Assembly: GCF_014635085.1 (NCBI RefSeq)
Contig: NZ_BMCH01000002.1
Coordinates: forward strand, 248,001-312,000
Length of the DNA stretch: 64,000 bases
Source: Asaia siamensis
GTDB taxonomy: Bacteria > Pseudomonadota > Alphaproteobacteria > Acetobacterales > Acetobacteraceae
Reading direction: 5' to 3'
A program made the position numbers and the translations under genes. Within the stretch, counting starts at the first letter, position 1, and every line of letters starts with the position of its first letter. The notes under the pieces are model-generated. The model saw only the letters and a list, made by a program, of their open reading frames with translations, was not told where the DNA came from and made no database searches. Below are positions 1 through 64,000 of the stretch, in pieces.

Positions 1-1200
1 GTCCCAGGATTCATAGATGCCGACGGTAAGGTGAAAGCGTTTTGCCAGATCCATCTTGAGATGCATGTCATGCGACTGCGCAAGCGACGTGTCATTCCAG
101 TGATAATCGCCGACGCTGATCGATTCACCGTCGTAATTGTCGTAATCGCTGCGGCGGAATGCGTCGAAGGCAGTGGTGGAAACGAATTGTCCCCAGTTGA
201 AATCATGGGTGTAATTGATCGAAACCCCGCCGCCATTTTCATTGCGTCCCACGCGGTTCGATCCGACATTCACGGCCTTGTATGAGGCGTTCGGCCCGAC
301 GCCGACTGTGCCATTGGCAAAGCCGTTCACCGCATCGCCATCCACATCCTGAGGCGACATCGAGATGCCCTTGTCGCGGGTATAATGGATGTTCAGCAGC
401 AGGTTCGACCGGTCATCGATCAGAAACCGTGTCAGATTGCGCAGGCCAAGCTGGTCTTGGGACCCGTAGCGTTTGCTGGTGTGAATGTCGCGCTGCCAGC
501 CATCGCCGTTGATATAGGAGAAGGCCGTGCGGTTCTGGATCCTGTCGCTGATGGGCACATTGATGGCAGCGCTCGCGGTGTTGGTGCCGTAGCTGCTATA
601 GCCCCAGTTTACATACCCCCCGAATTTGCCATCGGGCTTGGTGGTCTCGACAGCAATATTGCCACCCGTGCTGCTGCGGCCATAATCGAAGCCCTGCGGC
701 CCTTTTTCGACGCTGACCATCTGGGTGTCGAACATCTGGCCGGTATAAAAGACGGGGTAGGGCGCAAACACGCCATCCTGATAGATGCCGATCCCGCCCA
801 TGTTGTTGCCGGTATAATCATCAAGGCCGATGCCACGGATCGAAAACACCGGCGTGCTGCCTGAGGTTGCGTTGACCGCGGTCAGGCCGGGCGTATAGGC
901 CGCGAGATCCTTGGGGCTGGTGATATGAAGCGCCTGCAATTCGCGGCCGCTCAGCACATTCACCGTTGCGGCAGTCGTCAGAAAGCGCTGGGCGCGCGAG
1001 CCCGTCACCTGGATGGCCTCTGGTGCGGCATGCACGGGCTTGTGCCGCGCTGCTGTCTTATGCCCCGTGTTGTGGCGTGCGGCCGCCTTCTGGGTTGCGG
1101 CCAGCGTCCCGTTCTGGGTGCCGAGAAGCACCAGCCCGGCAGAGAGCGAGAGGGCTGTGCTGGTAAGGCGGAGAAATCCTTTGGGCAGGCGCATCGTCAT
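1..1200 (-). CDS. TonB-dependent outer-membrane receptor, N-terminal part (3' end lies beyond the window)
   Basis: The reading frame is open from an ATG at 1200 to the left edge, so the first 400 codons are seen and the rest of the barrel is missing. The start is set by GGGAG 8 bases upstream. The product begins with a signal peptide (MRLPKGFLRLTSTALS then a hydrophobic stretch), a Lys/Ala/His-rich linker, then a plug domain with EAIQVTGSRA, the SIRGIGLDDY turn and VEKGPQGFDYGRSSTGGNI, followed by the first barrel strands. Such receptors take up ligands across the outer membrane using TonB energy. It lies 94 bases downstream of the ABC ATPase gene on the same strand, so it may import the same ligand as that transporter. 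The ligand cannot be told from the sequence. Confidence 0.9.
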   Translation of the reverse strand, partial: MTMRLPKGFLRLTSTALSLSAGLVLLGTQNGTLAATQKAAARHNTGHKTAARHKPVHAAPEAIQVTGSRAQRFLTTAATVNVLSGRELQALHITSPKDLAAYTPGLTAVNATSGSTPVFSIRGIGLDDYTGNNMGGIGIYQDGVFAPYPVFYTGQMFDTQMVSVEKGPQGFDYGRSSTGGNIAVETTKPDGKFGGYVNWGYSSYGTNTASAAINVPISDRIQNRTAFSYINGDGWQRDIHTSKRYGSQDQLGLRNLTRFLIDDRSNLLLNIHYTRDKGISMSPQDVDGDAVNGFANGTVGVGPNASYKAVNVGSNRVGRNENGGGVSINYTHDFNWGQFVSTTAFDAFRRSDYDNYDGESISVGDYHWNDTSLAQSHDMHLKMDLAKRFHLTVGIYESWD

Positions 1201-1294
1201 GAAAAGGACTCCCGTCAGTGGCTTCCTGCTCATTGAGAAGGCGAAACGACCTGTCTTTCGATTGAAAAAAACCAAACCTCACTTTGTCAGATCA

Positions 1295-2056
1295 TTACCC
1301 ATGATGGATCATCTGGTTCAGAAAATGACGTGCGCGCTCGGTCTGCGGGTTCGAAAAGAAGGATTCCGGTGGGGCGACCTCAAGGATCGTGCCCTTGTCC
1401 ATAAAGACCACGCGATCGGCGATATGGCGCGCAAACCCCATTTCATGGGTCACGCAGATCGTGGTAATCCGCCGCTCTGAAAGCGCGTCTATAATGCCGA
1501 TGACACCCTTGATGGCCTCGGGGTCAAGCGCCGCCGTGGGTTCATCGAAGAGGATGATATCGGGCGCCATGCACAAAGCGCGGGCGATGGCCACACGCTG
1601 CTGCTGCCCTCCGGAAAGCTGGATCGGATATTTATCGGCCTGTTCAGCAATGCCGACCTGTTCGAGATAATGGCGGGCAAGGGAATCGGTTGCGTCGTAA
1701 TGCGCCTTGCGCACCAGTCTGGGTGCCAGCATGCAGTTCTGCAGCACGGTGAGATGCGGGAAGAGATTGTAGTTCTGGAACACCATGCCCACGGCGCCAC
1801 GCAGCAGGGGCAGGCTTGTCTTGTCGTCAATGATCTCGCCATCGATCATCAGCACACCGCTATCATGGGGCTCGATACGGTTGAGCGTGCGGATCAGGGT
1901 TGATTTGCCCGAGCCGGAAGGGCCGAGCACGACGATCTTCTCCCCATGGCCGATATCGAGGCTGATCCGGTCCAGCGCCAGAAACTCACCGTAGAATTTG
2001 CTCATCTTGCGCAGGCTGAGGGCGCAATCGGGATTGGGGGGCAGATTATGCAGCAT
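1295..2056 (-). CDS. Polar amino-acid-type ABC transporter ATP-binding protein (GlnQ/HisP-like)
   Basis: The product is about 253 residues, the usual length for GlnQ/HisP ATPases. It has Walker A GPSGSGKST, the Q-loop region FQNYNLFPHLTVLQN, signature LSGGQQQRVAIARAL, Walker B ILFDEPTAALDPE and switch His in VTHEMGFA. It drives import through the fused binding protein-permease encoded just upstream. I chose ATG 2056 because AGGAGG stands 8 bases before it and it overlaps the upstream stop by 11 bases; the frame also stays open to a weak TTG at 2137. The SYNLFPH-type Q-loop and signature are typical of the polar amino acid family, so an amino acid or guanidino compound is the likely cargo (inference). 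Confidence 0.93.
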   Translation of the reverse strand: MLHNLPPNPDCALSLRKMSKFYGEFLALDRISLDIGHGEKIVVLGPSGSGKSTLIRTLNRIEPHDSGVLMIDGEIIDDKTSLPLLRGAVGMVFQNYNLFPHLTVLQNCMLAPRLVRKAHYDATDSLARHYLEQVGIAEQADKYPIQLSGGQQQRVAIARALCMAPDIILFDEPTAALDPEAIKGVIGIIDALSERRITTICVTHEMGFARHIADRVVFMDKGTILEVAPPESFFSNPQTERARHFLNQMIHHG

Positions 2057-3629
2057 GACGCGGCCCTCCTGCTTCGGGCAAGGCCCGGACGGATTTGCCG
2101 GCTTCTCTTGCGGCGCCATCACGGCTTGCCCAGACAAAGCGGGTTTCTATGCGTTTCTGCAGATGCAGGAAGGCAAAGACCATGGCCAGATAATAGACGA
2201 GCGCCGCCGCATAATATTCGGTGAATTCGAAGCTGCGTGCGACCTGAACCTGTGTGATGAATAGCAGCTCCTGCAGCGAGATAACCGAGGCCAGAGAGGT
2301 CGTCTTCAGCAGGGAGATGAACTCATTGATCGTGGGCGGCAACGCCACGCGCAAGGCCTGCGGAAAGATCACATGGCGATAGATCTGGGCCTGGCTCATG
2401 CCCAGCGCCTGCCCGCCAGCCAGTTGCCCCGGGTCGATGGCGCTGAGGGCGGCGCGATTGATCTCGACCTGATAGGCTGATTCATTGATCGACAGGCAGA
2501 TCCAAGTCGCCAGAAACGGTGAGAACCAGCTTTCGCGGAAAATCGGAAAGAATTGCGGCAGCGCATTCCAGATGAACAGAAGCTGGAGCAGCGTCGGCGC
2601 CCCACGAAAGACGGCTACATAGGCCCGCAGAAAGGGATGCCAGAGCGAACGCGGGGCATTCAGCTTCAGGGCAATCGGGATGGAAAGCACGATGGCAGTG
2701 GCATGAGAGGCGAGGGCGATGGCCAGCGTCATCCCCGCGCCCTTGAGAAAGGCCATCGAGAACAGGGCGGAAAAGAAGGTCGTCGTATTGAAGCGGGGCC
2801 GTTGTGTTGCAACGCCGAGGGCCTTGCGCGCAGCACTGCCCACATTCCATTTCTTTTCCAGTGCGGCGATGTCGCCCTTCTGCCTCAGCGTGTCGAGCGC
2901 ACTGGCCAGAAGGGCGCGGTCCTGACCGGCGCGGCGAAGATAGAGCGCGAATTCCGAATAGCCGGGCAGATGAGGGCTGTAGATGACATGCAGTTTTCCG
3001 CCGAGCTGGGCCTCACGGTAAAAAAGCTCGACATCCTGGCTCAGGAAATTCTGCACACGCCCCACCAGAACCTGCTGCACAACCTGATCTTCACTCGGGT
3101 ATTGCTGCAGCGCGATGGGTGGCTTGCCACGTGCGGCAAGTTCCTGATTGATTTCCTCGATGCGGGCGGCGTAGCTCGTGCCCGATTCCACGGCGAGGCT
3201 CTGCCCTGCCAGAGCGTCGAAGCTGTTCACCGGTGCAATCTTTTCCGGCGCCACGATCACGGGGGAGGTTTCGAGATAGGCCACGGCATCGAACAGACGC
3301 TCACGGGATGTCTGCTTCAGCACGCCACTCATCACCAGCCCGCAACGCCCGGCGCTGAGGCTCGGGAACAGCCCGGTGAAGTCCATGGTTTCGAATTCGA
3401 CCGGTACCTGCCAATAGGCGCCAAGCGCGCGGGCGAGGGCGATATCGAAGCCGTCGAGCGCCGAAAGATCAGCCCCGTTGACAAAGGTCATGGGGGGCAG
3501 CGTCGGATTGGTGCAGACCCGCAGCACCCCGCCCTCAATGAAAGAGGGACGCTCCTGCGCCTGTGCCTTTTCGCCTGTGAGGCAAAGAGCGATCAGGGCC
3601 AGAATCTGAGAAAGGCGCCGCATCAGCAT
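2046..3629 (-). CDS. Fused periplasmic substrate-binding protein and amino-acid ABC permease
   Basis: A 527-residue protein with two parts that are usually separate genes. Residues 1-24 are a signal peptide. Residues about 30-270 are a family 3 solute-binding domain (LRVCTNPTLPPMTFVNG, GFDIALARALGAYW). Residues about 290-510 are a HisM/GlnP-type permease with several membrane segments and the coupling-loop motif EINRAALSAIDPGQLAGGQALGMS split over adjacent helices. Such fusions tether the receptor to the membrane pore; they are known in GlnPQ-type importers, mostly in Gram-positive bacteria. Its start ATGCTGATG overlaps the stop of the LysR gene, so translation is probably coupled. The ATPase gene follows with an 11-base overlap. 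Confidence 0.92.
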   Translation of the reverse strand: MLMRRLSQILALIALCLTGEKAQAQERPSFIEGGVLRVCTNPTLPPMTFVNGADLSALDGFDIALARALGAYWQVPVEFETMDFTGLFPSLSAGRCGLVMSGVLKQTSRERLFDAVAYLETSPVIVAPEKIAPVNSFDALAGQSLAVESGTSYAARIEEINQELAARGKPPIALQQYPSEDQVVQQVLVGRVQNFLSQDVELFYREAQLGGKLHVIYSPHLPGYSEFALYLRRAGQDRALLASALDTLRQKGDIAALEKKWNVGSAARKALGVATQRPRFNTTTFFSALFSMAFLKGAGMTLAIALASHATAIVLSIPIALKLNAPRSLWHPFLRAYVAVFRGAPTLLQLLFIWNALPQFFPIFRESWFSPFLATWICLSINESAYQVEINRAALSAIDPGQLAGGQALGMSQAQIYRHVIFPQALRVALPPTINEFISLLKTTSLASVISLQELLFITQVQVARSFEFTEYYAAALVYYLAMVFAFLHLQKRIETRFVWASRDGAAREAGKSVRALPEAGGPRHAA

Positions 3630-4606
3630 GTCTCTTCGAGAATGGAGCGGAAGGTTTCGGCCATGAGACCGTTTTCCGGGGTGGGGCGGATCAGGAAATA
3701 GAAATGATTGACCAGATGCAGGTCATTGAAGGCGATGTGACGCAGGCGGTCCTGCTGAATCATCTGGGTCACGAAGAGTTCGGGCAGGAACCCGATATAC
3801 ATTCCTGATAAAATCAGGAGCGCGCGAGAGTCGATATTGTCTGCTTTTGCGGCAAAATTCATGCTCGGGCGCAGTTCGTCCCATCTCGGCGAAGACGCGG
3901 CATCGCTGACGCTGATCATGCGCGCTTCGGCAAGCGAGGCAATATCGATTGTCTCTTCCGGACGGTCGAAAAGCGGATGGCGCGCGCCGCAATAGAGATT
4001 GGAGCGCTCACTGAACAGGGCCGTGGCCTGCATCTCGGGCTGCTGATGCGGATAAAGAGTGATCCCAGCCGTTGCGGTGCCGTTGCGGACGGCAAATTCG
4101 ACATCGCGTGTCGAGGCGGAACGTACATCCATTTCGACAGCTGGATAGCGGCTGGTAAAAATCTGGATGGCGCGCAGCAGCGCCGTTTCGCCATGAAACT
4201 GGATATTATCGGGCAGATAGAGGCAGAACCGGCCCGAGAGCGTGCCGCTCACATCATTGATCCGCTGCTGGAACAGATCGATATCGTTAAAAAGCTTCGT
4301 GGTGGCTTCGAGCACACCTTCGCCTTCACGCGTGAGAGCAAACCCGGCCCGGCCGCGATGGCACAAAACCATGCTCAGCCTGTCTTCAAGGGCGGCAATA
4401 TCGATACTGATAGAGGATTTGCTTTTGCCCAGCGCCAGCTCTGCTGCTGCAAAGCCGCCATGCTGCGCCACACAGGCAAAGACGCGCAGAAGCCGCAGAT
4501 CGACCTCGGCGATACGCCCCTGAAACCCGCTGGCACGGGGCAGGCGTCGGGGAGTGGGTGCAGGGCGTAGACGGGACAAGAGCAATGATCCTGTTTCAGA
4601 CAACAT
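3623..4606 (-). CDS. LysR-family transcriptional regulator
   Basis: A 327-residue LysR protein: winged HTH at about residues 35-95 (VDLRLLRVFACVAQHGGFAA, then ALGKSKSSISIDIAALEDRL), followed by the periplasmic-binding-like effector domain. It carries about 30 extra N-terminal residues before the HTH; ATG 4606 has GGGAG 12 bases upstream. Its stop TGA overlaps the start of the transporter gene, so regulator and importer form one unit. It diverges from the amidinohydrolase gene across a region with a T-N11-A box, and therefore probably controls both directions in response to the imported compound (inference). Confidence 0.92.
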   Translation of the reverse strand: MLSETGSLLLSRLRPAPTPRRLPRASGFQGRIAEVDLRLLRVFACVAQHGGFAAAELALGKSKSSISIDIAALEDRLSMVLCHRGRAGFALTREGEGVLEATTKLFNDIDLFQQRINDVSGTLSGRFCLYLPDNIQFHGETALLRAIQIFTSRYPAVEMDVRSASTRDVEFAVRNGTATAGITLYPHQQPEMQATALFSERSNLYCGARHPLFDRPEETIDIASLAEARMISVSDAASSPRWDELRPSMNFAAKADNIDSRALLILSGMYIGFLPELFVTQMIQQDRLRHIAFNDLHLVNHFYFLIRPTPENGLMAETFRSILEETC

Positions 4607-4654
4607 GCGATGATAGCTCTCCCTGCGACACGATCAACCGTTTGTACCGCTTCC

Positions 4655-4671
4655 GATACGCTTGACGTATC
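4655..4671. promoter_or_regulatory. Candidate LysR operator (T-N11-A palindrome)
   Basis: GATACG and CGTATC form a perfect 6-base inverted repeat around CTTGA, giving T4657-N11-A4669. This is the LysR-family box and it sits in the divergent region between the LysR gene and the amidinohydrolase gene, about 50 bases from the LysR start. Confidence 0.6.
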
Positions 4672-4819
4672 CGGCGAGTATGGAGGGCAGAGGGGGTATT
4701 TTTAATTTATGAAACGCCAAACCAAACTCCACCTCATTGTGATTGAGGAATGATCAGGCCCGTCCTAGCGTCTGGCCCAGCCCGGCAAGGGCGGCATGGC
4801 ATCAAAATGGGAGAAGACG

Positions 4820-5689
4820 ATGACCGTTGAGCGCTGGTTCATCGATAGTGAAACCGGAACCCTGTCGGATGTGCTGCTCTGCCCACCCGATTTCTATACC
4901 TGGAATCCGAGCAATGACATTGCCATCCGCACACTCGCCAGTGGGGCGCGGCCTGATCCGGCGCTGCTGAAACAGCAATTCGACGGTCTGGTGGCGCTTC
5001 TCGAAAAAGCCGGGGTGAAATGCCATTTCCTGACCCCTGAAGAGGGGTTGCCCTATCAGGTCTATACGCGTGATTCGTCCCAGACCACGCCATGGGGCAC
5101 GGTGGTGACGCGTCTCATGCGCCCCGAGCGTCAGCCCGAGGCGCGGAGCATCGAGGCATTTTATGGCGAGAGCGCCATCACAGCCCGTTGCACCGAAGGG
5201 TTCGTCGAGGGGGGCGATATCCATATCATCCGGCCCGGCCTTCTGGCCGTAGGGGTAAGCGGTGGTCGCACGACGATCGAGGGTGCGCAGGCTTTCATGA
5301 AGCCTTTCGAAGAGGCGGGGTGGACCTGCCGCATGATCCATTTCCCCGAGCATTTCCTTCATCTCGACGTGATCTTCACGATGGTGACGGACAGCCTCGC
5401 GATCGGCGTGGTCGATGTGCTCGAAGACGAGGATCTCGCCTGGTTCGAGGCGCAGAATATCCGCATCCTGCCTGTGACCTACAAGGAGGCCATGCGGGAT
5501 ATGGGGTGCAATGTGCTGGCGCTCGGTGAAGGGCGCGTGGTCAGTCCCTCGCATTCCCGGCGCATCAACGCCATGCTGCGCGACAACGGGTTGACGGTGC
5601 TCGATACGCCGCTTGACCAGTTCTCTCAGGGCGGTGGCAGTATTCACTGCATGACGATGCCGCTCAGACGTGCCAGTCTGAAAGACTGA
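4820..5689 (+). CDS. Amidinotransferase/amidinohydrolase superfamily enzyme (DDAH/arginine deiminase-like)
   Basis: A 289-residue protein of the guanidine-modifying superfamily (pentein fold). Family marks seen are YTRDSSQTTPWG, FVEGGDIHII, FLHLDVIFTMV with the expected catalytic His, and GGGSIHCMTMPL with the expected nucleophile Cys277 near the C-terminus. Members hydrolyse or transfer the amidino group of arginine, methylarginines or related compounds. ATG 4820 is preferred (GGGAG 6 bases upstream); an upstream ATG at 4796 has a weaker site. It diverges from a LysR-amino-acid importer unit, which suggests that the importer brings in its guanidino substrate. The exact substrate is not certain. 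Confidence 0.82.
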   Translation: MTVERWFIDSETGTLSDVLLCPPDFYTWNPSNDIAIRTLASGARPDPALLKQQFDGLVALLEKAGVKCHFLTPEEGLPYQVYTRDSSQTTPWGTVVTRLMRPERQPEARSIEAFYGESAITARCTEGFVEGGDIHIIRPGLLAVGVSGGRTTIEGAQAFMKPFEEAGWTCRMIHFPEHFLHLDVIFTMVTDSLAIGVVDVLEDEDLAWFEAQNIRILPVTYKEAMRDMGCNVLALGEGRVVSPSHSRRINAMLRDNGLTVLDTPLDQFSQGGGSIHCMTMPLRRASLKD

Positions 5690-5747
5690 TCCTTCTGTCT
5701 GGTCATCAGAAACAGGACGATCTCTGGAAACTGGAAAGGGGCAGTCG

Positions 5748-6698
5748 ATGGCACCGCGTCTGATCATCAGCGCCGATGGCGCAGAGGCCTTCGAAGGCTG
5801 GCGCGACTCTTTCGCGCGCCATGCTCCCGATATCGGGGTCCTGTCCTGGTTCGATCCTGCTACCCGTTGTGAAGACGCCGATTATGCCCTGGTCTGGGAG
5901 GCGTCCGATGACGATCTGCGCGCGATGCACCATCTGCGCGGCATTCTCTGCACCGGGGCCGGTGTCAATCATTTGATTGCCAGCCCTACGTTCCCTCATC
6001 ATGTAAGACTTGTGCGTATGGGCGGCGGAGAGACCGGCGCGCTCATGGCCGATTATGTGCTCTGGGCGCTGATAGGCCTTCTGCGCGATGCCCGCACATG
6101 GGCGCTGCAACAGGCACGTCATGTCTGGGCGCGTAATCTGGTGTCGCGGACCTCTGATCAGACTCGCGTCACGGTTTTAGGCTACGGCCAGATTGGTGCT
6201 GTGGTGGCGCAACGACTGGCCCGTTCGGGTTTTGCCGTGTCGGCCTGGCGTCGTTCTGGCGAGAGCGGGCAGGATGAGGGCGTTGCCGTGCATGTCGGGC
6301 GCGATGTTCTGCCTGACCTGCTGGGCAGCACGGATATGCTGGTCAATCTTCTGCCCAGCACGCCCCAGACGCGCTTCCTGCTTGATGAGGCCTTTCTGGC
6401 CAGGCTGAAACCGGGCGCGGGACTGGTCAATGTCGGGCGTGGGGATCATCTGGTGGAAGAGGCGTTGCTGACGCTTCTCGAAACCGGGCATCTTTCGGGT
6501 GCCGTGCTGGATGTTCAGTCACAGGAGCCCCTCGGACCGGACTCCCTGCTCTGGGATCACCCCCGGATCACCCTGACACCGCATATTGCGTCAGAGGCGT
6601 CGAGAGAGGCGCAGGTTCTCTATCTGGCTGACGTCATTCGTCAGCTTGAACGCGGCGAAACCCCGGCGCTTCTTTACGACCGCGCCAGGGGGTATTGA
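5748..6698 (+). CDS. D-isomer-specific 2-hydroxyacid dehydrogenase (glyoxylate/hydroxypyruvate reductase A-like)
   Basis: A 316-residue NAD(P)-dependent dehydrogenase. The Rossmann motif is VLGYGQIGAVVAQRLA at about residues 142-157; the catalytic Arg lies in GLVNVGRGDHLVEE, and the C-terminal DHPRITLTPHIASEASRE holds the catalytic His. Length and motifs match the GhrA group, which reduces glyoxylate, hydroxypyruvate or other 2-oxo acids. AAAGGGG precedes the start. It follows the amidinohydrolase gene by 58 bases on the same strand and is probably co-transcribed, so it may reduce a 2-oxo acid formed from the same substrate (inference). Confidence 0.88.
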   Translation: MAPRLIISADGAEAFEGWRDSFARHAPDIGVLSWFDPATRCEDADYALVWEASDDDLRAMHHLRGILCTGAGVNHLIASPTFPHHVRLVRMGGGETGALMADYVLWALIGLLRDARTWALQQARHVWARNLVSRTSDQTRVTVLGYGQIGAVVAQRLARSGFAVSAWRRSGESGQDEGVAVHVGRDVLPDLLGSTDMLVNLLPSTPQTRFLLDEAFLARLKPGAGLVNVGRGDHLVEEALLTLLETGHLSGAVLDVQSQEPLGPDSLLWDHPRITLTPHIASEASREAQVLYLADVIRQLERGETPALLYDRARGY

Positions 6699-6796
6699 TC
6701 ACAGCGCCAATCGGGGTGCTGTCCCTTTCTCCCTCATGCGCGGTATAAGATCAGCCAGTATGATCGGGCTGTTTGCCGCGAGGGAGAGCAAAAGAC

Positions 6797-7525
6797 ATGC
6801 GTCGCGTCGTGATCAATCGGGAAGTCGACAAGGAACGTCTTGCCTCGTTTTTCAGGTCGAACGGGCATGTCGGCCTAATCGAGCGCGTTACGGGCGTTGA
6901 GGGGCAGGCTGTTTCGCTCGATGATCTGGTCAGGCGCGGTGTGGCCGAAACCGGCCTGCGCTATACCCAGGGTGCGCTTGGTGCGGCTCTCTCCCATCTT
7001 GGCTTGTGGAGCCAGTCGGTGCAGCAAGGCGCCCCATTGGCCATTTTCGAAGATGATGCCCTTCTCTGCCGGAATTTCGACACCGAAAGCGAGAGGCTGA
7101 TCGCAGAGCTGCCCGAAGGGTGGGATGTTCTTCTGCTGGGTTATAATTTCAACGCACCGATCACGATCGACGCCTTGCCCGGTATTACCCGTGGCACCGT
7201 GACACTGGATGAAAAACAGATGCAGGGGAATGCAGGGCTCTTTGCAAATAAGGAGGTCGTGGCGCGGGCCTTTCGGCTGCAGCAGGCCTTTGGGCTTTGT
7301 GCCTATGTGGTGTCGCCCAAGGGGGCACGTGCCCTGCTCGCACGGTGCCTGCCCCTGCGTGCGCAGGAATACCAGCAGCTCGGCCTGGAGCGCATGGTGC
7401 GCAATGTCGGCATCGACGTCGTGACATCCTATCACTACAGGCAGCTCGATGCTTTCGGGGCCTTTCCGCCACTGGCTATTTCGCCGAATGACAAGTTGGA
7501 TTCATCAACTAGAAGAGGAATATAA
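6797..7525 (+). CDS. Glycosyltransferase family 25-like protein
   Basis: About 242 residues. QGALGAALSHLGLWSQ followed by PLAIFEDDALL is the pattern of GT25 enzymes that modify lipopolysaccharide or surface glycans, with the acidic metal/sugar-nucleotide motif in FEDDA. The Ser/Pro-Lys-Gly region ending in CAYVVSPKGARALL also fits. AGGGAGA stands about 9 bases before ATG 6797. The C-terminus (DKLDSSTRRGI) runs directly into an AT-rich gap. It stands alone rather than in a glycan cluster, so its acceptor is unknown. Cytoplasmic; no signal peptide or membrane segment is seen. Confidence 0.75.
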   Translation: MRRVVINREVDKERLASFFRSNGHVGLIERVTGVEGQAVSLDDLVRRGVAETGLRYTQGALGAALSHLGLWSQSVQQGAPLAIFEDDALLCRNFDTESERLIAELPEGWDVLLLGYNFNAPITIDALPGITRGTVTLDEKQMQGNAGLFANKEVVARAFRLQQAFGLCAYVVSPKGARALLARCLPLRAQEYQQLGLERMVRNVGIDVVTSYHYRQLDAFGAFPPLAISPNDKLDSSTRRGI

Positions 7526-7727
7526 AGAGGGAGATTATATTTTTCAGAAAATAAAGATTTTATAATCTAGAATAATATAATTGTAATACTGTAAACTATA
7601 CAAAATTATCTTATTTTCCCGGATTTGTTAAATAAATATTATAGAGATTCCCTTAACTTTTTTGAAATCAGTTTTTCCATAATCCCGAATGATCATGACT
7701 GTATGTGCCTGATGAATCGGTAAAGAG

Positions 7728-9497
7728 ATGACGAAAAACATCAGTATTCTGGGAAAATTGACGCTGTCATTCTCCATCATTGTGGGGGTGGTGGTCATCT
7801 TCTCATTTGTCGCTTTCCGCTCGCTCTCGCAGATCAGGACAGCAGATCTGGGTAATGAGCAGGCGCAACAGACGATCACCGCACTCAATGATCTGCTCGA
7901 TACGCTGGTCGAAAGCCAGAATGCGATGCGTGGCTATGTCGCCAGCACGAACAGGCAGTTCATTACCCGTATCGATGGCTATCAATCGCGCGTTCCGCCC
8001 CTACTGGCTCGGCTCGAGGTCACAGTGCCGCGCGGTCAGATCGACAGCGACTATCGACCGATGCTGACCGCGATCGATGTCTTCAATGCCCAGATGGCAG
8101 GAACCATTGCGGCAATGTCGCATCCGGAGCTTATCGACCGGACGCGTGTCGATATTGCCAATACGGCCCGGCTCACGGCGATCCGTCTGCATATCGGCAA
8201 TCTCGTCAAGGCTGAACGGGAGACGGTCTTATCGCGAAGCGCCTTGGCGGTGCGGGCTCATCGAACCGGCACGCTCACCCTGTTCGTCGGCGGAGGTGTG
8301 ACGGCCCTTATTGCCATTGTCATGGGCGTGGCCCTGCTGCGATCCATTGCCTCCCCGGTGGTCAGGATGACAGGCGCCATGAATGCACTGGCGGCCGGCA
8401 ATACGGCGATCATGGTGCCCGGTTCGGATCGACGTGACGAAATCGGCATCATGGCCGGATCTGTCGAGGTTTTCCGTCAGGGGGCGATTGAAAAAGCCCG
8501 TCTTGAAGAAGAGGCAAGACAAACGCAGCGCCTGCAGGAGCAGGAAAATCTGAAAAGACAGGCTGAGAGCGAACTCGCCGCCCGGCAGGTGCAGGAAGCG
8601 ACCGATCTTCTTGCTGAAGGGCTCGCCAGAATGGCCAAAGGCGATCTGTCGGTTCAGATCAGCAAGGAATTTGCCCCGCAACTCGAGCCATTGCGCGCAG
8701 ATTTCAATCGATCCTTCGTTCAGCTCTCGCGTGCTTTTTCCAGTGTCTCGGGTTCGGCACTCGGAATCGGCAATTCGACAGAGGAGCTTGCCACGGCTTC
8801 TGATCATCTCTCCAGACGGACCGAGCAGCAGGCCGCAACACTCGAGGAGACAGCCGCCGCCCTGATTGCCATTACCCATCGTGTGCAGGAGACGACGGAT
8901 GAGACGACAACCATGCACAGGATTATCGATTCCTCGAAGGCAGATGCCGAGCAGGCCGAGACTGTGGTGATCCGTGCCATTGAAGCCATGGGCCGGATCG
9001 ACGGTTCGTCCAGATCGATTGCCAAGATCGTGCAGATCATCAGTGATCTGGCATTCCAGACCAATATCCTGGCCCTGAATGCAGGCGTCGAGGCCGCACG
9101 TGCTGGCGATACGGGACGCGGTTTTGCCGTCGTGGCGGGAGAGGTGCGCAATCTGGCGCACCGGTCGGCTGAGGCGGTCAAGGAGATTTCGGCTCTCATT
9201 GCCACGTCATCCGGGCAGGTCGAGGCGGGCGTTTCTTCCGTTCGTGAAACCGGTGAGGCGCTGCAGAGACTCCTTGGCCAGTTTGCGACGACGAGCACCC
9301 TGGTTGCCAACATCGCCCAGGCCACACGCGATCAGCTGACCAGTATCAGGCAGCTCGATGCGGCCATGAGAAGCATGGAAACTGTCACACAGCAGAATGC
9401 GGCTTCTGCCGAACAAAGCGCGGCAGCCAGCCGCCACCTGGCCACTATGGCGGGTGGTCTGAAAAAACTCGTTGGGAGTTTTGAACTGGCGGAATGA
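7728..9497 (+). CDS. Methyl-accepting chemotaxis protein with CHASE3-like sensor
   Basis: A 589-residue transmembrane chemoreceptor. Order: membrane segment at about residues 9-32; a helical periplasmic domain at 35-180 with [15 protein letters not shown], typical of CHASE3; a second membrane segment at about 187-210; HAMP at about 205-260 ending [17 protein letters not shown]; a coiled coil rich in Glu/Gln/Arg; and the signalling domain with the hairpin tip [20 protein letters not shown], near residues 437-456. It stands alone, without che genes, after a 200-base AT-rich gap. The ligand is unknown; its position beside the inositol cluster is suggestive only. Confidence 0.93.
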
Positions 9498-9509
9498 GAG
9501 AAGTCGCGC

Positions 9510-10379
9510 TCAGCCCCGGCGCTCTGCCACGGCAGCGGCGAGCGTCGAGACCAGAACCATCGAGGCGGCGTTTGAGCGAAAGCCCTGAAAATCCGCCTCG
9601 TGTACTTCAAGCCATAGCCCTGATTGCGGAATGACCGGACTGGCAGCGCTGTCGGTCATGGAAATGACGGGCACCTGTCGTGCCTCAAGGGCTTCGAACA
9701 ATTCCACGGTGCGTGGTGCATAGGCCTTGTAGCTCAGAAGCAGGGCGGCATCTTTCGGCCCGGCATGGGCAAAGCTTTCTTCTTCCATGCCGGTTTCGAG
9801 CCCGATGATCTGGTGACGGATATCGAGCTTTGCGAGAAGATAGGACAGATAGCGAATGACCGGCATCGAGCGTCTCAACCCGAGAAGATAGAGACACTCG
9901 GCCTGGGCCAGGGTCGTGACCGCAGCCTCGAGTCTGTCTGGCATCAGCTGTGTCTGAAGTGCACGCAGCGATTCCTGGGCTGCTTCATAAAACCCGTTGA
10001 AAATGACCGAGGCCTCCACCGCCTCGCCATCGACGCGGTGTAGCGCATTGACCCGCTCCCGATAGGTGACATTGCGCACGCGCAGCCTGTCGCGAAAAAC
10101 GGCCTGCATATCCGAAAAACCGGCAAATCCAAGCGTGCGGGCAAAGCGCACCACGGTTGAGGGCTGCACCCCGGCCTGGCTGGCCAGAGAACTGACTGTG
10201 CCCAGAGCGACTTCGTCGGGCGCATCGCTGACGAAATCTGCCAGCTGCACCAGTCTTTTCGGCAGTTCGGCGTAGCAAAGGCGCAGCCGGTGATGAAACG
10301 CGTCGAAATCGGATTGGGTGGGTGAGGGATCTTCGGGAATCTCGGTCAAGGCTGCACAATCCGAAAAGGGAATAAACAT
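9510..10379 (-). CDS. RpiR/MurR-family regulator, probable inositol repressor (IolR-type)
   Basis: About 289 residues: an N-terminal HTH_6 domain (VSSLASQAGVQPSTVVRFARTLGFAGFSDM, about residues 45-75) and a C-terminal SIS sugar-phosphate-binding domain (ECLYLLGLRRSMPVIRYLSYLL). It diverges from iolC, the arrangement of the Sinorhizobium IolR repressor, whose reported operator is GGAA-N6-TTCC; one perfect copy covers this gene's start and two near copies precede iolC. It is likely to sense an inositol-derived phosphate and to repress itself and the iol operon (inference). I use ATG 10379; an in-frame GTG at 10418 is a possible earlier start and neither has a good ribosome site. Confidence 0.85.
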   Translation of the reverse strand: MFIPFSDCAALTEIPEDPSPTQSDFDAFHHRLRLCYAELPKRLVQLADFVSDAPDEVALGTVSSLASQAGVQPSTVVRFARTLGFAGFSDMQAVFRDRLRVRNVTYRERVNALHRVDGEAVEASVIFNGFYEAAQESLRALQTQLMPDRLEAAVTTLAQAECLYLLGLRRSMPVIRYLSYLLAKLDIRHQIIGLETGMEEESFAHAGPKDAALLLSYKAYAPRTVELFEALEARQVPVISMTDSAASPVIPQSGLWLEVHEADFQGFRSNAASMVLVSTLAAAVAERRG

Positions 10380-10382
10380 TCC
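10369..10382. promoter_or_regulatory. Candidate IolR operator, perfect GGAA-N6-TTCC
   Basis: GGAA-TAAACA-TTCC matches the palindrome reported for the Sinorhizobium RpiR-type inositol repressor. It overlaps the start codon of the divergent regulator gene, so binding would block its own expression. Confidence 0.6.
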
Positions 10383-10480
10383 ATAGCATTTCACGCCCCC
10401 CGGACGAAGCGGCCGCACGATGCGCCCCGGGCGTTCGGCCAGACTTAATCACATAAGCGTGCGAAGTTAAAGAAAATTAG

Positions 10481-10494
10481 GGAATGTACGTTCT
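10481..10494. promoter_or_regulatory. Candidate IolR operator upstream of iolC (site 1)
   Basis: GGAA-TGTACG-TTCT has one mismatch to GGAA-N6-TTCC. It is 31 bases, about three helical turns, from a near-identical copy at 10512, so two dimers could bind on one DNA face. Confidence 0.55.
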
Positions 10495-10511
10495 ACGGCG
10501 TGACCATGAAC

Positions 10512-10525
10512 GGAATGTATGTTCT
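10512..10525. promoter_or_regulatory. Candidate IolR operator upstream of iolC (site 2)
   Basis: GGAA-TGTATG-TTCT differs from site 1 by one base in the spacer and lies 37 bases before the chosen iolC start. The 14-base direct repeat in a short leader is unlikely to be chance. Confidence 0.55.
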
Positions 10526-10561
10526 TATCATGTGCAACGTAACATGCTGCAGGAGTCGGGG

Positions 10562-12487
10562 ATGCGCGGACAGGATCTCGATATCGTCGCAATAGGACGT
10601 TCTTCAGTCGATCTTTACGGACAGCAGATTGGCGGCCGTCTCGAAGATATGGCCAGTTTCAGCAAGGCTGTCGGCGGGTGTCCCGCCAATATCGCGATCG
10701 GCACCGCCCGTCTCGGGCTCAAATCGGCGCTTATCACGCGCGTGGGGCACGAGCATTTCGGCCGGTTCATTACAGAGCAGCTTCAGCGCGAGGGGGTATG
10801 CACCGACGGTGTGCGTATCGACCGCGACCGCTTCACGGCTCTGGCCATTCTGGGTGTGCGTGACCGTGAAAATTTCCCGCTGCTTTTTTATCGTACCGAT
10901 TGCGCCGATGCGGCGCTTGATGAGGGCGATATCGATCCGGCGCTGATTGCACGCACCAGAGCGGTTGTCGTGACCGGTACGCATTTTTCACGTCCGGCAT
11001 CGGCCAAAGCCCAGCGCAAGGCTATGGATCTTGTCCATGAGCATGGCGGCAAGGTCGTCTTCGATGTGGATTATCGCCCCAATCTCTGGGGGCTGGCCGG
11101 GATCGGTGACGGCGAGTCACGCTATGTCAAATCTGACAGCGTGACGGCCCATCTGAAAGAGATCCTGCCGCATTGCGATCTTATCGTGGGGACCGAAGAA
11201 GAGCTGCATATTGCAGGCGGCAGCGAGGATACGCTTGAGGCCATCCGTGCCATCAGGGCGGTGTCGAAAGCCACGATCGTCTGCAAGCGCGGACCGATGG
11301 GGTGCGTCGTGTTCGAGGGCGCCATTCCGCCTTCGCTCGAGGACGGCATTTCCGGCCCCGGCTTCCCCGTCGAGGTCTATAATACGCTCGGTGCAGGCGA
11401 TGCCTTCATGTCAGGTTTCCTGCGTGGCTGGGTGAGGGGCGAGAAAATCGCCGAGTGCTGCCGTTTCGCCAATGCCTGCGGGGCTTTTGCCGTATCGCGC
11501 CTGCTCTGCTCGTCGGAAATTCCGACCTGGGAAGAGCTCAGCTATTTTCTGGCAAAAGGCAGCAGCGAGCGCGCCTTGCGTCATGATGACGCGCTCAACC
11601 ACCTGCACTGGGTTACCACGCGGCGTCAGCAGACCACGCCCATCATGGCTCTGGCCTGTGACCATCGTCTGCAGCTTGAAGAAATCGCGGCCTCTGTCGG
11701 CGCTTCCTTCGACCGCATTCCCGCTTTCAAGAAACTCGCGGTCCAGGCGGCAAAATGGGTGGCGCAGGGGCGTCCCGGTTTTGGTGTCTTCATGGATGGG
11801 CGCTACGGTCAGGAGGCGCTGTTCGAAGCCTCTCATGCCGGGCTCTGGACGGCACGTCCCATCGAGAAAACCGGTTCGCGCCCGCTCGATTTCGAAAGCG
11901 GCGGATCGCTTGGCGCCCATCTTGTGGAATGGCCGAGCGAGCAGGTGATCAAATGCCTGTGCTTCTACCATCCCGATGACAGCGCGGAACTCAAGGCGCG
12001 GCAGGAGCGCGAACTGATCCGCGCTCAGGATGCCTGCCGCAAACTGGGCAAGGAAATCCTGATCGAGATCATCGCGGGCAAGAACGGTGCGCTCACCAGC
12101 AATACCGTCTCGTCCATTCTCTCGCGTCTTTACGATGTTGGGCTGCGTCCCGACTGGTGGAAGCTTGAAGGGCAGCGCGACCCGAAGGCCTGGGAGAACA
12201 TCGGCGCAGTCATCGAAGCGCGTGATCCTCACTGCCGCGGTGTGGTGATTCTGGGCCTCGATGCCCCGGCAGAAGAGCTGATGGAAGCTTTCAGGGCTTC
12301 GGCAGCCACGCCCTGGGTCAAGGGCTTTGCCATAGGGCGCACCATTTTTGCCCAGCCTGCTCGTGACTGGCTGGCTGGAAAAACCACCGATGAGCAGGCC
12401 GTTGCCGAAATGGCGCGTCGTTTCAGCGCCTTTGTAGAGGCCTGGACATCGCGCGACCAGTCGGCGCTGTCCGGCGCCAACGCCTGA
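10562..12487 (+). CDS. iolC: 5-dehydro-2-deoxygluconokinase fused to a DUF2090 aldolase-like domain
   Basis: A 641-residue two-domain protein. Residues 1 to about 335 are a PfkB kinase (VGGCPANIAIGTARLGLKSA and NTLGAGDAFMSGFLRGW) that phosphorylates 2-deoxy-5-keto-gluconate. Residues about 345-641 are DUF2090 (IMALACDHRLQLEEIA, DWWKLEGQRDP, VILGLDAP), a class I aldolase-like domain found fused to IolC in many proteobacteria and suspected to replace the separate aldolase IolJ. Start ATG 10562 has AGGAG 6 bases upstream; the frame is open 78 bases further but that part holds the operators. First gene of the iol operon, 17 bases before iolD. Confidence 0.94.
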   Translation: MRGQDLDIVAIGRSSVDLYGQQIGGRLEDMASFSKAVGGCPANIAIGTARLGLKSALITRVGHEHFGRFITEQLQREGVCTDGVRIDRDRFTALAILGVRDRENFPLLFYRTDCADAALDEGDIDPALIARTRAVVVTGTHFSRPASAKAQRKAMDLVHEHGGKVVFDVDYRPNLWGLAGIGDGESRYVKSDSVTAHLKEILPHCDLIVGTEEELHIAGGSEDTLEAIRAIRAVSKATIVCKRGPMGCVVFEGAIPPSLEDGISGPGFPVEVYNTLGAGDAFMSGFLRGWVRGEKIAECCRFANACGAFAVSRLLCSSEIPTWEELSYFLAKGSSERALRHDDALNHLHWVTTRRQQTTPIMALACDHRLQLEEIAASVGASFDRIPAFKKLAVQAAKWVAQGRPGFGVFMDGRYGQEALFEASHAGLWTARPIEKTGSRPLDFESGGSLGAHLVEWPSEQVIKCLCFYHPDDSAELKARQERELIRAQDACRKLGKEILIEIIAGKNGALTSNTVSSILSRLYDVGLRPDWWKLEGQRDPKAWENIGAVIEARDPHCRGVVILGLDAPAEELMEAFRASAATPWVKGFAIGRTIFAQPARDWLAGKTTDEQAVAEMARRFSAFVEAWTSRDQSALSGANA

Positions 12488-12504
12488 AGCCAGGGAGCAG
12501 GGGA

Positions 12505-14361
12505 ATGAAAACGATCCGTTTGACCATGAGCCAGGCCCTTGTGCGGGCGATGATGGCACAGAAGACCGAAATCGACGGGCGTATCGAGCCTTTCTTTGCC
12601 GGTGTCTGGGCTATTTTCGGCCATGGCAATGTGGCCGGTCTGGGCGAGGCGCTGCATGCACAACGCGATGCGCTGCCGACGCTGCGCGGTCATAACGAGC
12701 AGGGCATGGTTCATGCGGCCACGGCTTTTGCCAAGGCGTCGCGTCGCCGTCGGGCGATGGCCTGCACCAGCTCGATCGGGCCGGGCGCATTGAACATGGT
12801 CACGGGTGCCGCCGTCGCCCATGTGAACCGTCTGCCGGTTCTGCTTCTGCCGGGCGATGTGTTTGCCAATCGTATTCCCGATCCGGTGCTTCAGCAGGTT
12901 GAGGATTTCGGCGATGGTACGGTCAGCGCGAGCGATGCCTTTCGTTCGGTCTCCCGCTATTTCGACCGTATCACCCGGCCGGAGCAGATCATTCCCGCAT
13001 TCAACCGTGCCATGGCCGTTCTGACCGACCCGGCAGAATGCGGCCCTGTCACCCTCTCTCTGTGTCAGGATGTGCAGGCCGAGGCCTTCGATTATCCCGA
13101 GAGCTTTTTTGCAGAGCGCCTTCATCGCATTCGCCGCCCTGTTGCAGATGAGGTCGAACTGGAAGAGGCCATTGCCCTGATCAGCCAGTCGCGCAAGCCA
13201 TTGGTGATTGCAGGTGGTGGTGTGCTCTATGCCGGTATCGAGAAGCAGCTTGCAGCTTTCTGTGCCGAGCGAGGGATCCCCGTCGGTGAGACGCAGGCCG
13301 GGCGCTCCTCCCTGCCGACCTCGAACAGCCTGAACATGGGCGGTATTGGTGTCAGCGGCAGTTCGGCAGCCAATGCGATGGCCGCTGAGGCGGATCTCGT
13401 GATTGCCGTAGGCACCCGCCTTGCCGATTTCACCACCGGGTCCTGGGGGTTGTTCTCCAATCCCGACATGAAAATCGTCTCGCTGAATATCCAGCCTTTC
13501 GATGCCACCAAGCATCAGGCCCTGGCAGTTGTTGGCGACGCCGGTAAATCGCTGACGGCGCTTCAGAACGGTCTCAAGGGCTGGAAAGCCGCTCCTGAAT
13601 GGACGGGCAAGGCGGAGCGCGAATATCGAAACTGGATGGAGATTTCTGCCCGCTATCAGGCACTGCCCGATGCGAGCCAGAAGACGCTGCCAACCGATGC
13701 GCAGGTGATTGGCGCCGTGCAGCGCGCCGGTCGCCCCACCGATACGGTCGTGTGCGCGGCGGGCGGTCTGCCAGCCGAATTGCAGAAGCACTGGCAGGCC
13801 GAGCAGCCCGGCGGATACCATATGGAATATGGCTTTTCCTGCATGGGCTATGAGCTGGCCGGCGCTTTGGGCGTCAAGATGGCCTGCCCTGATCGCGAGG
13901 TGATCGTGATGCTGGGCGATGGTTCCTGGCTGATGCTGAACACCGAAATCGCGACATCCGCGCTGCTCGACAAGAAGCTGATTGTCGTGCTGCTCGATAA
14001 TCATGGCTATGGCTGCATCAACCGGCTGCAGCAGGAATGCGGCGGGGCCCCGTTCAACAATCTCTGGGAAGATTGCCGGCAGGTGCGCCCCTTCGCGATC
14101 GACTTCGTGCAGCTCGCCCGTGGGCTGGGCGCGCATGCGGAAAAGGTCGCTGGCCTTCCGGCACTGACCGAGGCTGTCGAGCGCGCCCGTTCTGCCGATC
14201 GTACCACGGTTCTGGTGATCGACACCGATCCCGCACCGACCACGACCGATGGCGGTGCCTGGTGGGACGTGGCCGTGCCGGCGGTCTCGCCAAGACCTCA
14301 GGTGGAAAAAGCCCGTGAGGGTTACGAACGCAAGCGCGGCGCACAGCGCATCGGCAACTGA
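12505..14361 (+). CDS. iolD: 3D-(3,5/4)-trihydroxycyclohexane-1,2-dione acylhydrolase
   Basis: A 618-residue thiamine-diphosphate enzyme that opens the inositol-derived ring to give 5-deoxy-glucuronate. Seen are the N-terminal HNEQGMVHAATAFAKAS with the cofactor-activating Glu, the central nucleotide-like domain (LVIAGGGVLYAGIEKQL) and the ThDP motif starting MLGDGSWLMLNTEIATSALL and ending DNHGYG. Length is that of the IolD family. AGGGGA precedes ATG 12505. It lies between iolC and iolE in the order of the pathway operon. Confidence 0.96.
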   Translation: MKTIRLTMSQALVRAMMAQKTEIDGRIEPFFAGVWAIFGHGNVAGLGEALHAQRDALPTLRGHNEQGMVHAATAFAKASRRRRAMACTSSIGPGALNMVTGAAVAHVNRLPVLLLPGDVFANRIPDPVLQQVEDFGDGTVSASDAFRSVSRYFDRITRPEQIIPAFNRAMAVLTDPAECGPVTLSLCQDVQAEAFDYPESFFAERLHRIRRPVADEVELEEAIALISQSRKPLVIAGGGVLYAGIEKQLAAFCAERGIPVGETQAGRSSLPTSNSLNMGGIGVSGSSAANAMAAEADLVIAVGTRLADFTTGSWGLFSNPDMKIVSLNIQPFDATKHQALAVVGDAGKSLTALQNGLKGWKAAPEWTGKAEREYRNWMEISARYQALPDASQKTLPTDAQVIGAVQRAGRPTDTVVCAAGGLPAELQKHWQAEQPGGYHMEYGFSCMGYELAGALGVKMACPDREVIVMLGDGSWLMLNTEIATSALLDKKLIVVLLDNHGYGCINRLQQECGGAPFNNLWEDCRQVRPFAIDFVQLARGLGAHAEKVAGLPALTEAVERARSADRTTVLVIDTDPAPTTTDGGAWWDVAVPAVSPRPQVEKAREGYERKRGAQRIGN

Positions 14362-14413
14362 GACAGGTTCATGCCGCCCCGCCCAAGACAGGCGGCGGGG
14401 CAAGGAGACGAGT

Positions 14414-15313
14414 ATGACGATCAAGATCGGCGCCAATCCTATCATCTGGTCCAATGACGACATGCAGTCGGTTGGCGCATCCACAACGCTTGAGATGTGT
14501 CTGGCTCAGGCCAGAAAGGCCGGGATCCAGGGCATGGAACTTGGGCATAAATTTCCCCAGACCGTTTCCGGCATGAAGGCGGCACTCGAACCGTTCGGGC
14601 TCGAATTCATTTCCGGCTGGTGGTCGACCGAGTTGCTGACGCGCAGCGCCGAGGAGGAAATTGCCGCCCTCAAGCCGCGTCTCGAACTGCTCAAGGGCAT
14701 GGGATGCAAGGTCTGCATCGCAGCCGAGACATCGAATGCCATTCATGGCCAGATCGATACCCCGCTTTCTGCGCGCCCCTATCTGGCTGCTGGGGAGTGG
14801 CAGGAATTTGCCCGCCGCATGACGGTCGTGGCCGGTTTCCTCGCCGATCACGGGATCGATCTTGTCTACCATCACCATATGGGCACGGTCGTGCAGTCGC
14901 GCGAGGATATCGCGCGCTTCATGGATCTGACGGGGCCGTCAGTGAAGCTGCTGCTCGATACGGGCCATGCGCTCTGGGGCGGCTCCGATCCGGCAGAGCT
15001 GGCACGTTCCTATCGTGAGCGCATCCGCCATGTGCATGGCAAGGATATTCGTCCGTTCAAGCGCGCCCAGGCTGATGTCTATGACTGGAGCTTCCTGCGC
15101 AGTGTGTTGTCTGGTGTCTTTACCGTACCCGGCGATGGCTGCATCGATTATGCCCGCGTCATGCGCGAACTGCCCGATTATTCCGGCTGGATTGTGCTCG
15201 AAGCCGAACAGGACCCTGAAATTGCCAATCCGCTCGTCTATGCGCGCATGGGCCGCAATTATCTGGTCGATACGCTGATCGCGACGGGCCATATGAAAGG
15301 GGATGCGTCATGA
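14414..15313 (+). CDS. iolE: Myo-inosose-2 dehydratase
   Basis: About 299 residues with a xylose-isomerase-like TIM-barrel fold: MTIKIGANPIIWSNDD at the N-terminus, IQGMELGHKFP, VYHHHMGTVVQ and LLLDTGHALWGGSDP. It dehydrates 2-keto-myo-inositol to the dione used by IolD. AAGGAGA stands just before ATG 14414; the open frame extends upstream to 14249 but the upstream part overlaps iolD and lacks family similarity. Its stop overlaps the iolB start by four bases (ATGA), so the two are translationally coupled. Confidence 0.95.
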   Translation: MTIKIGANPIIWSNDDMQSVGASTTLEMCLAQARKAGIQGMELGHKFPQTVSGMKAALEPFGLEFISGWWSTELLTRSAEEEIAALKPRLELLKGMGCKVCIAAETSNAIHGQIDTPLSARPYLAAGEWQEFARRMTVVAGFLADHGIDLVYHHHMGTVVQSREDIARFMDLTGPSVKLLLDTGHALWGGSDPAELARSYRERIRHVHGKDIRPFKRAQADVYDWSFLRSVLSGVFTVPGDGCIDYARVMRELPDYSGWIVLEAEQDPEIANPLVYARMGRNYLVDTLIATGHMKGDAS

Positions 15314-16110
15314 GCTCCCGGCTTCTGGTGCATTCGCACAAGCCCGACGAGAAGAAACGCACCGTCTCGGTCACACCGCAATCGGCGGGGTGGGGTTATA
15401 TCGATTTCAATGTCCGGTCTCTGGCCGCGGGTGAGCAGATTGCAGACCGCACAGGGCCGAACGAGGTCTGCCTTGTGCTGGTGAGCGGCAGGGCACGAAT
15501 TATCGGCGCCGGGCAGGATTTCGGTGTGCTGGGCGAACGCATGGACCCGTTCAGTGGGGCGCCCTGGTCGGTCTATCTTCCTTCAGGTGCGGAGTGGCGC
15601 GTCGAGGCTGAGACAGCGGTGGAACTCGCCGTCTGCGGCTCGCCCGCCAAGGGGAAATATCCGGCAAGGGTCATTCCCCCGTCAGAGGTCGGCGAACTGA
15701 CGCGTGGCACCGGCACCAATCAGCGCTTTGTGCGCAATATTCTGCCCGATACGGCGCCAGCGGAAACGCTGCTTGTGGTTGAGGTCATCACACCGGGCGG
15801 GCATTGGTCGAGCTATCCGCCGCACAAGCATGATACGGATGATTTCCCGAACGAGACCTATCTCGAGGAAACCTATTACCACCGTCTGAAACGCGGCAGC
15901 GGTTTCGCGTTGCAGCGTGTCTATACCAAGGATGGGTCGCTCGACGAGGCCATGGCTGTGGCCGATCGTGACGTGGTGCTGGTGCCCAAGGGCTATCACC
16001 CTGTCGGTGCCCCGCACGGGTTTGACCTCTATTATCTCAACGTGATGGCAGGGCCGCGCCGGGTGTGGAAATTCACCATGGATCCCGACCAGGCCTTTCT
16101 TCCCTACTGA
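15310..16110 (+). CDS. iolB: 5-deoxy-glucuronate isomerase
   Basis: 266 residues of the bicupin KduI/IolB family. The metal-binding region WSSYPPHKHDTDDFPNETYL followed by EETYYHRL is clear, as is the later VLVPKGYHPVGAPHGFDLYY. It converts 5-deoxy-glucuronate to 2-deoxy-5-keto-gluconate, the substrate of IolC. It overlaps iolE by four bases and precedes inositol dehydrogenase by 24 bases. Confidence 0.96.
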   Translation: MSSRLLVHSHKPDEKKRTVSVTPQSAGWGYIDFNVRSLAAGEQIADRTGPNEVCLVLVSGRARIIGAGQDFGVLGERMDPFSGAPWSVYLPSGAEWRVEAETAVELAVCGSPAKGKYPARVIPPSEVGELTRGTGTNQRFVRNILPDTAPAETLLVVEVITPGGHWSSYPPHKHDTDDFPNETYLEETYYHRLKRGSGFALQRVYTKDGSLDEAMAVADRDVVLVPKGYHPVGAPHGFDLYYLNVMAGPRRVWKFTMDPDQAFLPY

Positions 16111-16134
16111 TCCGGAAAAGCGGAGTTCAGAGAC

Positions 16135-17148
16135 ATGACTCTCAAGATTGGTGTCATTGGCACGGGTGCCATTGGTGAAGACCATATCCGTCGCTGCATG
16201 CAGGCACTCTCTGGTGCCGAGATCGTTGCCGTGACGGATGTCAATCTCGATCGCGCCCGCGAGGTGGCTGAAAAATACGCCCCCGGCGCAAAGGTGCCCG
16301 ATGACGGTGAATCGCTGATTGCCCTGCCCGAGGTCGAGGCGGTGATCGTGACCTCCTGGGGGGGCACCCACGCACGATATGTGCTCGAGGCCATTCGTCA
16401 CAGGAAATATGTCTTCTGCGAAAAGCCGCTCGCAACAACGGCTGAAGATTGCCTGAAAATCGTCGAGGCCGAGGCGGCCTACGGCAGGAGGCTGGTGCAG
16501 GTCGGTTTCATGCGGCCTTATGATACTGGCTATCGCGCGCTCAAATCGCTCATCGACAAGGGTGAGATTGGTGAGGTGCTGATGATCCATGCAGCCCATC
16601 GCAACCAGCGTGTGGGTGCAAATTACAAGACCGACATGGGGATCACCGATACGCTCATTCATGAGCTGGACGTGTTCCGCTGGATGCTGGGCGATGATTA
16701 CGTAAGCGCGCAGGTCATTTTCCCTCGCAGCAGCAGCAAGGCCATGGCGCATATCCGTGATCCGCAGATCGTTCTGCTGGAAACGAAAAAAGGCATCCGT
16801 ATCGATGTCGAGATCTTCGTCAATTGCCAGTACGGCTACGATATCAAATGCGCGGTGGTCGGCGAGCTCGGTGAAGCCAGCCTGCCGATGCCGCCCGCCG
16901 TTGAGCTGCGCAAATCGGCAGCCCGCTCGACAGAAATCATGACCGACTGGAAAGAGCGTTTCATCGCGGCCTATGACGTCGAGCTGCAGGACTTCATCAA
17001 CGGGGTGAAGGCAGACGCGCTCAATGGCGCGACGTCATGGGATGGTTACTGCGCCTCTGTCGCCGCCGATGCCTGCGTCAGAGCGCAGGAAACCGGCCAG
17101 ATCGAGAAAATAGACATGACAGCACGTCCGTCTCTCTACGGCGGCTGA
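16135..17148 (+). CDS. iolG: Inositol 2-dehydrogenase
   Basis: 337 residues of the Gfo/Idh/MocA family: N-terminal NAD site [16 protein letters not shown], cofactor/substrate motif [14 protein letters not shown] with the conserved Lys, and [15 protein letters not shown] with the His of the active site. It oxidises myo-inositol to 2-keto-myo-inositol, the first step of the pathway. GGAG lies upstream of ATG 16135. Placed at the end of the catabolic block, before the transporter. The name idhA is also used for this gene in rhizobia. Confidence 0.93.
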
Positions 17149-17280
17149 CCATTTTCAGGCGGAAGGAAGAAAACCGCATCGACAGGGCCGTCGGGATCTG
17201 CCGCGTCATCGCAGGCGCATGAGCAGCACAGGGCGCACAGGATCCAGAACGGCTGTCTGAACCCAATCAATGACTGTCCC

Positions 17281-17302
17281 TCCCGGCGATAAAACGCCGG
17301 GA
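17281..17302 (+). promoter_or_regulatory. Hairpin in the leader of the sugar-porter gene
   Basis: TCCCGGCG and CGCCGGGA pair perfectly over 8 bases around ATAAAA. The hairpin ends exactly at the AAAGGAGA ribosome site of the next gene and has no T-tract, so it is more likely an intercistronic stability or translation element than a terminator. Confidence 0.5.
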
Positions 17303-17316
17303 AAGGAGAACATTTC

Positions 17317-18783
17317 ATGAGAAGAGTAAAAGACGTCGTCATGGTGCAATCAGAGCGTCATGATGTGGGCTATGTGCTGCGTATCTGTGCGATCGCGGCC
17401 TTGGGCGGTATCCTGTTTGGCTATGACACGTCGGTCATTTCCGGCGCGATTTCGCCCTTGCAGGAATATTTCCATCTTTCGCCGGCCCAGACGGGCTGGG
17501 CTGTCTCCAATGTCGTGATCGGCTGCATGGTCGGTGCCATTGTTTCGGGCGCCATGGCAGACCGTTTTGGTCGTCGTATCACCCTGTTCATCTGCGCTCT
17601 TCTGTTCAGTGTGCAGTCGATTGGCACAGCGCTTGCCACCGATTTTACCTGGTTCGTCATTTATCGCATGCTGGGTGGCGTTGCTGTGGGCGTCGCCTCT
17701 GCCGTGTCGCCCATGTACATGTCCGAAGTCTCGCCAAAGGACATGCGCGGCCGTGCGCTCAGCATGGAGCAATTCGCGATCGTCTTCGGTCAGGTCGTGG
17801 TGTTCATCGTCAATTACCTCATTGCCCGTTCGGCCACGCCCGAATGGCTGCTGGATATGGGGTGGCGCTGGATGTTTGGGTCAGAAATCGTGCCCTGCAT
17901 CCTGTTCTGCGCGATGATTTTCTTCATTCCGGAATCGCCGCGCTGGCATGTTCTCAAGGGGCGTCATGACGAAGCCCTGAAAACGCTCACGCGTATCTCC
18001 AATGAACATCATGCCCGCAATCTGCATGCTGAAATCAGGCAGTCCCTCGGCGCGGTTGCCAAAAGCTCGCTGGGTTTCAGCAAGGTGCTGGGTGACGCCC
18101 GGGCGCGCTGGATCATTTTCGTGGGGGCCAGCATCGCTGCGCTGCAGCAGGTCACCGGCATCAATGTCATGATGTATTACGCACCGATGGTGCTGAAATC
18201 GACCAGTGGCAGCCTTCAGGCGGCCCTGTTCCAGACCATCTGGATCGGTTTTGCGCTTTTGCTCGGCTGCATCATCGGCGCCTGGATTGTCGATCGTCAT
18301 GGTCGCAAACCCCTCATGCTCTGGGGTTCCATCGGGATGATCCTGGGTTTGCTGGTCGTGTCCTGGGGGCTCTACACGCAATCCACCGGTCTGATGGCGC
18401 TGTCAGGCATGCTCGTCTTCATGCTCATGTTCGGTCTGTCCTGGGGGCCTGTCTGCTGGATCCTGATTTCTGAAATCTTCCCCAACCGTTTCCGCGCCGT
18501 GGGCATCAGCCTGGCCGTGACGTCGCAATGGGGCATGAATTTCATCGTCAGCCAGTGCTTCCCCATGCTGAGCGAAAACAAATACCTCTCCGAGCAATTC
18601 CATGGTGCCTTTTCGATGTGGCTGTTTGCGCTGCTCGGTCTGTTTGCCCTGTGGTTCGTGATGAAATTCGTACCCGAGACAAAAGGGGTCTCGCTCGAAA
18701 AAATCGAGGACACGATGATCAATCACCGTACGGCTTCGGCTTCCGCCTCGACGGTTGCCTCCAACACCACGCGTCATGTCTGA
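17317..18783 (+). CDS. MFS sugar porter, probable myo-inositol transporter (IolT-like)
   Basis: 488 residues with twelve predicted membrane segments and the full set of sugar-porter motifs: GYDTSVISGAISPLQ, DRFGRRITL, PESPRWHVLKG, QQVTGINVMMYYAP, DRHGRKPLML and VPETKGVSLEKIE. The family moves hexoses, pentoses or inositol with protons across the inner membrane. AGGAGA precedes ATG 17317. Its place inside the iol cluster, between inositol dehydrogenase and a second Idh-type enzyme, makes inositol the best guess for its substrate. Confidence 0.9.
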   Translation: MRRVKDVVMVQSERHDVGYVLRICAIAALGGILFGYDTSVISGAISPLQEYFHLSPAQTGWAVSNVVIGCMVGAIVSGAMADRFGRRITLFICALLFSVQSIGTALATDFTWFVIYRMLGGVAVGVASAVSPMYMSEVSPKDMRGRALSMEQFAIVFGQVVVFIVNYLIARSATPEWLLDMGWRWMFGSEIVPCILFCAMIFFIPESPRWHVLKGRHDEALKTLTRISNEHHARNLHAEIRQSLGAVAKSSLGFSKVLGDARARWIIFVGASIAALQQVTGINVMMYYAPMVLKSTSGSLQAALFQTIWIGFALLLGCIIGAWIVDRHGRKPLMLWGSIGMILGLLVVSWGLYTQSTGLMALSGMLVFMLMFGLSWGPVCWILISEIFPNRFRAVGISLAVTSQWGMNFIVSQCFPMLSENKYLSEQFHGAFSMWLFALLGLFALWFVMKFVPETKGVSLEKIEDTMINHRTASASASTVASNTTRHV

Positions 18784-18799
18784 GCGAGGAATAACGACC

Positions 18800-19921
18800 A
18801 TGAGAAAAATCCTTCGCGTCGGTCTGATCGGTACTGGCTTCATGGGTAAAGCCCATGCGCTTTCCTATCAGGCGGCAGGCAATGTGTTCGACGATATCCC
18901 GCGTCCGGTTCTGCATGCCGTGGCGGATATCGATGGCGCACGGGCTGAATTGTTCAGGCATCAGTTCGGATTCACCAGAGCCCTGACTGACTGGCAGCAA
19001 CTGATCGAAGACCCCGAAATCGATGTGGTGTCGATCACAACACCCACCCTGTTCCATAAGGAAATGGCGCTGGCAGCCATCGCTGCGGGCAAGCATGTGC
19101 ATTGTGAAAAGCCGCTGGCCATCAGCGCCACCGATGCGCAGGAAATGACGCTTGCCGCCGAACAGGCTGGCGTGCGCACGGCAAGCGGGTTCAACTATCT
19201 CAAGAATCCGCTCCTGAAATATGCCCGCGAGATGATTGCTGCGGGTGAACTGGGCGAGATTACCGACTTCAACGGCATTCACGCCGAAGGCTTCATGGCC
19301 GATCCGCAGACGCCCTGGTCATGGCGCTGCGACCCTGCCGGCGGTCAGGGCGCAATTGCCGATGTGGGCAGCCATATCATTGCCATCGCCCGTTTTCTGC
19401 TCGGGCCTGTGACACAGGTTTTTGCCCAGCTCGATACGCCCATCAAATCGCGCCCGGTCAAACCGGGAAGCAGCGAGCACAAGCCGGTGGGCGTGGATGA
19501 TATTGCCCGCATGATCGTAGGGTTCGAGCGTGGCTGCTCGGGGACATTGCAGGCCAACTGGCTGGCGACAGGCCGCAATATGCAGCTCGGTTTTCAGGTT
19601 TCGGGCAGCAAGGGCACGCTGGTGTTCAACCAGGAGCGCATGAACGAACTGCAGTATTTCAAGGCAGGGGAAGACACGCGAAGCAATGGTTTTCGCGTGA
19701 TCGAGTCCGGCCCGCAACATGCGCCTTATGGGGCGTTCTGTGTGGCGGGCGGTCACCATCTTGGCTTCAACGACCTCAAGACCATCGAAATGGCCGAGTT
19801 CATCCGGGCCATCGATCAGGGTGTCGCGGCGAGCCCCGATTTTCGCGAGGCATGGGAGGTGCAGCGTCTGATCGATGCCGCCGTCATGTCGCACAAGGAC
19901 AGAACCTGGCTCTCGCTCTGA
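18800..19921 (+). CDS. Gfo/Idh/MocA family oxidoreductase, possible scyllo- or chiro-inositol dehydrogenase
   Basis: 373 residues: NAD site VGLIGTGFMGKAHALSY, conserved VHCEKPLAISATDAQE and a C-terminal domain with GGQGAIADVGSHIIAIARFL, where His is expected to act in catalysis. ATG 18800 has GAGGA 9 bases upstream. It belongs to the same family as the inositol dehydrogenase two genes before it but is clearly diverged. In Bacillus, extra dehydrogenases of this family (IolX, IolW) handle scyllo-inositol, so a second inositol isomer is a reasonable but unproven substrate. Confidence 0.82.
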   Translation: MRKILRVGLIGTGFMGKAHALSYQAAGNVFDDIPRPVLHAVADIDGARAELFRHQFGFTRALTDWQQLIEDPEIDVVSITTPTLFHKEMALAAIAAGKHVHCEKPLAISATDAQEMTLAAEQAGVRTASGFNYLKNPLLKYAREMIAAGELGEITDFNGIHAEGFMADPQTPWSWRCDPAGGQGAIADVGSHIIAIARFLLGPVTQVFAQLDTPIKSRPVKPGSSEHKPVGVDDIARMIVGFERGCSGTLQANWLATGRNMQLGFQVSGSKGTLVFNQERMNELQYFKAGEDTRSNGFRVIESGPQHAPYGAFCVAGGHHLGFNDLKTIEMAEFIRAIDQGVAASPDFREAWEVQRLIDAAVMSHKDRTWLSL

Positions 19922-19931
19922 GCCCCGGCCT

Positions 19932-19957
19932 CCTCCCCGTGGCCTAGTCCGGGGAGG
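19932..19957 (+). promoter_or_regulatory. Intercistronic hairpin before the tautomerase gene
   Basis: CCTCCCCG and CGGGGAGG pair perfectly over 8 bases with a 10-base loop, shortly after the dehydrogenase stop. No T-tract follows. It may trim or stabilise the message within the iol transcript. Confidence 0.4.
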
Positions 19958-19981
19958 GGGCGTCAGAAACAAGGAAGTATC

Positions 19982-20371
19982 ATGCCGCTGCTGCATTTTC
20001 ATGTCGTAGAGGGACGCAGTGACGCCGAGATAAAGGCGATGCTCGATGCGGCCCATGAAGCCATGCTTGAAGTATTCGAAGTGCCTCGCGGGGATCGCTA
20101 CCAGATCGTCTCGGAACACAGGAAGACCCATATGATTGTCGAGGATACCGGTCTCGATATCCCCAGAACCGACAGGATGCTGGTCTTGCAGATGTTCAGC
20201 AGACCTCGCGGTGAGGCCAAAAATGCCGCCTTCTACCGGCGTCTGACCGAGCGCCTTGAGCGTGACTGCGGCATAGTGCCGTCTGATGTCATGGTTTCGG
20301 TTGTCGAGAATGAAGACGCGCACTGGTCTTTCGGTCATGGCCGCGCACAGTTCCTGACTGGCGAGTTGTAA
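19982..20371 (+). CDS. Tautomerase-superfamily protein, probable malonate semialdehyde decarboxylase
   Basis: 129 residues beginning Met-Pro, so processed Pro1 can act as the catalytic base or acid. Counting from Pro1, I see Asp37, Arg73 and Arg75 (in FSRPRGE), Trp114 and Phe116 (in HWSFGHGR), the residues reported for malonate semialdehyde decarboxylase of Pseudomonas pavonaceae; overall length and the ends (PLLHFHVVEGRSD, AQFLTGEL) also fit that enzyme as I recall it. It would turn malonate semialdehyde into acetaldehyde and CO2. In the iol cluster this could replace IolA, which is not in the window. Similarity is from memory and activity is inferred. Confidence 0.75.
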   Translation: MPLLHFHVVEGRSDAEIKAMLDAAHEAMLEVFEVPRGDRYQIVSEHRKTHMIVEDTGLDIPRTDRMLVLQMFSRPRGEAKNAAFYRRLTERLERDCGIVPSDVMVSVVENEDAHWSFGHGRAQFLTGEL

Positions 20372-20402
20372 GAGGCGTTTCTGCGTCAGGAGGAAAGCCA
20401 TC

Positions 20403-21269
20403 ATGCGTTCCGGAACCGGGCCGGAGGGCCAGTCAGATCAGTTTTCTCTCGCCGTCTGTGCGGAGATGGTATTTCTCGATCTGCCGTTCATCGACCGGGT
20501 GAAACATCTCGCAAGGGAAGGGTTTCTGGTCGAGATCTGGGACTGGACGCGCCATGACCTGAAGCGTCTCGCCGCCAGCGGCGCTGTTTTCTCCTCCATG
20601 ACGGGCTATGTCAGTGGGACACTCGCTGATGACGCGGGCGCTCATGAGATGCTGCGCACGGCAGAACTCTCGATCTGGGCGGCGAAGGATCTGGGTGTGC
20701 CGCGGCTCAATCTGCATGGCACGGGGCTTGGGCCTGAGGGGCTGCCGGTCAAACCCTGCGTCAAGGGGGCTGATGGGGCCATGTGGATGAAGGCCCGTGA
20801 CACCCTGTCACGTCTGGCTGACTTGGGAGAGAAGCACGATGTCATGTTCGTGCTCGAAAATCTCAACGCGGCGGTCGATCATCCCGATGTACCCTTCGGT
20901 CGGGCGGAGGATTGTCTGAGCCTTGTGCAGGCAGTCGATCATCCCTCCCTGCGCCTGATGCTCGATCTTTATCATGCGCAGATCGGGGAGGGGAATCTGA
21001 TTGCCCTGCTGGAACGCGCCATGCCGTTCATTGGCGAAATCCAGGTGGCTGACGTGCCGGGGCGGTGTCAGCCCGGCACGGGTGAAATCAATTATCCTGC
21101 CATTGCCAGAGCCCTTCGCCGCCTTGGTTATCGGGGGGTAATCGGTCTTGAAAGCTGGGCAGAGGCGGGCGACAGCGACCGCGCCCTGCGCGATTTCGCT
21201 AAGGCTTTCGCGGCCTATCCGGTCATGGTGCGGGGTGTGTCCTGGCCTGATCGGTCGGGGATGCTTTGA
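20403..21269 (+). CDS. Hydroxypyruvate isomerase-like TIM-barrel protein
   Basis: 288 residues of the xylose isomerase-like TIM-barrel family. The C-terminal part reads LMLDLYHAQIGEGNL, IGEIQVADVPGRCQPGTGEINY and GYRGVIGLESW, the pattern of hydroxypyruvate isomerase (Hyi) and its relatives; FVLENLNAAVDHP supplies a likely metal/substrate Glu. AGGAGG lies 9 bases before ATG 20403. It is the last gene of the inositol cluster. It may isomerise a keto-inositol or a small hydroxy-aldehyde; the Hyi-type name is only a family match. Confidence 0.75.
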   Translation: MRSGTGPEGQSDQFSLAVCAEMVFLDLPFIDRVKHLAREGFLVEIWDWTRHDLKRLAASGAVFSSMTGYVSGTLADDAGAHEMLRTAELSIWAAKDLGVPRLNLHGTGLGPEGLPVKPCVKGADGAMWMKARDTLSRLADLGEKHDVMFVLENLNAAVDHPDVPFGRAEDCLSLVQAVDHPSLRLMLDLYHAQIGEGNLIALLERAMPFIGEIQVADVPGRCQPGTGEINYPAIARALRRLGYRGVIGLESWAEAGDSDRALRDFAKAFAAYPVMVRGVSWPDRSGML

Positions 21270-21628
21270 GAGGTGGTTTGAGAGCTACCTCGGCGAACAT
21301 CGCGTTTTGCTCGTTCCAACCGTTTGCTTTGAGACGGACGAATAGCGGAATGAGCGGGCAAAGTGTCAGGCGCAGCCGGAAGATCTGGAAGCCTTGACTG
21401 AACCTTTTGACTGCACCGGACGTTGGTTAATTTCTGTTTATTAAGTATTCGAGCTTCTATTTCGCCTGCTCGAGCTTCTGGAATCCATAGAGATAAGACT
21501 CATTCTTAACTGCTTATAAATTTCAACCGGATTTCTGTCTGTTTTTCAAAATATACCGATAAAGGGCTTAGGGAACCGTCTTCGTTACGGGCCTTTATAG
21601 TGTCACGTGATTATACCGGAGAGCCTCC
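21270..21628. other. Intergenic region with catalase promoter/leader signals
   Basis: No gene is seen. It holds a direct repeat TCGAGCTTCT at 21449-21458 and 21470-21479, spaced 21 bases (two helical turns), which could be an activator or repressor site for the catalase gene. A leader hairpin follows: ATAAAGGGC at 21559-21567 pairs with GCCTTTAT at 21591-21598, and CCGT with ACGG inside it. The palindrome TCACGTGA is at 21603-21610. No OxyR or Fur box could be recognised with confidence. Confidence 0.4.
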
Positions 21629-23089
21629 ATGTCTGACACTCGTGCCAAACAAGCCACCACTGATTCAGGCGCCCCTGTCGCCAGCACCGACTATTCGCTG
21701 AGCGTCGGCGCTGACGGTCCGATCCTGCTTCATGATCACTATCTCATCGAGCAGATGGCCGCCTTCAATCGCGAGATGATCCCTGATCGTCAGCCTCATG
21801 CAAAGGGCGGCGGCGCGTTTGGTCATTTCGAGGTCACGCATGACCTGAGCCGCTACACAAAGGCGAAGTTCCTTCAGAAAGGCGCGAAGACCGAGACGGT
21901 CGTGCGTTTCTCGACGGTTGCCGGTGAGTCGGGCAGCCCGGATACCTGGCGTGACCCGCGCGGCTTTTCGGTGAAATTCTACACCGAAGAGGGCAATTTC
22001 GACATGGTGGGCAACAACACGCCCGTCTTCTTCGTGCGTGACCCGATGAAATTCCAGCATTTCATCCACTCGCAGAAGCGTCGTGCGGATAACGGTCTGC
22101 GTGATAATGACATGCAGTGGGATTTCTGGACGCTCAGCCCGGAAACGGCCCATCAGGTCACCTGGCTCATGGGTGATCGCGGTATTCCTGCCAGCTGGCG
22201 CCACATGGATGGCTTTTCGAGCCATACCTATATGTGGGTCAACGAGGCTGGTGAGCGCTTCTGGGTAAAGTATCATTTCAAGACCGACCAGGGCATCAAG
22301 TGCCTCACGCAGGATCAGGCAGACAAGCTGGCTGGTAGCGACGCCGATTACCACCGTCGTGATCTGTATGAGGCCATCAAGCGCGGCGAGCATCCCAGCT
22401 GGACGCTCAAGATGCAGATCATGCCGTATGAAGATGCCAAGACCTATCACATCAATCCGTTCGATCTCACCAAGGTCTGGCCGCAGAGCGAATATCCGCT
22501 GATCGAGGTCGGCAAGCTCGTGCTTGACCGTAACCCGACTGATTTCTTTGCGCAGATCGAGCAGGTGGCTTTCGAGCCTAACAACCATGTGCCGGGAACG
22601 GGTCTTTCACCCGACAAGATGCTGCTGGCGCGTTCCTTTGCCTATGCCGACGCGCATCGTGCCCGGCTGGGTGTGAACTACAAGCAGATCCCGGTAAACG
22701 CGCCGAAATGCCCGGTTCACTCCTACACCAAGGGCGGAACCATGCGGTCGCATAACGCCTCCGACCCGGTCTATGTGCCGAACTCGAAGGGTGGACCGGT
22801 CGCCAATTCCGAGCGTTTCCCTGAGAATGCCGTCTGGGCAGCCGATGGCGAGTTCGTTCGTGCAGCTTACACGCTGCGTGCGGATGACAATGATTTCAGC
22901 CAGGCCAATGATCTGGTCAATCGTGTCATGGACGACGCAGCCCGCGAGCGTCTCGTTCAGAACGCAGCCGGTCATATTGCTGGCGGTGTTGAAGAGCCGG
23001 TCCTGTCGCGTGTGTTCGAATACTGGTCGAACGTCGATGAAAAGATCGGCCAGCGTATTCGTGATGCGGTTCTTGCCCAGAAGGGCTGA
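21629..23089 (+). CDS. katA: Monofunctional haem catalase (small-subunit clade)
   Basis: 486 residues, the size of clade 3 catalases. The distal site [17 protein letters not shown] with the catalytic His, the [20 protein letters not shown] segment, [11 protein letters not shown] with the catalytic Asn, and the haem Tyr in [14 protein letters not shown] are all present. It degrades hydrogen peroxide in the cytoplasm, useful in a strongly oxidising aerobe. It is a single gene with its own long leader and a strong terminator. Confidence 0.97.
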
Positions 23090-23115
23090 ACGCGTTCCGA
23101 AACCGGGTTTTTCTG

Positions 23116-23151
23116 AAAAGGGGAGAGCTTTCGGGCTCTCCCCTTTTTTTT
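23116..23151 (+). terminator. Rho-independent terminator after the catalase gene
   Basis: AAAAGGGGAGAGC pairs perfectly with GCTCTCCCC plus TTTT around the loop TTTCGG, and eight T residues follow. It begins 27 bases after the stop codon. Confidence 0.95.
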
Positions 23152-23383
23152 GACAGGGGCTTTAGTGTCGCGCCTTCGATTTGAGGCGGATAGCGCTCTT
23201 TCAGCACGGTTCCGGGCGTCTGCTTTACGGTAGTCCCGTTTCTGCCGGGTGGCTTTTGGCTCTGCCGTTCAGGGCCGAGATTCCGACGGCTGCTCCGCCG
23301 AATGTTCCCGGGATTGCGGCCCTTCTGCCCTCGCGCTTCCTAACTGCGGCGGGCCGAGAGAGTCTCAGCCCGCGCTGTCGCGA

Positions 23384-24460
23384 TCAGTCCAGATAGAGAC
23401 TACGCAAGGTCGTCAGTTGCTGCGGTCCGACATCGAGCTTCTGCGCCAGATAGGCATCGACCGATCCATACTGCTTTTTGATTGAGTCGAAAGCGGCCTT
23501 CAGATAGGCCGGATCGGAATCGAGCATGGCGCGCATGGATGGCGAAGCAGCCATGGCCCCGCCATTCTTCTGGTCAGCCATGGCCGCCTTGAAGCTTGGC
23601 GTCATATGGGCGCGCAGCAGATCACCGCTCATTGCATAATCTGTGAGGATCGTCTGCTCGGGCACACCGAGCGCATAGAGGATCATCGCGGACGCGAAAC
23701 CCGTGCGGTCCTTGCCTGCCGTGCAATGGGTGAGGGTCGGCGTCTGGTGCGCCAGCAGACGAGCGAAAAGAGCCTTGAGTTCGGGCGCGTAGTAATCGGG
23801 CATCTTCGCATAGAAGCCTTCCATCAATGCGCGTGCCTGGGCTTCGCCCATCGTCGCAAGACGGGTCCGGTCCGTCATGTCGGCGGGCAGGGTCGGTTTT
23901 TCTGAGGCGAAGAAGGCGGGGGAGGCGCCCTGCCAATGTGTCGGCTGCTTCTCCTGCTCGGCCTGGGTGCGCAGATCGGTCACGCTCTTGATGCCGAGCG
24001 TATCGACAAGGGCGTAGTCAGCCTGCGTCAGGCCACTGGGAGCAGCAGAACGATAGAAGACATCCCAGCGCACATGATGATGGTCGGTTGTCTCGTAGCC
24101 GCCCATATCGCGGAAATTGGCCACACCCTCGAGCGGAAGAATACGATTGGACACCCAGAGCCCGGCGCCGCCCTTGCGGGGCTTGAGATAGAAATAGGCC
24201 CTGTTCCTGCCTGACAGCGGAGAGGCAAGGCTGAGTGACGTGGCGGTCACATCGTGTCTGATGAGCGTCATTTTGCTCTGATCGGGCGCAGGTGCGGCAT
24301 AGATATCGATCGGCCCAAGCCCGGCTGGCCAGCTCAGCGTGTAATGCGGGGCCATCGTTACCTCTGCCCTGACCGCGTCAGGGGCTGCGCTCTGGGCATG
24401 GGCAGCGGAGACAAGGGTCATGGCTGAGGCAAGGGCAAGGGTCGTCTTTTTCAGAATCAT
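23384..24460 (-). CDS. Secreted tyrosine/serine phosphatase (Y_phosphatase3 family)
   Basis: About 358 residues with a signal peptide (MILKKTTLALASAMTLVSAAHA). The N-terminal 90 or so residues form a beta-rich domain; then NFRDMGGYET, a mark of this family, and the catalytic P-loop HCTAGKDRTGFAS, with Cys, Asp and Arg as in CX5R phosphatases. It probably acts in the periplasm or outside on phosphoproteins, phosphoinositides or other phosphate esters; this family includes phosphoinositide phosphatases. ATG 24460 has AAGGAA upstream; the frame extends to 24622 without a signal peptide there. Single gene. Confidence 0.88.
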   Translation of the reverse strand: MILKKTTLALASAMTLVSAAHAQSAAPDAVRAEVTMAPHYTLSWPAGLGPIDIYAAPAPDQSKMTLIRHDVTATSLSLASPLSGRNRAYFYLKPRKGGAGLWVSNRILPLEGVANFRDMGGYETTDHHHVRWDVFYRSAAPSGLTQADYALVDTLGIKSVTDLRTQAEQEKQPTHWQGASPAFFASEKPTLPADMTDRTRLATMGEAQARALMEGFYAKMPDYYAPELKALFARLLAHQTPTLTHCTAGKDRTGFASAMILYALGVPEQTILTDYAMSGDLLRAHMTPSFKAAMADQKNGGAMAASPSMRAMLDSDPAYLKAAFDSIKKQYGSVDAYLAQKLDVGPQQLTTLRSLYLD

Positions 24461-24795
24461 GAACTCTGGTTCCTTCAGCCCGGTCATCTCCGGGCATGGT
24501 GAACAGGAATCCCCACGCCATGTGGGGCCTGGACTAGGCGTTGCGGCCCGTATTTCTGACTGGATCTTCCTGCAACGGAAACAGGACACAAGCTGACTGC
24601 ACGGAGCAGTAAAACCGGCCATTGCGGATCAGGACAGAAGGTGGACAGAATGAAATATCGGGCAGAAGCGTTAAACCGGGAGAATTGTCCCGAGCGCCTG
24701 TCATGGATAGTGAAAGTTTTCTTGCAGTATCCGTCCATCCTCATTGGATAGACAGGTTTACATCTTTTGTCATCTTCTGCGGACAAGGCCCGGTC

Positions 24796-25503
24796 ATGAC
24801 GCGTTCTTCCCGACTGCTTGACCTGCTTCAGCTCTTGCGTGGCTATCGCCAGCCTGTCACAGCAAAAGCGCTTGCTGAAGCCCTCGAGATCAGCCCGCGC
24901 ACACTCTATCGCGATATTGCCTCTCTCATGGCCATGGGCGCGCCGGTGAGAGGAGAAGCCGGGGTCGGTTATGTGCTTGAGCCCGGGTTTCTTTTGCCGC
25001 CGCTCATGTTCACCTGCGAAGAAATCGAGGCACTGGCGCTCGGGGCGGATTACGTGGCGTCGCACACCGACTACGCGCTAAGTCAGGCGGCACGCAACGC
25101 CCTGACGCGCATCGCGGCCATTTTGCCGGACGGCCTGCGGCACAGGGTGGAGAATGCTTCGCTTATGACGGGGCCTTCGGAGCGCTGCGCCCCTCCTCGG
25201 GTGGACCCTGCGTTGCTCCGTCAGGCCATTCGTGATCAATCCATTCTTATACTGGGCTATAAAGACGGACAGGGACGCCTCACGCAGCGCGAGATCTGGC
25301 CTTTTGCCATGGCCTATTTCGACAAGGCTCAGATCTTGGTGGCCTGGTGTGCATTGCGCGCGACATATCGCCAGTTTCGCCTCGACCGGATTGAAACGAT
25401 GAGCGTGACGGCCAGACGCTACACCCGAACCAGAGAGGCATTGCTGAGAGAATGGGAGAAAGCCCGTGTCGTGAAAGACGCGCAGGATGCTGACAGGAAC
25501 TGA
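24796..25503 (+). CDS. YafY-type transcriptional regulator with HTH and WYL domains
   Basis: About 235 residues. The HTH_11 domain is at residues 1-60 (SRLLDLLQLLRGYRQPVTAK followed by ALAEALEISPRTLYRDIASL), and the WYL domain at about 135-200 (VAWCALRATYRQFRLDRIET). Such proteins sense ligands through WYL and often control a neighbouring enzyme gene; here a VOC-family gene starts 54 bases downstream, a common partner of YafY regulators. I take ATG 24796; the frame is open back to 24622 but that part shows no family similarity. Confidence 0.88.
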   Translation: MTRSSRLLDLLQLLRGYRQPVTAKALAEALEISPRTLYRDIASLMAMGAPVRGEAGVGYVLEPGFLLPPLMFTCEEIEALALGADYVASHTDYALSQAARNALTRIAAILPDGLRHRVENASLMTGPSERCAPPRVDPALLRQAIRDQSILILGYKDGQGRLTQREIWPFAMAYFDKAQILVAWCALRATYRQFRLDRIETMSVTARRYTRTREALLREWEKARVVKDAQDADRN

Positions 25504-25557
25504 CGCATGACCAGTCTAGTTGAGACCTGCCTCCAACTGTGGAGGGGGGAGAAACCT

Positions 25558-25926
25558 ATGAAAAACATGATATTGCTCGCACTCTATGTACGTGACGTCG
25601 CGCAAAGCGCCCTTTTTTACGCGTCACTGCTCGACTGCGAGCCGGGTCATCATTCTGCGAATTTTGCCCAGTTCGAGTTGCGACGGGGGGTAAGGCTTGG
25701 CCTGTGGCGTCAGGGGGATGTCGTTCCTGCTTGTGACGGGTCAGGCTGTCGGACAGAGCTCGATTTCATGGTGGAAAATGCCCGGCAGGTCGAGGAGTGT
25801 CACGAACGGTTCGTGGCGCTGGGTATCACGATACTTCAGCCGCCGACCCAGCTTGATTTTGGCTCTTCTCTTCTGGCCTGCGATCCCGACGGTCATCGCC
25901 TGCGGGTTATCGCGCCGCCTGGCTGA
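25558..25926 (+). CDS. VOC/glyoxalase-family protein
   Basis: About 122 residues with the paired beta-alpha-beta-beta-beta units of the vicinal oxygen chelate fold: LALYVRDVAQSALFYASLL at the start and LACDPDGHRLRVIAPPG at the end, where the final acidic metal ligand is replaced by RVIAPPG. A Gly-rich site GGGGGGAG stands before ATG 25558. It follows the WYL regulator. Members are glyoxalases, dioxygenases or antibiotic-binding proteins; the role here is not clear. Confidence 0.78.
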   Translation: MKNMILLALYVRDVAQSALFYASLLDCEPGHHSANFAQFELRRGVRLGLWRQGDVVPACDGSGCRTELDFMVENARQVEECHERFVALGITILQPPTQLDFGSSLLACDPDGHRLRVIAPPG

Positions 25927-25987
25927 TGTCATCAGGCGGACGGCGTTCACGCAGCACACTACAATGCGCCTTGTATCGATGGTTCAC

Positions 25988-27001
25988 TCAGATCGTCTCG
26001 CGTGTATGCATGCAGAGCGGGATGAGTGGACCATCCAGTGGGGCGGGGCTGCGCCCCAGATGATGGCTCAGCGTCGAGAGTGCCATGCGTGCTTCGAGCA
26101 GCGGATTCTGATCGAGTACGAGGTCGATCATGCCTGATTTGAGCAGGCTGGCGCGGTGCAGGGTCAGTTCATGGGTGATGAAAACCAGTTTCTCCGGAAG
26201 GGCGAGTTTTTCGAGCAGGCGTGCAATGGCGTCTGCTCCTGTAGAGAAGTGGTAAATTCCGACGATATCCCGATGTTCCTGCAACAGGGCATGGACGGCA
26301 TCAGCCGCACGATCGTCGTTCTCAAGGCACTCCCGTGCGGGGGTGGCACAAAGCGCGGCATAACGCTCATCAAGCGCTGCCATGAAGCCCCTGTGACGCT
26401 GCTGGTGGCCGATATAATGCATGGTGCCCGCAATCAGCGCGACACGCCCGGTGCGTGGGCCAAGGAGACGCCCCATCATGTCGGCTGCGATGCGCCCCGC
26501 CCGGTAATTGTCAGAACCGATATAGGCCAGTCTGCCTGGTGACGTGATGTCCGAGGCGATGGTGACAATCGGCAGTTTCTGTCCCGCTTCCGTGACTGCC
26601 TGTCGAATGGCCGGATGATCGGGCAGACACAGAGCAAGCCCGTCATAATCGCGGGCGAGAGTGCGAATGAGAGCGGCTGAGCATTCGGGATGCGCGAGAG
26701 GCGAATGATGCTCGAAACAGGCAATATTCTGATCGCGATAGGCGGGCATGATTGAGCGGAAGGAATTCTGCAGGGCGGCATGAAAAAGATTGCCCGGCGG
26801 CTGCGTCACAACGGCGATACGCGCGAGTCTGGCGTGCGGCGCGATCAGTCTGCGCCTATCGCCCAGCTGACGGGCGGTTTCCAGGACGACACGTTCCTTG
26901 GCGAGCTTTACGCCACCGCGCCCATTGATCACCCGGTCGACGGTTGCGGTCGAGACGCCTGAATGGCGGGCAATGTCCTGTATCGTGGCACGCTGCGACA
27001 T
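25988..27001 (-). CDS. LacI-family transcriptional regulator
   Basis: 337 residues. The N-terminal HTH and hinge are ATIQDIARHSGVSTATVDRV followed by INGRGGVKLAKER, and the rest is a sugar-binding-protein-like effector domain (IACFEHHSPLAHPE, YIGSDNYRAGRIAADMMGR, LIAGTMHYIGHQQRHRGF). The YIGSDNYRAGRIAAD motif is typical of regulators that bind sugars. No transport or catabolic operon adjoins it, so its targets are elsewhere. An imperfect palindrome ACAGA-N12-TCTGT at 27012-27033 just upstream could be its own operator. Confidence 0.92.
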   Translation of the reverse strand: MSQRATIQDIARHSGVSTATVDRVINGRGGVKLAKERVVLETARQLGDRRRLIAPHARLARIAVVTQPPGNLFHAALQNSFRSIMPAYRDQNIACFEHHSPLAHPECSAALIRTLARDYDGLALCLPDHPAIRQAVTEAGQKLPIVTIASDITSPGRLAYIGSDNYRAGRIAADMMGRLLGPRTGRVALIAGTMHYIGHQQRHRGFMAALDERYAALCATPARECLENDDRAADAVHALLQEHRDIVGIYHFSTGADAIARLLEKLALPEKLVFITHELTLHRASLLKSGMIDLVLDQNPLLEARMALSTLSHHLGRSPAPLDGPLIPLCMHTRETI

Positions 27002-27399
27002 GAGAGACCCGACAGATATGTTATGTTGTCTGTGTGATCTATCTCATTCTCTTGGCGCGAACACATCAACTCTGCGCGTGTCCGTCTTGGCGCCCTGCGT
27101 CGCACACACCGTCCAGGGGAAGCGTGAAATCGGGCTGGAAGGCGCCATACGCCTATGCCCGTGGAAGTGAGTACGCGGTGCAGCGTCCAGTCATGGCCCG
27201 ATGATATTCATAGCGGTACGATTACGCTGGTTGGTAAAGGCCGCCTCAGGGTCGCGTGTCTGCCCGATTATCATGCATTCCAGATTGGCTATACTCACCT
27301 CAAGAAGCTGCGCTCTGTCATTTTCGAGCGTGTAAAGAAAAAGGCTTCAACTCTGAAGCTATTTTTCTCCGTTACTGACCGGAACGGTAGCGTAATGAA
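27002..27399. other. Intergenic region upstream of the LacI gene
   Basis: Holds the LacI promoter and the imperfect palindrome noted above. A + strand open frame at 27155-27508 overlaps the next gene antisense and has no ribosome site or recognised domain; it could be a gene remnant but I do not call it. Confidence 0.4.
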
Positions 27400-27924
27400 T
27401 CAGGTTGTCCCGCAAGCTTGTAGCGCGACCAGTCTCTTCAGGTCAGGCCAGTCTCGTTCCGTATCTCCGAACCGTGTTTTGAAATCGTTCTTGTTCAGAT
27501 GTTGGTAGGAATTCACAGGATAAGGCTTCTGGTCAAGGCTATGAATGTCTCCACACCAGTCACAAAGCAATATTATCGTATTATCTTCATGCGATAGGCC
27601 ATACGCCAGGCGACCATTCCCATACCACCCTGATTTACACTCCGCTTCACAATATAGAATAAAATATTCCCTTATCATATCGAAACAGTATTCCTGAAAT
27701 ATTTTGGGATTGGATCTTTTTTGTGAGTCCAGCAGACAGGATACGGTCTCAAAAGAGTCATTGAAGGGGCAGTAGTCGAATATCATACTGGTATCGAGGG
27801 GATGATCGAGAAGGATTTCAATTTCCTGTTCGGCACGTTTTAACTCTCGCCCTCTCATCGCTCCTATATTTCCGTATAGGAAGGCAAGCTGTGCGCGTCT
27901 CTCTGAAAAAATCATTATATACAC
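27400..27924 (-). CDS. Hypothetical protein in an AT-rich pocket
   Basis: 174 residues, rich in Cys, Tyr, Asp and Glu, with no signal peptide or membrane segment. It has an N-terminal basic-acidic helix (ERRAQLAFLYGNIGAMRGRELKRAE, here split), then a C-terminal part with LLCDWCGDIHSLDQKPYP. I do not recognise it. Its base composition is lower in GC than the neighbours, and AT-rich DNA follows it upstream, so it was probably acquired. Size, acidity and isolation resemble orphan immunity proteins of contact-dependent toxins, but this is only a guess. The start at 27924 is uncertain; ATG codons occur at residues 1 and 4. Confidence 0.6.
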   Translation of the reverse strand: MYIMIFSERRAQLAFLYGNIGAMRGRELKRAEQEIEILLDHPLDTSMIFDYCPFNDSFETVSCLLDSQKRSNPKIFQEYCFDMIREYFILYCEAECKSGWYGNGRLAYGLSHEDNTIILLCDWCGDIHSLDQKPYPVNSYQHLNKNDFKTRFGDTERDWPDLKRLVALQACGTT

Positions 27925-28237
27925 CGAAAAATACGGATTTTATTGCAAATAACTATATCAAAAACATAGTATTGTGAAGATATTTATTCGCATATTTTTA
28001 TATGAGCATATATCGTTAAAATAGATGTTATGGCGCATGTTCATGTGGGGTCATTTAATTTCCGCACTTCTCTTGCTCCTGACACCCGTCGATCGGAAGC
28101 ATGGCAAGTTCAGCCTGCATCCCGAATGTTTCATGAACGACGCGCATAGGCCCATGCCGGATTCATGATCTAATAAGCCGCGCCATGCCACTCTAGGTTC
28201 TCGTTGACCGTGCAGGACGGAAGAGGAGGATCAGGTC
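27925..28237. other. AT-rich intergenic region
   Basis: No gene is seen. The part next to the hypothetical gene (about 27925-28030) is strongly AT-rich, unlike the rest of the window; composition returns to normal near 28060. The decarboxylase-like gene downstream has GAGGAGGA at 28223-28230. Confidence 0.4.
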
Positions 28238-28567
28238 ATGGCTGGGAAAAACGATACGGCTCAAAAGGCTTTTGGCGATGTGGCACCGGATCTGGCGCGC
28301 TATACCGATCAGGTTCTGTTTGATGAAGTCTGGGCACGTCCCGGTTTGACGCCGCGCGAACGCTGCATGGTGACCGTCACCTGTCTGATTGCGCTTTATC
28401 GCGGCAATGAACTCGGGTTTCACCTGCGCAAGGCGCTGGATACCGGGGTCACGCAGGATGAGATCATCGAAATCATCACGCATCTCGCTTTTTATTCCGG
28501 CTGGCCCACTGCCTCTTCTGCGCTCGCTATTGCACGGCAGGTTTTTACAGATAGCAGGGAATCCTGA
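28238..28567 (+). CDS. Carboxymuconolactone decarboxylase-family protein
   Basis: 109 residues of the all-helical CMD/AhpD-like fold: [40 protein letters not shown] and [20 protein letters not shown]. The Cys-x-x-Cys of the peroxidase branch is absent, but Glu and His of the lactone-type site are present. It lies two bases before a short-chain dehydrogenase gene and such pairs are common in AhpD-like redox operons. GAGGAGGA precedes the start. Confidence 0.88.
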
Positions 28568-28569
28568 TC

Positions 28570-29310
28570 ATGACCCAGAATATTGCCGGAAAAGTTGTTG
28601 TCATTACCGGGGCGAGCAGCGGTCTTGGAGAGGCTGTAGCGCGCCGTCTGGTTGAGGAAGGCGCAAAGATCGTGATCGGGGCACGCCGCATGGATCGGCT
28701 GGAGGCTCTGGCAGACTCTCTGGGTCTCGATCGCGCTGCACTCGTCAGGACAGATGTCAGTCAGGCCGATCAGGTGCAGGCGCTCGTCGATCAGGCGATC
28801 AGTCTTCATGGCCGTGTCGATGTGCTGATCAATAATGCCGGGCTCATGCCATCATCGCCGCTTGAAAAGCGCGATATTGCCGCCTGGGATGCCATGATAG
28901 ATATCAATCTCAAGGGCACGCTTTATGGCATCGCCGCTGTTCTGCCGCAGATGCAGCGCCAGAAGAGTGGTCATATCATCAATGTTGCCTCCGTTGCCGG
29001 TCACAAGGTCGGGCCGGGGGGCGCTGTCTATTCGGCAACCAAAACTGCCGTGCGCGTCCTGTCTGAGGGGCTGCGTCAGGAGGTGAAGGCCTATAATATT
29101 CGCACCACCATCATTTCGCCCGGTGCCGTGGCCACCGAACTCACCGGCAGTGTCACCGATGCAGATACGGCCCAGCGCATGAAGGCGTTTTACGAGCAGG
29201 TGGCCATTCCGCCCGAGTCATTCGCCGAGACGGTGCTTTTCGCGATGAGCCAGCCCGAAGCAGTGGATATCAACGAGATCCTGTTCCGCCCGACAGCTCA
29301 GGAATACTGA
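28570..29310 (+). CDS. Short-chain dehydrogenase/reductase
   Basis: 246 residues of the classical SDR family: cofactor motif [18 protein letters not shown], structural NNAG, and the catalytic Ser, Tyr and Lys in [20 protein letters not shown] followed by K (YSATK). It has the DXXD-type NADP preference marker (GARRMDRL). It is coupled to the CMD-family gene by a 2-base gap. Substrate unknown; related proteins reduce small ketones or oxidise alcohols. Confidence 0.93.
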
Positions 29311-29341
29311 CCACACTCTCGTCGCGCGCTGGTCCGGAAAA

Positions 29342-30235
29342 TCAGCCGCGATAACGCAATGCTTCTACGACCAGCCTGAAGGCTGCAGAGGCATTGCGAC
29401 GGCTCGGGTAGTAGAGATGATAACCGGGAAAGGGCGGGCACCAGTCCTCCAGCACCCGGATCAACCGACCGGCCTGTACGTGCTCGTTCATCTGGTCTTC
29501 CATCACGCAGGCCAGACCGAAACCGTCCAGGGCTGCCTGACGCACCATTGAGGCGCTGTTGAAGGTCAACTGGCCTTCAACGCGTACACGCAGGGCGCGC
29601 CGGCCGTTTTCGAGTTCCCACGCATAGACACCCCCCGAGCTGCGCATACGCAGGTTGATGCAGCGATGCTGTGCCAGATCCTGAGGGCGTAGCGGTTTCG
29701 GGTTGCTGGCGAAATACTCGGGTGACCCTACGACAGCCATACGCAGGGGCGGCCCGATGGGAACGGCAATCATGTCGCGGGCAATGGTTTCTTCCAGCCT
29801 CACACCCGCATCGAAGCGATCGGCCACGATGTCGGTCAGGCCGGAATCGAGCGATAATTCGACATGGATATCGGGGTGCGCAGGCAGAAGCCTCTTGAGC
29901 TTTGGCCAGAGCAGGCTGGTGGCGGCATGTTCCGAGGTCGTGATACGCACCGTACCCGAGGGTTTTTCGGATAATTCGCTTAATGAGGCGATTTCCTCGG
30001 CGATGCTGTTCAGGGCAGGGGCGAGGGTCTGAAGCAGGCGTTCTCCTGCTTCTGTTGCCGAGACGCGCCGTGTGGTGCGCGTCAGCAGGCGCACGCCCAG
30101 GCGCGTTTCAAGCCGTCTGACAGTATGGCTCAGAGCCGATTGTGAGGTGCCCAGCCTGGCGGCGGCACGGGTAAAGCTCTGCTCTTCGGCTACGGCCAAA
30201 AAGGCGTTGAGATCGACCAGTTCGTCGCGTTGCAT
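29342..30235 (-). CDS. LysR-family transcriptional regulator
   Basis: 297 residues with a standard LysR HTH (LNAFLAVAEEQSFTRAAARL and GTSQSALSHTVRRLETRLGV) and effector domain. It is of the group that often controls adjacent SDR, cupin and aldo-keto reductase genes. It diverges from the cupin gene and converges on the SDR gene, so it may control both. Its own TATAAT lies near 30264-30269 on the minus strand. Start ATG 30235; an out-of-frame ATG follows at 30239. Confidence 0.93.
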   Translation of the reverse strand: MQRDELVDLNAFLAVAEEQSFTRAAARLGTSQSALSHTVRRLETRLGVRLLTRTTRRVSATEAGERLLQTLAPALNSIAEEIASLSELSEKPSGTVRITTSEHAATSLLWPKLKRLLPAHPDIHVELSLDSGLTDIVADRFDAGVRLEETIARDMIAVPIGPPLRMAVVGSPEYFASNPKPLRPQDLAQHRCINLRMRSSGGVYAWELENGRRALRVRVEGQLTFNSASMVRQAALDGFGLACVMEDQMNEHVQAGRLIRVLEDWCPPFPGYHLYYPSRRNASAAFRLVVEALRYRG

Positions 30236-30361
30236 TCATGAAGTCCCGATATAGGTTCGTGCATATTATAGCATCTAATCGCATGGGCCTGTCTGTGGTC
30301 TTCTTCACCCTGTCGACAGGACGCTCCAGTTGCGTCTTCAACCCGAACAGGGAGTTCCTTC

Positions 30362-30751
30362 ATGGAAATCAGACATCCAGGCTACGCCCCTTCTGCGCAG
30401 GGGCCTTCGGACTGGTTCACCGGAACCGTGCGTGTTGATTCTCCTTTTGCAGGCAGCGGCGCTCTGGCTTGCGCCACGGTAACCTTCGAAGCTGGCGCCC
30501 GCACGGCCTGGCATAGCCACCCTCTGGGCCAGACCATTCTGATCACGTCAGGGCTTGGCTGGGTGCAGCGCGATGGCGGGCCGGTCGAGCAGGTTCAGGC
30601 GGGTGATTCTGTCTGGTTCGAACCGGGTGAGAAACACTGGCATGGTGCGTCTGCCAGTTGCGCGATGACCCATATCGCCATCACCGAAACGCTGGATGGC
30701 AAATCTACCGAGTGGATGGAGAAGGTGAGCGACGACCAGTATCGCCGGTAA
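30362..30751 (+). CDS. Cupin-domain protein
   Basis: 129 residues forming one cupin barrel. Metal-binding motif 1 is FEAGARTAWHSHPLGQTILI (with HxH then Gln/Glu), and motif 2 is DSVWFEPGEKHWHGASA. It resembles small cupins of the hydroxynitrile lyase/quinone-type group that accompany AKR and SDR genes. AGGGAG precedes the start at 30362. It is followed by the aldo/keto reductase gene after 39 bases, and the two are probably co-transcribed under the divergent LysR regulator. Confidence 0.88.
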   Translation: MEIRHPGYAPSAQGPSDWFTGTVRVDSPFAGSGALACATVTFEAGARTAWHSHPLGQTILITSGLGWVQRDGGPVEQVQAGDSVWFEPGEKHWHGASASCAMTHIAITETLDGKSTEWMEKVSDDQYRR

Positions 30752-30757
30752 GCCTGA

Positions 30758-32151
<1,394 letters not shown>

Positions 32152-32251
32152 GGTTCCCATCTGGTGCCCAGGGCACAAAAAAGTGCCGGATTGCGTTTTG
32201 TATCCATGGCGCCCAGCTTCGGAAACAGGAAATGGATTTTCGGAGGGGGTC

Positions 32252-33316
32252 ATGACCCACAAGGCTCTTGTTATCGGTGCAACCGGCATGGTTGGCCAGA
32301 ATCTGGCCAATCGCCTGGTTGCCGAAGGCTGGACTGTTTATGGTCTGGCGCGTCGCGTCGAAGCGCTGCCCTCGGCTGTGCTTCCCATCAAGGCTGACAC
32401 GCTTGACCCCGCCGCCTTGCGAGACGCGCTTGCAGACGTCGCACCGAGCCATGTGTTCTTTACTACCTGGACGCGCCGCGCAACCGAGCGCGAGAACTGC
32501 ATCGCCAATAGCGCGATGCTGCGTAATGTCTTCGAAGCGCTGCCGCATCCTGAGCAGATCGTTCATGCGGCGCTCGTCACCGGGCTCAAGCATTATCTCG
32601 GGCCGTTTGAGGCCTATGGCAAAGGCGTGCTGCCGCAGACGCCATTTCGCGAGACATTGCCCCGTCTCGACATCGAGAATTTCTATTATGCCCAGGAAGA
32701 TGTCCTGTTCGAGGCGGCAGAGAAGTACGGTTTTTCATGGAGCGTCCATCGCCCACATACAATCATCGGTCATGCCATTGGCAATCTGATGAATATGGGC
32801 ACCACGCTTGCGGTCTATGCATCGCTTTGCCGCGAGACAGGTCTTCCATTTGTTTTCCCCGGCTCGCCCGTTCAGTGGTCAGGTCTGACCGATGTTACTG
32901 ATGCGCGCCAGCTTGCCCGACAGATCCATTGGGCGGCCACGAACCCGGCGGGGCGGAACGAGGCCTTCAATATCGTCAATGGCGATGTCTTTCGCTGGAG
33001 CGTGCTCTGGCCTGAGCTTGCTGCGTGGTTCGGTATCGAGGCAGCCCCTTATCCGGGAGAGACAGGTTCGCTCGAGACGATGCTGGCCGATAAGGGGCCC
33101 GAATGGGCGGCGCTGGCGAAAAAAGCCGGTCTTGTCGAACCTGCCTTCGATCGACTGGCCTCAGCGTGGCACACGGATGCCGATCTGGGCCGCCCGGTCG
33201 AGTGCCTCACCGATATGAGCAAGAGCCGTGAAATGGGCTTTACGGGCTATCAATCGACGAGAAGCTCATTTTTCGATCTTTTCACCCTGCTGCGCGCCCA
33301 GCATTATATTCCCTGA
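32252..33316 (+). CDS. SDR-fold NAD(P)-dependent oxidoreductase (PRISE-like)
   Basis: About 354 residues. It starts with the Rossmann motif ALVIGATGMVGQNLANRLVAE and contains FFTTWTRRATERENC, VTGLKHYLGPFEAYG and IENFYYAQEDVLFEAAEK, which match the progesterone 5-beta-reductase/iridoid synthase-like (PRISE) group that reduces enones. GGAGGGGG precedes ATG 32252; upstream frame residues overlap the divergent HxlR leader. The pairing with an HxlR regulator suggests a role in handling reactive enones or aldehydes (inference). Confidence 0.84.
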   Translation: MTHKALVIGATGMVGQNLANRLVAEGWTVYGLARRVEALPSAVLPIKADTLDPAALRDALADVAPSHVFFTTWTRRATERENCIANSAMLRNVFEALPHPEQIVHAALVTGLKHYLGPFEAYGKGVLPQTPFRETLPRLDIENFYYAQEDVLFEAAEKYGFSWSVHRPHTIIGHAIGNLMNMGTTLAVYASLCRETGLPFVFPGSPVQWSGLTDVTDARQLARQIHWAATNPAGRNEAFNIVNGDVFRWSVLWPELAAWFGIEAAPYPGETGSLETMLADKGPEWAALAKKAGLVEPAFDRLASAWHTDADLGRPVECLTDMSKSREMGFTGYQSTRSSFFDLFTLLRAQHYIP

Positions 33317-33809
33317 AACGCGACGTCCACTCCGACCTCAGGCGAGCGAAAGGCAGCGGCTCAGTTGTAACCAGTCGCCTGCGGTCGATGGTCAGCCCAT
33401 TGTGTTGGCGTCCAGCATGGTAAAGAGGGCGGAGAAAGGAGGCTCCGTGGGCTGAATTGCTGATCTGCCTGACGCTGCGCGTGCCCCCTTGTTGTGTGTG
33501 TTTGAACGTCGGTTATCCGTATTGCGAAGACACGGAGATGAGTCAACGGCGGCTTCTAATAACTGGGGCAGTGTATTTAATGTAAAAACAGATTTGTTCG
33601 CCTAAAATTAGACTATTATTTATTTTATAGCGTGTTTATATTGCCGCAATATATGAATAACATCATAAATATTAATTATTATTAAACAATAAAATATAGT
33701 TCGAGTGATATATTAATCGTATCAAAGTCTCAATGCGCAAATGTGAATATCTGTCCGCAAAAGTGAATGCTAACTGTCGGTAAGGACTGACAGATTGCAT
33801 GAGCGGAAA
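33317..33809. other. AT-rich intergenic region
   Basis: No gene is seen. From about 33540 to 33730 it is strongly AT-rich (long A and T runs), unlike the surrounding DNA, and it leads into the immunity-like gene. No transposase or integrase is present nearby. Confidence 0.4.
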
Positions 33810-35114
33810 ATGAACGAATTTACCAGACTGATCTCTGTCAAGAGGGACTCGCTGGGCAGAGGATCTGTATTCAGGTTTCCGGCAAAGTACCCTTACGAGA
33901 GTACGGTAGATTTTATGATTTACGAATGCGAAGACAGTAAGAGTGGATACGGTCTCATGGTCATGACAGGCTACAAGGCTGGCTGTGTAGCGCAATTACT
34001 TCCTAGTGAGTGTCTATACTCTGATTGTACGATTAGCGTGGATTGGATTATCAAAAATTGGAATCACTGGATTTACATGGATTGTCCAGTAAGCCAGGTT
34101 TTGTTCCTTGAAGGGTATAGCGCAGAGGCTCCAACGCTGTCAGGCCTGACAAAAGAAGCCATTGCAAAACTATGGAGGTGGGTTTTCAGGTGCGGGATTG
34201 GCGCGGCTTGTATCAAAAATATATGTCAATACCCGCTTGATCATGAAAAGGGCGTCCTTCGCTCCGTCAAACGTCTGGCGCTCAGCCTCATCACTTTTCC
34301 CGGCTATCTGTTTAATCGGCTATTTCACCGCGCAGGTCAGTCCGGAGGTAGCAAGAACAGTAAATATGAGCTGCTGGAAAGCTGTGTGATCGAGACACAC
34401 GATGGGCGGCCGCTACGGCGCATTCGAGCAATATCTGACATCACTGCGATTGGCGTCAAGGCTGGTGATCTGGGAGGATATATAGAGGGTGAGCACAATC
34501 TGGAGGTTTCTGGCGAGAGCTGGATATCAGGGCAGGCTCAGGTTTTCGGGAATGCCAGCGTTTCAGACAACGCACAGGTTTTCGGTCAGGCGCGAGTATA
34601 TGATGACGCTCGTATCTACAATCATGCGCAGGTGTTCGGTAACGCTCGGGTTTCGGGTGATGCGGCGGTTTCCGGTTGTGGTCGGGTATATGGCAACGCT
34701 CGGGTTTGTGGCAGCGCGGAGATTTTAAGCAGCGCGCAGGTCGCAGGCGATGCGTTTATCCACGGAGAGGCGATGATCTTCGGCAAAGCGTTTATATTCG
34801 GTGATGCAGTGATCCGAGGAAATGCAACTGTCTCCGGCGATGCGCGAATTTGCGGGGACGCCAAGATTTTCGGCGATGCGGAGATTTCGGTGGATGCGAG
34901 GATCGAGAAGGGATGTCACATCGGATGGTTCAGCATCGTGGGGCCAAACAACGATACCATAACGTGGTATCGGTCCTCCAAAGGTATAAACATAAAAAAA
35001 TCGGATTTCGATGGAACATTGGAAGAGTTCTATTTGGGTATTGATGGTAAAGATAACTCACGTGAGTATAAATATCTTATAGAATTCGTAAAAACGAGAT
35101 CTAATTCGTTTTAA
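33810..35114 (+). CDS. Imm45-like immunity domain fused to a left-handed beta-helix (hexapeptide-repeat) domain
   Basis: 434 residues in lower-GC DNA. Residues about 10-105 (RGSVFRFPAKYPYESTVDF, MVMTGYKAG, then WIIKNWNHWIYMD) resemble the Imm45 family of polymorphic-toxin immunity proteins as I know it. Residues about 115-180 are a linker with a hydrophobic stretch. Residues 185-230 (RRIRAISDI, VKAGDLGGYIE) plus about 22 hexapeptide-like turns at 236-366 form a left-handed beta-helix of the type common in phage and prophage proteins, ending in NDTITWYRSSKG and GTLEEF. I have not met this fusion before. Start ATG 33810 is used; a TTG lies 15 bases upstream. No toxin gene adjoins it. Function unknown. 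Confidence 0.72.
   Translation: MNEFTRLISVKRDSLGRGSVFRFPAKYPYESTVDFMIYECEDSKSGYGLMVMTGYKAGCVAQLLPSECLYSDCTISVDWIIKNWNHWIYMDCPVSQVLFLEGYSAEAPTLSGLTKEAIAKLWRWVFRCGIGAACIKNICQYPLDHEKGVLRSVKRLALSLITFPGYLFNRLFHRAGQSGGSKNSKYELLESCVIETHDGRPLRRIRAISDITAIGVKAGDLGGYIEGEHNLEVSGESWISGQAQVFGNASVSDNAQVFGQARVYDDARIYNHAQVFGNARVSGDAAVSGCGRVYGNARVCGSAEILSSAQVAGDAFIHGEAMIFGKAFIFGDAVIRGNATVSGDARICGDAKIFGDAEISVDARIEKGCHIGWFSIVGPNNDTITWYRSSKGINIKKSDFDGTLEEFYLGIDGKDNSREYKYLIEFVKTRSNSF
34515..34907 (+). repeat. Degenerate 18-base tandem repeats coding for hexapeptide turns
   Basis: About 22 units of the pattern Gly-x-Ala-x-Val/Ile-x/Phe, such as SGQAQVFGNASVS and GDAVIRGNATVS, encoded by units near 18 bases. The units are diverged at the DNA level; the register is set by recurring GCx codons for Ala and GGx for Gly. 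Confidence 0.7.
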
Positions 35115-35190
35115 ATAAACAATCTTTATTTATATAGTATAATTGCGATTATGCAGTAAATATTTTCACCATCGAACGGTATTCCGGTTT

Positions 35191-36399
35191 TTATGCAGTG
35201 ATGAGGCTGGAGAGCGGTTCTACCGGGGCATCGGGAAAGACTTTTCTGAGGGCGCTGCGGGGCATCTTCAAATGGGTGCAGAGCACCCCGGCGATGAGGC
35301 TGCGCAGATCGGTTGTGGGGGCCAGATCACGGTTTTCGAAAAGCTGGCCGGGGCGTAATCCCGGCCAGGTGCCCGCTATACGACCACCTTTGACCGCGCC
35401 TCCTGCCAGAAAGGCGACGGCTCCCGTGCCATGATCGGTCCCTCCTGTGCCGTTCATGCGCGCCGTACGACCGAATTCCGTCATGGCTACAACCACGCTC
35501 TGTGACCAGGCCGGACCGAGGCTGGTTTTCAGGGCGTCGATCCCTTCATCCAGTCGTGTCAGCGGGGCTTTCAGAGCGCCGATCTGACCGGCATGGCTGT
35601 CCCACCCGCCGAGTTCGAGAGCCGCAACACGCGGGCCATCTGCCCGCGCCAGCATGAGCCCCGCCGCCGAGGCCAGGCGGGTGAAAGCATCGATTTTCCG
35701 GTCCGAGCCAGAGAACGGCGTCGGGGCGATATCGTCGGAGTAGCCGCGCGCTTGCAGGCCCTTGCGTAATCCGGGGCCGATCTGGGGATCATGAGCATTG
35801 AGCTGGGCAATGGCGTGATAAAGATCAGCCGTCGGGTGCTGGCTCCCCGCCGGGGCATAGCTGCCGATAGAGGCAGGACCGCGCAAAAGCAGGGGCACGT
35901 CGAGGCCAAGGGCAAGGGCAAAGCCGTCAGGACGCGTCTCTCTGCTTGAGATGCTCTGACCTGGGAGGGCGGAAACGGCCCGGTTGAGCCAGCCACTATC
36001 GAGGCGGTGACTGGCGCCGCTTTCGAGATAATCCTGCGCGTCGAAATGGGAGCGTGTGCGATAGGGCGCTGCCACCGCATGGACCGGCAGCATCTGGCCC
36101 TGCACATAGAGTTGGTGCAGTCCTGCAAGGGCCGGGTGCAGCCCGAAAAATCCGCCCAGATCCAGAAGCCCGCCGTCACGCCCCGGCTCGGGCAGGAGCA
36201 GGTCGCGGCGCAGCGCCACCAGTCCGGAATCGCCATAAGGGGTGACGGCGGCCATGCCATCCAGCGCGCCACGAAGAAGGATGACGACCAGACGCGGGTC
36301 CTGCGCGCCCGAAGACGGCGCAGCGAGAGCGAGGGAGGCCCGGCCAAGTGACCAGCTTGCAGTGAGCCCGAGCAGGGCAGAACGACGGGAGAGTCTCAT
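35191..36399 (-). CDS. DUF1501 secreted protein (twin-arginine signal)
   Basis: 402 residues starting with a twin-arginine type signal (SRRSALLGLTASWSLGRASLAL). The body has VVILLRGALDGMAAVTPYGD, the GGWDSH motif and VVAMTEFGRTARMNGTGGTD followed by HGTG, typical of DUF1501, a sulfatase/phosphatase-superfamily-like fold with no assigned role. It follows the DUF1800 gene by 3 bases; the two families are regularly neighbours. It is exported folded by the Tat system, probably to the periplasm. Confidence 0.88.
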   Translation of the reverse strand: MRLSRRSALLGLTASWSLGRASLALAAPSSGAQDPRLVVILLRGALDGMAAVTPYGDSGLVALRRDLLLPEPGRDGGLLDLGGFFGLHPALAGLHQLYVQGQMLPVHAVAAPYRTRSHFDAQDYLESGASHRLDSGWLNRAVSALPGQSISSRETRPDGFALALGLDVPLLLRGPASIGSYAPAGSQHPTADLYHAIAQLNAHDPQIGPGLRKGLQARGYSDDIAPTPFSGSDRKIDAFTRLASAAGLMLARADGPRVAALELGGWDSHAGQIGALKAPLTRLDEGIDALKTSLGPAWSQSVVVAMTEFGRTARMNGTGGTDHGTGAVAFLAGGAVKGGRIAGTWPGLRPGQLFENRDLAPTTDLRSLIAGVLCTHLKMPRSALRKVFPDAPVEPLSSLITA

Positions 36400-36402
36400 G
36401 AC

Positions 36403-37719
36403 CTAGCGCCTCTGGAATTCGGGGGAGGAAAACAAAAGGGTCAGGGCATCCTGACGACTGCCTGCACGGTGCAAGGCCAGTTGGGTTTCCGGGCGCAGCG
36501 AACCACCGAGTGCGGCATGGGCAATTGCCATAGGATCGCGATCACGCAGCGTGGCGGCATAGCGATAGGCCCAATCCGTTCGGGCCAGCAGATCGGCCGG
36601 GGCCGACCATTCTGCCGCAGCGTCGCTCCAGCCATTAGGCATGGGGGCGGTCCAGAGGGGCTGGCCCAGAGCTGCGCAGCCGCTAACCAGAATGCGGGTG
36701 GGGTTGTGAGGCGCGTCGGGTAGCATAGCCTCGGGCGTTGCTCCCGAAGCGCGCAGAACCGCCACGACAAACTCCATGGGAGAACGCAGCTTGCCCATGG
36801 TTGCACCGGGTGCGGCAGCGCCGGGAAGGTCGATCAGAGCCAGAGAGGCGGCGCGCAGACTGCCCTGTGTTTGGTGCAGCGCGTCGAACACAGGGGCGAC
36901 CTGAGTGGCTGAGGGCGTGTCTGTCAGGAAATGCCTGACCATTTGCGTCGCGATATGGCGGTAAGTAACCGGATGGGTGCCCAGAAAATCCAGTGCTGCG
37001 AGACCGCCTTCCTCTCCTTGCGGGAAGCGTTGACCAAGGAGCATTTTTTCGCCGGGCTGATGTGCGCGCGGAGCAAAATGGAACCCAGGGCGCTCGGCCT
37101 TCATATCGACGCCCCATCCGGTCAGGATCGCAGCGAAAGACGTGACATCGCTCTGGCTGTAGCCCGCAGCGGGCGAGACTGTGTGCAGTTCGAGACATTC
37201 GCGGGCCAGATTTTCATTCAGACCGCGATGCTGGCGCAGCCCTGCCGGGCTATCGGGCCCGACCGAGCCGGTATTATCCAGATAGAGCAGCATGGCCGGG
37301 TGGCGCATGACCGCCATGAGCAGATCGACAAAGCGCCCTGTCACGTGAGGTCTGATGGCCTCGCGCATATAGGCACCCACTACGCCCTTCACGCGGACCT
37401 GTTTCTGGCTGACCGTGAAATGATTGAACCAGAACCAAGCCAGTCGGTCTCGAAAGGGCTGCTCTGTGGAGAGAAGCGCCGCGCTCTGGGTTGCAAGTTC
37501 GGCCTGGAGAATGGGTTTGACCAGAGGGTTGCCGCGCAGTTTGTTCTCGCGCTGCGTGCGCAGGGCAATCAGCCCATCGGCGCAATCACCTACTCCGGTG
37601 AAGCGGGTCAGATCGTCAGGGCCGAGCTGCGCCGCCAGCCAGTCCCGCCATGGCGTTGTGCGTGTTTCGCCGGGGCGTGCGCCCCAGCCGAAGCGGTTTT
37701 CGACCTGAATGCCTTGCAT
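36403..37719 (-). CDS. DUF1800 protein
   Basis: 438 residues of the DUF1800 family, with HFTVSQKQVRVKGVVGAYMREA, CLELHTVS and TGWGVDM in the usual order; many copies have FWSNHF-like helices, here FWFNHFTVS. It is the partner of the DUF1501 protein that follows and has no signal peptide that I can see at the chosen start (ATG 37719, with GGAGG 5 bases upstream). Function is unknown; some pairs are linked to surface or storage structures in the literature but nothing here decides. Confidence 0.87.
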   Translation of the reverse strand: MQGIQVENRFGWGARPGETRTTPWRDWLAAQLGPDDLTRFTGVGDCADGLIALRTQRENKLRGNPLVKPILQAELATQSAALLSTEQPFRDRLAWFWFNHFTVSQKQVRVKGVVGAYMREAIRPHVTGRFVDLLMAVMRHPAMLLYLDNTGSVGPDSPAGLRQHRGLNENLARECLELHTVSPAAGYSQSDVTSFAAILTGWGVDMKAERPGFHFAPRAHQPGEKMLLGQRFPQGEEGGLAALDFLGTHPVTYRHIATQMVRHFLTDTPSATQVAPVFDALHQTQGSLRAASLALIDLPGAAAPGATMGKLRSPMEFVVAVLRASGATPEAMLPDAPHNPTRILVSGCAALGQPLWTAPMPNGWSDAAAEWSAPADLLARTDWAYRYAATLRDRDPMAIAHAALGGSLRPETQLALHRAGSRQDALTLLFSSPEFQRR

Positions 37720-37936
37720 GAGGCCTCCGTGAGGGCGTCTTCACGTAAGAATTGATTATGTCAAACCATGTTGGGATTTATGGCGTGTTTTATGGCGAAA
37801 AGACAGCGATGATGTGACGCTGCGATGCAGCCGGATGTTTGCCTGTTACGCCCTGTCTGGGGCCGCCCTGTTTTCAAAAGCCGTCCGAGCCGCTATGGCT
37901 CAGCACGGCACCCGGAAACGATGATGGAGGAATGAC

Positions 37937-38566
37937 ATGACGACCGTAGCAAGACGTGGCGTCTGTCTCGTTATTTCCGCGCCTTCGGGGGCGGGTAAAT
38001 CCACCATTGCCAACGCCCTGCGCGCCGGGGATTCCAGCCTCGCGCATTCCGTCTCGGTCACGACCCGTGCCCCGCGCCCCGGTGAGAAGGAGGGGGTGCA
38101 TTATTACTTCCGCTCGCTGGAAGAATTCCGGGCCATGGCAGAAAACGGCGAGTTGCTTGAATGGGCCGAAGTCTTCGGGCGCGGCTACGGCACGCCGCGC
38201 GCGCCGGTCGAGGCAGCGCTGGCCAGCGGGCGCGACATGGTGTTCGATATCGACTGGCAGGGTCATCGCCTGTTGCGCGATGCGCTGCCCGATGATGTCG
38301 TGAGCCTGTTTGTTCTGCCGCCTTCGATGAAGGAGCTGGATCGTCGCCTGCGTTCACGGGCCTCTGACGATGCGGCTGAAATCGACAAGCGCATGGGAGC
38401 GGCTCTGGCCGAGATCTCGCATTGGAGCGAGTTCGACCATGTGATCATCAATGAGGAACTCGATCGCGCGGTACGTGAGGCGCAGGCGATCCTCGTTGCA
38501 GCCCGGCTGCGCACCAGACGCCAGCATGGTCTGGCTGCGCTGATGAGGGAATACGAGGCGCATTGA
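37937..38566 (+). CDS. gmk: Guanylate kinase
   Basis: 209 residues: P-loop SAPSGAGKSTIANALRAGD, substrate region VTTRAPRPGEKEGVHYYFRS, and VFDIDWQGHRLLRDALPDD. It phosphorylates GMP to GDP in the cytoplasm. GGAGG stands just upstream of ATG 37937. It is not in the usual yicC-gmk pair in this window; its upstream neighbours are unrelated. A short hairpin (ACCGGTC/GACCGGT, 38610-38629) follows the gene but has no T-tract. Confidence 0.97.
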   Translation: MTTVARRGVCLVISAPSGAGKSTIANALRAGDSSLAHSVSVTTRAPRPGEKEGVHYYFRSLEEFRAMAENGELLEWAEVFGRGYGTPRAPVEAALASGRDMVFDIDWQGHRLLRDALPDDVVSLFVLPPSMKELDRRLRSRASDDAAEIDKRMGAALAEISHWSEFDHVIINEELDRAVREAQAILVAARLRTRRQHGLAALMREYEAH

Positions 38567-38609
38567 CGCCTCTGCCCCGGTTGAAGAATACGCCTCTGCT
38601 CGGGGAAAA

Positions 38610-38629
38610 ACCGGTCGACCGAGACCGGT
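38610..38629 (+). other. Hairpin after gmk
   Basis: ACCGGTC pairs with GACCGGT over 7 bases around GACCGA; no T-tract follows, so a terminator role is doubtful. Confidence 0.35.
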
Positions 38630-38755
38630 AATCAAAAGATGATCTGACAACACACCCAATATTGCAAATAATTCATGTTCGGGGCTGTGCCTGTATCCGT
38701 AACGCGGGTGAGGGCGCGCTTCGCCTGAGTGCAGTGCAAGGAGCATGATATCGAG

Positions 38756-40081
38756 ATGACTGGCACCGATCAGGAGACCGTCTTGCGCCCCTTAGACCAG
38801 CCGGCAGCCCCGCCCCGACCGGGGCTGATCAAGGCAGTCGGGCAGGTTGCGAGCGGCAACATGCTCGAAATGTACGATTTCATGGTCTTTGGCTATTACG
38901 CTGGCGATATCGGCAGGGCGTTCTTCCCTTCGGGGAATGCACAGGCCGAACTGATGCTGTCTTTCGCGACATTCGGCGCCGGATTTCTGATGCGTCCGCT
39001 GGGGGCGCTCGTTCTTGGAGCTTATGTCGACCGGCTTGGGCGTCGTCGCGGTCTGATTCTAACCCTTACTCTCATGGCGATCGGCACGATCACCCTGGCG
39101 CTGACGCCGGGCTATAATCGTATCGGTATCTTCGCACCGCTTATCGTCTTGTGCGGGCGGTTGATTCAGGGGTTTTCTGCCGGGGTCGAGGTCGGGTCGA
39201 GTTCCGTCTATCTCTCAGAGATCGCGACCGAGAAAAATCGCGGCTTTGTGGTTTCCTTCCAGTCCGCGTCCATCCAGCTGGCTGTGGTGGTTGCGGCGGC
39301 TGTTGGGTTTGGCCTGACATCCTGGCTCGGATCGCAGACGATGTCGGACTGGGGCTGGCGTCTGCCACTGCTTTTCGGGTGCCTTATCGTGCCCGTTCTG
39401 CTCTTCCTGCGCCGCAATCTGCAGGAAACAGCGGCTTTTGAAGCCGAGACGACCCATCCCGACCTGCGCGAGATTTTCACCACGCTGCGTGATCACTGGC
39501 GTCTCGGTGGCATCGCCGTTCTGACCGCCCTGATGAGCACCGTCTCGTTTTATGTTCTGACAGCCTATACCCCGGCCTACGGTACGCGGATTCTTCATCT
39601 GGGCCGGCTCGACAGTCTTTTCGTCACGCTTTGCGTGGGGCTGGTCAACTGTCTTCTCGTGCCCGCCTTCGGCGCCTTGTCCGATCGCATCGGTCGCCGG
39701 GCGCTGCTCAAGGGCGCCACCATTCTGGCGATCTGTTCGGCCTATCCGCTCATGCACTGGCTGGTCGCAGCGCCCGATATGGGGCGCCTGATGGGGGCCG
39801 AGATCGGGCTGGCGGTGCTTTACAGCGCGTATAACGGGGCAGCCATTGCGTGGCTGACCGAAATCGTACCGCCGCGCATACGCACCACCGGGTTCTCTTT
39901 TGCTTATAGTCTGGCCACCTGTATCGGCGGCTTCAGCCCGACGATCTGCACCTGGCTGATCGAGACTACCAGCAACCGCGCCATGCCCGCTTTGTGGCTC
40001 TCTCTCGCCGCTCTCTGCGGCCTGCTGGCGGCGTTTATCGCACGGCCCTATCGTGAAACGGAAACCTCATCGCAAGGCTGA
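38756..40081 (+). CDS. MHS-family MFS transporter (citrate/dicarboxylate-proton symporter-like)
   Basis: About 441 residues with twelve membrane segments. The N-terminal GNMLEMYDFMVFGYYAGDIG, FLMRPLGALVLGAYVDRLGRR and GFSAGVEVGSSSVYLSEIA are the marks of the metabolite:H+ symporter family. It may carry citrate, another carboxylate or a betaine. I use ATG 38756, with AAGGAG 12 bases before it; a GTG at 38729 is also possible. It is a single gene, with a GAGGCAGG/CCTGCCTC hairpin (40115-40137) downstream. Confidence 0.88.
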   Translation: MTGTDQETVLRPLDQPAAPPRPGLIKAVGQVASGNMLEMYDFMVFGYYAGDIGRAFFPSGNAQAELMLSFATFGAGFLMRPLGALVLGAYVDRLGRRRGLILTLTLMAIGTITLALTPGYNRIGIFAPLIVLCGRLIQGFSAGVEVGSSSVYLSEIATEKNRGFVVSFQSASIQLAVVVAAAVGFGLTSWLGSQTMSDWGWRLPLLFGCLIVPVLLFLRRNLQETAAFEAETTHPDLREIFTTLRDHWRLGGIAVLTALMSTVSFYVLTAYTPAYGTRILHLGRLDSLFVTLCVGLVNCLLVPAFGALSDRIGRRALLKGATILAICSAYPLMHWLVAAPDMGRLMGAEIGLAVLYSAYNGAAIAWLTEIVPPRIRTTGFSFAYSLATCIGGFSPTICTWLIETTSNRAMPALWLSLAALCGLLAAFIARPYRETETSSQG

Positions 40082-40114
40082 TGGCATGAAAGGTTAACGT
40101 GTCGTTTCCTGATG

Positions 40115-40137
40115 GAGGCAGGTCGTATGCCTGCCTC
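40115..40137 (+). terminator. Hairpin after the MHS transporter, weak terminator
   Basis: GAGGCAGG pairs with CCTGCCTC around TCGTATG; a second small stem CGCC/GGCG followed by TTTT lies at 40147-40162. Neither is a strong terminator alone. Confidence 0.4.
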
Positions 40138-40339
40138 GGGAAACACCGCCAAATGGCGTTTTCAGTGAAGTTCCGTGACGAATGCGCAACAGATTGACGC
40201 ATGGTGGGAGATGTGGCTGAGTCACGTCTTATTTACGCACGTCGTGTGACGATCGCCCCTCACGCTCTCCGGTGTGGGAGCGCGGTATAGCGGCGTGTCA
40301 GCCAGTCTATTTGATGGTAGCCGGATCGGAGAATTTCAG

Positions 40340-42529
40340 ATGGTGCCCCCCTCGTCGCAGCCGCGCACGTCTCTTTCGACGAAAATCATCCTGATCTGCG
40401 GCCTGTCTTTTGTGCTGATCCAGCTTGTTGCTGTCACGCTTTCCGGCTGGCTGATGAAGCAGCAGGTCGAGAAAAACGTCTATGCCGAGGCAATTTCCAA
40501 AAGCCAGATCCTTGGTGAAAAGATCATTCTTGCCCTGACGGAGCAGAATACCGTCGTGCGCAATATCCAGAGCACGATCGAGACGGCGCACAAGACCGGC
40601 ATTCTGAACAAGCAGTTCATCGTTGATCTGCTCGTCGAGGACATGAAACGCTTTCCTGCCATCTATGCGATGGATTTCAAGGAAATCCCTGGTGGTTTCG
40701 ATGGCACGCAGGTGCCCGGTGGACCAGGCACGAACAGCCATGGCATTTTTTTCCCGTCCGTGCTGCGAGGCCCCGATAACAGGGTAACGGTCTCGACACC
40801 GCCCGAACATTACAGCGCGGTCTACTGGAATATCGTCAAGACGGGCGAACTGGACGGTCTGGAACCTTATATCGATCACGACACCCATGTGCCGATGGTT
40901 TCTCCGACCTATCCGATTACCTTCGATGGCAAGCGCATCGGTGTGGTTGGGGCTGATATTCCGCTTGGCTGGCTCGCCCCGCTTCTGCGCAGTGTGCAGA
41001 TTGCCGATGGTTCGAGCATCGGGCTTCTTTCGGCTCAGGGGGCATGGATCGTCACGCCGGATCCGGCGCAGGCGATGAAGCATTTCAGCGATAATGCCAG
41101 CAACGACCTCACCCGCGCCCTGGCGACCCGAAAGATCACCATTCTGCCGGCTCATGGCACGGGCATCGATCGCATTCTCGTCCCGCTGAAAATGGGTAAT
41201 TTCAACATCTACTGGACACTGGTTGTCGAAATCCCGAGAGCCGCCATCACGACACCCATCTGGCACACCATTTACATGCTGGTCGTGCCCGGTGTGGCGC
41301 TGATCGCCCTGTCACTTGTTATCATGGTGCTTGTATTCCGTCGTCTGCTCAATGCCCCCCTGCGCGGTTTGCAGAATTCCGTCTCGGCCCTTGAAGAGGG
41401 ACAATATGAGGTCGTCGTCTACGGTACGCGCCGCCATGATGAAATCGGCTCTGTTGCGCGCGGGCTCGACAGCTTCCGTGACGCGCTGCTCAAGGCACGC
41501 AAGCTGGACGAGGCTGTTGCCGCTGATCGCATCAGACATGAAGAAGATCAGGAGCGTCGCCATAAGGAAGACGAGCAGCGTCTGGACGATGTGAAGCAGG
41601 TGATCGAGACGATTGGCAGCGGGCTTACGGCGCTCTCCAATGGCGATCTCTCGGCGAAGATCGATAAGCGCCTTCCCCGCGAATTCGACCTGCTGCGTGA
41701 GGATTTCAACCGCTCGGTCGAGCGTCTGGCGGGAACGATTTCGGGCATCTCCCTTGCGGCAGACACGATCAGCGAGGGTAGCCGCAGCCTCGCTACAGGC
41801 GCAGAGGATCTGGCCAAGCGGACGGAGCAGCAGGCCGCTGCCATCGAGCAGACAACCGCGGCCATTAGCCAGATCACGCACAAGGCAGCGCATTCCGAAA
41901 CCGTGCTGACTTCTGCCCAGGCTACGGGTGAGCAGGCCTGCCAGTCTGCAGGCTCTTCGTCTGAAATCATGCGCCGTACGCGCGAGGCCATGAAACAGAT
42001 TGAAGACAGCTCGTCTCAGGTGGCGGCCATCGTGCAGGTGATCGAGAACATCGCTTTCCAGACCAATGTTCTCGCCCTCAATGCGAGCATCGAGGCGGCA
42101 CGGGCCGGTGATTCCGGCAAGGGCTTTGCGGTTGTTGCCAACGAGGTGCGGACACTTGCCCAGCGTTGCACCGAGGCTGCAGGAAGCATCAGCGAGCTTG
42201 TTGGCAAGACGGTTGAGGAGATCCGTGCGGGGGCCGTGTGCGTGCGGGATACGGAGCAGGCGCTGGAGACCATCACCACGCTCGTGACGGCAATGGGCGA
42301 GAAACTCGACACCATCGTCCATAATGCTTTCGAACAGGCGGCCAGCCTCAAGGAGGTCGGCACGGCGATTGCGGTGATGGATCAGAGCACGCAGAAAAGC
42401 GCCTCGATTGCCGATGAAACGCGTTCCTCCTCGATCATTCTCTCGGATGAGGTCGGGTCGATGGGTGAACTGGTTGCGCGCTTCTCTCTGCCGCGCGAAA
42501 CAGCCCGCTCTGTGGAAATGGCGTATTGA
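40340..42529 (+). CDS. Methyl-accepting chemotaxis protein with dCache-like sensor
   Basis: About 729 residues. Membrane segment at residues 15-38; a long periplasmic sensor at about 40-300 of dCache type ([47 protein letters not shown]); second membrane segment near 310-335; HAMP ([14 protein letters not shown] region), a charged coiled coil, and the signalling domain with [25 protein letters not shown] 40340 has GGAGA 7 bases upstream; the GTG at 40274 is less likely. dCache domains often bind amino acids or organic acids. No che operon is nearby. Confidence 0.92.
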
Positions 42530-42581
42530 AAAAGTGCCTGCCCCGGATCTGAGAGGACCAGATCTGACAGGACCGGGAACA

Positions 42582-42618
42582 AGAAAGGGGGCGCCGCAAA
42601 GGCGCCCCCTTTCTGTTT
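42582..42618. terminator. Bidirectional terminator between the chemoreceptor gene and sdhB
   Basis: AGAAAGGGGGCGCC pairs perfectly with GGCGCCCCCTTTCT over 14 bases around GCAAA; GTTTTC follows on the plus strand. On the minus strand the stem ends in TTTCTTGTT, so it probably serves both converging units. Confidence 0.88.
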
Positions 42619-42655
42619 TCAGTGACTGCTTGTGTTGCGCGCCTGTCGGGCAGGA

Positions 42656-43435
42656 TTATTCGCGCTCGACCTGCAGCTTCTTGATGTTTGCGATGGCCTT
42701 GGCCGGGTTCAGACCCTTGGGGCAGGTCTGGGTGCAGTTCATGATGGTGCGGCAGCCATAGAGCTTCATGGAGTCATCCAGCGCCTCCAGACGCTCGCCT
42801 GTATGGTCGTCGCGGCTATCCATGATCCAGCGATTGGCGGCCAGAAGCGTCGCAGGGCCGAGATAGCGGTCGCCATTCCACCAGTAGGACGGGCAGGACG
42901 TGCTGCAGCAGAAGCACAGGATGCATTCCCACATGCCGTCCAGCTTCTCGCGCTCTTCGATGCTCTGCAGGCGCTCGGTATCGGGTGGCGGCGGGGTGTC
43001 GCTCTTCAGCCAGGGCTGGATGGATTCGAGCTGGGCGTAGGCGCCGTTCAGATTGGGCACCAGATCCTTTACCACCGGCATATGCGGCAGCGGGTTGATC
43101 TTGACCGTGCCCTTGATCGAGCTGATGGGCTTGAGGCAGGCCAGCGTGTTTTCGCCATCGATATTCATGGCGCATGACCCGCAGATTCCCTCGCGGCAGG
43201 AGCGGCGAAAGGTCAGGGACGCGTCGATATGGTCCTTGATATACAGCAGCGCGTCGAGAACCATCGGCCCGACCTTGTCGAGATCCAGCTCGTAGCTGTC
43301 GAGGCTCGGGTTGGAATCGTCATCGGGCGACCAGCGATAGACCTGAAACGTCGCCTTGTGTTTGGCATCGGCAGGAGCCGGATAAAACTTGCCGGGGCGG
43401 GTCGTGCTGTTTTTGGGCAGGCGGAGTTCAACCAT
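42656..43435 (-). CDS. sdhB: Succinate dehydrogenase iron-sulfur subunit
   Basis: 259 residues. Ligands of the 2Fe-2S cluster are in [21 protein letters not shown]; those of the 4Fe-4S and 3Fe-4S clusters in [17 protein letters not shown] and [20 protein letters not shown]. It passes electrons from SdhA to the membrane subunits and quinone. Last gene of sdhCDAB, 11 bases after sdhA. Confidence 0.97.
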
Positions 43436-43446
43436 GGTGAGGCTCC

Positions 43447-45249
43447 TCAGTAAACACGTTTCTTGGGCGGAAAGACCTCGACGTCGTTTGTCAGGGTCTG
43501 CATCCGCACCGGCCGGTAGAGCAGGCTCACCGCTCCGTCCTTGTCGAGATAAGAGACGGTATGCTTCATCCAGTGCTCGTCATCGCGCTCGGGATAATCG
43601 TCATGCGCGTGGGCGCCGCGCGTCTCATGACGGGCATGCGCGCTTTCGATGGTCACGGTCGCATTGGCCAGAAGATTGGCAAATTCGAGCGCTTCCATCA
43701 GATCGCTGTTCCAGATGAGCGAGCGATCCGCCAGACCCATATGCTGCGCGTCTTTCCAGAGGTCCCGTATCTTCGCGCACCCTTCGGCGAGCGATTTGGT
43801 GTTGCGGAACACGGCGGCATGGCTCTGCATGATGCGCTGCAGGCGCTCGCGCAGCTCGGCAACGGTAAATTTGCCCGAAGCCTCACGTGTCTTGTCGAAC
43901 GCCTCGAGGATGGCTTCCCCTGCGTTCTTCGGCAAAGGCGGCACGGGTGTCGTCGGATCGATGATTTCCGCAGCCCGCTTGCCAGCGGCGCGACCGAAGA
44001 CGATCAGATCGAGCAGGGAATTGGTGCCCAGACGATTGGCGCCATGCACCGAGACGCAGGCAGCTTCGCCAACGGCCATGAGACCAGGCACAACTGCCTC
44101 AGGGTTTTCAGCGGTCGGGCGCAGAACCTCGCCATGCAGATTGGTCGGTACGCCGCCCATGTTGTAATGCACGGTCGGCAGCACCGGTGCCGGTTCCTTG
44201 GTCACATCCACACCGGCGAAGATGCGCGCGGTTTCGGAAATGCCTGGCAGACGCTGATGCAGCAATTCCGGGCCGAGATGCTCCAGATGCAGCATGATAT
44301 GGTCCTTTTTCGGACCACAGCCACGCCCTTCATTGATCTCGATCGTCATGGCGCGCGAGACCACATCGCGTGACGCGAGATCCTTCGCCGTCGGGGCGTA
44401 GCGCTCCATGAAGCGCTCACCCTCGGAATTGGTCAGATAGCCGCCTTCACCGCGACAGCCTTCCGTCAGCAGACAGCCTGCGGGGAAAATGCCGGTGGGA
44501 TGGAATTGCACGAATTCCATGTCCTGGGTCGGTACGCCAGCGCGCATGGCCAGACCGCCACCATCACCCGTGCAGGAATGGGCAGAGGTGCAGCTCTGGA
44601 AGGCGCGACCATAGCCGCCTGTTGCCAGAACAACCATCTTGGCGTTGAAGCGATGAATCGATCCGTCATCGAGGCACCAGGCCACAATACCGCGACAGGT
44701 GCCGTTCTCATCCATGATCAGGTCGAGCACGTAATACTCGACGAAGAAATCGACGCGATGCTTCAGGCATTGCTGATAGAGCGTATGCAGAATGGCATGA
44801 CCCGTGCGATCGGCTGCCGCGCAGGCGCGGGCGACAGGGGCCTTGCCATATTCGCTCATATGGCCGCCGAAGGGACGCTGATAGATCTTGCCATCTTCGG
44901 TGCGCGAGAAGGGCACCCCAAAATGCTCCAGCTCCATGACGGCGCTTTCGGCCTCACGGCACATGAACTCGATCGCGTCCTGATCGCCCAGCCAGTCCGA
45001 CCCCTTGACGGTGTCGTACATATGCCAGCGCCAGTTATCTTCGGACATGTTGCCCAGAGAGGCACCGATGCCCCCCTGTGCTGCCACTGTATGGCTGCGC
45101 GTCGGGAAAACCTTGGTAACGCAGGCCGTGCGCAGGCCTCCGGCGCCCATACCCAACGTGGCGCGCAGACCCGAGCCCCCGGCACCGACGACCACGACAT
45201 CATAGGCGTGATCGACGATACGGTATTTCTTGGCGGATTCCGCGCTCAT
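43447..45249 (-). CDS. sdhA: Succinate dehydrogenase flavoprotein subunit
   Basis: 600 residues. FAD-binding [20 protein letters not shown], the flavin-linked His in [18 protein letters not shown], the substrate region [14 protein letters not shown] and [20 protein letters not shown] are all seen. It oxidises succinate to fumarate at the membrane's inner face. Its start overlaps the sdhD stop by 4 bases (ATGA). An sdh operon argues against Gluconobacter oxydans, which lacks it, while other acetic acid bacteria carry it (established knowledge). Confidence 0.97.
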
Positions 45250-45653
45250 GACTGGCCCTCCTTCGGGCGGGTAATCAGAATACGGGCGAGCGAGGCACAG
45301 CCCAGCGCCACGAAAAGAAGCGTGCTGAGGCGAATGACCAGACGCAGGCCGAAGCGCCGCCAGCCACGTGAATAATCAGAGGCCACGACCTCAAGCCCGA
45401 GTTGGGCATGACGTGCGGTCAGGGCGATCAGCAGGCCCAGAGGGGCGGCATTCTGCACCCGCCCGGCCCAGGCAAGAATGGACTCGCGGTCACGCCCGGC
45501 CAGACGCAGAACCTGCGCAACACCCCAGATCGTGAGCGGACCGAGAAGGGCGGCGGAGACACGCTCGGCTGTCCAGTGTTCGGCACCATCGGCCAACCCG
45601 CCCAGCCCCTTGGCGCGGGCGAGCGGAGTGCGCATGTCGGAAAGGCGGTTCAT
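45246..45653 (-). CDS. sdhD: Succinate dehydrogenase membrane anchor subunit D
   Basis: About 135 residues with three membrane segments. The family pattern [37 protein letters not shown] and the following hydrophobic helices are seen. It carries part of the quinone site. ATG 45653 overlaps the sdhC stop by 4 bases and the gene ends 4 bases into sdhA. A longer frame to 45716 overlaps sdhC and is not used. Confidence 0.92.
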
Positions 45654-46111
45654 GCGCGTGTTCCCTTGCTGCGGAGACGTGCCAGCGTGACGAAGGCAGC
45701 GGTCAGGGTGACGCAAAGCCCGGCGGTCACGAAGACCGAGCGACGGCCATCCTCGTCGATTTCCTTCTTTTCGAAGCGCGCGCCGCTATCCCAGATCAGA
45801 TGGCGGATACTGGCCACGAAATGATAGGTGGTGGCCACGCCCCAGCCGAGAAACACGAGGCGCCCCAGCGGGTGGGTTGCGACGCGCTGTGCGCGGGAAA
45901 AGGCACGCGGCCCCTGGGCCAGGGCTGCCAGCCAGGCAACGGCCAGACCCGCACCGAGCGACGAGGCGACGCCTGCCATGCGATTGCCGATCGAGAGCGC
46001 CATGGAGAGGCGAAAACGATAGACATCCAAATGGGGCGACATGGGACGCCGTATGGCCCGTCCCTGCGTGTCGGTGCCGTGATAGAACGCTTCGCGTCCG
46101 TCGGAAGCCAT
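45650..46111 (-). CDS. sdhC: Succinate dehydrogenase cytochrome b556 subunit
   Basis: About 153 residues. RPMSPHLDVYRFRLSMALSI followed by GNRMAG is the SdhC N-terminal pattern; THPLGRLVFL and TYHFVASIRHLIWD follow, the first His of YHFVASIRH matching haem ligand His84 of E. coli. The usual SI-x-HR-x-G has Asn in place of His (SIGNRMAG), a position that contacts the haem propionate in E. coli. ATG 46111 has GAGG 8 bases upstream. First gene of the operon. Confidence 0.93.
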   Translation of the reverse strand: MASDGREAFYHGTDTQGRAIRRPMSPHLDVYRFRLSMALSIGNRMAGVASSLGAGLAVAWLAALAQGPRAFSRAQRVATHPLGRLVFLGWGVATTYHFVASIRHLIWDSGARFEKKEIDEDGRRSVFVTAGLCVTLTAAFVTLARLRSKGTRA

Positions 46112-46369
46112 GGCGATACCTCGGAATTCTGTCTTCGGGCTATGCGATACCTTACCCACATAGTCGCATTCCCATGGTTCGTCATGTGCATATTGATGTG
46201 AGAATTGGCACTGAATTTGTCTTGTATTTCATGCAATTCCGAGGCTTTCGCATCTGTATCGTCTCACCAAGGCGTGACGCTGTTTCAGGGGCGCGTTACG
46301 CTTTCCCGCGTGATAGGACTGATTGGAGAGCCCGGTAGAACCCGGGCAAGCGACAGCAGAGAGAGCCCG

Positions 46370-47491
46370 ATGTCAGAACTGAATCCTGCCGCCATCAGCC
46401 GTCCTTCAGGCAGTGTGTCGAAGGCCTATCGACGTCTGATCGAGCAGGGACAGATCGAAGCCGATGCCGTGCAGGCGCGCGCTGCCACGGCTCTGGATCA
46501 ACTTGCGCAGGCGCTTCAGGCGCGCCACGACGTAAAGGACAGCTTTTTCTCGCGCCTGGCAAAGCGTCGCCCGGCTCCCATCAAGGGGCTTTATCTTGTT
46601 GGCGAAGTCGGTCGCGGCAAGACGATGCTGATGGATCTTTTCTGTCGCGAGGTTGCGGTCACCAAAAAGCGGCGTATTCATTTTCATGTCTTCATGCAGG
46701 AAGTCCTTCGTGCGCTGCACAAGGGGCAGAGCCGTGGCGAGCGTCGCGAAGACCCGGTGCGCGAACTCGCGCAGAAAGTGCATGAGCAGAATGACCTGCT
46801 GTGTTTTGACGAATTCCAGATCAACGACATGTCCGATGCCGTGCTCGTGCTGCGCCTGCTGGATATGGTGATGGAGCTCGGAACCGTCGTCGTGGCCACA
46901 TCAAACACGGCGCCAGCGGATCTGATGAAACATCAGGCACAGAACCGCGCCACGATGCGGCCTTATCTCGAGGCATTTTCGGCGCATATGACCGTTCTCA
47001 CGCTTGAATCAGCACGCGATTACCGGCGGGGTCGCGACATCGATGCACAGAGATGGCTGGTGCCTGATACGGAAGAGAGCCGGGCCCATCTTCGGCAGAG
47101 ATTCGAGACCATGACCGGGGGCGAGGCCGCACCGGGCGCGGTCGAGATAGGGTCACGTCGCATTGCAGTACCTTCCTGCCATGGAGACAAGGCCTGGTTC
47201 ACTTTCGATGCGCTGTGCGGCCAGCCTCTTGGGCCTGCCGATTATCTGGCTGTTGTTGGTCGGTTCAGAACCGTGTTCATCGAGGGCATTCCGGCACTGG
47301 TGCCCGATCAGTATGACAAGGCCCGACGCTTCATCACCTTGATTGACGTCATGTATGAAAGTCATACGGTTCTTTTTGCCACCGCCGCAGCCGAGCCCGA
47401 AGCCCTGTATCAGACGGGTGAAAACGCCAAGGCATTTGAACGCACAGCATCACGTCTCGATGAAATGCGTTCGAGCGGATGGGCCGTTTGA
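46370..47491 (+). CDS. zapE: AFG1-family ATPase, cell division protein ZapE
   Basis: About 373 residues with Walker A GEVGRGKTMLM, Walker B LLCFDEFQINDMSDA, sensor segment VVATSNTAPADLM and the C-terminal FIEGIPALVPDQYDKARRF of the AFG1/ZapE family. Members act on FtsZ rings or help degrade mitochondrial-type inner-membrane proteins. The start ATG 46370 is preceded by GAGAG; the frame is open to 46205 but the first part overlaps the sdhC promoter region and has no similarity. It diverges from sdhCDAB. Confidence 0.94.
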   Translation: MSELNPAAISRPSGSVSKAYRRLIEQGQIEADAVQARAATALDQLAQALQARHDVKDSFFSRLAKRRPAPIKGLYLVGEVGRGKTMLMDLFCREVAVTKKRRIHFHVFMQEVLRALHKGQSRGERREDPVRELAQKVHEQNDLLCFDEFQINDMSDAVLVLRLLDMVMELGTVVVATSNTAPADLMKHQAQNRATMRPYLEAFSAHMTVLTLESARDYRRGRDIDAQRWLVPDTEESRAHLRQRFETMTGGEAAPGAVEIGSRRIAVPSCHGDKAWFTFDALCGQPLGPADYLAVVGRFRTVFIEGIPALVPDQYDKARRFITLIDVMYESHTVLFATAAAEPEALYQTGENAKAFERTASRLDEMRSSGWAV

Positions 47492-47506
47492 GCGCGGGCC
47501 AGCCCT

Positions 47507-49804
47507 TCAGGGGGCAAGTGCCTTTGTCAGTTCCTGTATCTCGCAGCTTCCGTCTTCCATCCGGCAGGCGGGAACAGCCGGATAACTCGTGAGGAGTGAG
47601 GCATGGTCGGGATTGCGCCGCACCGCCTCTGGTATTTGCGAGAGAAAAAGCACCCGGATAACGCTGCGACCGCTCTGGCTTCGGTAAAGGGCAAAGCCGA
47701 GCGCAGCCCCGACGGGAATCTCGTTTTGGGCATAGCCAGGCGCCCTGACATTGATGTCGAGTATGCCGAGCAAAGGGGCGATGGTGTCGTCATGCCCCAT
47801 ATAGATTTTGAGCCTGGGTCCATCAGGCGTCGTCAGATCCCTGATAATTGCCTCGCGTAGCGGGCGGGAGGTCAGAGAGGCTAGCGGTCTCGGTCGCACC
47901 AGAGCGTCGAGCATGGCCGCATGCAGGCCGGAGAGTGTCTCAATCATCGTTGCATCGACCGGTTTGCCGGCGTGATCGGGCAATGTTTTCCCATCGAGAA
48001 AACCGAGTTCCAGCGCCTCGGCATAGGACGAGCCTTCGTTGATCGGACCTGACAGAATGAAACCGCTCCTGCCGTGACTGAGGCGGATATGATTCGGTTC
48101 ATGAAGGAACGGGCAAAGACGCTGCGTGCAGTTCATGATGGTGCCAAGCAGGGTGAGTGCGTTGCCCTGTGAAGCAGAAGCCTCGTTCGGATCGGGCATG
48201 GCCGCCATCAGGCGCGTCATGTCGGTCGCGCCATCCCAGAATATCTGCTGTGAAAAAAGCGGGTCAGCGGTGGCTATCGGGAGATGATCGATCTTGACGG
48301 CGCAAGCTGGCGCTATCCCTCGTGCGAAGGCGTCGGCACTTGCGATGGTTCGTGGCTCGGTATTGGCATGAATGACGATCTGCCCCGATGCAGGGCAAGT
48401 CGCAGCGGAAAACAGGCCGTTCAGAGTCAGCCATTCCCTCAGAGACTGCGCTGCCGCAGACAAGGCTCTCGCGCCGCGGGGTGTCAGGTCTCCCGCGCGC
48501 CCATCCCAGACAGGCCATGCAGCGGGTAATGTTGCCAGTGAAGGGTGCTGTCCGTTCAGGGCAGATCGTATGCCATGGCGCATGACAAGCACCAGACGGC
48601 TTAGTACGAGATGATTTGCCCCATTGGGTTCGAGCCTGTCATCGCGGCAGAAACGTGGTTGCGTGACCGGATTGCAGCGCGCTGCCCCCCCTGCAGGAAA
48701 CCCGACATGATAACCGCTCCAGCGTGCCGGCTCGCTATCGGGATAATCTGTGCTGACCAGTTGAGCCCCGCTTGCCATCAGCGCGTCACGCCGGCCTGTG
48801 GCGCCTGTGCGCCCTTCGATCGTATTGGCATCGGCCCGAACCCGGACAAGCCAGTGACGTGAGACGAGGGCAGGAATGGCGTCTGCTGGCCCGTCATTCA
48901 GCTCTGTGAAAGCGGCATCCGGTGCGTCACTCTGCTGAGGCGCCACGTTGGGGAACGCTATGCGGCCTCGTAGTCCGGGATGGCCTTTTTCGTAGATCGG
49001 GCCGTCAGCGCGCTGGTCGAGCAGGAACACGACCTTGCCCCGGCTTTTTTCGAGGTCAGGCCAGCCGCGGGTCGAAACGGCATGGGCAAGCGTCTCGTCG
49101 GGTCTATGCAGATCGTCTGGCGTCAGCAGGCTGGCAGCCGGAAAAATCGAGCGGATATCGGTATCAAGGGTGTCGAATGTTTTACGCGAGAAAGGTTCTA
49201 CCGGGGTCGTGCCCGGTATGTCGTTGTGCTGTTCAGTCTCGAGAATGACGAATATGGGAACATGGCCGGGATGGGCACGCGACCAGTGGCTTATCTCAGC
49301 GAGGCAGGCGGTAAAGGGCTGGCAGGTGGCGTGCTGGTCCAGATCAGGGATATGCATGACCTTGATGCCGGGCTGTCTCATCACCGCCTCTTCCCGGAGG
49401 GAAAGAGGCCAGCGCTCATCGGCATGACCGGGACGATGCGGCGTTGCGAAGCGCCCACCCTGTGTGTCAGCGTAAAGGTCGAGCTCGATCTGGCGTATGC
49501 CGTGATCCAGCTGGTTGGTCAGACTTGCATGACGGTAATCGAGAAGCGATGCCAGTTGAGGTGCGTCTTCGGCGATCAGGGCCAGGCGCGCGGGAGCAAT
49601 GCCTGCATGATAGGAGTTATGCGACCCGATGACCTGAATCTGGTCGAGGCGGATGCTGGCGTGACTTTCCGATAAGCCATCCTTGCTCCTGCCCGGGTCT
49701 GGCGAGAAGGAGCCGGGCGCTGCAAGTCCCGCTGAAAGCGAAAGGAGGCTGACGCCCAGAGTGAGGATTGTCAGCGCTCGGGGCGTGCGAGGGAAAAGAG
49801 GCAT
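47507..49804 (-). CDS. Secreted phosphoinositide phospholipase C-histidine acid phosphatase (phytase-like) fusion
   Basis: 765 residues with an N-terminal signal peptide. Residues about 55-375 match Ca2+-dependent PI-PLC: GSHNSYH at 60-66 with the first catalytic His, DHGIRQIELDLYAD at 100-113 with Ca-binding Glu/Asp, MHIPDLD at 150-156 with the second His, and ILETEQ at 188-193. Residues about 400-745 match histidine acid phosphatase: VMRHGIRSA at 407-415 (RHGxRx motif, with Ala where Pro is usual), ANTEPRTIASADAFARG at 480-496, and the MGHDDTIAP proton donor at 669-677. The two activities could cleave phosphoinositide and then remove phosphate, freeing inositol. In an operon with a TonB receptor, 3 bases upstream. 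The fusion and its role are inference. Confidence 0.85.
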   Translation of the reverse strand: MPLFPRTPRALTILTLGVSLLSLSAGLAAPGSFSPDPGRSKDGLSESHASIRLDQIQVIGSHNSYHAGIAPARLALIAEDAPQLASLLDYRHASLTNQLDHGIRQIELDLYADTQGGRFATPHRPGHADERWPLSLREEAVMRQPGIKVMHIPDLDQHATCQPFTACLAEISHWSRAHPGHVPIFVILETEQHNDIPGTTPVEPFSRKTFDTLDTDIRSIFPAASLLTPDDLHRPDETLAHAVSTRGWPDLEKSRGKVVFLLDQRADGPIYEKGHPGLRGRIAFPNVAPQQSDAPDAAFTELNDGPADAIPALVSRHWLVRVRADANTIEGRTGATGRRDALMASGAQLVSTDYPDSEPARWSGYHVGFPAGGAARCNPVTQPRFCRDDRLEPNGANHLVLSRLVLVMRHGIRSALNGQHPSLATLPAAWPVWDGRAGDLTPRGARALSAAAQSLREWLTLNGLFSAATCPASGQIVIHANTEPRTIASADAFARGIAPACAVKIDHLPIATADPLFSQQIFWDGATDMTRLMAAMPDPNEASASQGNALTLLGTIMNCTQRLCPFLHEPNHIRLSHGRSGFILSGPINEGSSYAEALELGFLDGKTLPDHAGKPVDATMIETLSGLHAAMLDALVRPRPLASLTSRPLREAIIRDLTTPDGPRLKIYMGHDDTIAPLLGILDINVRAPGYAQNEIPVGAALGFALYRSQSGRSVIRVLFLSQIPEAVRRNPDHASLLTSYPAVPACRMEDGSCEIQELTKALAP

Positions 49805-49807
49805 TTT

Positions 49808-52651
49808 TTAGAACTCGCCGTTGAGCCCGGCGAGATACATGCGTCCTGTACGGACATAGGCACCATTAGACCCGCCATCATAGGCGAGATAGGATTTTCC
49901 CTTGCCATAGGTTTCCCAGAAGGCGGGGGTATTCAGCAGGTTTTGCATGGCAAGCGTGCCGGTGATGCCCCAGCCGAATTTGTATTTCATGCTCAGATCG
50001 AGGCGCTGCGTAGGCTGCAGGTAGAAATCGGGAGATTTTGCATTAACGCTTAGAAGCTGGGTACCGATATAATTGTAGTTCAGATCGAAATGTATCGGAC
50101 CACGGCTGTAATAGAAGCCGAGATTATACATCATCTCGGGCGCGCGCGGCAGGGCGGTGTCGGCATGGCCCGCAATACTGCTTGTCGCATTGGAGTGCTG
50201 GAGCGTCACATTGCCGTTCACCCCAAAACCGCTCATCCAGCCAGGCAGGAAGTAGAGATTCTGCTGGGTAGCCAGCTCGATGCCTTCAAGCGTTGCGCCC
50301 TTGCCATTGGTTGGCATCGAATAGAGCGTCCCGCCATCTGTGAAAGAACTGGTAGGCACATTGCCGCCGAGCGTGGCGCTGTTGCTGGTGTTCGAAACAG
50401 AAGTGAAAATGAATTTCTGGATCTGCTTGTAATAGACGGAGGCGGAAATGACGCCTGCATGCCGGTTATAGAGCTCGCCCGAAAAATCGAACATGGTTGC
50501 GGTCGTCGGGCGCAGGTTGGGGTTGGGTTGCGAGATGGACAGGATCTGGTTGGTAACGGGATCTGTCGAGAGTGTGGTGGCGCCATTGATCAGTCCGAAA
50601 GCCGGACGTGTAAGCCCTCGTCGGACCGAGAAGCGCAGAACGCTCAACTCACTCGGGCGCCAGTTGATGTTCAGATAGGGCAGAGGTGAACCGTAGTTCT
50701 GATGGATCCTGACAAAACGGCCATTGATGTTATCGCCAGCTGACTGCCAGTGAGTCCCGCCGAAATCGGTGTATTCGTAACGGAAACCAGGATGAATATC
50801 GACCGGACCCGCCTGAAGATTCAGGGCAACAAACCCGGCATAAATCTTTTCCGAGCCGGTGCTCGTATTCGCGTTCCAGTCGTTCCTGGTATAATTGCCG
50901 GCACCATTCGGATCGTTCTGATATTTATAAGGTAGCGTTGTGTTGCGCACCCAGTCGCGATCGAGGATGCGAAAATCGCCGAGCTTGCCGCCAAACGCAT
51001 CAACCTGATAGCCCGGGATATTGCCGATACTGGGCCCTGCGGCGTTAGTGGATGGCCAGTTCTGGCCCCCGAAGAACGGACCGTTATAAATAAAATTATT
51101 ATTGTTATGAAAAAGAGGATGGGACCATGATAGGCGCTCGGTATCGCTGATCTTGAAGCCGAAAATGATCGATCTCAGGATATCATTTCTGAAGCGATAG
51201 GCTGCGTCGGCATGGATGCCGAACATGTCTGCCGTGCTCTGTGAATCTCCACCCTGCGTTTTCCAGAAGCGGCTCGTATTCTGGTTACGCAATTGGCTCA
51301 TGGCCGAAGCGGGGCCGCTTGCGACAGGCAGGGTTGTGTTGGCGGTGTCGAGATAGAAGGGGCCGGCTATGCTGCTGCTGCCATACATACTGGCTTCGAC
51401 CGTGTTGGGGGTGGCCTGCACGCCATAGCTGTTGAAGATATCGTAATTGACGGTCCAGCGGTCGAGATGGCTTATGCCGCCGATTTTCTGGGTGGTGAGA
51501 AGCTGAGTCGAGTCATTTGTGATGAAATATCCAGCGCGCTGGCCAAGCTGCGAGCGATAGATACCATCTGCCCCATAGCCTGAATTGCTTCCGCGAAAGC
51601 TGACCTGATTGTCATCCATTTGCACATTGTACTGACCCCATGTGCCAAGGGCATAAAACTCGTGACGATCGCCCTTGTAGTTGAGGGAGAGCGAACCGCC
51701 ATAGCGTTTGATTGAGCTGGTGAAGAGATCATATTTGAGCTGTGTGGTGGTCAGTTGCGACGCCTGATCGGGTGTTTTGACGCCCGCCTCGGACGCAAAA
51801 CTGGGCACGTAGCTTCTGTTTGGCGCTGCCGCATCGGCAAGAACGTTTTTCGACGAGTAGTAACCGGTTGCATAGACGCCAAAGCGTCCATCACGCCCAA
51901 AGCGGCGGGCAAACTCGATTTGTGCGGTACCTCCAAGCGCGGGTGTTCCCGTCTGGGCGGCATTGTCGTTCAATTGCCCCTGGAGGATGATTTTCCGATA
52001 ATTCCCGGAGAAGTCGAAAGCTGTCGGGGTACGAATATCGATGGTCCCGCCTATCGAATCGCCATCTGTTTCGGCAGTCGTGCTTTTGGAGACCTTGATG
52101 GAGGTGATGCCATAAGGTGCCAGCATGTCGAACGATATGGCGCGGGTCGAAGGGTCGGCCGGTGCGATGCGCTCGCCGTTGAGCGTATAGGCATTATAGC
52201 TGGAATCGAGGCCACGAATGGTCATGTACTGGGCCTCACCCGTCGCAGCCTGGCCGTTGCTCATATTGCTATAGGCTGAAACGCCCGGCAGACGGGTGAG
52301 GATATCCGACAGATTGGTTTCCGGAGCGCGGTCGATCTGCTCGCGGGAAAGAACCGAGGCCACGCCCGTGCTACGGCGTTGCTCGTCCAGCGCCGCAGCG
52401 ACTGTGCCGCTGCGTAGGGCTGTCACTTTTATATGCTCATGCACGGAGTCTTTTTCGAGCGGTTTTGTCGGGCCAGTCGGGGTTGAAGCAGGCATCGAAG
52501 CGAGCCCGGAAGCAGGGCTGACGGGTTGGCCTGCACTCTTCCGCCCCTCTTTTTTCTTGTGATGCAGATTCTGGGCGTTTACGGGGGCCACCGTGCCCAA
52601 TGCGACAAGAGTGGCCAGGCAACCGGTCAATACAGGCTTACAGGACGTCAT
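49808..52651 (-). CDS. TonB-dependent receptor of the Xanthomonas/Caulobacter type
   Basis: About 947 residues: signal peptide (VLTGCLATLVALGTVAPVNA), a linker rich in Pro/Lys, a plug domain with VTALRSGTVAAALDEQRRS, IRGLDSSYNAYTLNGERI and SITSIKVSKSTTAETDGDSI-like end, then a large 22-strand barrel ending in Phe (YLAGLNGEF). The GDSIGGTIDIRT motif is common to this group, which often takes up glycans or phosphorylated ligands. It lies 3 bases before the phospholipase C-phosphatase gene, so it may take up its products or an inositol phosphate. ATG 52651 with GTGAGG upstream is preferred to GTG 52666. A strong palindrome over its promoter suggests specific repression. Confidence 0.92.
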   Translation of the reverse strand: MTSCKPVLTGCLATLVALGTVAPVNAQNLHHKKKEGRKSAGQPVSPASGLASMPASTPTGPTKPLEKDSVHEHIKVTALRSGTVAAALDEQRRSTGVASVLSREQIDRAPETNLSDILTRLPGVSAYSNMSNGQAATGEAQYMTIRGLDSSYNAYTLNGERIAPADPSTRAISFDMLAPYGITSIKVSKSTTAETDGDSIGGTIDIRTPTAFDFSGNYRKIILQGQLNDNAAQTGTPALGGTAQIEFARRFGRDGRFGVYATGYYSSKNVLADAAAPNRSYVPSFASEAGVKTPDQASQLTTTQLKYDLFTSSIKRYGGSLSLNYKGDRHEFYALGTWGQYNVQMDDNQVSFRGSNSGYGADGIYRSQLGQRAGYFITNDSTQLLTTQKIGGISHLDRWTVNYDIFNSYGVQATPNTVEASMYGSSSIAGPFYLDTANTTLPVASGPASAMSQLRNQNTSRFWKTQGGDSQSTADMFGIHADAAYRFRNDILRSIIFGFKISDTERLSWSHPLFHNNNNFIYNGPFFGGQNWPSTNAAGPSIGNIPGYQVDAFGGKLGDFRILDRDWVRNTTLPYKYQNDPNGAGNYTRNDWNANTSTGSEKIYAGFVALNLQAGPVDIHPGFRYEYTDFGGTHWQSAGDNINGRFVRIHQNYGSPLPYLNINWRPSELSVLRFSVRRGLTRPAFGLINGATTLSTDPVTNQILSISQPNPNLRPTTATMFDFSGELYNRHAGVISASVYYKQIQKFIFTSVSNTSNSATLGGNVPTSSFTDGGTLYSMPTNGKGATLEGIELATQQNLYFLPGWMSGFGVNGNVTLQHSNATSSIAGHADTALPRAPEMMYNLGFYYSRGPIHFDLNYNYIGTQLLSVNAKSPDFYLQPTQRLDLSMKYKFGWGITGTLAMQNLLNTPAFWETYGKGKSYLAYDGGSNGAYVRTGRMYLAGLNGEF

Positions 52652-52703
52652 TGGGCGCAACCTCACGAGCGCGCACGAGCACTCCCCGCCATCTGGATTG
52701 CGT

Positions 52704-52730
52704 AATACCTCATTATATAAGTGAGGTATT
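52704..52730 (-). promoter_or_regulatory. Palindromic operator over the -10 region of the TonB receptor gene
   Basis: AATACCTCA and TGAGGTATT form a perfect 9-base inverted repeat around TTATATAAG. On the minus strand the centre contains TATAAT, a consensus -10 box, 50-80 bases before the receptor start. A dimeric repressor bound here would block transcription. No regulator gene adjoins it. Confidence 0.65.
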
Positions 52731-53148
52731 CCGAGATCCGGAAAGGACGATGCGTCGCGGGCGAACTATTGATTTTTTACTTGATTCATAAAACCGTAAA
52801 ATGACGAACAATGTTTGTGTATTGCTGCCACTTGTTTCGAATCGATATTTAAAATGAATCAGCCAGGCAGAGTGTGAAGGCTTTATTAAATGTCGAATGA
52901 CATCACAATGTAACGATCGGTTGCGATCGAGATTCACTGTGTCTGCGGGGAGCCCTTTTTGTCGAGGGCGATGGGTGCCGGCCGTGTCCGGCTCTTCTCC
53001 CTGTTTGCGCCTGTATCAGACACGAGAGTGAGAGAAGGAGAAACGCCCATAGTGGGCGACGTGAGAAAGCGTTTTTCGTGGCCGCAGAGATGACCCTGTC
53101 CGGTCGTGTTGCTGCAAGAGCAATACGACCGGACAGTGGAAAGGATCT
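52731..53148. other. Intergenic region between the M3 peptidase and TonB receptor genes
   Basis: No gene is seen. It contains a small stem CGCCCA/TGGGCG at 53044-53058 and a very long hairpin at 53096-53136: 18-base arms CTGTCCGGTCGTGTTGCT and AGCAATACGACCGGACAG with one G-T pair and a 5-base loop. It lies just after the peptidase stop on the minus strand; no T-tract follows it on that strand, so it may protect the 3' end or end transcription only with help. Confidence 0.5.
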
Positions 53149-55272
53149 TTACTTCGCTGCGGGCAGAAGGCCGCGATGGGCCAGCATCGGGCCGATTTCG
53201 GGGTCCTTGCCGTAGAAGGCCTTGAACATCGGGCCGTAATCCATGGTGTGACCTTTCGACAGGATCATGTCACGGAAGCGCTGGCCGTTTTCACGGGTCA
53301 GACCACCATGCGACTGGAACCAGGAGAACACGTCCTGATCGAGCATTTCGGTCCAGAGATAGGCGTAATAGCCAGCCGAGTAGCCATTGCCCCAGATATG
53401 CAGGAAATAGCTTGAGCGATAACGCGGCGGCACATTGGCGACGTCGAGACCGGTCTCCTTGAGTGCCTTGGCTTCGAACTGATCGACATCCTGACGCGGT
53501 GCATCGGCAGACAGGCCGTGCCACGACATGTCGAGCTGGGCCGCTGCCACGATTTCACCCAGTGCATAGCCCTGATTGAAATGCGCGGCCTTCTTGATCT
53601 TTTCGACCAGTTCGGCAGGCATCGGGGCGCCGGTCTTGTAGTGACGGGCATAATGGGCGAACACTTTCGGGTCCATCGCCCAGTTTTCGTTGAACTGCGA
53701 CGGGAACTCCACGAAATCGCGTGCTACTGCCGTGCCCGAAAGCGACGGATAGGTCTGGCTGGCAAACAGGCCGTGCAGTGCGTGACCGAATTCATGGAAC
53801 ATGGTCGTCACGTCATCAGACGTGATGAGCTGCGGCTGGCCCGGAGCCGCCTTGGTGAAATTCGCCACGTTATAGATGACAGGGCGCGTCTTCAGCAGGT
53901 CGCTCTGACCCACGAAATTCGACATCCAGGCGCCGCCCGATTTGTTGTCGCGCTTGAAATAGTCGAAATACATCAGACCCAGCGGCGAGCCGTCCTTGTC
54001 CTTCACCTCGAAGACCATGACGTCGGGATTATAGACCGGGATATCCTTGCGCGGCTCGAAGGTGATTCCATAAAGCTGATTGGCTGCATAGAACACGCCG
54101 TCGGTCAGCACGGTGTGCAGCTCGAAATAGGGCTTTACGTCATTCTGGTTGAGGTCGAATTTCTGCTTGCGCACGCGCTCGGCATAGAAATTCCAGTCCC
54201 AGGGCTTGAGCGCGAAATTCTGATGGTCGTCGCCGATAGCCTTCTGCAGCTCCTCCGCCTCACGATGCTGCTCTGCAGCGGTCGCCGGAACGAGCTGGTG
54301 GATGAAGCTGTTCACAGCCGCCGGGGTCTTGGCCATCTGATCGTACAGCGTATAGGCGGCATAGCTCGAATAGCCGAAGAGCGCGGCTTTCTCAGCGCGC
54401 AGCTGGGCAATTTCTGCAATTGTCTGGCGCGTATCGTTGGCATCGCCTTTTTCAGCGCGTGTCCAGCTCTGATTGAACAGGGCTTCACGCGTGCTGCGAT
54501 CGCTCAGCGAAGCCAGATCGGGCTGCTGGGTCGTGTTCTGAAGCGGCAGAACATATTTCCCGCTCAGCTTGCGGCCTTCGGCGGCTTTCTGTGCGGAGGC
54601 AATGGCGCCGTCATCAAGCCCGGCAAGAGCCTCTTTCCTGTCGACCACAAGGGCGCCAGCCTTGGCGCTGGCGATCAGCTTCTGGTTATAGGCCGTTTCC
54701 AGTTTCGAGAGCTGGGTGTTGATGGCTCGCAGCTTCTGCTGGTCAGGGTGAGACAGTTCGGCGCCCGAATGGACGAATTGCTGATACGTTACCTCAAGCA
54801 GCATCGCCTGCTCGGGGTTCAGGTTCAGCTTGGCGCGGTTGTCGTAAAGCGTCTTCACGCGGTGGAAAAGCTTCGGGTTGAGATAGATCTCGTCCGAATG
54901 CTGGCTGAGCTTGGGCGCTTCCTTGCTGTCGATGGCGTCCATGGCGTCATCCTTGTCAGCCGAATAGACACCGTAGAACACGTTCTGCACGCGGCCCAGC
55001 AACTGGCCCGAACGCTCCATGGCAACGATCGTGTTGTCGAAATTCGGCGCCGCCTTGTTGTTGGCGATCGCCTGCATTTCTTTCAGCTGGTCTGCCATGC
55101 CCTTTTCGAAGGCCGGCACGTAATCGCTGTCCTTGATCTTGTCGAAGGGGGGCGCCTGATAGGGCAGGGGGCTTGCCTGAAAGAGCGGGTTGGCAGGGGC
55201 TGCCAGCGCGGTGGAGGAAAGCAGGGGAAGGGCAACAGCCGCCAGAGCGGCGGCGTGTCTGAAAACGGGCAT
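53149..55272 (-). CDS. dcp: M3-family peptidase (peptidyl-dipeptidase Dcp-like), exported
   Basis: About 707 residues with a signal peptide (PVFRHAAALAAVALPLLSST, then ALA-APA). The zinc site MFHEFGHALHGLFAS and the later catalytic motif GYSAGYYAYLWTEMLDQDVF mark family M3A (Dcp, oligopeptidase A). With a signal peptide it acts in the periplasm, releasing dipeptides from C-termini. ATG 55272 is the start that gives a signal peptide; the frame extends to 55335. The leader forms a large hairpin that includes the ribosome site. The symbol dcp is a family-level name. Confidence 0.92.
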   Translation of the reverse strand: MPVFRHAAALAAVALPLLSSTALAAPANPLFQASPLPYQAPPFDKIKDSDYVPAFEKGMADQLKEMQAIANNKAAPNFDNTIVAMERSGQLLGRVQNVFYGVYSADKDDAMDAIDSKEAPKLSQHSDEIYLNPKLFHRVKTLYDNRAKLNLNPEQAMLLEVTYQQFVHSGAELSHPDQQKLRAINTQLSKLETAYNQKLIASAKAGALVVDRKEALAGLDDGAIASAQKAAEGRKLSGKYVLPLQNTTQQPDLASLSDRSTREALFNQSWTRAEKGDANDTRQTIAEIAQLRAEKAALFGYSSYAAYTLYDQMAKTPAAVNSFIHQLVPATAAEQHREAEELQKAIGDDHQNFALKPWDWNFYAERVRKQKFDLNQNDVKPYFELHTVLTDGVFYAANQLYGITFEPRKDIPVYNPDVMVFEVKDKDGSPLGLMYFDYFKRDNKSGGAWMSNFVGQSDLLKTRPVIYNVANFTKAAPGQPQLITSDDVTTMFHEFGHALHGLFASQTYPSLSGTAVARDFVEFPSQFNENWAMDPKVFAHYARHYKTGAPMPAELVEKIKKAAHFNQGYALGEIVAAAQLDMSWHGLSADAPRQDVDQFEAKALKETGLDVANVPPRYRSSYFLHIWGNGYSAGYYAYLWTEMLDQDVFSWFQSHGGLTRENGQRFRDMILSKGHTMDYGPMFKAFYGKDPEIGPMLAHRGLLPAAK

Positions 55273-55282
55273 GAAAAAGGAT

Positions 55283-55314
55283 CCTACGATCGTAACATGA
55301 TATGTTACCGTAGG
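55283..55314 (-). promoter_or_regulatory. Leader hairpin over the ribosome site of the M3 peptidase gene
   Basis: On the minus strand CCTACG-GTAACAT-ATC-ATGTTAC-GAT-CGTAGG: two stacked perfect stems (6 and 7 bases) with one 3-base bulge. The downstream arm covers the AGGA that serves ATG 55272, so folding would hide the ribosome site. It could also be a protein operator. Confidence 0.55.
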
Positions 55315-55372
55315 AAGGAAAGAGGGGAGCGTCAAACCCCGATGGTCGTTTCACCTCCGCTTCGATTGGCGC

Positions 55373-55981
55373 CTACTCGAAGCCGGGCTCATTCTCCTCA
55401 TCGAGCACCTTGATCGCGGCACCGCGCAACAGATCCTGCAAAATGTTTCTGACAGTCTCGGCCTCGCGCAGCGGCACGGAAATTTCCAGCCCCGCGCCGG
55501 TCTCATCGAACACGCAGCTCTCCTGCAGTGCGCTCCACTCGTTCAGACGTGCCTGGATGATCGGCAGAACCCCGAAGGACGCATGGAAACCCAGGCGCTG
55601 CATGGGCACGATCTCGATGGCGTCGCCCTGCTTGAGGCAGGAAGCGGCAGCCCCGCCATAGGCGCGCACAAGCCCTCCTGCACCCAGCTTGATGCCGCCG
55701 AACCAGCGCACGACAATAACGGCCACGCGGTCGAATTCCTGTGAATCGATGGCTTGCAGGATGGGCCGTCCCGCTGTTCCGCCCGGCTCGCCATCATCGA
55801 AACTGCGATAGCGTGCGCCAAGCCGCCACGCCCAGCAATTATGGGTGGCGTCGATTTCACGGACGCGTTCGAAAAAAGCGATGGCTTCTTCCTCATGGGC
55901 GATGGGCGCAGCATGAACGCGGAACAGGCTCTTCTTCACCACCGTATCCAGCTGCGTTTCGGCTACCAGGGTCCGGGTCAT
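55373..55981 (-). CDS. YigZ/IMPACT-family protein
   Basis: 202 residues of UPF0029: CWAWRLGARYRSFDDGEPGG, TAGRPILQAIDSQEF, VVRWFGGIKLGAGGLVRAYG, then a ferredoxin-like C-terminal domain. The family is linked to translation control and stress in other organisms; role here unknown. Start ATG 55981 with GGAAG upstream. Its end lies 38 bases from the peptidase leader hairpin, so the pair could be co-transcribed from this side. Confidence 0.92.
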   Translation of the reverse strand: MTRTLVAETQLDTVVKKSLFRVHAAPIAHEEEAIAFFERVREIDATHNCWAWRLGARYRSFDDGEPGGTAGRPILQAIDSQEFDRVAVIVVRWFGGIKLGAGGLVRAYGGAAASCLKQGDAIEIVPMQRLGFHASFGVLPIIQARLNEWSALQESCVFDETGAGLEISVPLREAETVRNILQDLLRGAAIKVLDEENEPGFE

Positions 55982-56075
55982 GAAGGGTCTTCCTGTCCTG
56001 TTTTTTTGACTTCAAGAAGCAGGGTCGCCGCGTTCTTGCAAGAAGTGTGTTCCGGTCTCGCAGGTTGTCCGGGAT

Positions 56076-57446
56076 TTATCGCGTTGAGAGAAAATCCTCA
56101 ACCTCCTGGTGCACCTTCACGGCATAGGACAGTTCCGGAAAGATCAGCTTTACGTAGCGCGCGTCCTGCATCCCTGGCTGCCAGGAGAGAACGACGGCAC
56201 GAAGGTCGCTGGCTGCCCTGACTCCGGCCAGACCTGACGCCATCTGAAAAAGAACGAGGAGTAACGCAAAGCCTGTCGCTGTTTTCAGATCGGCTTGACC
56301 AACACAGCAAGGGCGCGAGCGGAGCCACACGAGCGCGCGCATGATCAGTCCTGCATGGAGCAGCACGACATAAAGCGCGTAGCGCGCCGGAGCGATAAGC
56401 TCGACGTTTTCATTGAGGCGGCCGAGGCTCGCCATGAGGGCGACCCCGAGACCGATCAGGATCAGCCCGGTTGAGACAAGCGAAGCACGTGTGGCTGTCT
56501 TCCTGCGCAGGCAGTCATTGACAAGCACGGCAAGAGCAACCAGCCCAAGGCAAAGGCCGAACACCATGGCAGGCAGGGCGAGGGCTGCAAGCCTCGAAAA
56601 AGGCAGGCCGAGAAAGATACCGGCATAGGCGATCATACGCTCAAGCGCGGCAATGCCGTGTGCGCCTGAATGCACTGCAGGCGCTGTTGAGTCGTGCCAC
56701 AGATAGAGGCTCGTTTCGATAACTGCCAGAGACAGTATGACCGCGAGGATCGACTGTTTTGCTTTGGCCTGCCAGCCGAGCCAAAGCAGCACGGGCCAGA
56801 TTCCAAGGCCTGTCATGTTGCTGAATGGCGAAAGAAGCGCACAGAGCATAGCCCCTGCGAAAAGAGGCGTGACGTTCTGCTGTGCGGTCACGGCACGTGC
56901 AAAGAGCACGATGGCGGCTACAGAGAAGACGAGGGAAATCGGATAGACGCAGTTGATCGGTACGCCGATATCAAGTGCCGAGGTGCTGCTCAGAATCAGC
57001 ATCGGAACAAGGAGAGCCAGCAGCCTTTCCCTGTTCGAGGCGCCTTCTGACAGGATGCGCCAAAGCAATCCGGCTATGATAAGAACAGACAGAAGCGATG
57101 CAGCGATGAAGGCGATCTGATGGCCGCCGCCAATTTCGAGGTCGACCAGCGTGAGTGCCCGCTCAAAGGCGATGCGATGCTCGTTATGCGGCAGCAGGAA
57201 ATGATGGAGCCAATTGGCTCCATCATTTACCCTCAGCGCCTCAAGCGCTTCATGCTGCCAGGTCAGCATGTCGAGATAGGGCGTTGTCATTGCCGTGCCC
57301 CAGACGACGAAGGCAAAAATAATGACATGCACGGCAAACAGGCTGACCAGCCAGACATCATAGGGTCTGTTCTGGCGATTATGCATGAACATTGAGAAGG
57401 GAGAGTGGCGCTGTCCGCCCGGATTTGAGGATGGCGCGGCCAGCAT
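56076..57446 (-). CDS. Polytopic inner-membrane protein of unknown function
   Basis: About 456 residues with roughly 10-11 membrane segments. After the first helix (VWLVSLFAVHVIIFAFVVWG) comes a soluble loop with TPYLDMLTWQHEALEALRVN and LLPHNEHRIAFERALTLVD, rich in acidic and His residues, as in GT-C type glycosyltransferases that use lipid-linked sugars. I do not recognise a named family. ATG 57446 has GGGAG 9 bases upstream; the frame goes on to 57497. It is separate from glycan genes here. Confidence 0.6.
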   Translation of the reverse strand: MLAAPSSNPGGQRHSPFSMFMHNRQNRPYDVWLVSLFAVHVIIFAFVVWGTAMTTPYLDMLTWQHEALEALRVNDGANWLHHFLLPHNEHRIAFERALTLVDLEIGGGHQIAFIAASLLSVLIIAGLLWRILSEGASNRERLLALLVPMLILSSTSALDIGVPINCVYPISLVFSVAAIVLFARAVTAQQNVTPLFAGAMLCALLSPFSNMTGLGIWPVLLWLGWQAKAKQSILAVILSLAVIETSLYLWHDSTAPAVHSGAHGIAALERMIAYAGIFLGLPFSRLAALALPAMVFGLCLGLVALAVLVNDCLRRKTATRASLVSTGLILIGLGVALMASLGRLNENVELIAPARYALYVVLLHAGLIMRALVWLRSRPCCVGQADLKTATGFALLLVLFQMASGLAGVRAASDLRAVVLSWQPGMQDARYVKLIFPELSYAVKVHQEVEDFLSTR

Positions 57447-57651
57447 AGGGCATTCTCCCGGGATGAAGCGACAAGGGAGAAACCTCTCCCGCGTCATGTC
57501 AGGCAGTTAAAGAGCAGAAGTCGGGCGTAAAGCCGCCATAGTCAGAGCTTCTGCGCCAGTCGAATTCTCGGTCCATTCGTTTACACGAAGGATATATCTG
57601 CGCAAATGAGACTGGATGAAGGAATTGCTCGGGCAACTGCGGTAAAAACTG

Positions 57652-57695
57652 CCGGGCAGCAGTAATAGGGGCATTCTATGCTCCCGACTGCCCGG
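57652..57695 (-). terminator. Rho-independent terminator after radA
   Basis: Read on the minus strand, CCGGGCAG at one end pairs with CTGCCCGG at the other over 8 bases; an inner stem GGGAGCAT/ATGCCCC lies within, and CAGTTTTTACC follows. It starts 16 bases after the radA stop. Confidence 0.75.
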
Positions 57696-57710
57696 TATCA
57701 GACTGCTGGT

Positions 57711-59093
57711 TCAGTCTTCAACCGGCTGGAAAAGTTCGACCAGATCATTGAGATGCCCGATCTCCTTGAGCGCCAGACCTTCAGGGGGTTTGGCGCGCGC
57801 GGCGCCACTCGCGACACGGCGCGGCAGGATAGCTTGGGCGAAACCGAGCTTCTGTGCCTCCTTCAGGCGCAGATCGGTCTGGGATACCTGACGCACCTCG
57901 CCGGACAGACCAACCTCGCCGAAATAGGTAGCCCCTGACGAGGTCGGTACGCCGGTCGCTGCAGAGATCAGGGCCGCCGCCACCGCCATGTCGCAGGCAG
58001 GCTCGCTGATACGCAGGCCGCCTGCAATATTCAGATGGACATCCATCCCTGCCATCTTGAGACCGCAGCGGGCCTCCAGTACGGCGAGCAGCATATTCAG
58101 TCGTGCCGTTTCCCAGCCAACTACAGCCCGCCGTGCCGCGCCCTCTCCGGCCTTCGGGGAAACGAGCGCCTGGATTTCCAGCAGAACAGGGCGCGTGCCT
58201 TCCATGCCTGCGAAAACGGCAGAGCCTGCTATATTGCCGCGTCTTTCGGCCAGAAACAGGGCAGACGGATTGGGTACTTCGGTCAGCCCCGTATCGGTCA
58301 TGGCGAAAACGCCAATTTCGTCTGTCGCCCCAAAACGGTTCTTCGCAGCACGAAGGATGCGGAATTGATGGCCGCGATCGCCTTCGAAATACATGACCGC
58401 ATCGACCATATGTTCCAGGACGCGCGGACCCGCCAGAGCGCCTTCTTTCGTGACATGGCCGACAAGCACGAGTGAGAAGCCAACTGTTTTTGCAAGCCGT
58501 ATCAGCTCGAAAGCACAGGCGCGCACCTGCGCTACTGAGCCCGGCGCACTTTCGATGGTTTCCAGCCACATGGTCTGGATGGAATCGATGACCACCACAT
58601 TATGCTCGCGGTCCTGTTCCAGCGAGCTCGCGATTTCCGACACGTTGATGCTGGCTGCCAGATCGAGCGTCGGCGCTTCCAGTTTCAGGCGCCGCGCGCG
58701 CAGGCGTATCTGGTCTACGGCTTCTTCGCCCGACACGTACAGCACGCGCCGCCCTGCCCTGGCGAGGGCGCAGGTGGCTTGCAGCAGCAGCGTCGATTTG
58801 CCGATACCCGGATCGCCGCCCACCAGCACAACAGAGGCAGGTACCAGCCCTCCACCAAGCACACGGTCGAACTCGGCAATCGATGTTTCAATGCGCGGCG
58901 GCGGGGTGAGATCGCCGTCGAGATGCATGAGTGTCAGCTTGCCTGCGCGCTTTCGGCTCTCACGGTTCGTGGGTTCGACCGCCTCTTCGACAATGGTGTT
59001 CCATTCACCACACCCATCGCAACGCCCCGACCATTTGCTGGTGATCGTGCCGCAGGCCTGACAGACGAAACGGGCAGTGGGGCGTTTGGCCAT
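57711..59093 (-). CDS. radA: DNA repair protein RadA
   Basis: 460 residues. N-terminal C4 zinc finger FVCQACGTITSKWSGRCDGC, ATPase with Walker A GGDPGIGKSTLLLQATCAL, the RadA motif KNRFGATDEIGVF, and a C-terminal Lon-protease-like domain (AAALISAATGVPTSSG, YFGEVGLSGEVRQV). It helps branch migration in recombination repair. Followed by its own terminator. Confidence 0.96.
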   Translation of the reverse strand: MAKRPTARFVCQACGTITSKWSGRCDGCGEWNTIVEEAVEPTNRESRKRAGKLTLMHLDGDLTPPPRIETSIAEFDRVLGGGLVPASVVLVGGDPGIGKSTLLLQATCALARAGRRVLYVSGEEAVDQIRLRARRLKLEAPTLDLAASINVSEIASSLEQDREHNVVVIDSIQTMWLETIESAPGSVAQVRACAFELIRLAKTVGFSLVLVGHVTKEGALAGPRVLEHMVDAVMYFEGDRGHQFRILRAAKNRFGATDEIGVFAMTDTGLTEVPNPSALFLAERRGNIAGSAVFAGMEGTRPVLLEIQALVSPKAGEGAARRAVVGWETARLNMLLAVLEARCGLKMAGMDVHLNIAGGLRISEPACDMAVAAALISAATGVPTSSGATYFGEVGLSGEVRQVSQTDLRLKEAQKLGFAQAILPRRVASGAARAKPPEGLALKEIGHLNDLVELFQPVED

Positions 59094-59173
59094 TCTGGGG
59101 GGGCTTTCAGGCGAGAGGTTCAGTCTGAAAGATAGGGCAGGCGTGGAAACATAACAAGAACGAAGGGGGTGCT

Positions 59174-59962
59174 CTATTTCCGCAATTCCATCCCGATCGG
59201 CCCATCCTTGCGTCCATGGGTAAACTGATCGACCATGGCGTTGCCACTGTTCATCAGTTCCGAAGCGAGGCCCTTCCAGACCAGCTTGCCGTGGTAGAGC
59301 ATGGCGGCCTGATCACCGATGCGCTGGGCAGAGGCCATGTCATGGGTGATGGCAATGGCGGTCGAGCCAAGACGCTTGACGCAATCGACGATCAGACCGT
59401 CGATCACAGCGCCCATGATGGGGTCGAGCCCCGTCGTAGGTTCATCGAAAAACAGGATGTTGGGTGTGCCTGCAATGGCGCGGGCGAGGCCGACACGTTT
59501 CTGCATGCCCCCTGACAGTTCTGAAGGCGCGAGTGCCCCGACCGTCGGGTCGAGACCCACCTGTTTGAGAATATCGCCCGCCTGTTCACGCGCCTGGGCT
59601 TTGGTCAGGCGATGCGCCTTGCCGCGTCCCTTGGCACGCAGACCGAACATGATGTTGTCTGCCACGCTCATGCTGTCGAACAGGGCCGCATTCTGGAACA
59701 GCATGCCGATCTGTTCGATCAGGGCGATACGTCGTGCAGGCGTCGCGGTCAGAACATTCTCGCCATCGATTTCGATCGTGCCGGAATCTGGCGTGATGAG
59801 CCCCAGAATGCAGCGCAGCAGCACCGATTTACCGCTGCCCGACCCGCCGATGACGACGAAAGACGTACCGGCCTCGACATCGAGATCGATGCCATCCAGC
59901 ACCGTTTTTGAGCCGAAGGACTTGGTCAGGCCGCGAATGCGGATCTTGGGCAGGGCGCTCAT
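59174..59962 (-). CDS. mlaF: ABC transporter ATP-binding protein MlaF
   Basis: 262 residues: Walker A IGGSGSGKSVLLRCILGL, signature LSGGMQKRVGLARAI, Walker B ILFFDEPTTGLDPIMGAVI and ITHDMASAQRIGDQAAML. The GGMQKR signature is that of the Mla/Mce ABC ATPases that move phospholipids between the membranes. Its start overlaps the mlaE stop by 4 bases. No mlaD, mlaC or mlaB gene follows, as would be usual; radA lies next. Confidence 0.93.
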   Translation of the reverse strand: MSALPKIRIRGLTKSFGSKTVLDGIDLDVEAGTSFVVIGGSGSGKSVLLRCILGLITPDSGTIEIDGENVLTATPARRIALIEQIGMLFQNAALFDSMSVADNIMFGLRAKGRGKAHRLTKAQAREQAGDILKQVGLDPTVGALAPSELSGGMQKRVGLARAIAGTPNILFFDEPTTGLDPIMGAVIDGLIVDCVKRLGSTAIAITHDMASAQRIGDQAAMLYHGKLVWKGLASELMNSGNAMVDQFTHGRKDGPIGMELRK

Positions 59963-60744
59963 GAGGCGAAGAACAGATCCGTCAGGAGGTAATCGAAAGC
60001 CAGAAGCAGGATCGAAGCTGCAACGACGGCGGCGGTAGTGGCAGAGCCTACGCCCTCTGCGCCACCCCGGCTAGTATAGCCGTGATAGCACCCCATCAGG
60101 CTGATGATGAAGCCGAAGACGGCAGCTTTCGAAAGGCCGACAATCACGTCGAGCGGCTTCAGCGCGTTGAACGTTGCGATGATGTAGTTCTGCGGGTCAA
60201 AACCGAGCTTGGAGACAGACACGGTAAATCCGCCCAGCACACCGAGAATATCGGCCACCAGTACCAGAAACGGCAGGGCCAGGGTGCCCGCAAGCAGGCG
60301 CGGCGTCACCAGATATTTCATCGGGTCGGTCGAGAGCGTACGCAGCGCGTCGATCTGGTCGGTCACGCGCATGGTGCCGATTTCAGCCGACATGGCGGCG
60401 CCCACGCGGCCCGCTACCATGAGACCGGCCAGCACGGGGCCAAGTTCGCGTACCACGGCCAGAACGACAATGCCGGCAATGGCGCTTTGTACGTGATACT
60501 GGGCAAATCCGGCATAGGATTGCAGGGCAATGACGCCACCCGAGAAAATGGCCGTCAGGGCGACCACAGGCAGCGAATAGAAGGCGATCTCTATCAGGCT
60601 GTTGAAAAACACCCCCCAGTAGAAAGGGGGGCGGAGCAGATGAGACAGGCCTGCCAGCGCGAAAAGTGCCAACGCGCCGGCCTTGCGCACGATGCCGAGA
60701 AAGGCACGCCCAATGGCTGCGACAGGATCGAGGATGAAATTCAC
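59959..60744 (-). CDS. mlaE: MlaE-family permease
   Basis: About 261 residues with 5-6 membrane segments, matching MlaE (DUF140): LTAIFSGGVIALQSYAGFAQ, ELGPVLAGLMVAGRVGAAMS, EIGTMRVTDQIDALRTLSTD and LVTPRLLAGTLALPFLVLVAD. It is the pore partner of MlaF for lipid transport at the inner membrane. The start is uncertain: GTG 60744 fits the family length, TTG 60780 is in frame further up. Coupled to mlaF by a 4-base overlap. Confidence 0.92.
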   Translation of the reverse strand: MNFILDPVAAIGRAFLGIVRKAGALALFALAGLSHLLRPPFYWGVFFNSLIEIAFYSLPVVALTAIFSGGVIALQSYAGFAQYHVQSAIAGIVVLAVVRELGPVLAGLMVAGRVGAAMSAEIGTMRVTDQIDALRTLSTDPMKYLVTPRLLAGTLALPFLVLVADILGVLGGFTVSVSKLGFDPQNYIIATFNALKPLDVIVGLSKAAVFGFIISLMGCYHGYTSRGGAEGVGSATTAAVVAASILLLAFDYLLTDLFFAS

Positions 60745-60854
60745 GGTCAGCAGCCGCCAGCAAGGAGGATCATGATTCAAGCCCTAGCCTGACTGGGGCG
60801 TCACGTCAAAGCCCTTGCTGCGCCCTTTGGGCACAGGCATGGGCTGCTGCCTGC

Positions 60855-62264
60855 TCAGCCACTATTGCGATCCAGATCGCGGAACTGCGTGTGCAGATGG
60901 AAGTCGCGAGAGGTCACGCAGGTCTCGACTGCCCCGATACGCCGGTCGAGCTTCCGCAGCCGTTCGGTCAGGTCGAGAAGCTGCGGCAGCTGGGTTTGCG
61001 GCATGGGCGTGGTGACACGCGTCATGAGCGAGAGAAGAAACGGTTCCAGCCGTTTCGCGAGGGCCGGATTGGCGGCGTGCAGCAGGGGGATCAGTCTGGG
61101 AATGATCCGCCGACGCAGCAGCACGATCCCCAGCACAACCAGAACGATCACCCCTGAGGTCATGCTGCCACTATCGGTCGAGACACTGAAAGATGCCTCG
61201 GTCTTAGGGTGACTGTCAGTATGCGTGTGAATGGTCGTGGCGTGCATTGCGCTATCTGTGGTTTCCGGAGGGGTTGGCGGCTCGGGCGGTTCAGGAGGCT
61301 CTGGCGGTGTCGGCGGCACAGGAGGCGTTGCTTCGCTGGCAGCATGACGCAGCGCATCGAAATCGACGATCGTGCCATCGGCCTTGATCATGCGATGGGC
61401 ATTGATGCGCGTTCCGTCAGGCAGCAGCATGTCATCAGACGTGATGCGCGTGCCGTTATTCGTGATGCTGCTGTTGGTAGACCCGGTGAACGTCTCGCTG
61501 TGACCGGATGAGTGCGCAATTTCTATCTCGCCACTCGCGCTCGAATGGGTGTGTTCTTTCTCCACCACCTGATGCACACGGATATCGCCTGACGCGCTGG
61601 TGCGTAATGTGGCAATGCGCGCCGCACCGTCGAAAATCGCATCGCCGGGGCCGGAAAGGGTGATGGCAAGCTGATCGACCGAGCCACCCCCTATCACGAC
61701 ATCGCCCGGACCGCTGGAGCCGATGATGATCGAGGGAGATTGTGCCTTTTCAATATGGATATCGCCCGGGCCTGAAATGGCGATGGTTGCCGGGCCGGTC
61801 AGGCTTCCCATGATGAGGTCGCCGGGGCCGCCGCCGCGATAGAGCAGGGCACTGGCCTTGTCGACATGGATCGTGCCGCGTCCCTGACGCAGCGAGAGCG
61901 GCCCTTCGACCCAGTCGATCTTCAGATCGTCGTAATTCATGGTGGTCGAGACGATCGCTGCCCCGGCTACAAGCTGAATGGTTGCGTTCTCGCCACAGGC
62001 ACTGCCTGTGAGCCAGGCATCATGCGATCCGGCCTGAAAAGACAGCCCGGACGGCACATCACGCATATCGGCTTGCTCATGCAGCCCGGCAGCACCCTGG
62101 ATATGGAGTGTGCCGATGCAGCTGGTTCCGACATGCAGCGTATAGGGCGCTGCGGTGAGGGCGGCCTCGGGTGAGCTGGGCGCTGCGGCCTGCGCCAGCG
62201 CTTTCTGGGCAGGGATAGTCGAGACCAGAATCAGAGAGAGAGCGCTCAGGTGAAGACGGTTCAC
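60855..62264 (-). CDS. Envelope protein with DUF2807-like domain and PspC-like C-terminal tail
   Basis: About 469 residues from GTG 62264 (AGGGA about 9 bases upstream). Signal peptide (HLSALSLILVSTIPAQKALA), a repeating beta-helix-like region at about 110-240 with GPGDLIMG, SGPGDIHIE, SSGPGDVVIG, SGPGDAIFD, as in the head GIN/DUF2807 fold; a Pro/Glu-rich linker (PPTPPEPPEPPEPPTPP); one membrane segment (VIVLVVLGIVLLRRR); and a C-terminal LTERLRKLDRRIG, TSRDFHLHTQFRDL tail that resembles the ends of PspC proteins. Paralogue of the next upstream gene, to which it is probably coupled. Function unknown; envelope stress is a guess. Confidence 0.75.
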   Translation of the reverse strand: MNRLHLSALSLILVSTIPAQKALAQAAAPSSPEAALTAAPYTLHVGTSCIGTLHIQGAAGLHEQADMRDVPSGLSFQAGSHDAWLTGSACGENATIQLVAGAAIVSTTMNYDDLKIDWVEGPLSLRQGRGTIHVDKASALLYRGGGPGDLIMGSLTGPATIAISGPGDIHIEKAQSPSIIIGSSGPGDVVIGGGSVDQLAITLSGPGDAIFDGAARIATLRTSASGDIRVHQVVEKEHTHSSASGEIEIAHSSGHSETFTGSTNSSITNNGTRITSDDMLLPDGTRINAHRMIKADGTIVDFDALRHAASEATPPVPPTPPEPPEPPEPPTPPETTDSAMHATTIHTHTDSHPKTEASFSVSTDSGSMTSGVIVLVVLGIVLLRRRIIPRLIPLLHAANPALAKRLEPFLLSLMTRVTTPMPQTQLPQLLDLTERLRKLDRRIGAVETCVTSRDFHLHTQFRDLDRNSG

Positions 62265-62325
62265 GGCGTGTTTCCCTTTGTTCCTGCAGGCCTCGTATCG
62301 GGCGTCAGCATAATCGGTTCGTTTC

Positions 62326-63525
62326 TCACCCGCAGCGGCGAGAGAGGGTGTGAAATTCGCGATGCAGATGGAAATCACGCGAGGTCACGCAGTGCTCGAC
62401 GTCACCCACCCGTCGTTCCAGACGTTTGAGCCGTTCAGTCAGATCTGCGATTGCAGGCTGCTCTGTCACGAAGGCAGGCTGGCGGTCTGAAGAGACGACC
62501 CGTGAGCCCATGATGCGGCGCATGAGCGGGACAATCCGTTTGCGCTGGGCGACGCAAAGCACCACGCCCAGCAGAAAGAGCCAGCCCGCAGAATGATGAT
62601 GGTGCGGCGCCTGAGAGGTTTGCCCCGTATCTGCCGCCTCGTCATCTTCGGCTTCCGCCTTGTCGAAGGCGATGATCGTCCCGTCGGGTTTGACCAGATC
62701 ATGGTCTGTCACCACCGTCCCGTCAGGAAGGGTCAGCAGAGGATGGGTGGCTGGGGGGCTTTTGGGCGGCGCCTTTTCGTGGCGGACAGTCACCGAAGCC
62801 GCGCCATGAGCCTCCTTCTGAACCTCACCCGTCACTGTATCAACGGTGATGGTGCCAAAGCCGGTGGCTTCCAGCGTGGCTTTTTGGGCAACGCCGTTGA
62901 AATTGAAATTGCCCGAGCCATGCAGATGGGCGTCGAGTGCGGCAATCCTGCCAGCAGACAGGGTGATGTTGCCAAAGCCGCCTGACCGTACCGCAACGCT
63001 GGGGGAATCGACACGACCGATCATGATATCACCACTACCGTTCAGGGTAATGGAGGCAGGGCCATGCAGCCAGCCGAGCTTCAGCGCGCCGAAGCCGCCT
63101 CCGTCGAATGCAAGTGCCGTCACCTGATCAGCGGTGACCTCACTGCTGCCTCTGTGCGTGACAGAAAGAGGCCCATCGACGCGGGAAATGCGCAATGTGC
63201 CGAAACGACTCATCCTAGCGATGATGGCGGTGCCCACAGGAACACGCAGATGGGCAGGGCCTGTGCATTCCTGCCCACTGAGGGTGGCGGAATGGGTATC
63301 CGAGGTGAAGGACAGCCCCTCTGGCGCCTTGTCACCCTCTGGCAGCAGCGCCGCACCCTGCTCACCTGCTGCGCCTTCAACCGTGATGGCCGAGGCGCAT
63401 GGCGCCTCGAGCGTCAGGGTAAAAGGCGCTGCATCCAGCGCCGCCTTGGGCGTATCCGGGCTGGCAAGAGCGAGTGTCGGTAGCGCGCCAATGACGAGCG
63501 TAAGGCTGAGGCTGAGCCGTATCAC
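62326..63525 (-). CDS. Envelope protein with DUF2807-like domain, paralogue of the downstream gene
   Basis: 399 residues starting with GTG 63525, overlapping the upstream stop by 4 bases (GTGA). Signal peptide (SLSLTLVIGALPTLALA), a beta region with GSSEVTADQ, GGFGALKLG, NGSGDIMIG, SGGFGNITLS, HGSGNFNFN, a membrane segment near residues 310-325 (AGWLFLLGVVLCV), and a C-terminal tail LTERLKRLERRVG, TSRDFHLHREFHTL nearly the same as in the downstream gene. The LPDGT and KPDGTIIAFDKA segments also recur in the paralogue (LPDGTRINAHRM, KADGTIVDF), so the two arose by tandem duplication. Confidence 0.8.
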   Translation of the reverse strand: MIRLSLSLTLVIGALPTLALASPDTPKAALDAAPFTLTLEAPCASAITVEGAAGEQGAALLPEGDKAPEGLSFTSDTHSATLSGQECTGPAHLRVPVGTAIIARMSRFGTLRISRVDGPLSVTHRGSSEVTADQVTALAFDGGGFGALKLGWLHGPASITLNGSGDIMIGRVDSPSVAVRSGGFGNITLSAGRIAALDAHLHGSGNFNFNGVAQKATLEATGFGTITVDTVTGEVQKEAHGAASVTVRHEKAPPKSPPATHPLLTLPDGTVVTDHDLVKPDGTIIAFDKAEAEDDEAADTGQTSQAPHHHHSAGWLFLLGVVLCVAQRKRIVPLMRRIMGSRVVSSDRQPAFVTEQPAIADLTERLKRLERRVGDVEHCVTSRDFHLHREFHTLSRRCG

Positions 63526-64000
63526 CTTGTCTGATCTCCCTTTGCCGCCGGTGTAGCGCTTGTGGCTGGTGCCTGCGCCGGAGTCGTGTTGACCGTCGAT
63601 CCGTCAGGCTGGGTCCTGCCCTGAGCGGGGGTAGTCTGGCTGTTGACTGGCCCGCCTTGCGGAGCCTGTGTCCCGGTGGAGGGGATATCGGTGGGGGAAA
63701 CCGCCCAGGGCTGCTCATCCGGAACGGCAGGGCTGTTCTGACCGGGCTGTGCGGTGGACGCGCCCGGTGTGGGCGTTGTCGGCGTGGCAGGCTGTGGCAC
63801 AGGCTGTGTGGGTGGCGACGCCGTGGCGGGAGCCGAGACTGTCGCTCCATTGACGGGTCTCGGCGAGGCCGGTGTCGCGGGGGGAAGCGGCAGGTTCGCG
63901 CTGCCCGAAACAGCGGAGGAGGGCGTCGAAGCGGGGGGCGCAGAAGGGGAGACCGGCTTCGTCGGGGCGACTGGCGGCGAAGGGGGCTGTGTCTGGCTTG
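63522..64000 (-). CDS. Pro/Ala/Ser/Thr-rich protein, C-terminal part (start beyond the window)
   Basis: The frame is open from the right edge to a stop at 63522, and at least 159 codons are seen. The product is very rich in Pro, Thr, Ala and Ser (PATPTTPTPGASTAQPG, APATSATPAAKGD), a disordered wall- or envelope-spanning type. It is coupled by GTGA to the DUF2807-like gene and forms the upstream part of that operon. The start and any N-terminal domain are not in the window, so no function can be named. Confidence 0.7.
   Translation of the reverse strand, partial: SQTQPPSPPVAPTKPVSPSAPPASTPSSAVSGSANLPLPPATPASPRPVNGATVSAPATASPPTQPVPQPATPTTPTPGASTAQPGQNSPAVPDEQPWAVSPTDIPSTGTQAPQGGPVNSQTTPAQGRTQPDGSTVNTTPAQAPATSATPAAKGDQTR

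Follow-up and report, generated by a model that had tools for sequence, protein, structure and literature searches.

The window – the whole stretch of DNA analysed here, 64,000 nucleotides of an Asaia siamensis contig – carries a run of co-oriented genes (10484-21269) that begins with a fusion of iolC to a DUF2090 domain and continues with iolD, iolE, iolB, an iolG-like gene, an MFS sugar porter, a Gfo/Idh dehydrogenase, the gene under study (here MSAD, for malonate semialdehyde decarboxylase) and a TIM-barrel protein (Table 1); a divergent RpiR regulator precedes the operon. With the likeliest starts, intergenic gaps are at most 52 bases, except ahead of the MFS gene (168 bases) and of MSAD (60). 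Two starts lie inside longer listed reading frames: iolE was taken to begin at the ATG of MTIKIG, within a frame listed from 14249 (profile match given from 14396), and the Gfo/Idh/MocA dehydrogenase at an ATG within a frame listed from a TTG at 18755. The dehydrogenase adjoins MSAD in the iol clusters of Asaia, Swaminathania and Gluconobacter, and a homologue of the TIM-barrel protein adjoins it also in Brytella and in one genome of the family sample described below (G050).

The iolC–aldolase fusion is expected both to make 2-deoxy-5-keto-gluconate 6-phosphate and to cleave it to DHAP and malonate semialdehyde. A sequence-only reading of this DNA had placed MSAD inside a myo-inositol operon, and the placement is borne out: the gene is co-oriented with neighbours that pass the cut-offs for the iolC fusion, iolD, iolE and iolB, the core set of iolB, iolC, iolD and iolE standing in a single cluster. 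IolA/MmsA, which is usual though not required in or near such operons, was not found there; in the available passages of a large survey of iol clusters it lies outside the core set (PMC9430895).

Table 1. Genes and sites of the inositol operon and its divergent regulator (window coordinates).
Feature	Position	Strand	Basis
RpiR/SIS-type regulator, candidate inositol regulator	9510..10418	-	Pfam HTH_6 and SIS; divergent homologues by Brytella and Gluconobacter iol clusters
iolC fused to DUF2090 aldolase domain	10484..12487	+	NF047869, 734.5 bits (cut-off 600); PfkB and DUF2090
iolD	12505..14361	+	TIGR04377, 916 bits (cut-off 715)
iolE	14414..15313	+	TIGR04379, 361.6 bits (cut-off 290)
iolB	15310..16110	+	TIGR04378, 326.3 bits (cut-off 205)
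iolG-like inositol dehydrogenase	16135..17148	+	NF052679, 515 bits (just under cut-off 540)
Sugar-porter MFS transporter, candidate for inositol/inosose uptake	17317..18783	+	TIGR00879, 377 bits (cut-off 237.8); Sugar_tr
Gfo/Idh/MocA dehydrogenase, second of sugar/inositol type	18800..19921	+	Pfam GFO_IDH_MocA (match from 18797)
AAGGAAG, likely ribosome-binding site of MSAD	19971..19977	+	Sequence reading; ATG 4 bases on
MSAD-type tautomerase, proposed malonate semialdehyde decarboxylase	19982..20371	+	Pfam, PDB matches, residue alignment
Xylose-isomerase-like TIM-barrel protein, perhaps an inosose/keto-sugar isomerase; last of the run	20403..21269	+	AP_endonuc_2

The MSAD gene opens with an ATG and encodes 129 amino acids (Met included) without internal stops. 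Its product matches Tautomerase_2 (PF14552, E 6.9e-26, Pfam), and its three best relatives of solved structure (phmmer, PDB) are all malonate semialdehyde decarboxylase sequences: 2aag (E 5e-45), 2aaj (1.3e-44) and the FG41 enzyme 3mjz (4.8e-22). Alignment with the enzyme of Pseudomonas pavonaceae 170 (PpMSAD; PDB 2aag/2aal/2aaj) gives 57% identity over the full length and shows all eight positions checked to be shared: Pro1, Asp37, Arg73 and Arg75, together with Trp114, Phe116, Phe123 and Leu128. These eight we take to be the active-site set of MSAD, the last four forming a hydrophobic wall. By homology and by residues alike the protein falls in the MSAD subgroup of the tautomerase superfamily and is an MSAD-type tautomerase. 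The sequence-only reading had named six of the residues (all except Phe123 and Leu128), correctly numbered from Pro1, and had called for the alignment with the P. pavonaceae enzyme, in which the catalytic residues do coincide. Counterparts of the protein are found in Asaia platycodi (95% identity) and A. prunellae (92%).

Malonate semialdehyde genes elsewhere in the genome

TIGR01722 describes IolA/MmsA, the CoA-acylating (methyl)malonate semialdehyde dehydrogenase, which acts on the same intermediate as MSAD but belongs to the unrelated aldehyde dehydrogenase family and yields acetyl-CoA and NADH, whereas MSAD gives free acetaldehyde. None of the 11 matches to this model in the genome falls within the window (C2:248001-312000), as the sequence-only reading had stated. 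Its further claim, that MSAD replaces IolA, fails in this organism and is rejected for it: the genome search that it proposed found one intact MmsA/IolA on the same contig (C2:400713-402146; 700.6 bits against a cut-off of 448.5), an intact iolA being half of what had been set down in advance as counting against the claim. The gene, free of internal stops, stands alone about 132 kb from MSAD and adjoins a nucleoside hydrolase gene; the second-best aldehyde dehydrogenase of the genome reaches 264 bits. MmsA passes the cut-off in all seven Asaia of the family sample. Since an intact MmsA/IolA is present besides MSAD, two outlets for malonate semialdehyde coexist in this Asaia. A role for the MmsA as a valine enzyme is weakened by the search for HIBADH – the sole valine gene looked for – which found none over the cut-off in this genome (best 135 bits, cut-off 291.6) with a strict model that only one of 14 control genomes passed: the Asaia MmsA may thus be free for malonate semialdehyde.

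A second MSAD gene lies in the same genome (C2:344771-345157), its product 75% identical to that of the window, in a locus comprising a MocR-like regulator, an AptA-type omega-aminotransferase, MSAD, an APC permease, an aldehyde dehydrogenase and an FAD oxidase. The aminotransferase passes the AptA-type model (NF052567, 616 bits, cut-off 500); the regulator was named by eye, and the last three genes from sub-cut-off matches. Caulobacter AptA converts beta-alanine to malonate semialdehyde, and from its gene content the run is a probable beta-alanine operon, in which the MSAD paralogue would probably play the same part for beta-alanine and the aldehyde dehydrogenase could take up acetaldehyde. 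The AptA-type/MSAD cluster recurs in G. frateurii and in three further Asaia genomes (G001, G004 and G006: L117-L119).

A further arrangement, shared by Gluconobacter cadivus, G. roseus and G. wancherniae, runs in the order MocR-like regulator, aminotransferase, MSAD, dihydropyrimidinase (opposite strand), PreT, PreA and ureidopropionase-like hydrolase, the genes being named from their likeness to those of Asaia and Kozakia; a genome search found no MmsA over the cut-off in any of the three (L012, L013, L018). A Kozakia baliensis plasmid carries PreT, PreA, the hydrolase, MSAD, a TetR regulator and dihydropyrimidinase, with no aminotransferase in the stretch viewed. The dihydropyrimidinase passes TIGR02033 (594 bits, cut-off 393). 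The hydrolase passes TIGR01879 (434 bits, cut-off 204), a model of the hydantoinase/carbamoylase group, and an allantoate amidohydrolase model scores higher, so that beta-ureidopropionase is a putative assignment. The locus reads as a route from uracil through beta-alanine to malonate semialdehyde. The strongest argument for malonate semialdehyde as the MSAD substrate is that the inositol, beta-alanine and uracil routes meet there: the substrate proposed in the sequence-only reading is well supported by context, and the second MSAD beside an AptA-type gene, together with the uracil genes of relatives, strengthens the case.

MSAD genes and their neighbours in other genomes

An evenly drawn sample of 249 Acetobacteraceae genomes (completeness at least 90%) has iolD over the cut-off in 86, MmsA/IolA over the cut-off in 102 and an MSAD-like match in 51. 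Near full-length matches at 47-100% identity number 32, in 30 genomes: 14 lie by iol genes – the kind of placement in other genomes for which the sequence-only reading had proposed a search – and 7 by aminotransferase and/or uracil genes (together 21 of the 32), with 11 by neither. At 70% identity or more the proportion is 15 of 17 (iol 11, aminotransferase 4), the other two being one copy in neither setting (G042) and one whose contig ends too soon for a call (G016). MSAD is linked to iolB and iolC in G050 and G118, where iolD lies elsewhere. The iol genes of G118 (C1, L104), a genome of 2.0 Mb, look decayed: iolD is partial with one in-frame stop, and the iolC matches come in pieces.

Distant tautomerases (38% identity or less) served as a control: 24 were left after removal of three fragments, and none of the 16 in iolD-positive genomes lies near iolD, by coordinates read by hand and with draft contigs hiding linkage across their ends. 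Within the sample iolD and a close MSAD co-occur above chance (odds ratio 2.4, p 0.025, kinship ignored). Among iolD-positive genomes, those without MmsA carry MSAD no more often (3 of 24) than those with it (13 of 62; Fisher p 0.54). Neither MmsA/IolA over the cut-off nor a close MSAD is present in 21 of the 86: lack of IolA therefore does not demand MSAD, and another solution exists. Two of these 21 (G100 and G232) have a distant tautomerase, at 37% and 24%. The iolD flanks examined in nine of them (L144-L151 and L153; L152 is Komagataeibacter) showed no match to MmsA or to an Asaia aldehyde dehydrogenase and one weak match (27%, L144) to the iolA of Ligilactobacillus salivarius, among same-strand, poorly picked reading frames that may hide matches. 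G050 and G239 have iolD and a close MSAD without MmsA/IolA; G016, G218 and G220 also have iolD and MSAD, but there mmsA adjoins iolD, by coordinates.

Among the neighbours of the 11 unlinked copies and of a few other loci, 20 proteins were scanned, and no genes producing malonate semialdehyde were seen by the 11 (G042, G016 with its 4.4 kb contig, G092, G096, G218, G220, G221, G235, G242, G243 and G247). Near MSAD are a LysR regulator, a nitronate monooxygenase and an aldehyde dehydrogenase in G096, and an aldehyde dehydrogenase in G242 and G243.

Among the closest relatives, Swaminathania and every one of the seven sampled Asaia have MSAD in the iol cluster, and a search of the genus found MSAD with iol-cluster neighbours in 9 of 9 Asaia genomes. 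In one (G001, C43:125111-125498; L035, L036) the iol-linked MSAD is in two pieces in different frames, and may be either broken or the product of an assembly error. For named relatives, 13 of 14 loci were used (L022, with 40% over 43 residues, was left out); MmsA/IolA passes the cut-off in four of the 13 named genomes so reached (two Asaia, Swaminathania and Ameyamaea) and not in nine. In Brytella acorum, G. frateurii and G. cerinus iolD passes its cut-off, MSAD lies in the cluster and the best TIGR01722 match is near 300 bits. The genus of G. frateurii, defined by automatic grouping, comprises 26 genomes of unstated completeness, five of them named Gluconobacter: MmsA/IolA is over the cut-off in none, and iolD is over its own in three (G. 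frateurii, G. cerinus and G656), each with MSAD about 4.5 kb from iolD. Sixteen of the 26 have MSAD-like matches (E 1e-20 or better). All nine matches at 70% identity or more are linked, three to iol genes and six to an AptA-type aminotransferase, while the nine weaker of the 18 matches (47-58%, one partial) have no iol or aminotransferase neighbours within 1.5 kb. A genome free of detectable MmsA/IolA, as replacement of IolA would imply, is thus found in the Gluconobacter genus and in Brytella acorum and not in the window's organism: in some Gluconobacter and in B. acorum MSAD seems, from gene content, to have taken IolA's place.

Three Komagataeibacter loci (L014-L016) have MSAD on a contig with a divergent iolD (about 50% identity) and with MFS and Gfo/Idh genes. 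Their iolD is over the cut-off in two and partial in the third, and MmsA/IolA passes the cut-off in none of the three genomes.

A class-wide sample of 387 genomes has four with an MSAD match (E 1e-25 or better), two of them Acetobacteraceae. Of the others, G498 has MSAD adjoining a class-III aminotransferase, and G619 has no such gene among its listed neighbours. Plasmid records with an MSAD match number 254, and eight were chosen for reading. Two have iol genes (L. salivarius and Rhizobium jaguaris), one has uracil genes (Kozakia, the same place as in G028) and five have neither (Agrobacterium, Acetobacter oryzoeni, Methylobacterium nodulans, Pseudomonas sp. MPC6 and Klebsiella). The R. jaguaris plasmid pRCCGE525a has the order iolC-iolD-iolB-MSAD-iolE (MSAD at 8001-8390 of L126), probably a separate recruitment; the plasmid is typed as conjugative, and no iolA is annotated within 8 kb of MSAD. 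In the iol run of the L. salivarius plasmid iolA stands together with an MSAD-like gene, whose product is 38% identical to PpMSAD and retains all eight residues.

The iol-linked sequences fall into more than one group in a tree of 53 MSADs: there are seven changes of label, at least four of them forced by well supported branches. The iol-linked MSADs of Asaia and Swaminathania form one clade (98/95), apart from the aminotransferase-linked MSADs of Asaia. The tree was rooted at its midpoint, 17 of its 50 inner branches are open and its long branches (L123, L090, PpMSAD and others) are unsure. Given this scatter, MSAD seems to have entered iol clusters, or dropped out of them, repeatedly.

Proposed role and rival explanations

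According to our proposal IolG, E, D, B and C would convert myo-inositol to DHAP and malonate semialdehyde, which MSAD would split into acetaldehyde and CO2, with Pro1 acting as general acid and Arg73 and Arg75 holding the carboxylate, as they do in PpMSAD; the cell's aldehyde dehydrogenases would then turn acetaldehyde into acetate. In the window's Asaia this route, beside a separate MmsA/IolA, would be an added or preferred outlet; in Gluconobacter and Brytella lacking a detected MmsA/IolA it would be the only recognisable one. That the window gene is a malonate semialdehyde decarboxylase, forming a terminal step of inositol breakdown, we consider likely, reading catalytic activity, flux, the fate of acetaldehyde and phenotype from sequence and gene order. 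Several results speak against it: the intact MmsA/IolA of this genome, which may be free for malonate semialdehyde; the 21 iolD-positive genomes with neither enzyme and the failure of MSAD to track the absence of MmsA; the 11 close MSADs of the family sample, and the nine weaker matches of the Gluconobacter genus, without such neighbours in the stretch viewed; the split MSAD of G001; and the growth reported for the iolK mutant described below. The broader proposal – that in acetic acid bacteria MSAD generally serves as the last enzyme for malonate semialdehyde, whether this comes from inositol, beta-alanine or uracil, and that in Gluconobacter and Brytella it fully replaces MmsA/IolA, so that the pathways would end in oxidised acetaldehyde and not in acetyl-CoA – we hold with less assurance, although we favour it. 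As to the sequence-only reading, gene and pathway were right and the name of the enzyme probably so; the loss of IolA is wrong for this organism and, by the TIGR01722 searches, apparently true of some close relatives.

For Asaia a role compatible with the terminal-step view has a substantial, if smaller, claim: MSAD could be a side or detoxifying outlet for spilled malonate semialdehyde, with MmsA/IolA carrying the main flux to acetyl-CoA. The MmsA of this genome and of all seven sampled Asaia would fit, as would the single gene run of L. salivarius with both iolA and MSAD and an iolK mutant of Lactobacillus casei said to lack a phenotype. Against it, the Asaia mmsA is a solitary gene lying far outside the operon; and since no MmsA/IolA was found in three Gluconobacter-genus genomes and Brytella, a side outlet is hard to argue there.

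It is improbable that the protein is a tautomerase or isomerase of another inositol intermediate (an enol-keto step) and no decarboxylase. The superfamily is functionally diverse and its MSAD subgroup mostly uncharacterised, according to the available text of PMC5818174, but the complete MSAD residue set is present, and close homologues lie by aminotransferase and uracil-degradation genes, whose expected shared intermediate with inositol breakdown, from pathway knowledge, would be malonate semialdehyde. Still more remote is a chance placement of a mobile tautomerase gene in the operon: MSAD-like genes are indeed carried by plasmids and turn up in several unrelated settings, but iol linkage appears in several separate branches of the MSAD tree, with the well supported label changes given above, and in every iolD-positive genome of the Gluconobacter genus.

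The idea of MSAD in inositol breakdown is not wholly new. Yebra et al., in 2007, are said to have proposed that iolK of L. casei BL23 encodes an MSAD opening an acetaldehyde branch; its iol operon contains iolA as well, and disruption of iolK reportedly left growth on inositol unchanged, or little changed. The statement in the sequence-only reading that no pathway of this form had been described was too strong in view of this proposal, though that operon also has iolA. IolK and the L. salivarius plasmid tautomerase are, like the window's, MSAD-type genes inside inositol operons, but both have iolA in the same operon, whereas the Asaia operon lacks it and no copy was found genome-wide in Gluconobacter or Brytella.

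MSAD has hitherto been tied mainly to the breakdown of a synthetic fumigant: PpMSAD, so like the window's protein, is known from 1,3-dichloropropene degradation, whereas the window's gene lies in an inositol operon. The same degradation pathway is the setting given for MSAD in the accessible part of PMC10606566, and the name iolK appears for the L. casei BL23 operon in that of PMC2530867. An inositol pathway of Anaerostipes likewise departs from IolA at malonate semialdehyde, but there, in the passages available, a 3-oxoacid CoA transferase leads to propionate and acetate and no decarboxylase is named (PMC8355322), whereas the MSAD route would decarboxylate. In the titles, beginnings of abstracts and occasional passages covered – with subscription journals thinly represented – we recognised no description of MSAD ending inositol, beta-alanine or uracil breakdown. 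The accessible text of PMC11656851 lists Bacillus subtilis yodA as MSAD-like in a table that also contains iol genes and is silent on such a pathway; the available main text of the tautomerase superfamily study lacks the word inositol (PMC5818174), and that of the iol cluster survey lacks iolK, Gluconobacter and decarboxyl- (PMC9430895).

The recurrent placement of MSAD by genes that make malonate semialdehyde gives the enzyme a testable role – closing three routes through malonate semialdehyde in acetic acid bacteria, a function proposed from homology and gene neighbourhood – and suggests that some Gluconobacter may degrade inositol without IolA. Should this hold, models in which such genomes count as inositol-incomplete would need correction, and acetaldehyde or acetate would be predicted to form from inositol in industrial acetic acid bacteria.

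The Gluconobacter iol clusters (L020, L021 and L173) showed nothing matching the Asaia iolG. Periplasmic oxidation is known for Gluconobacter, and inosose formation in these bacteria may be periplasmic.
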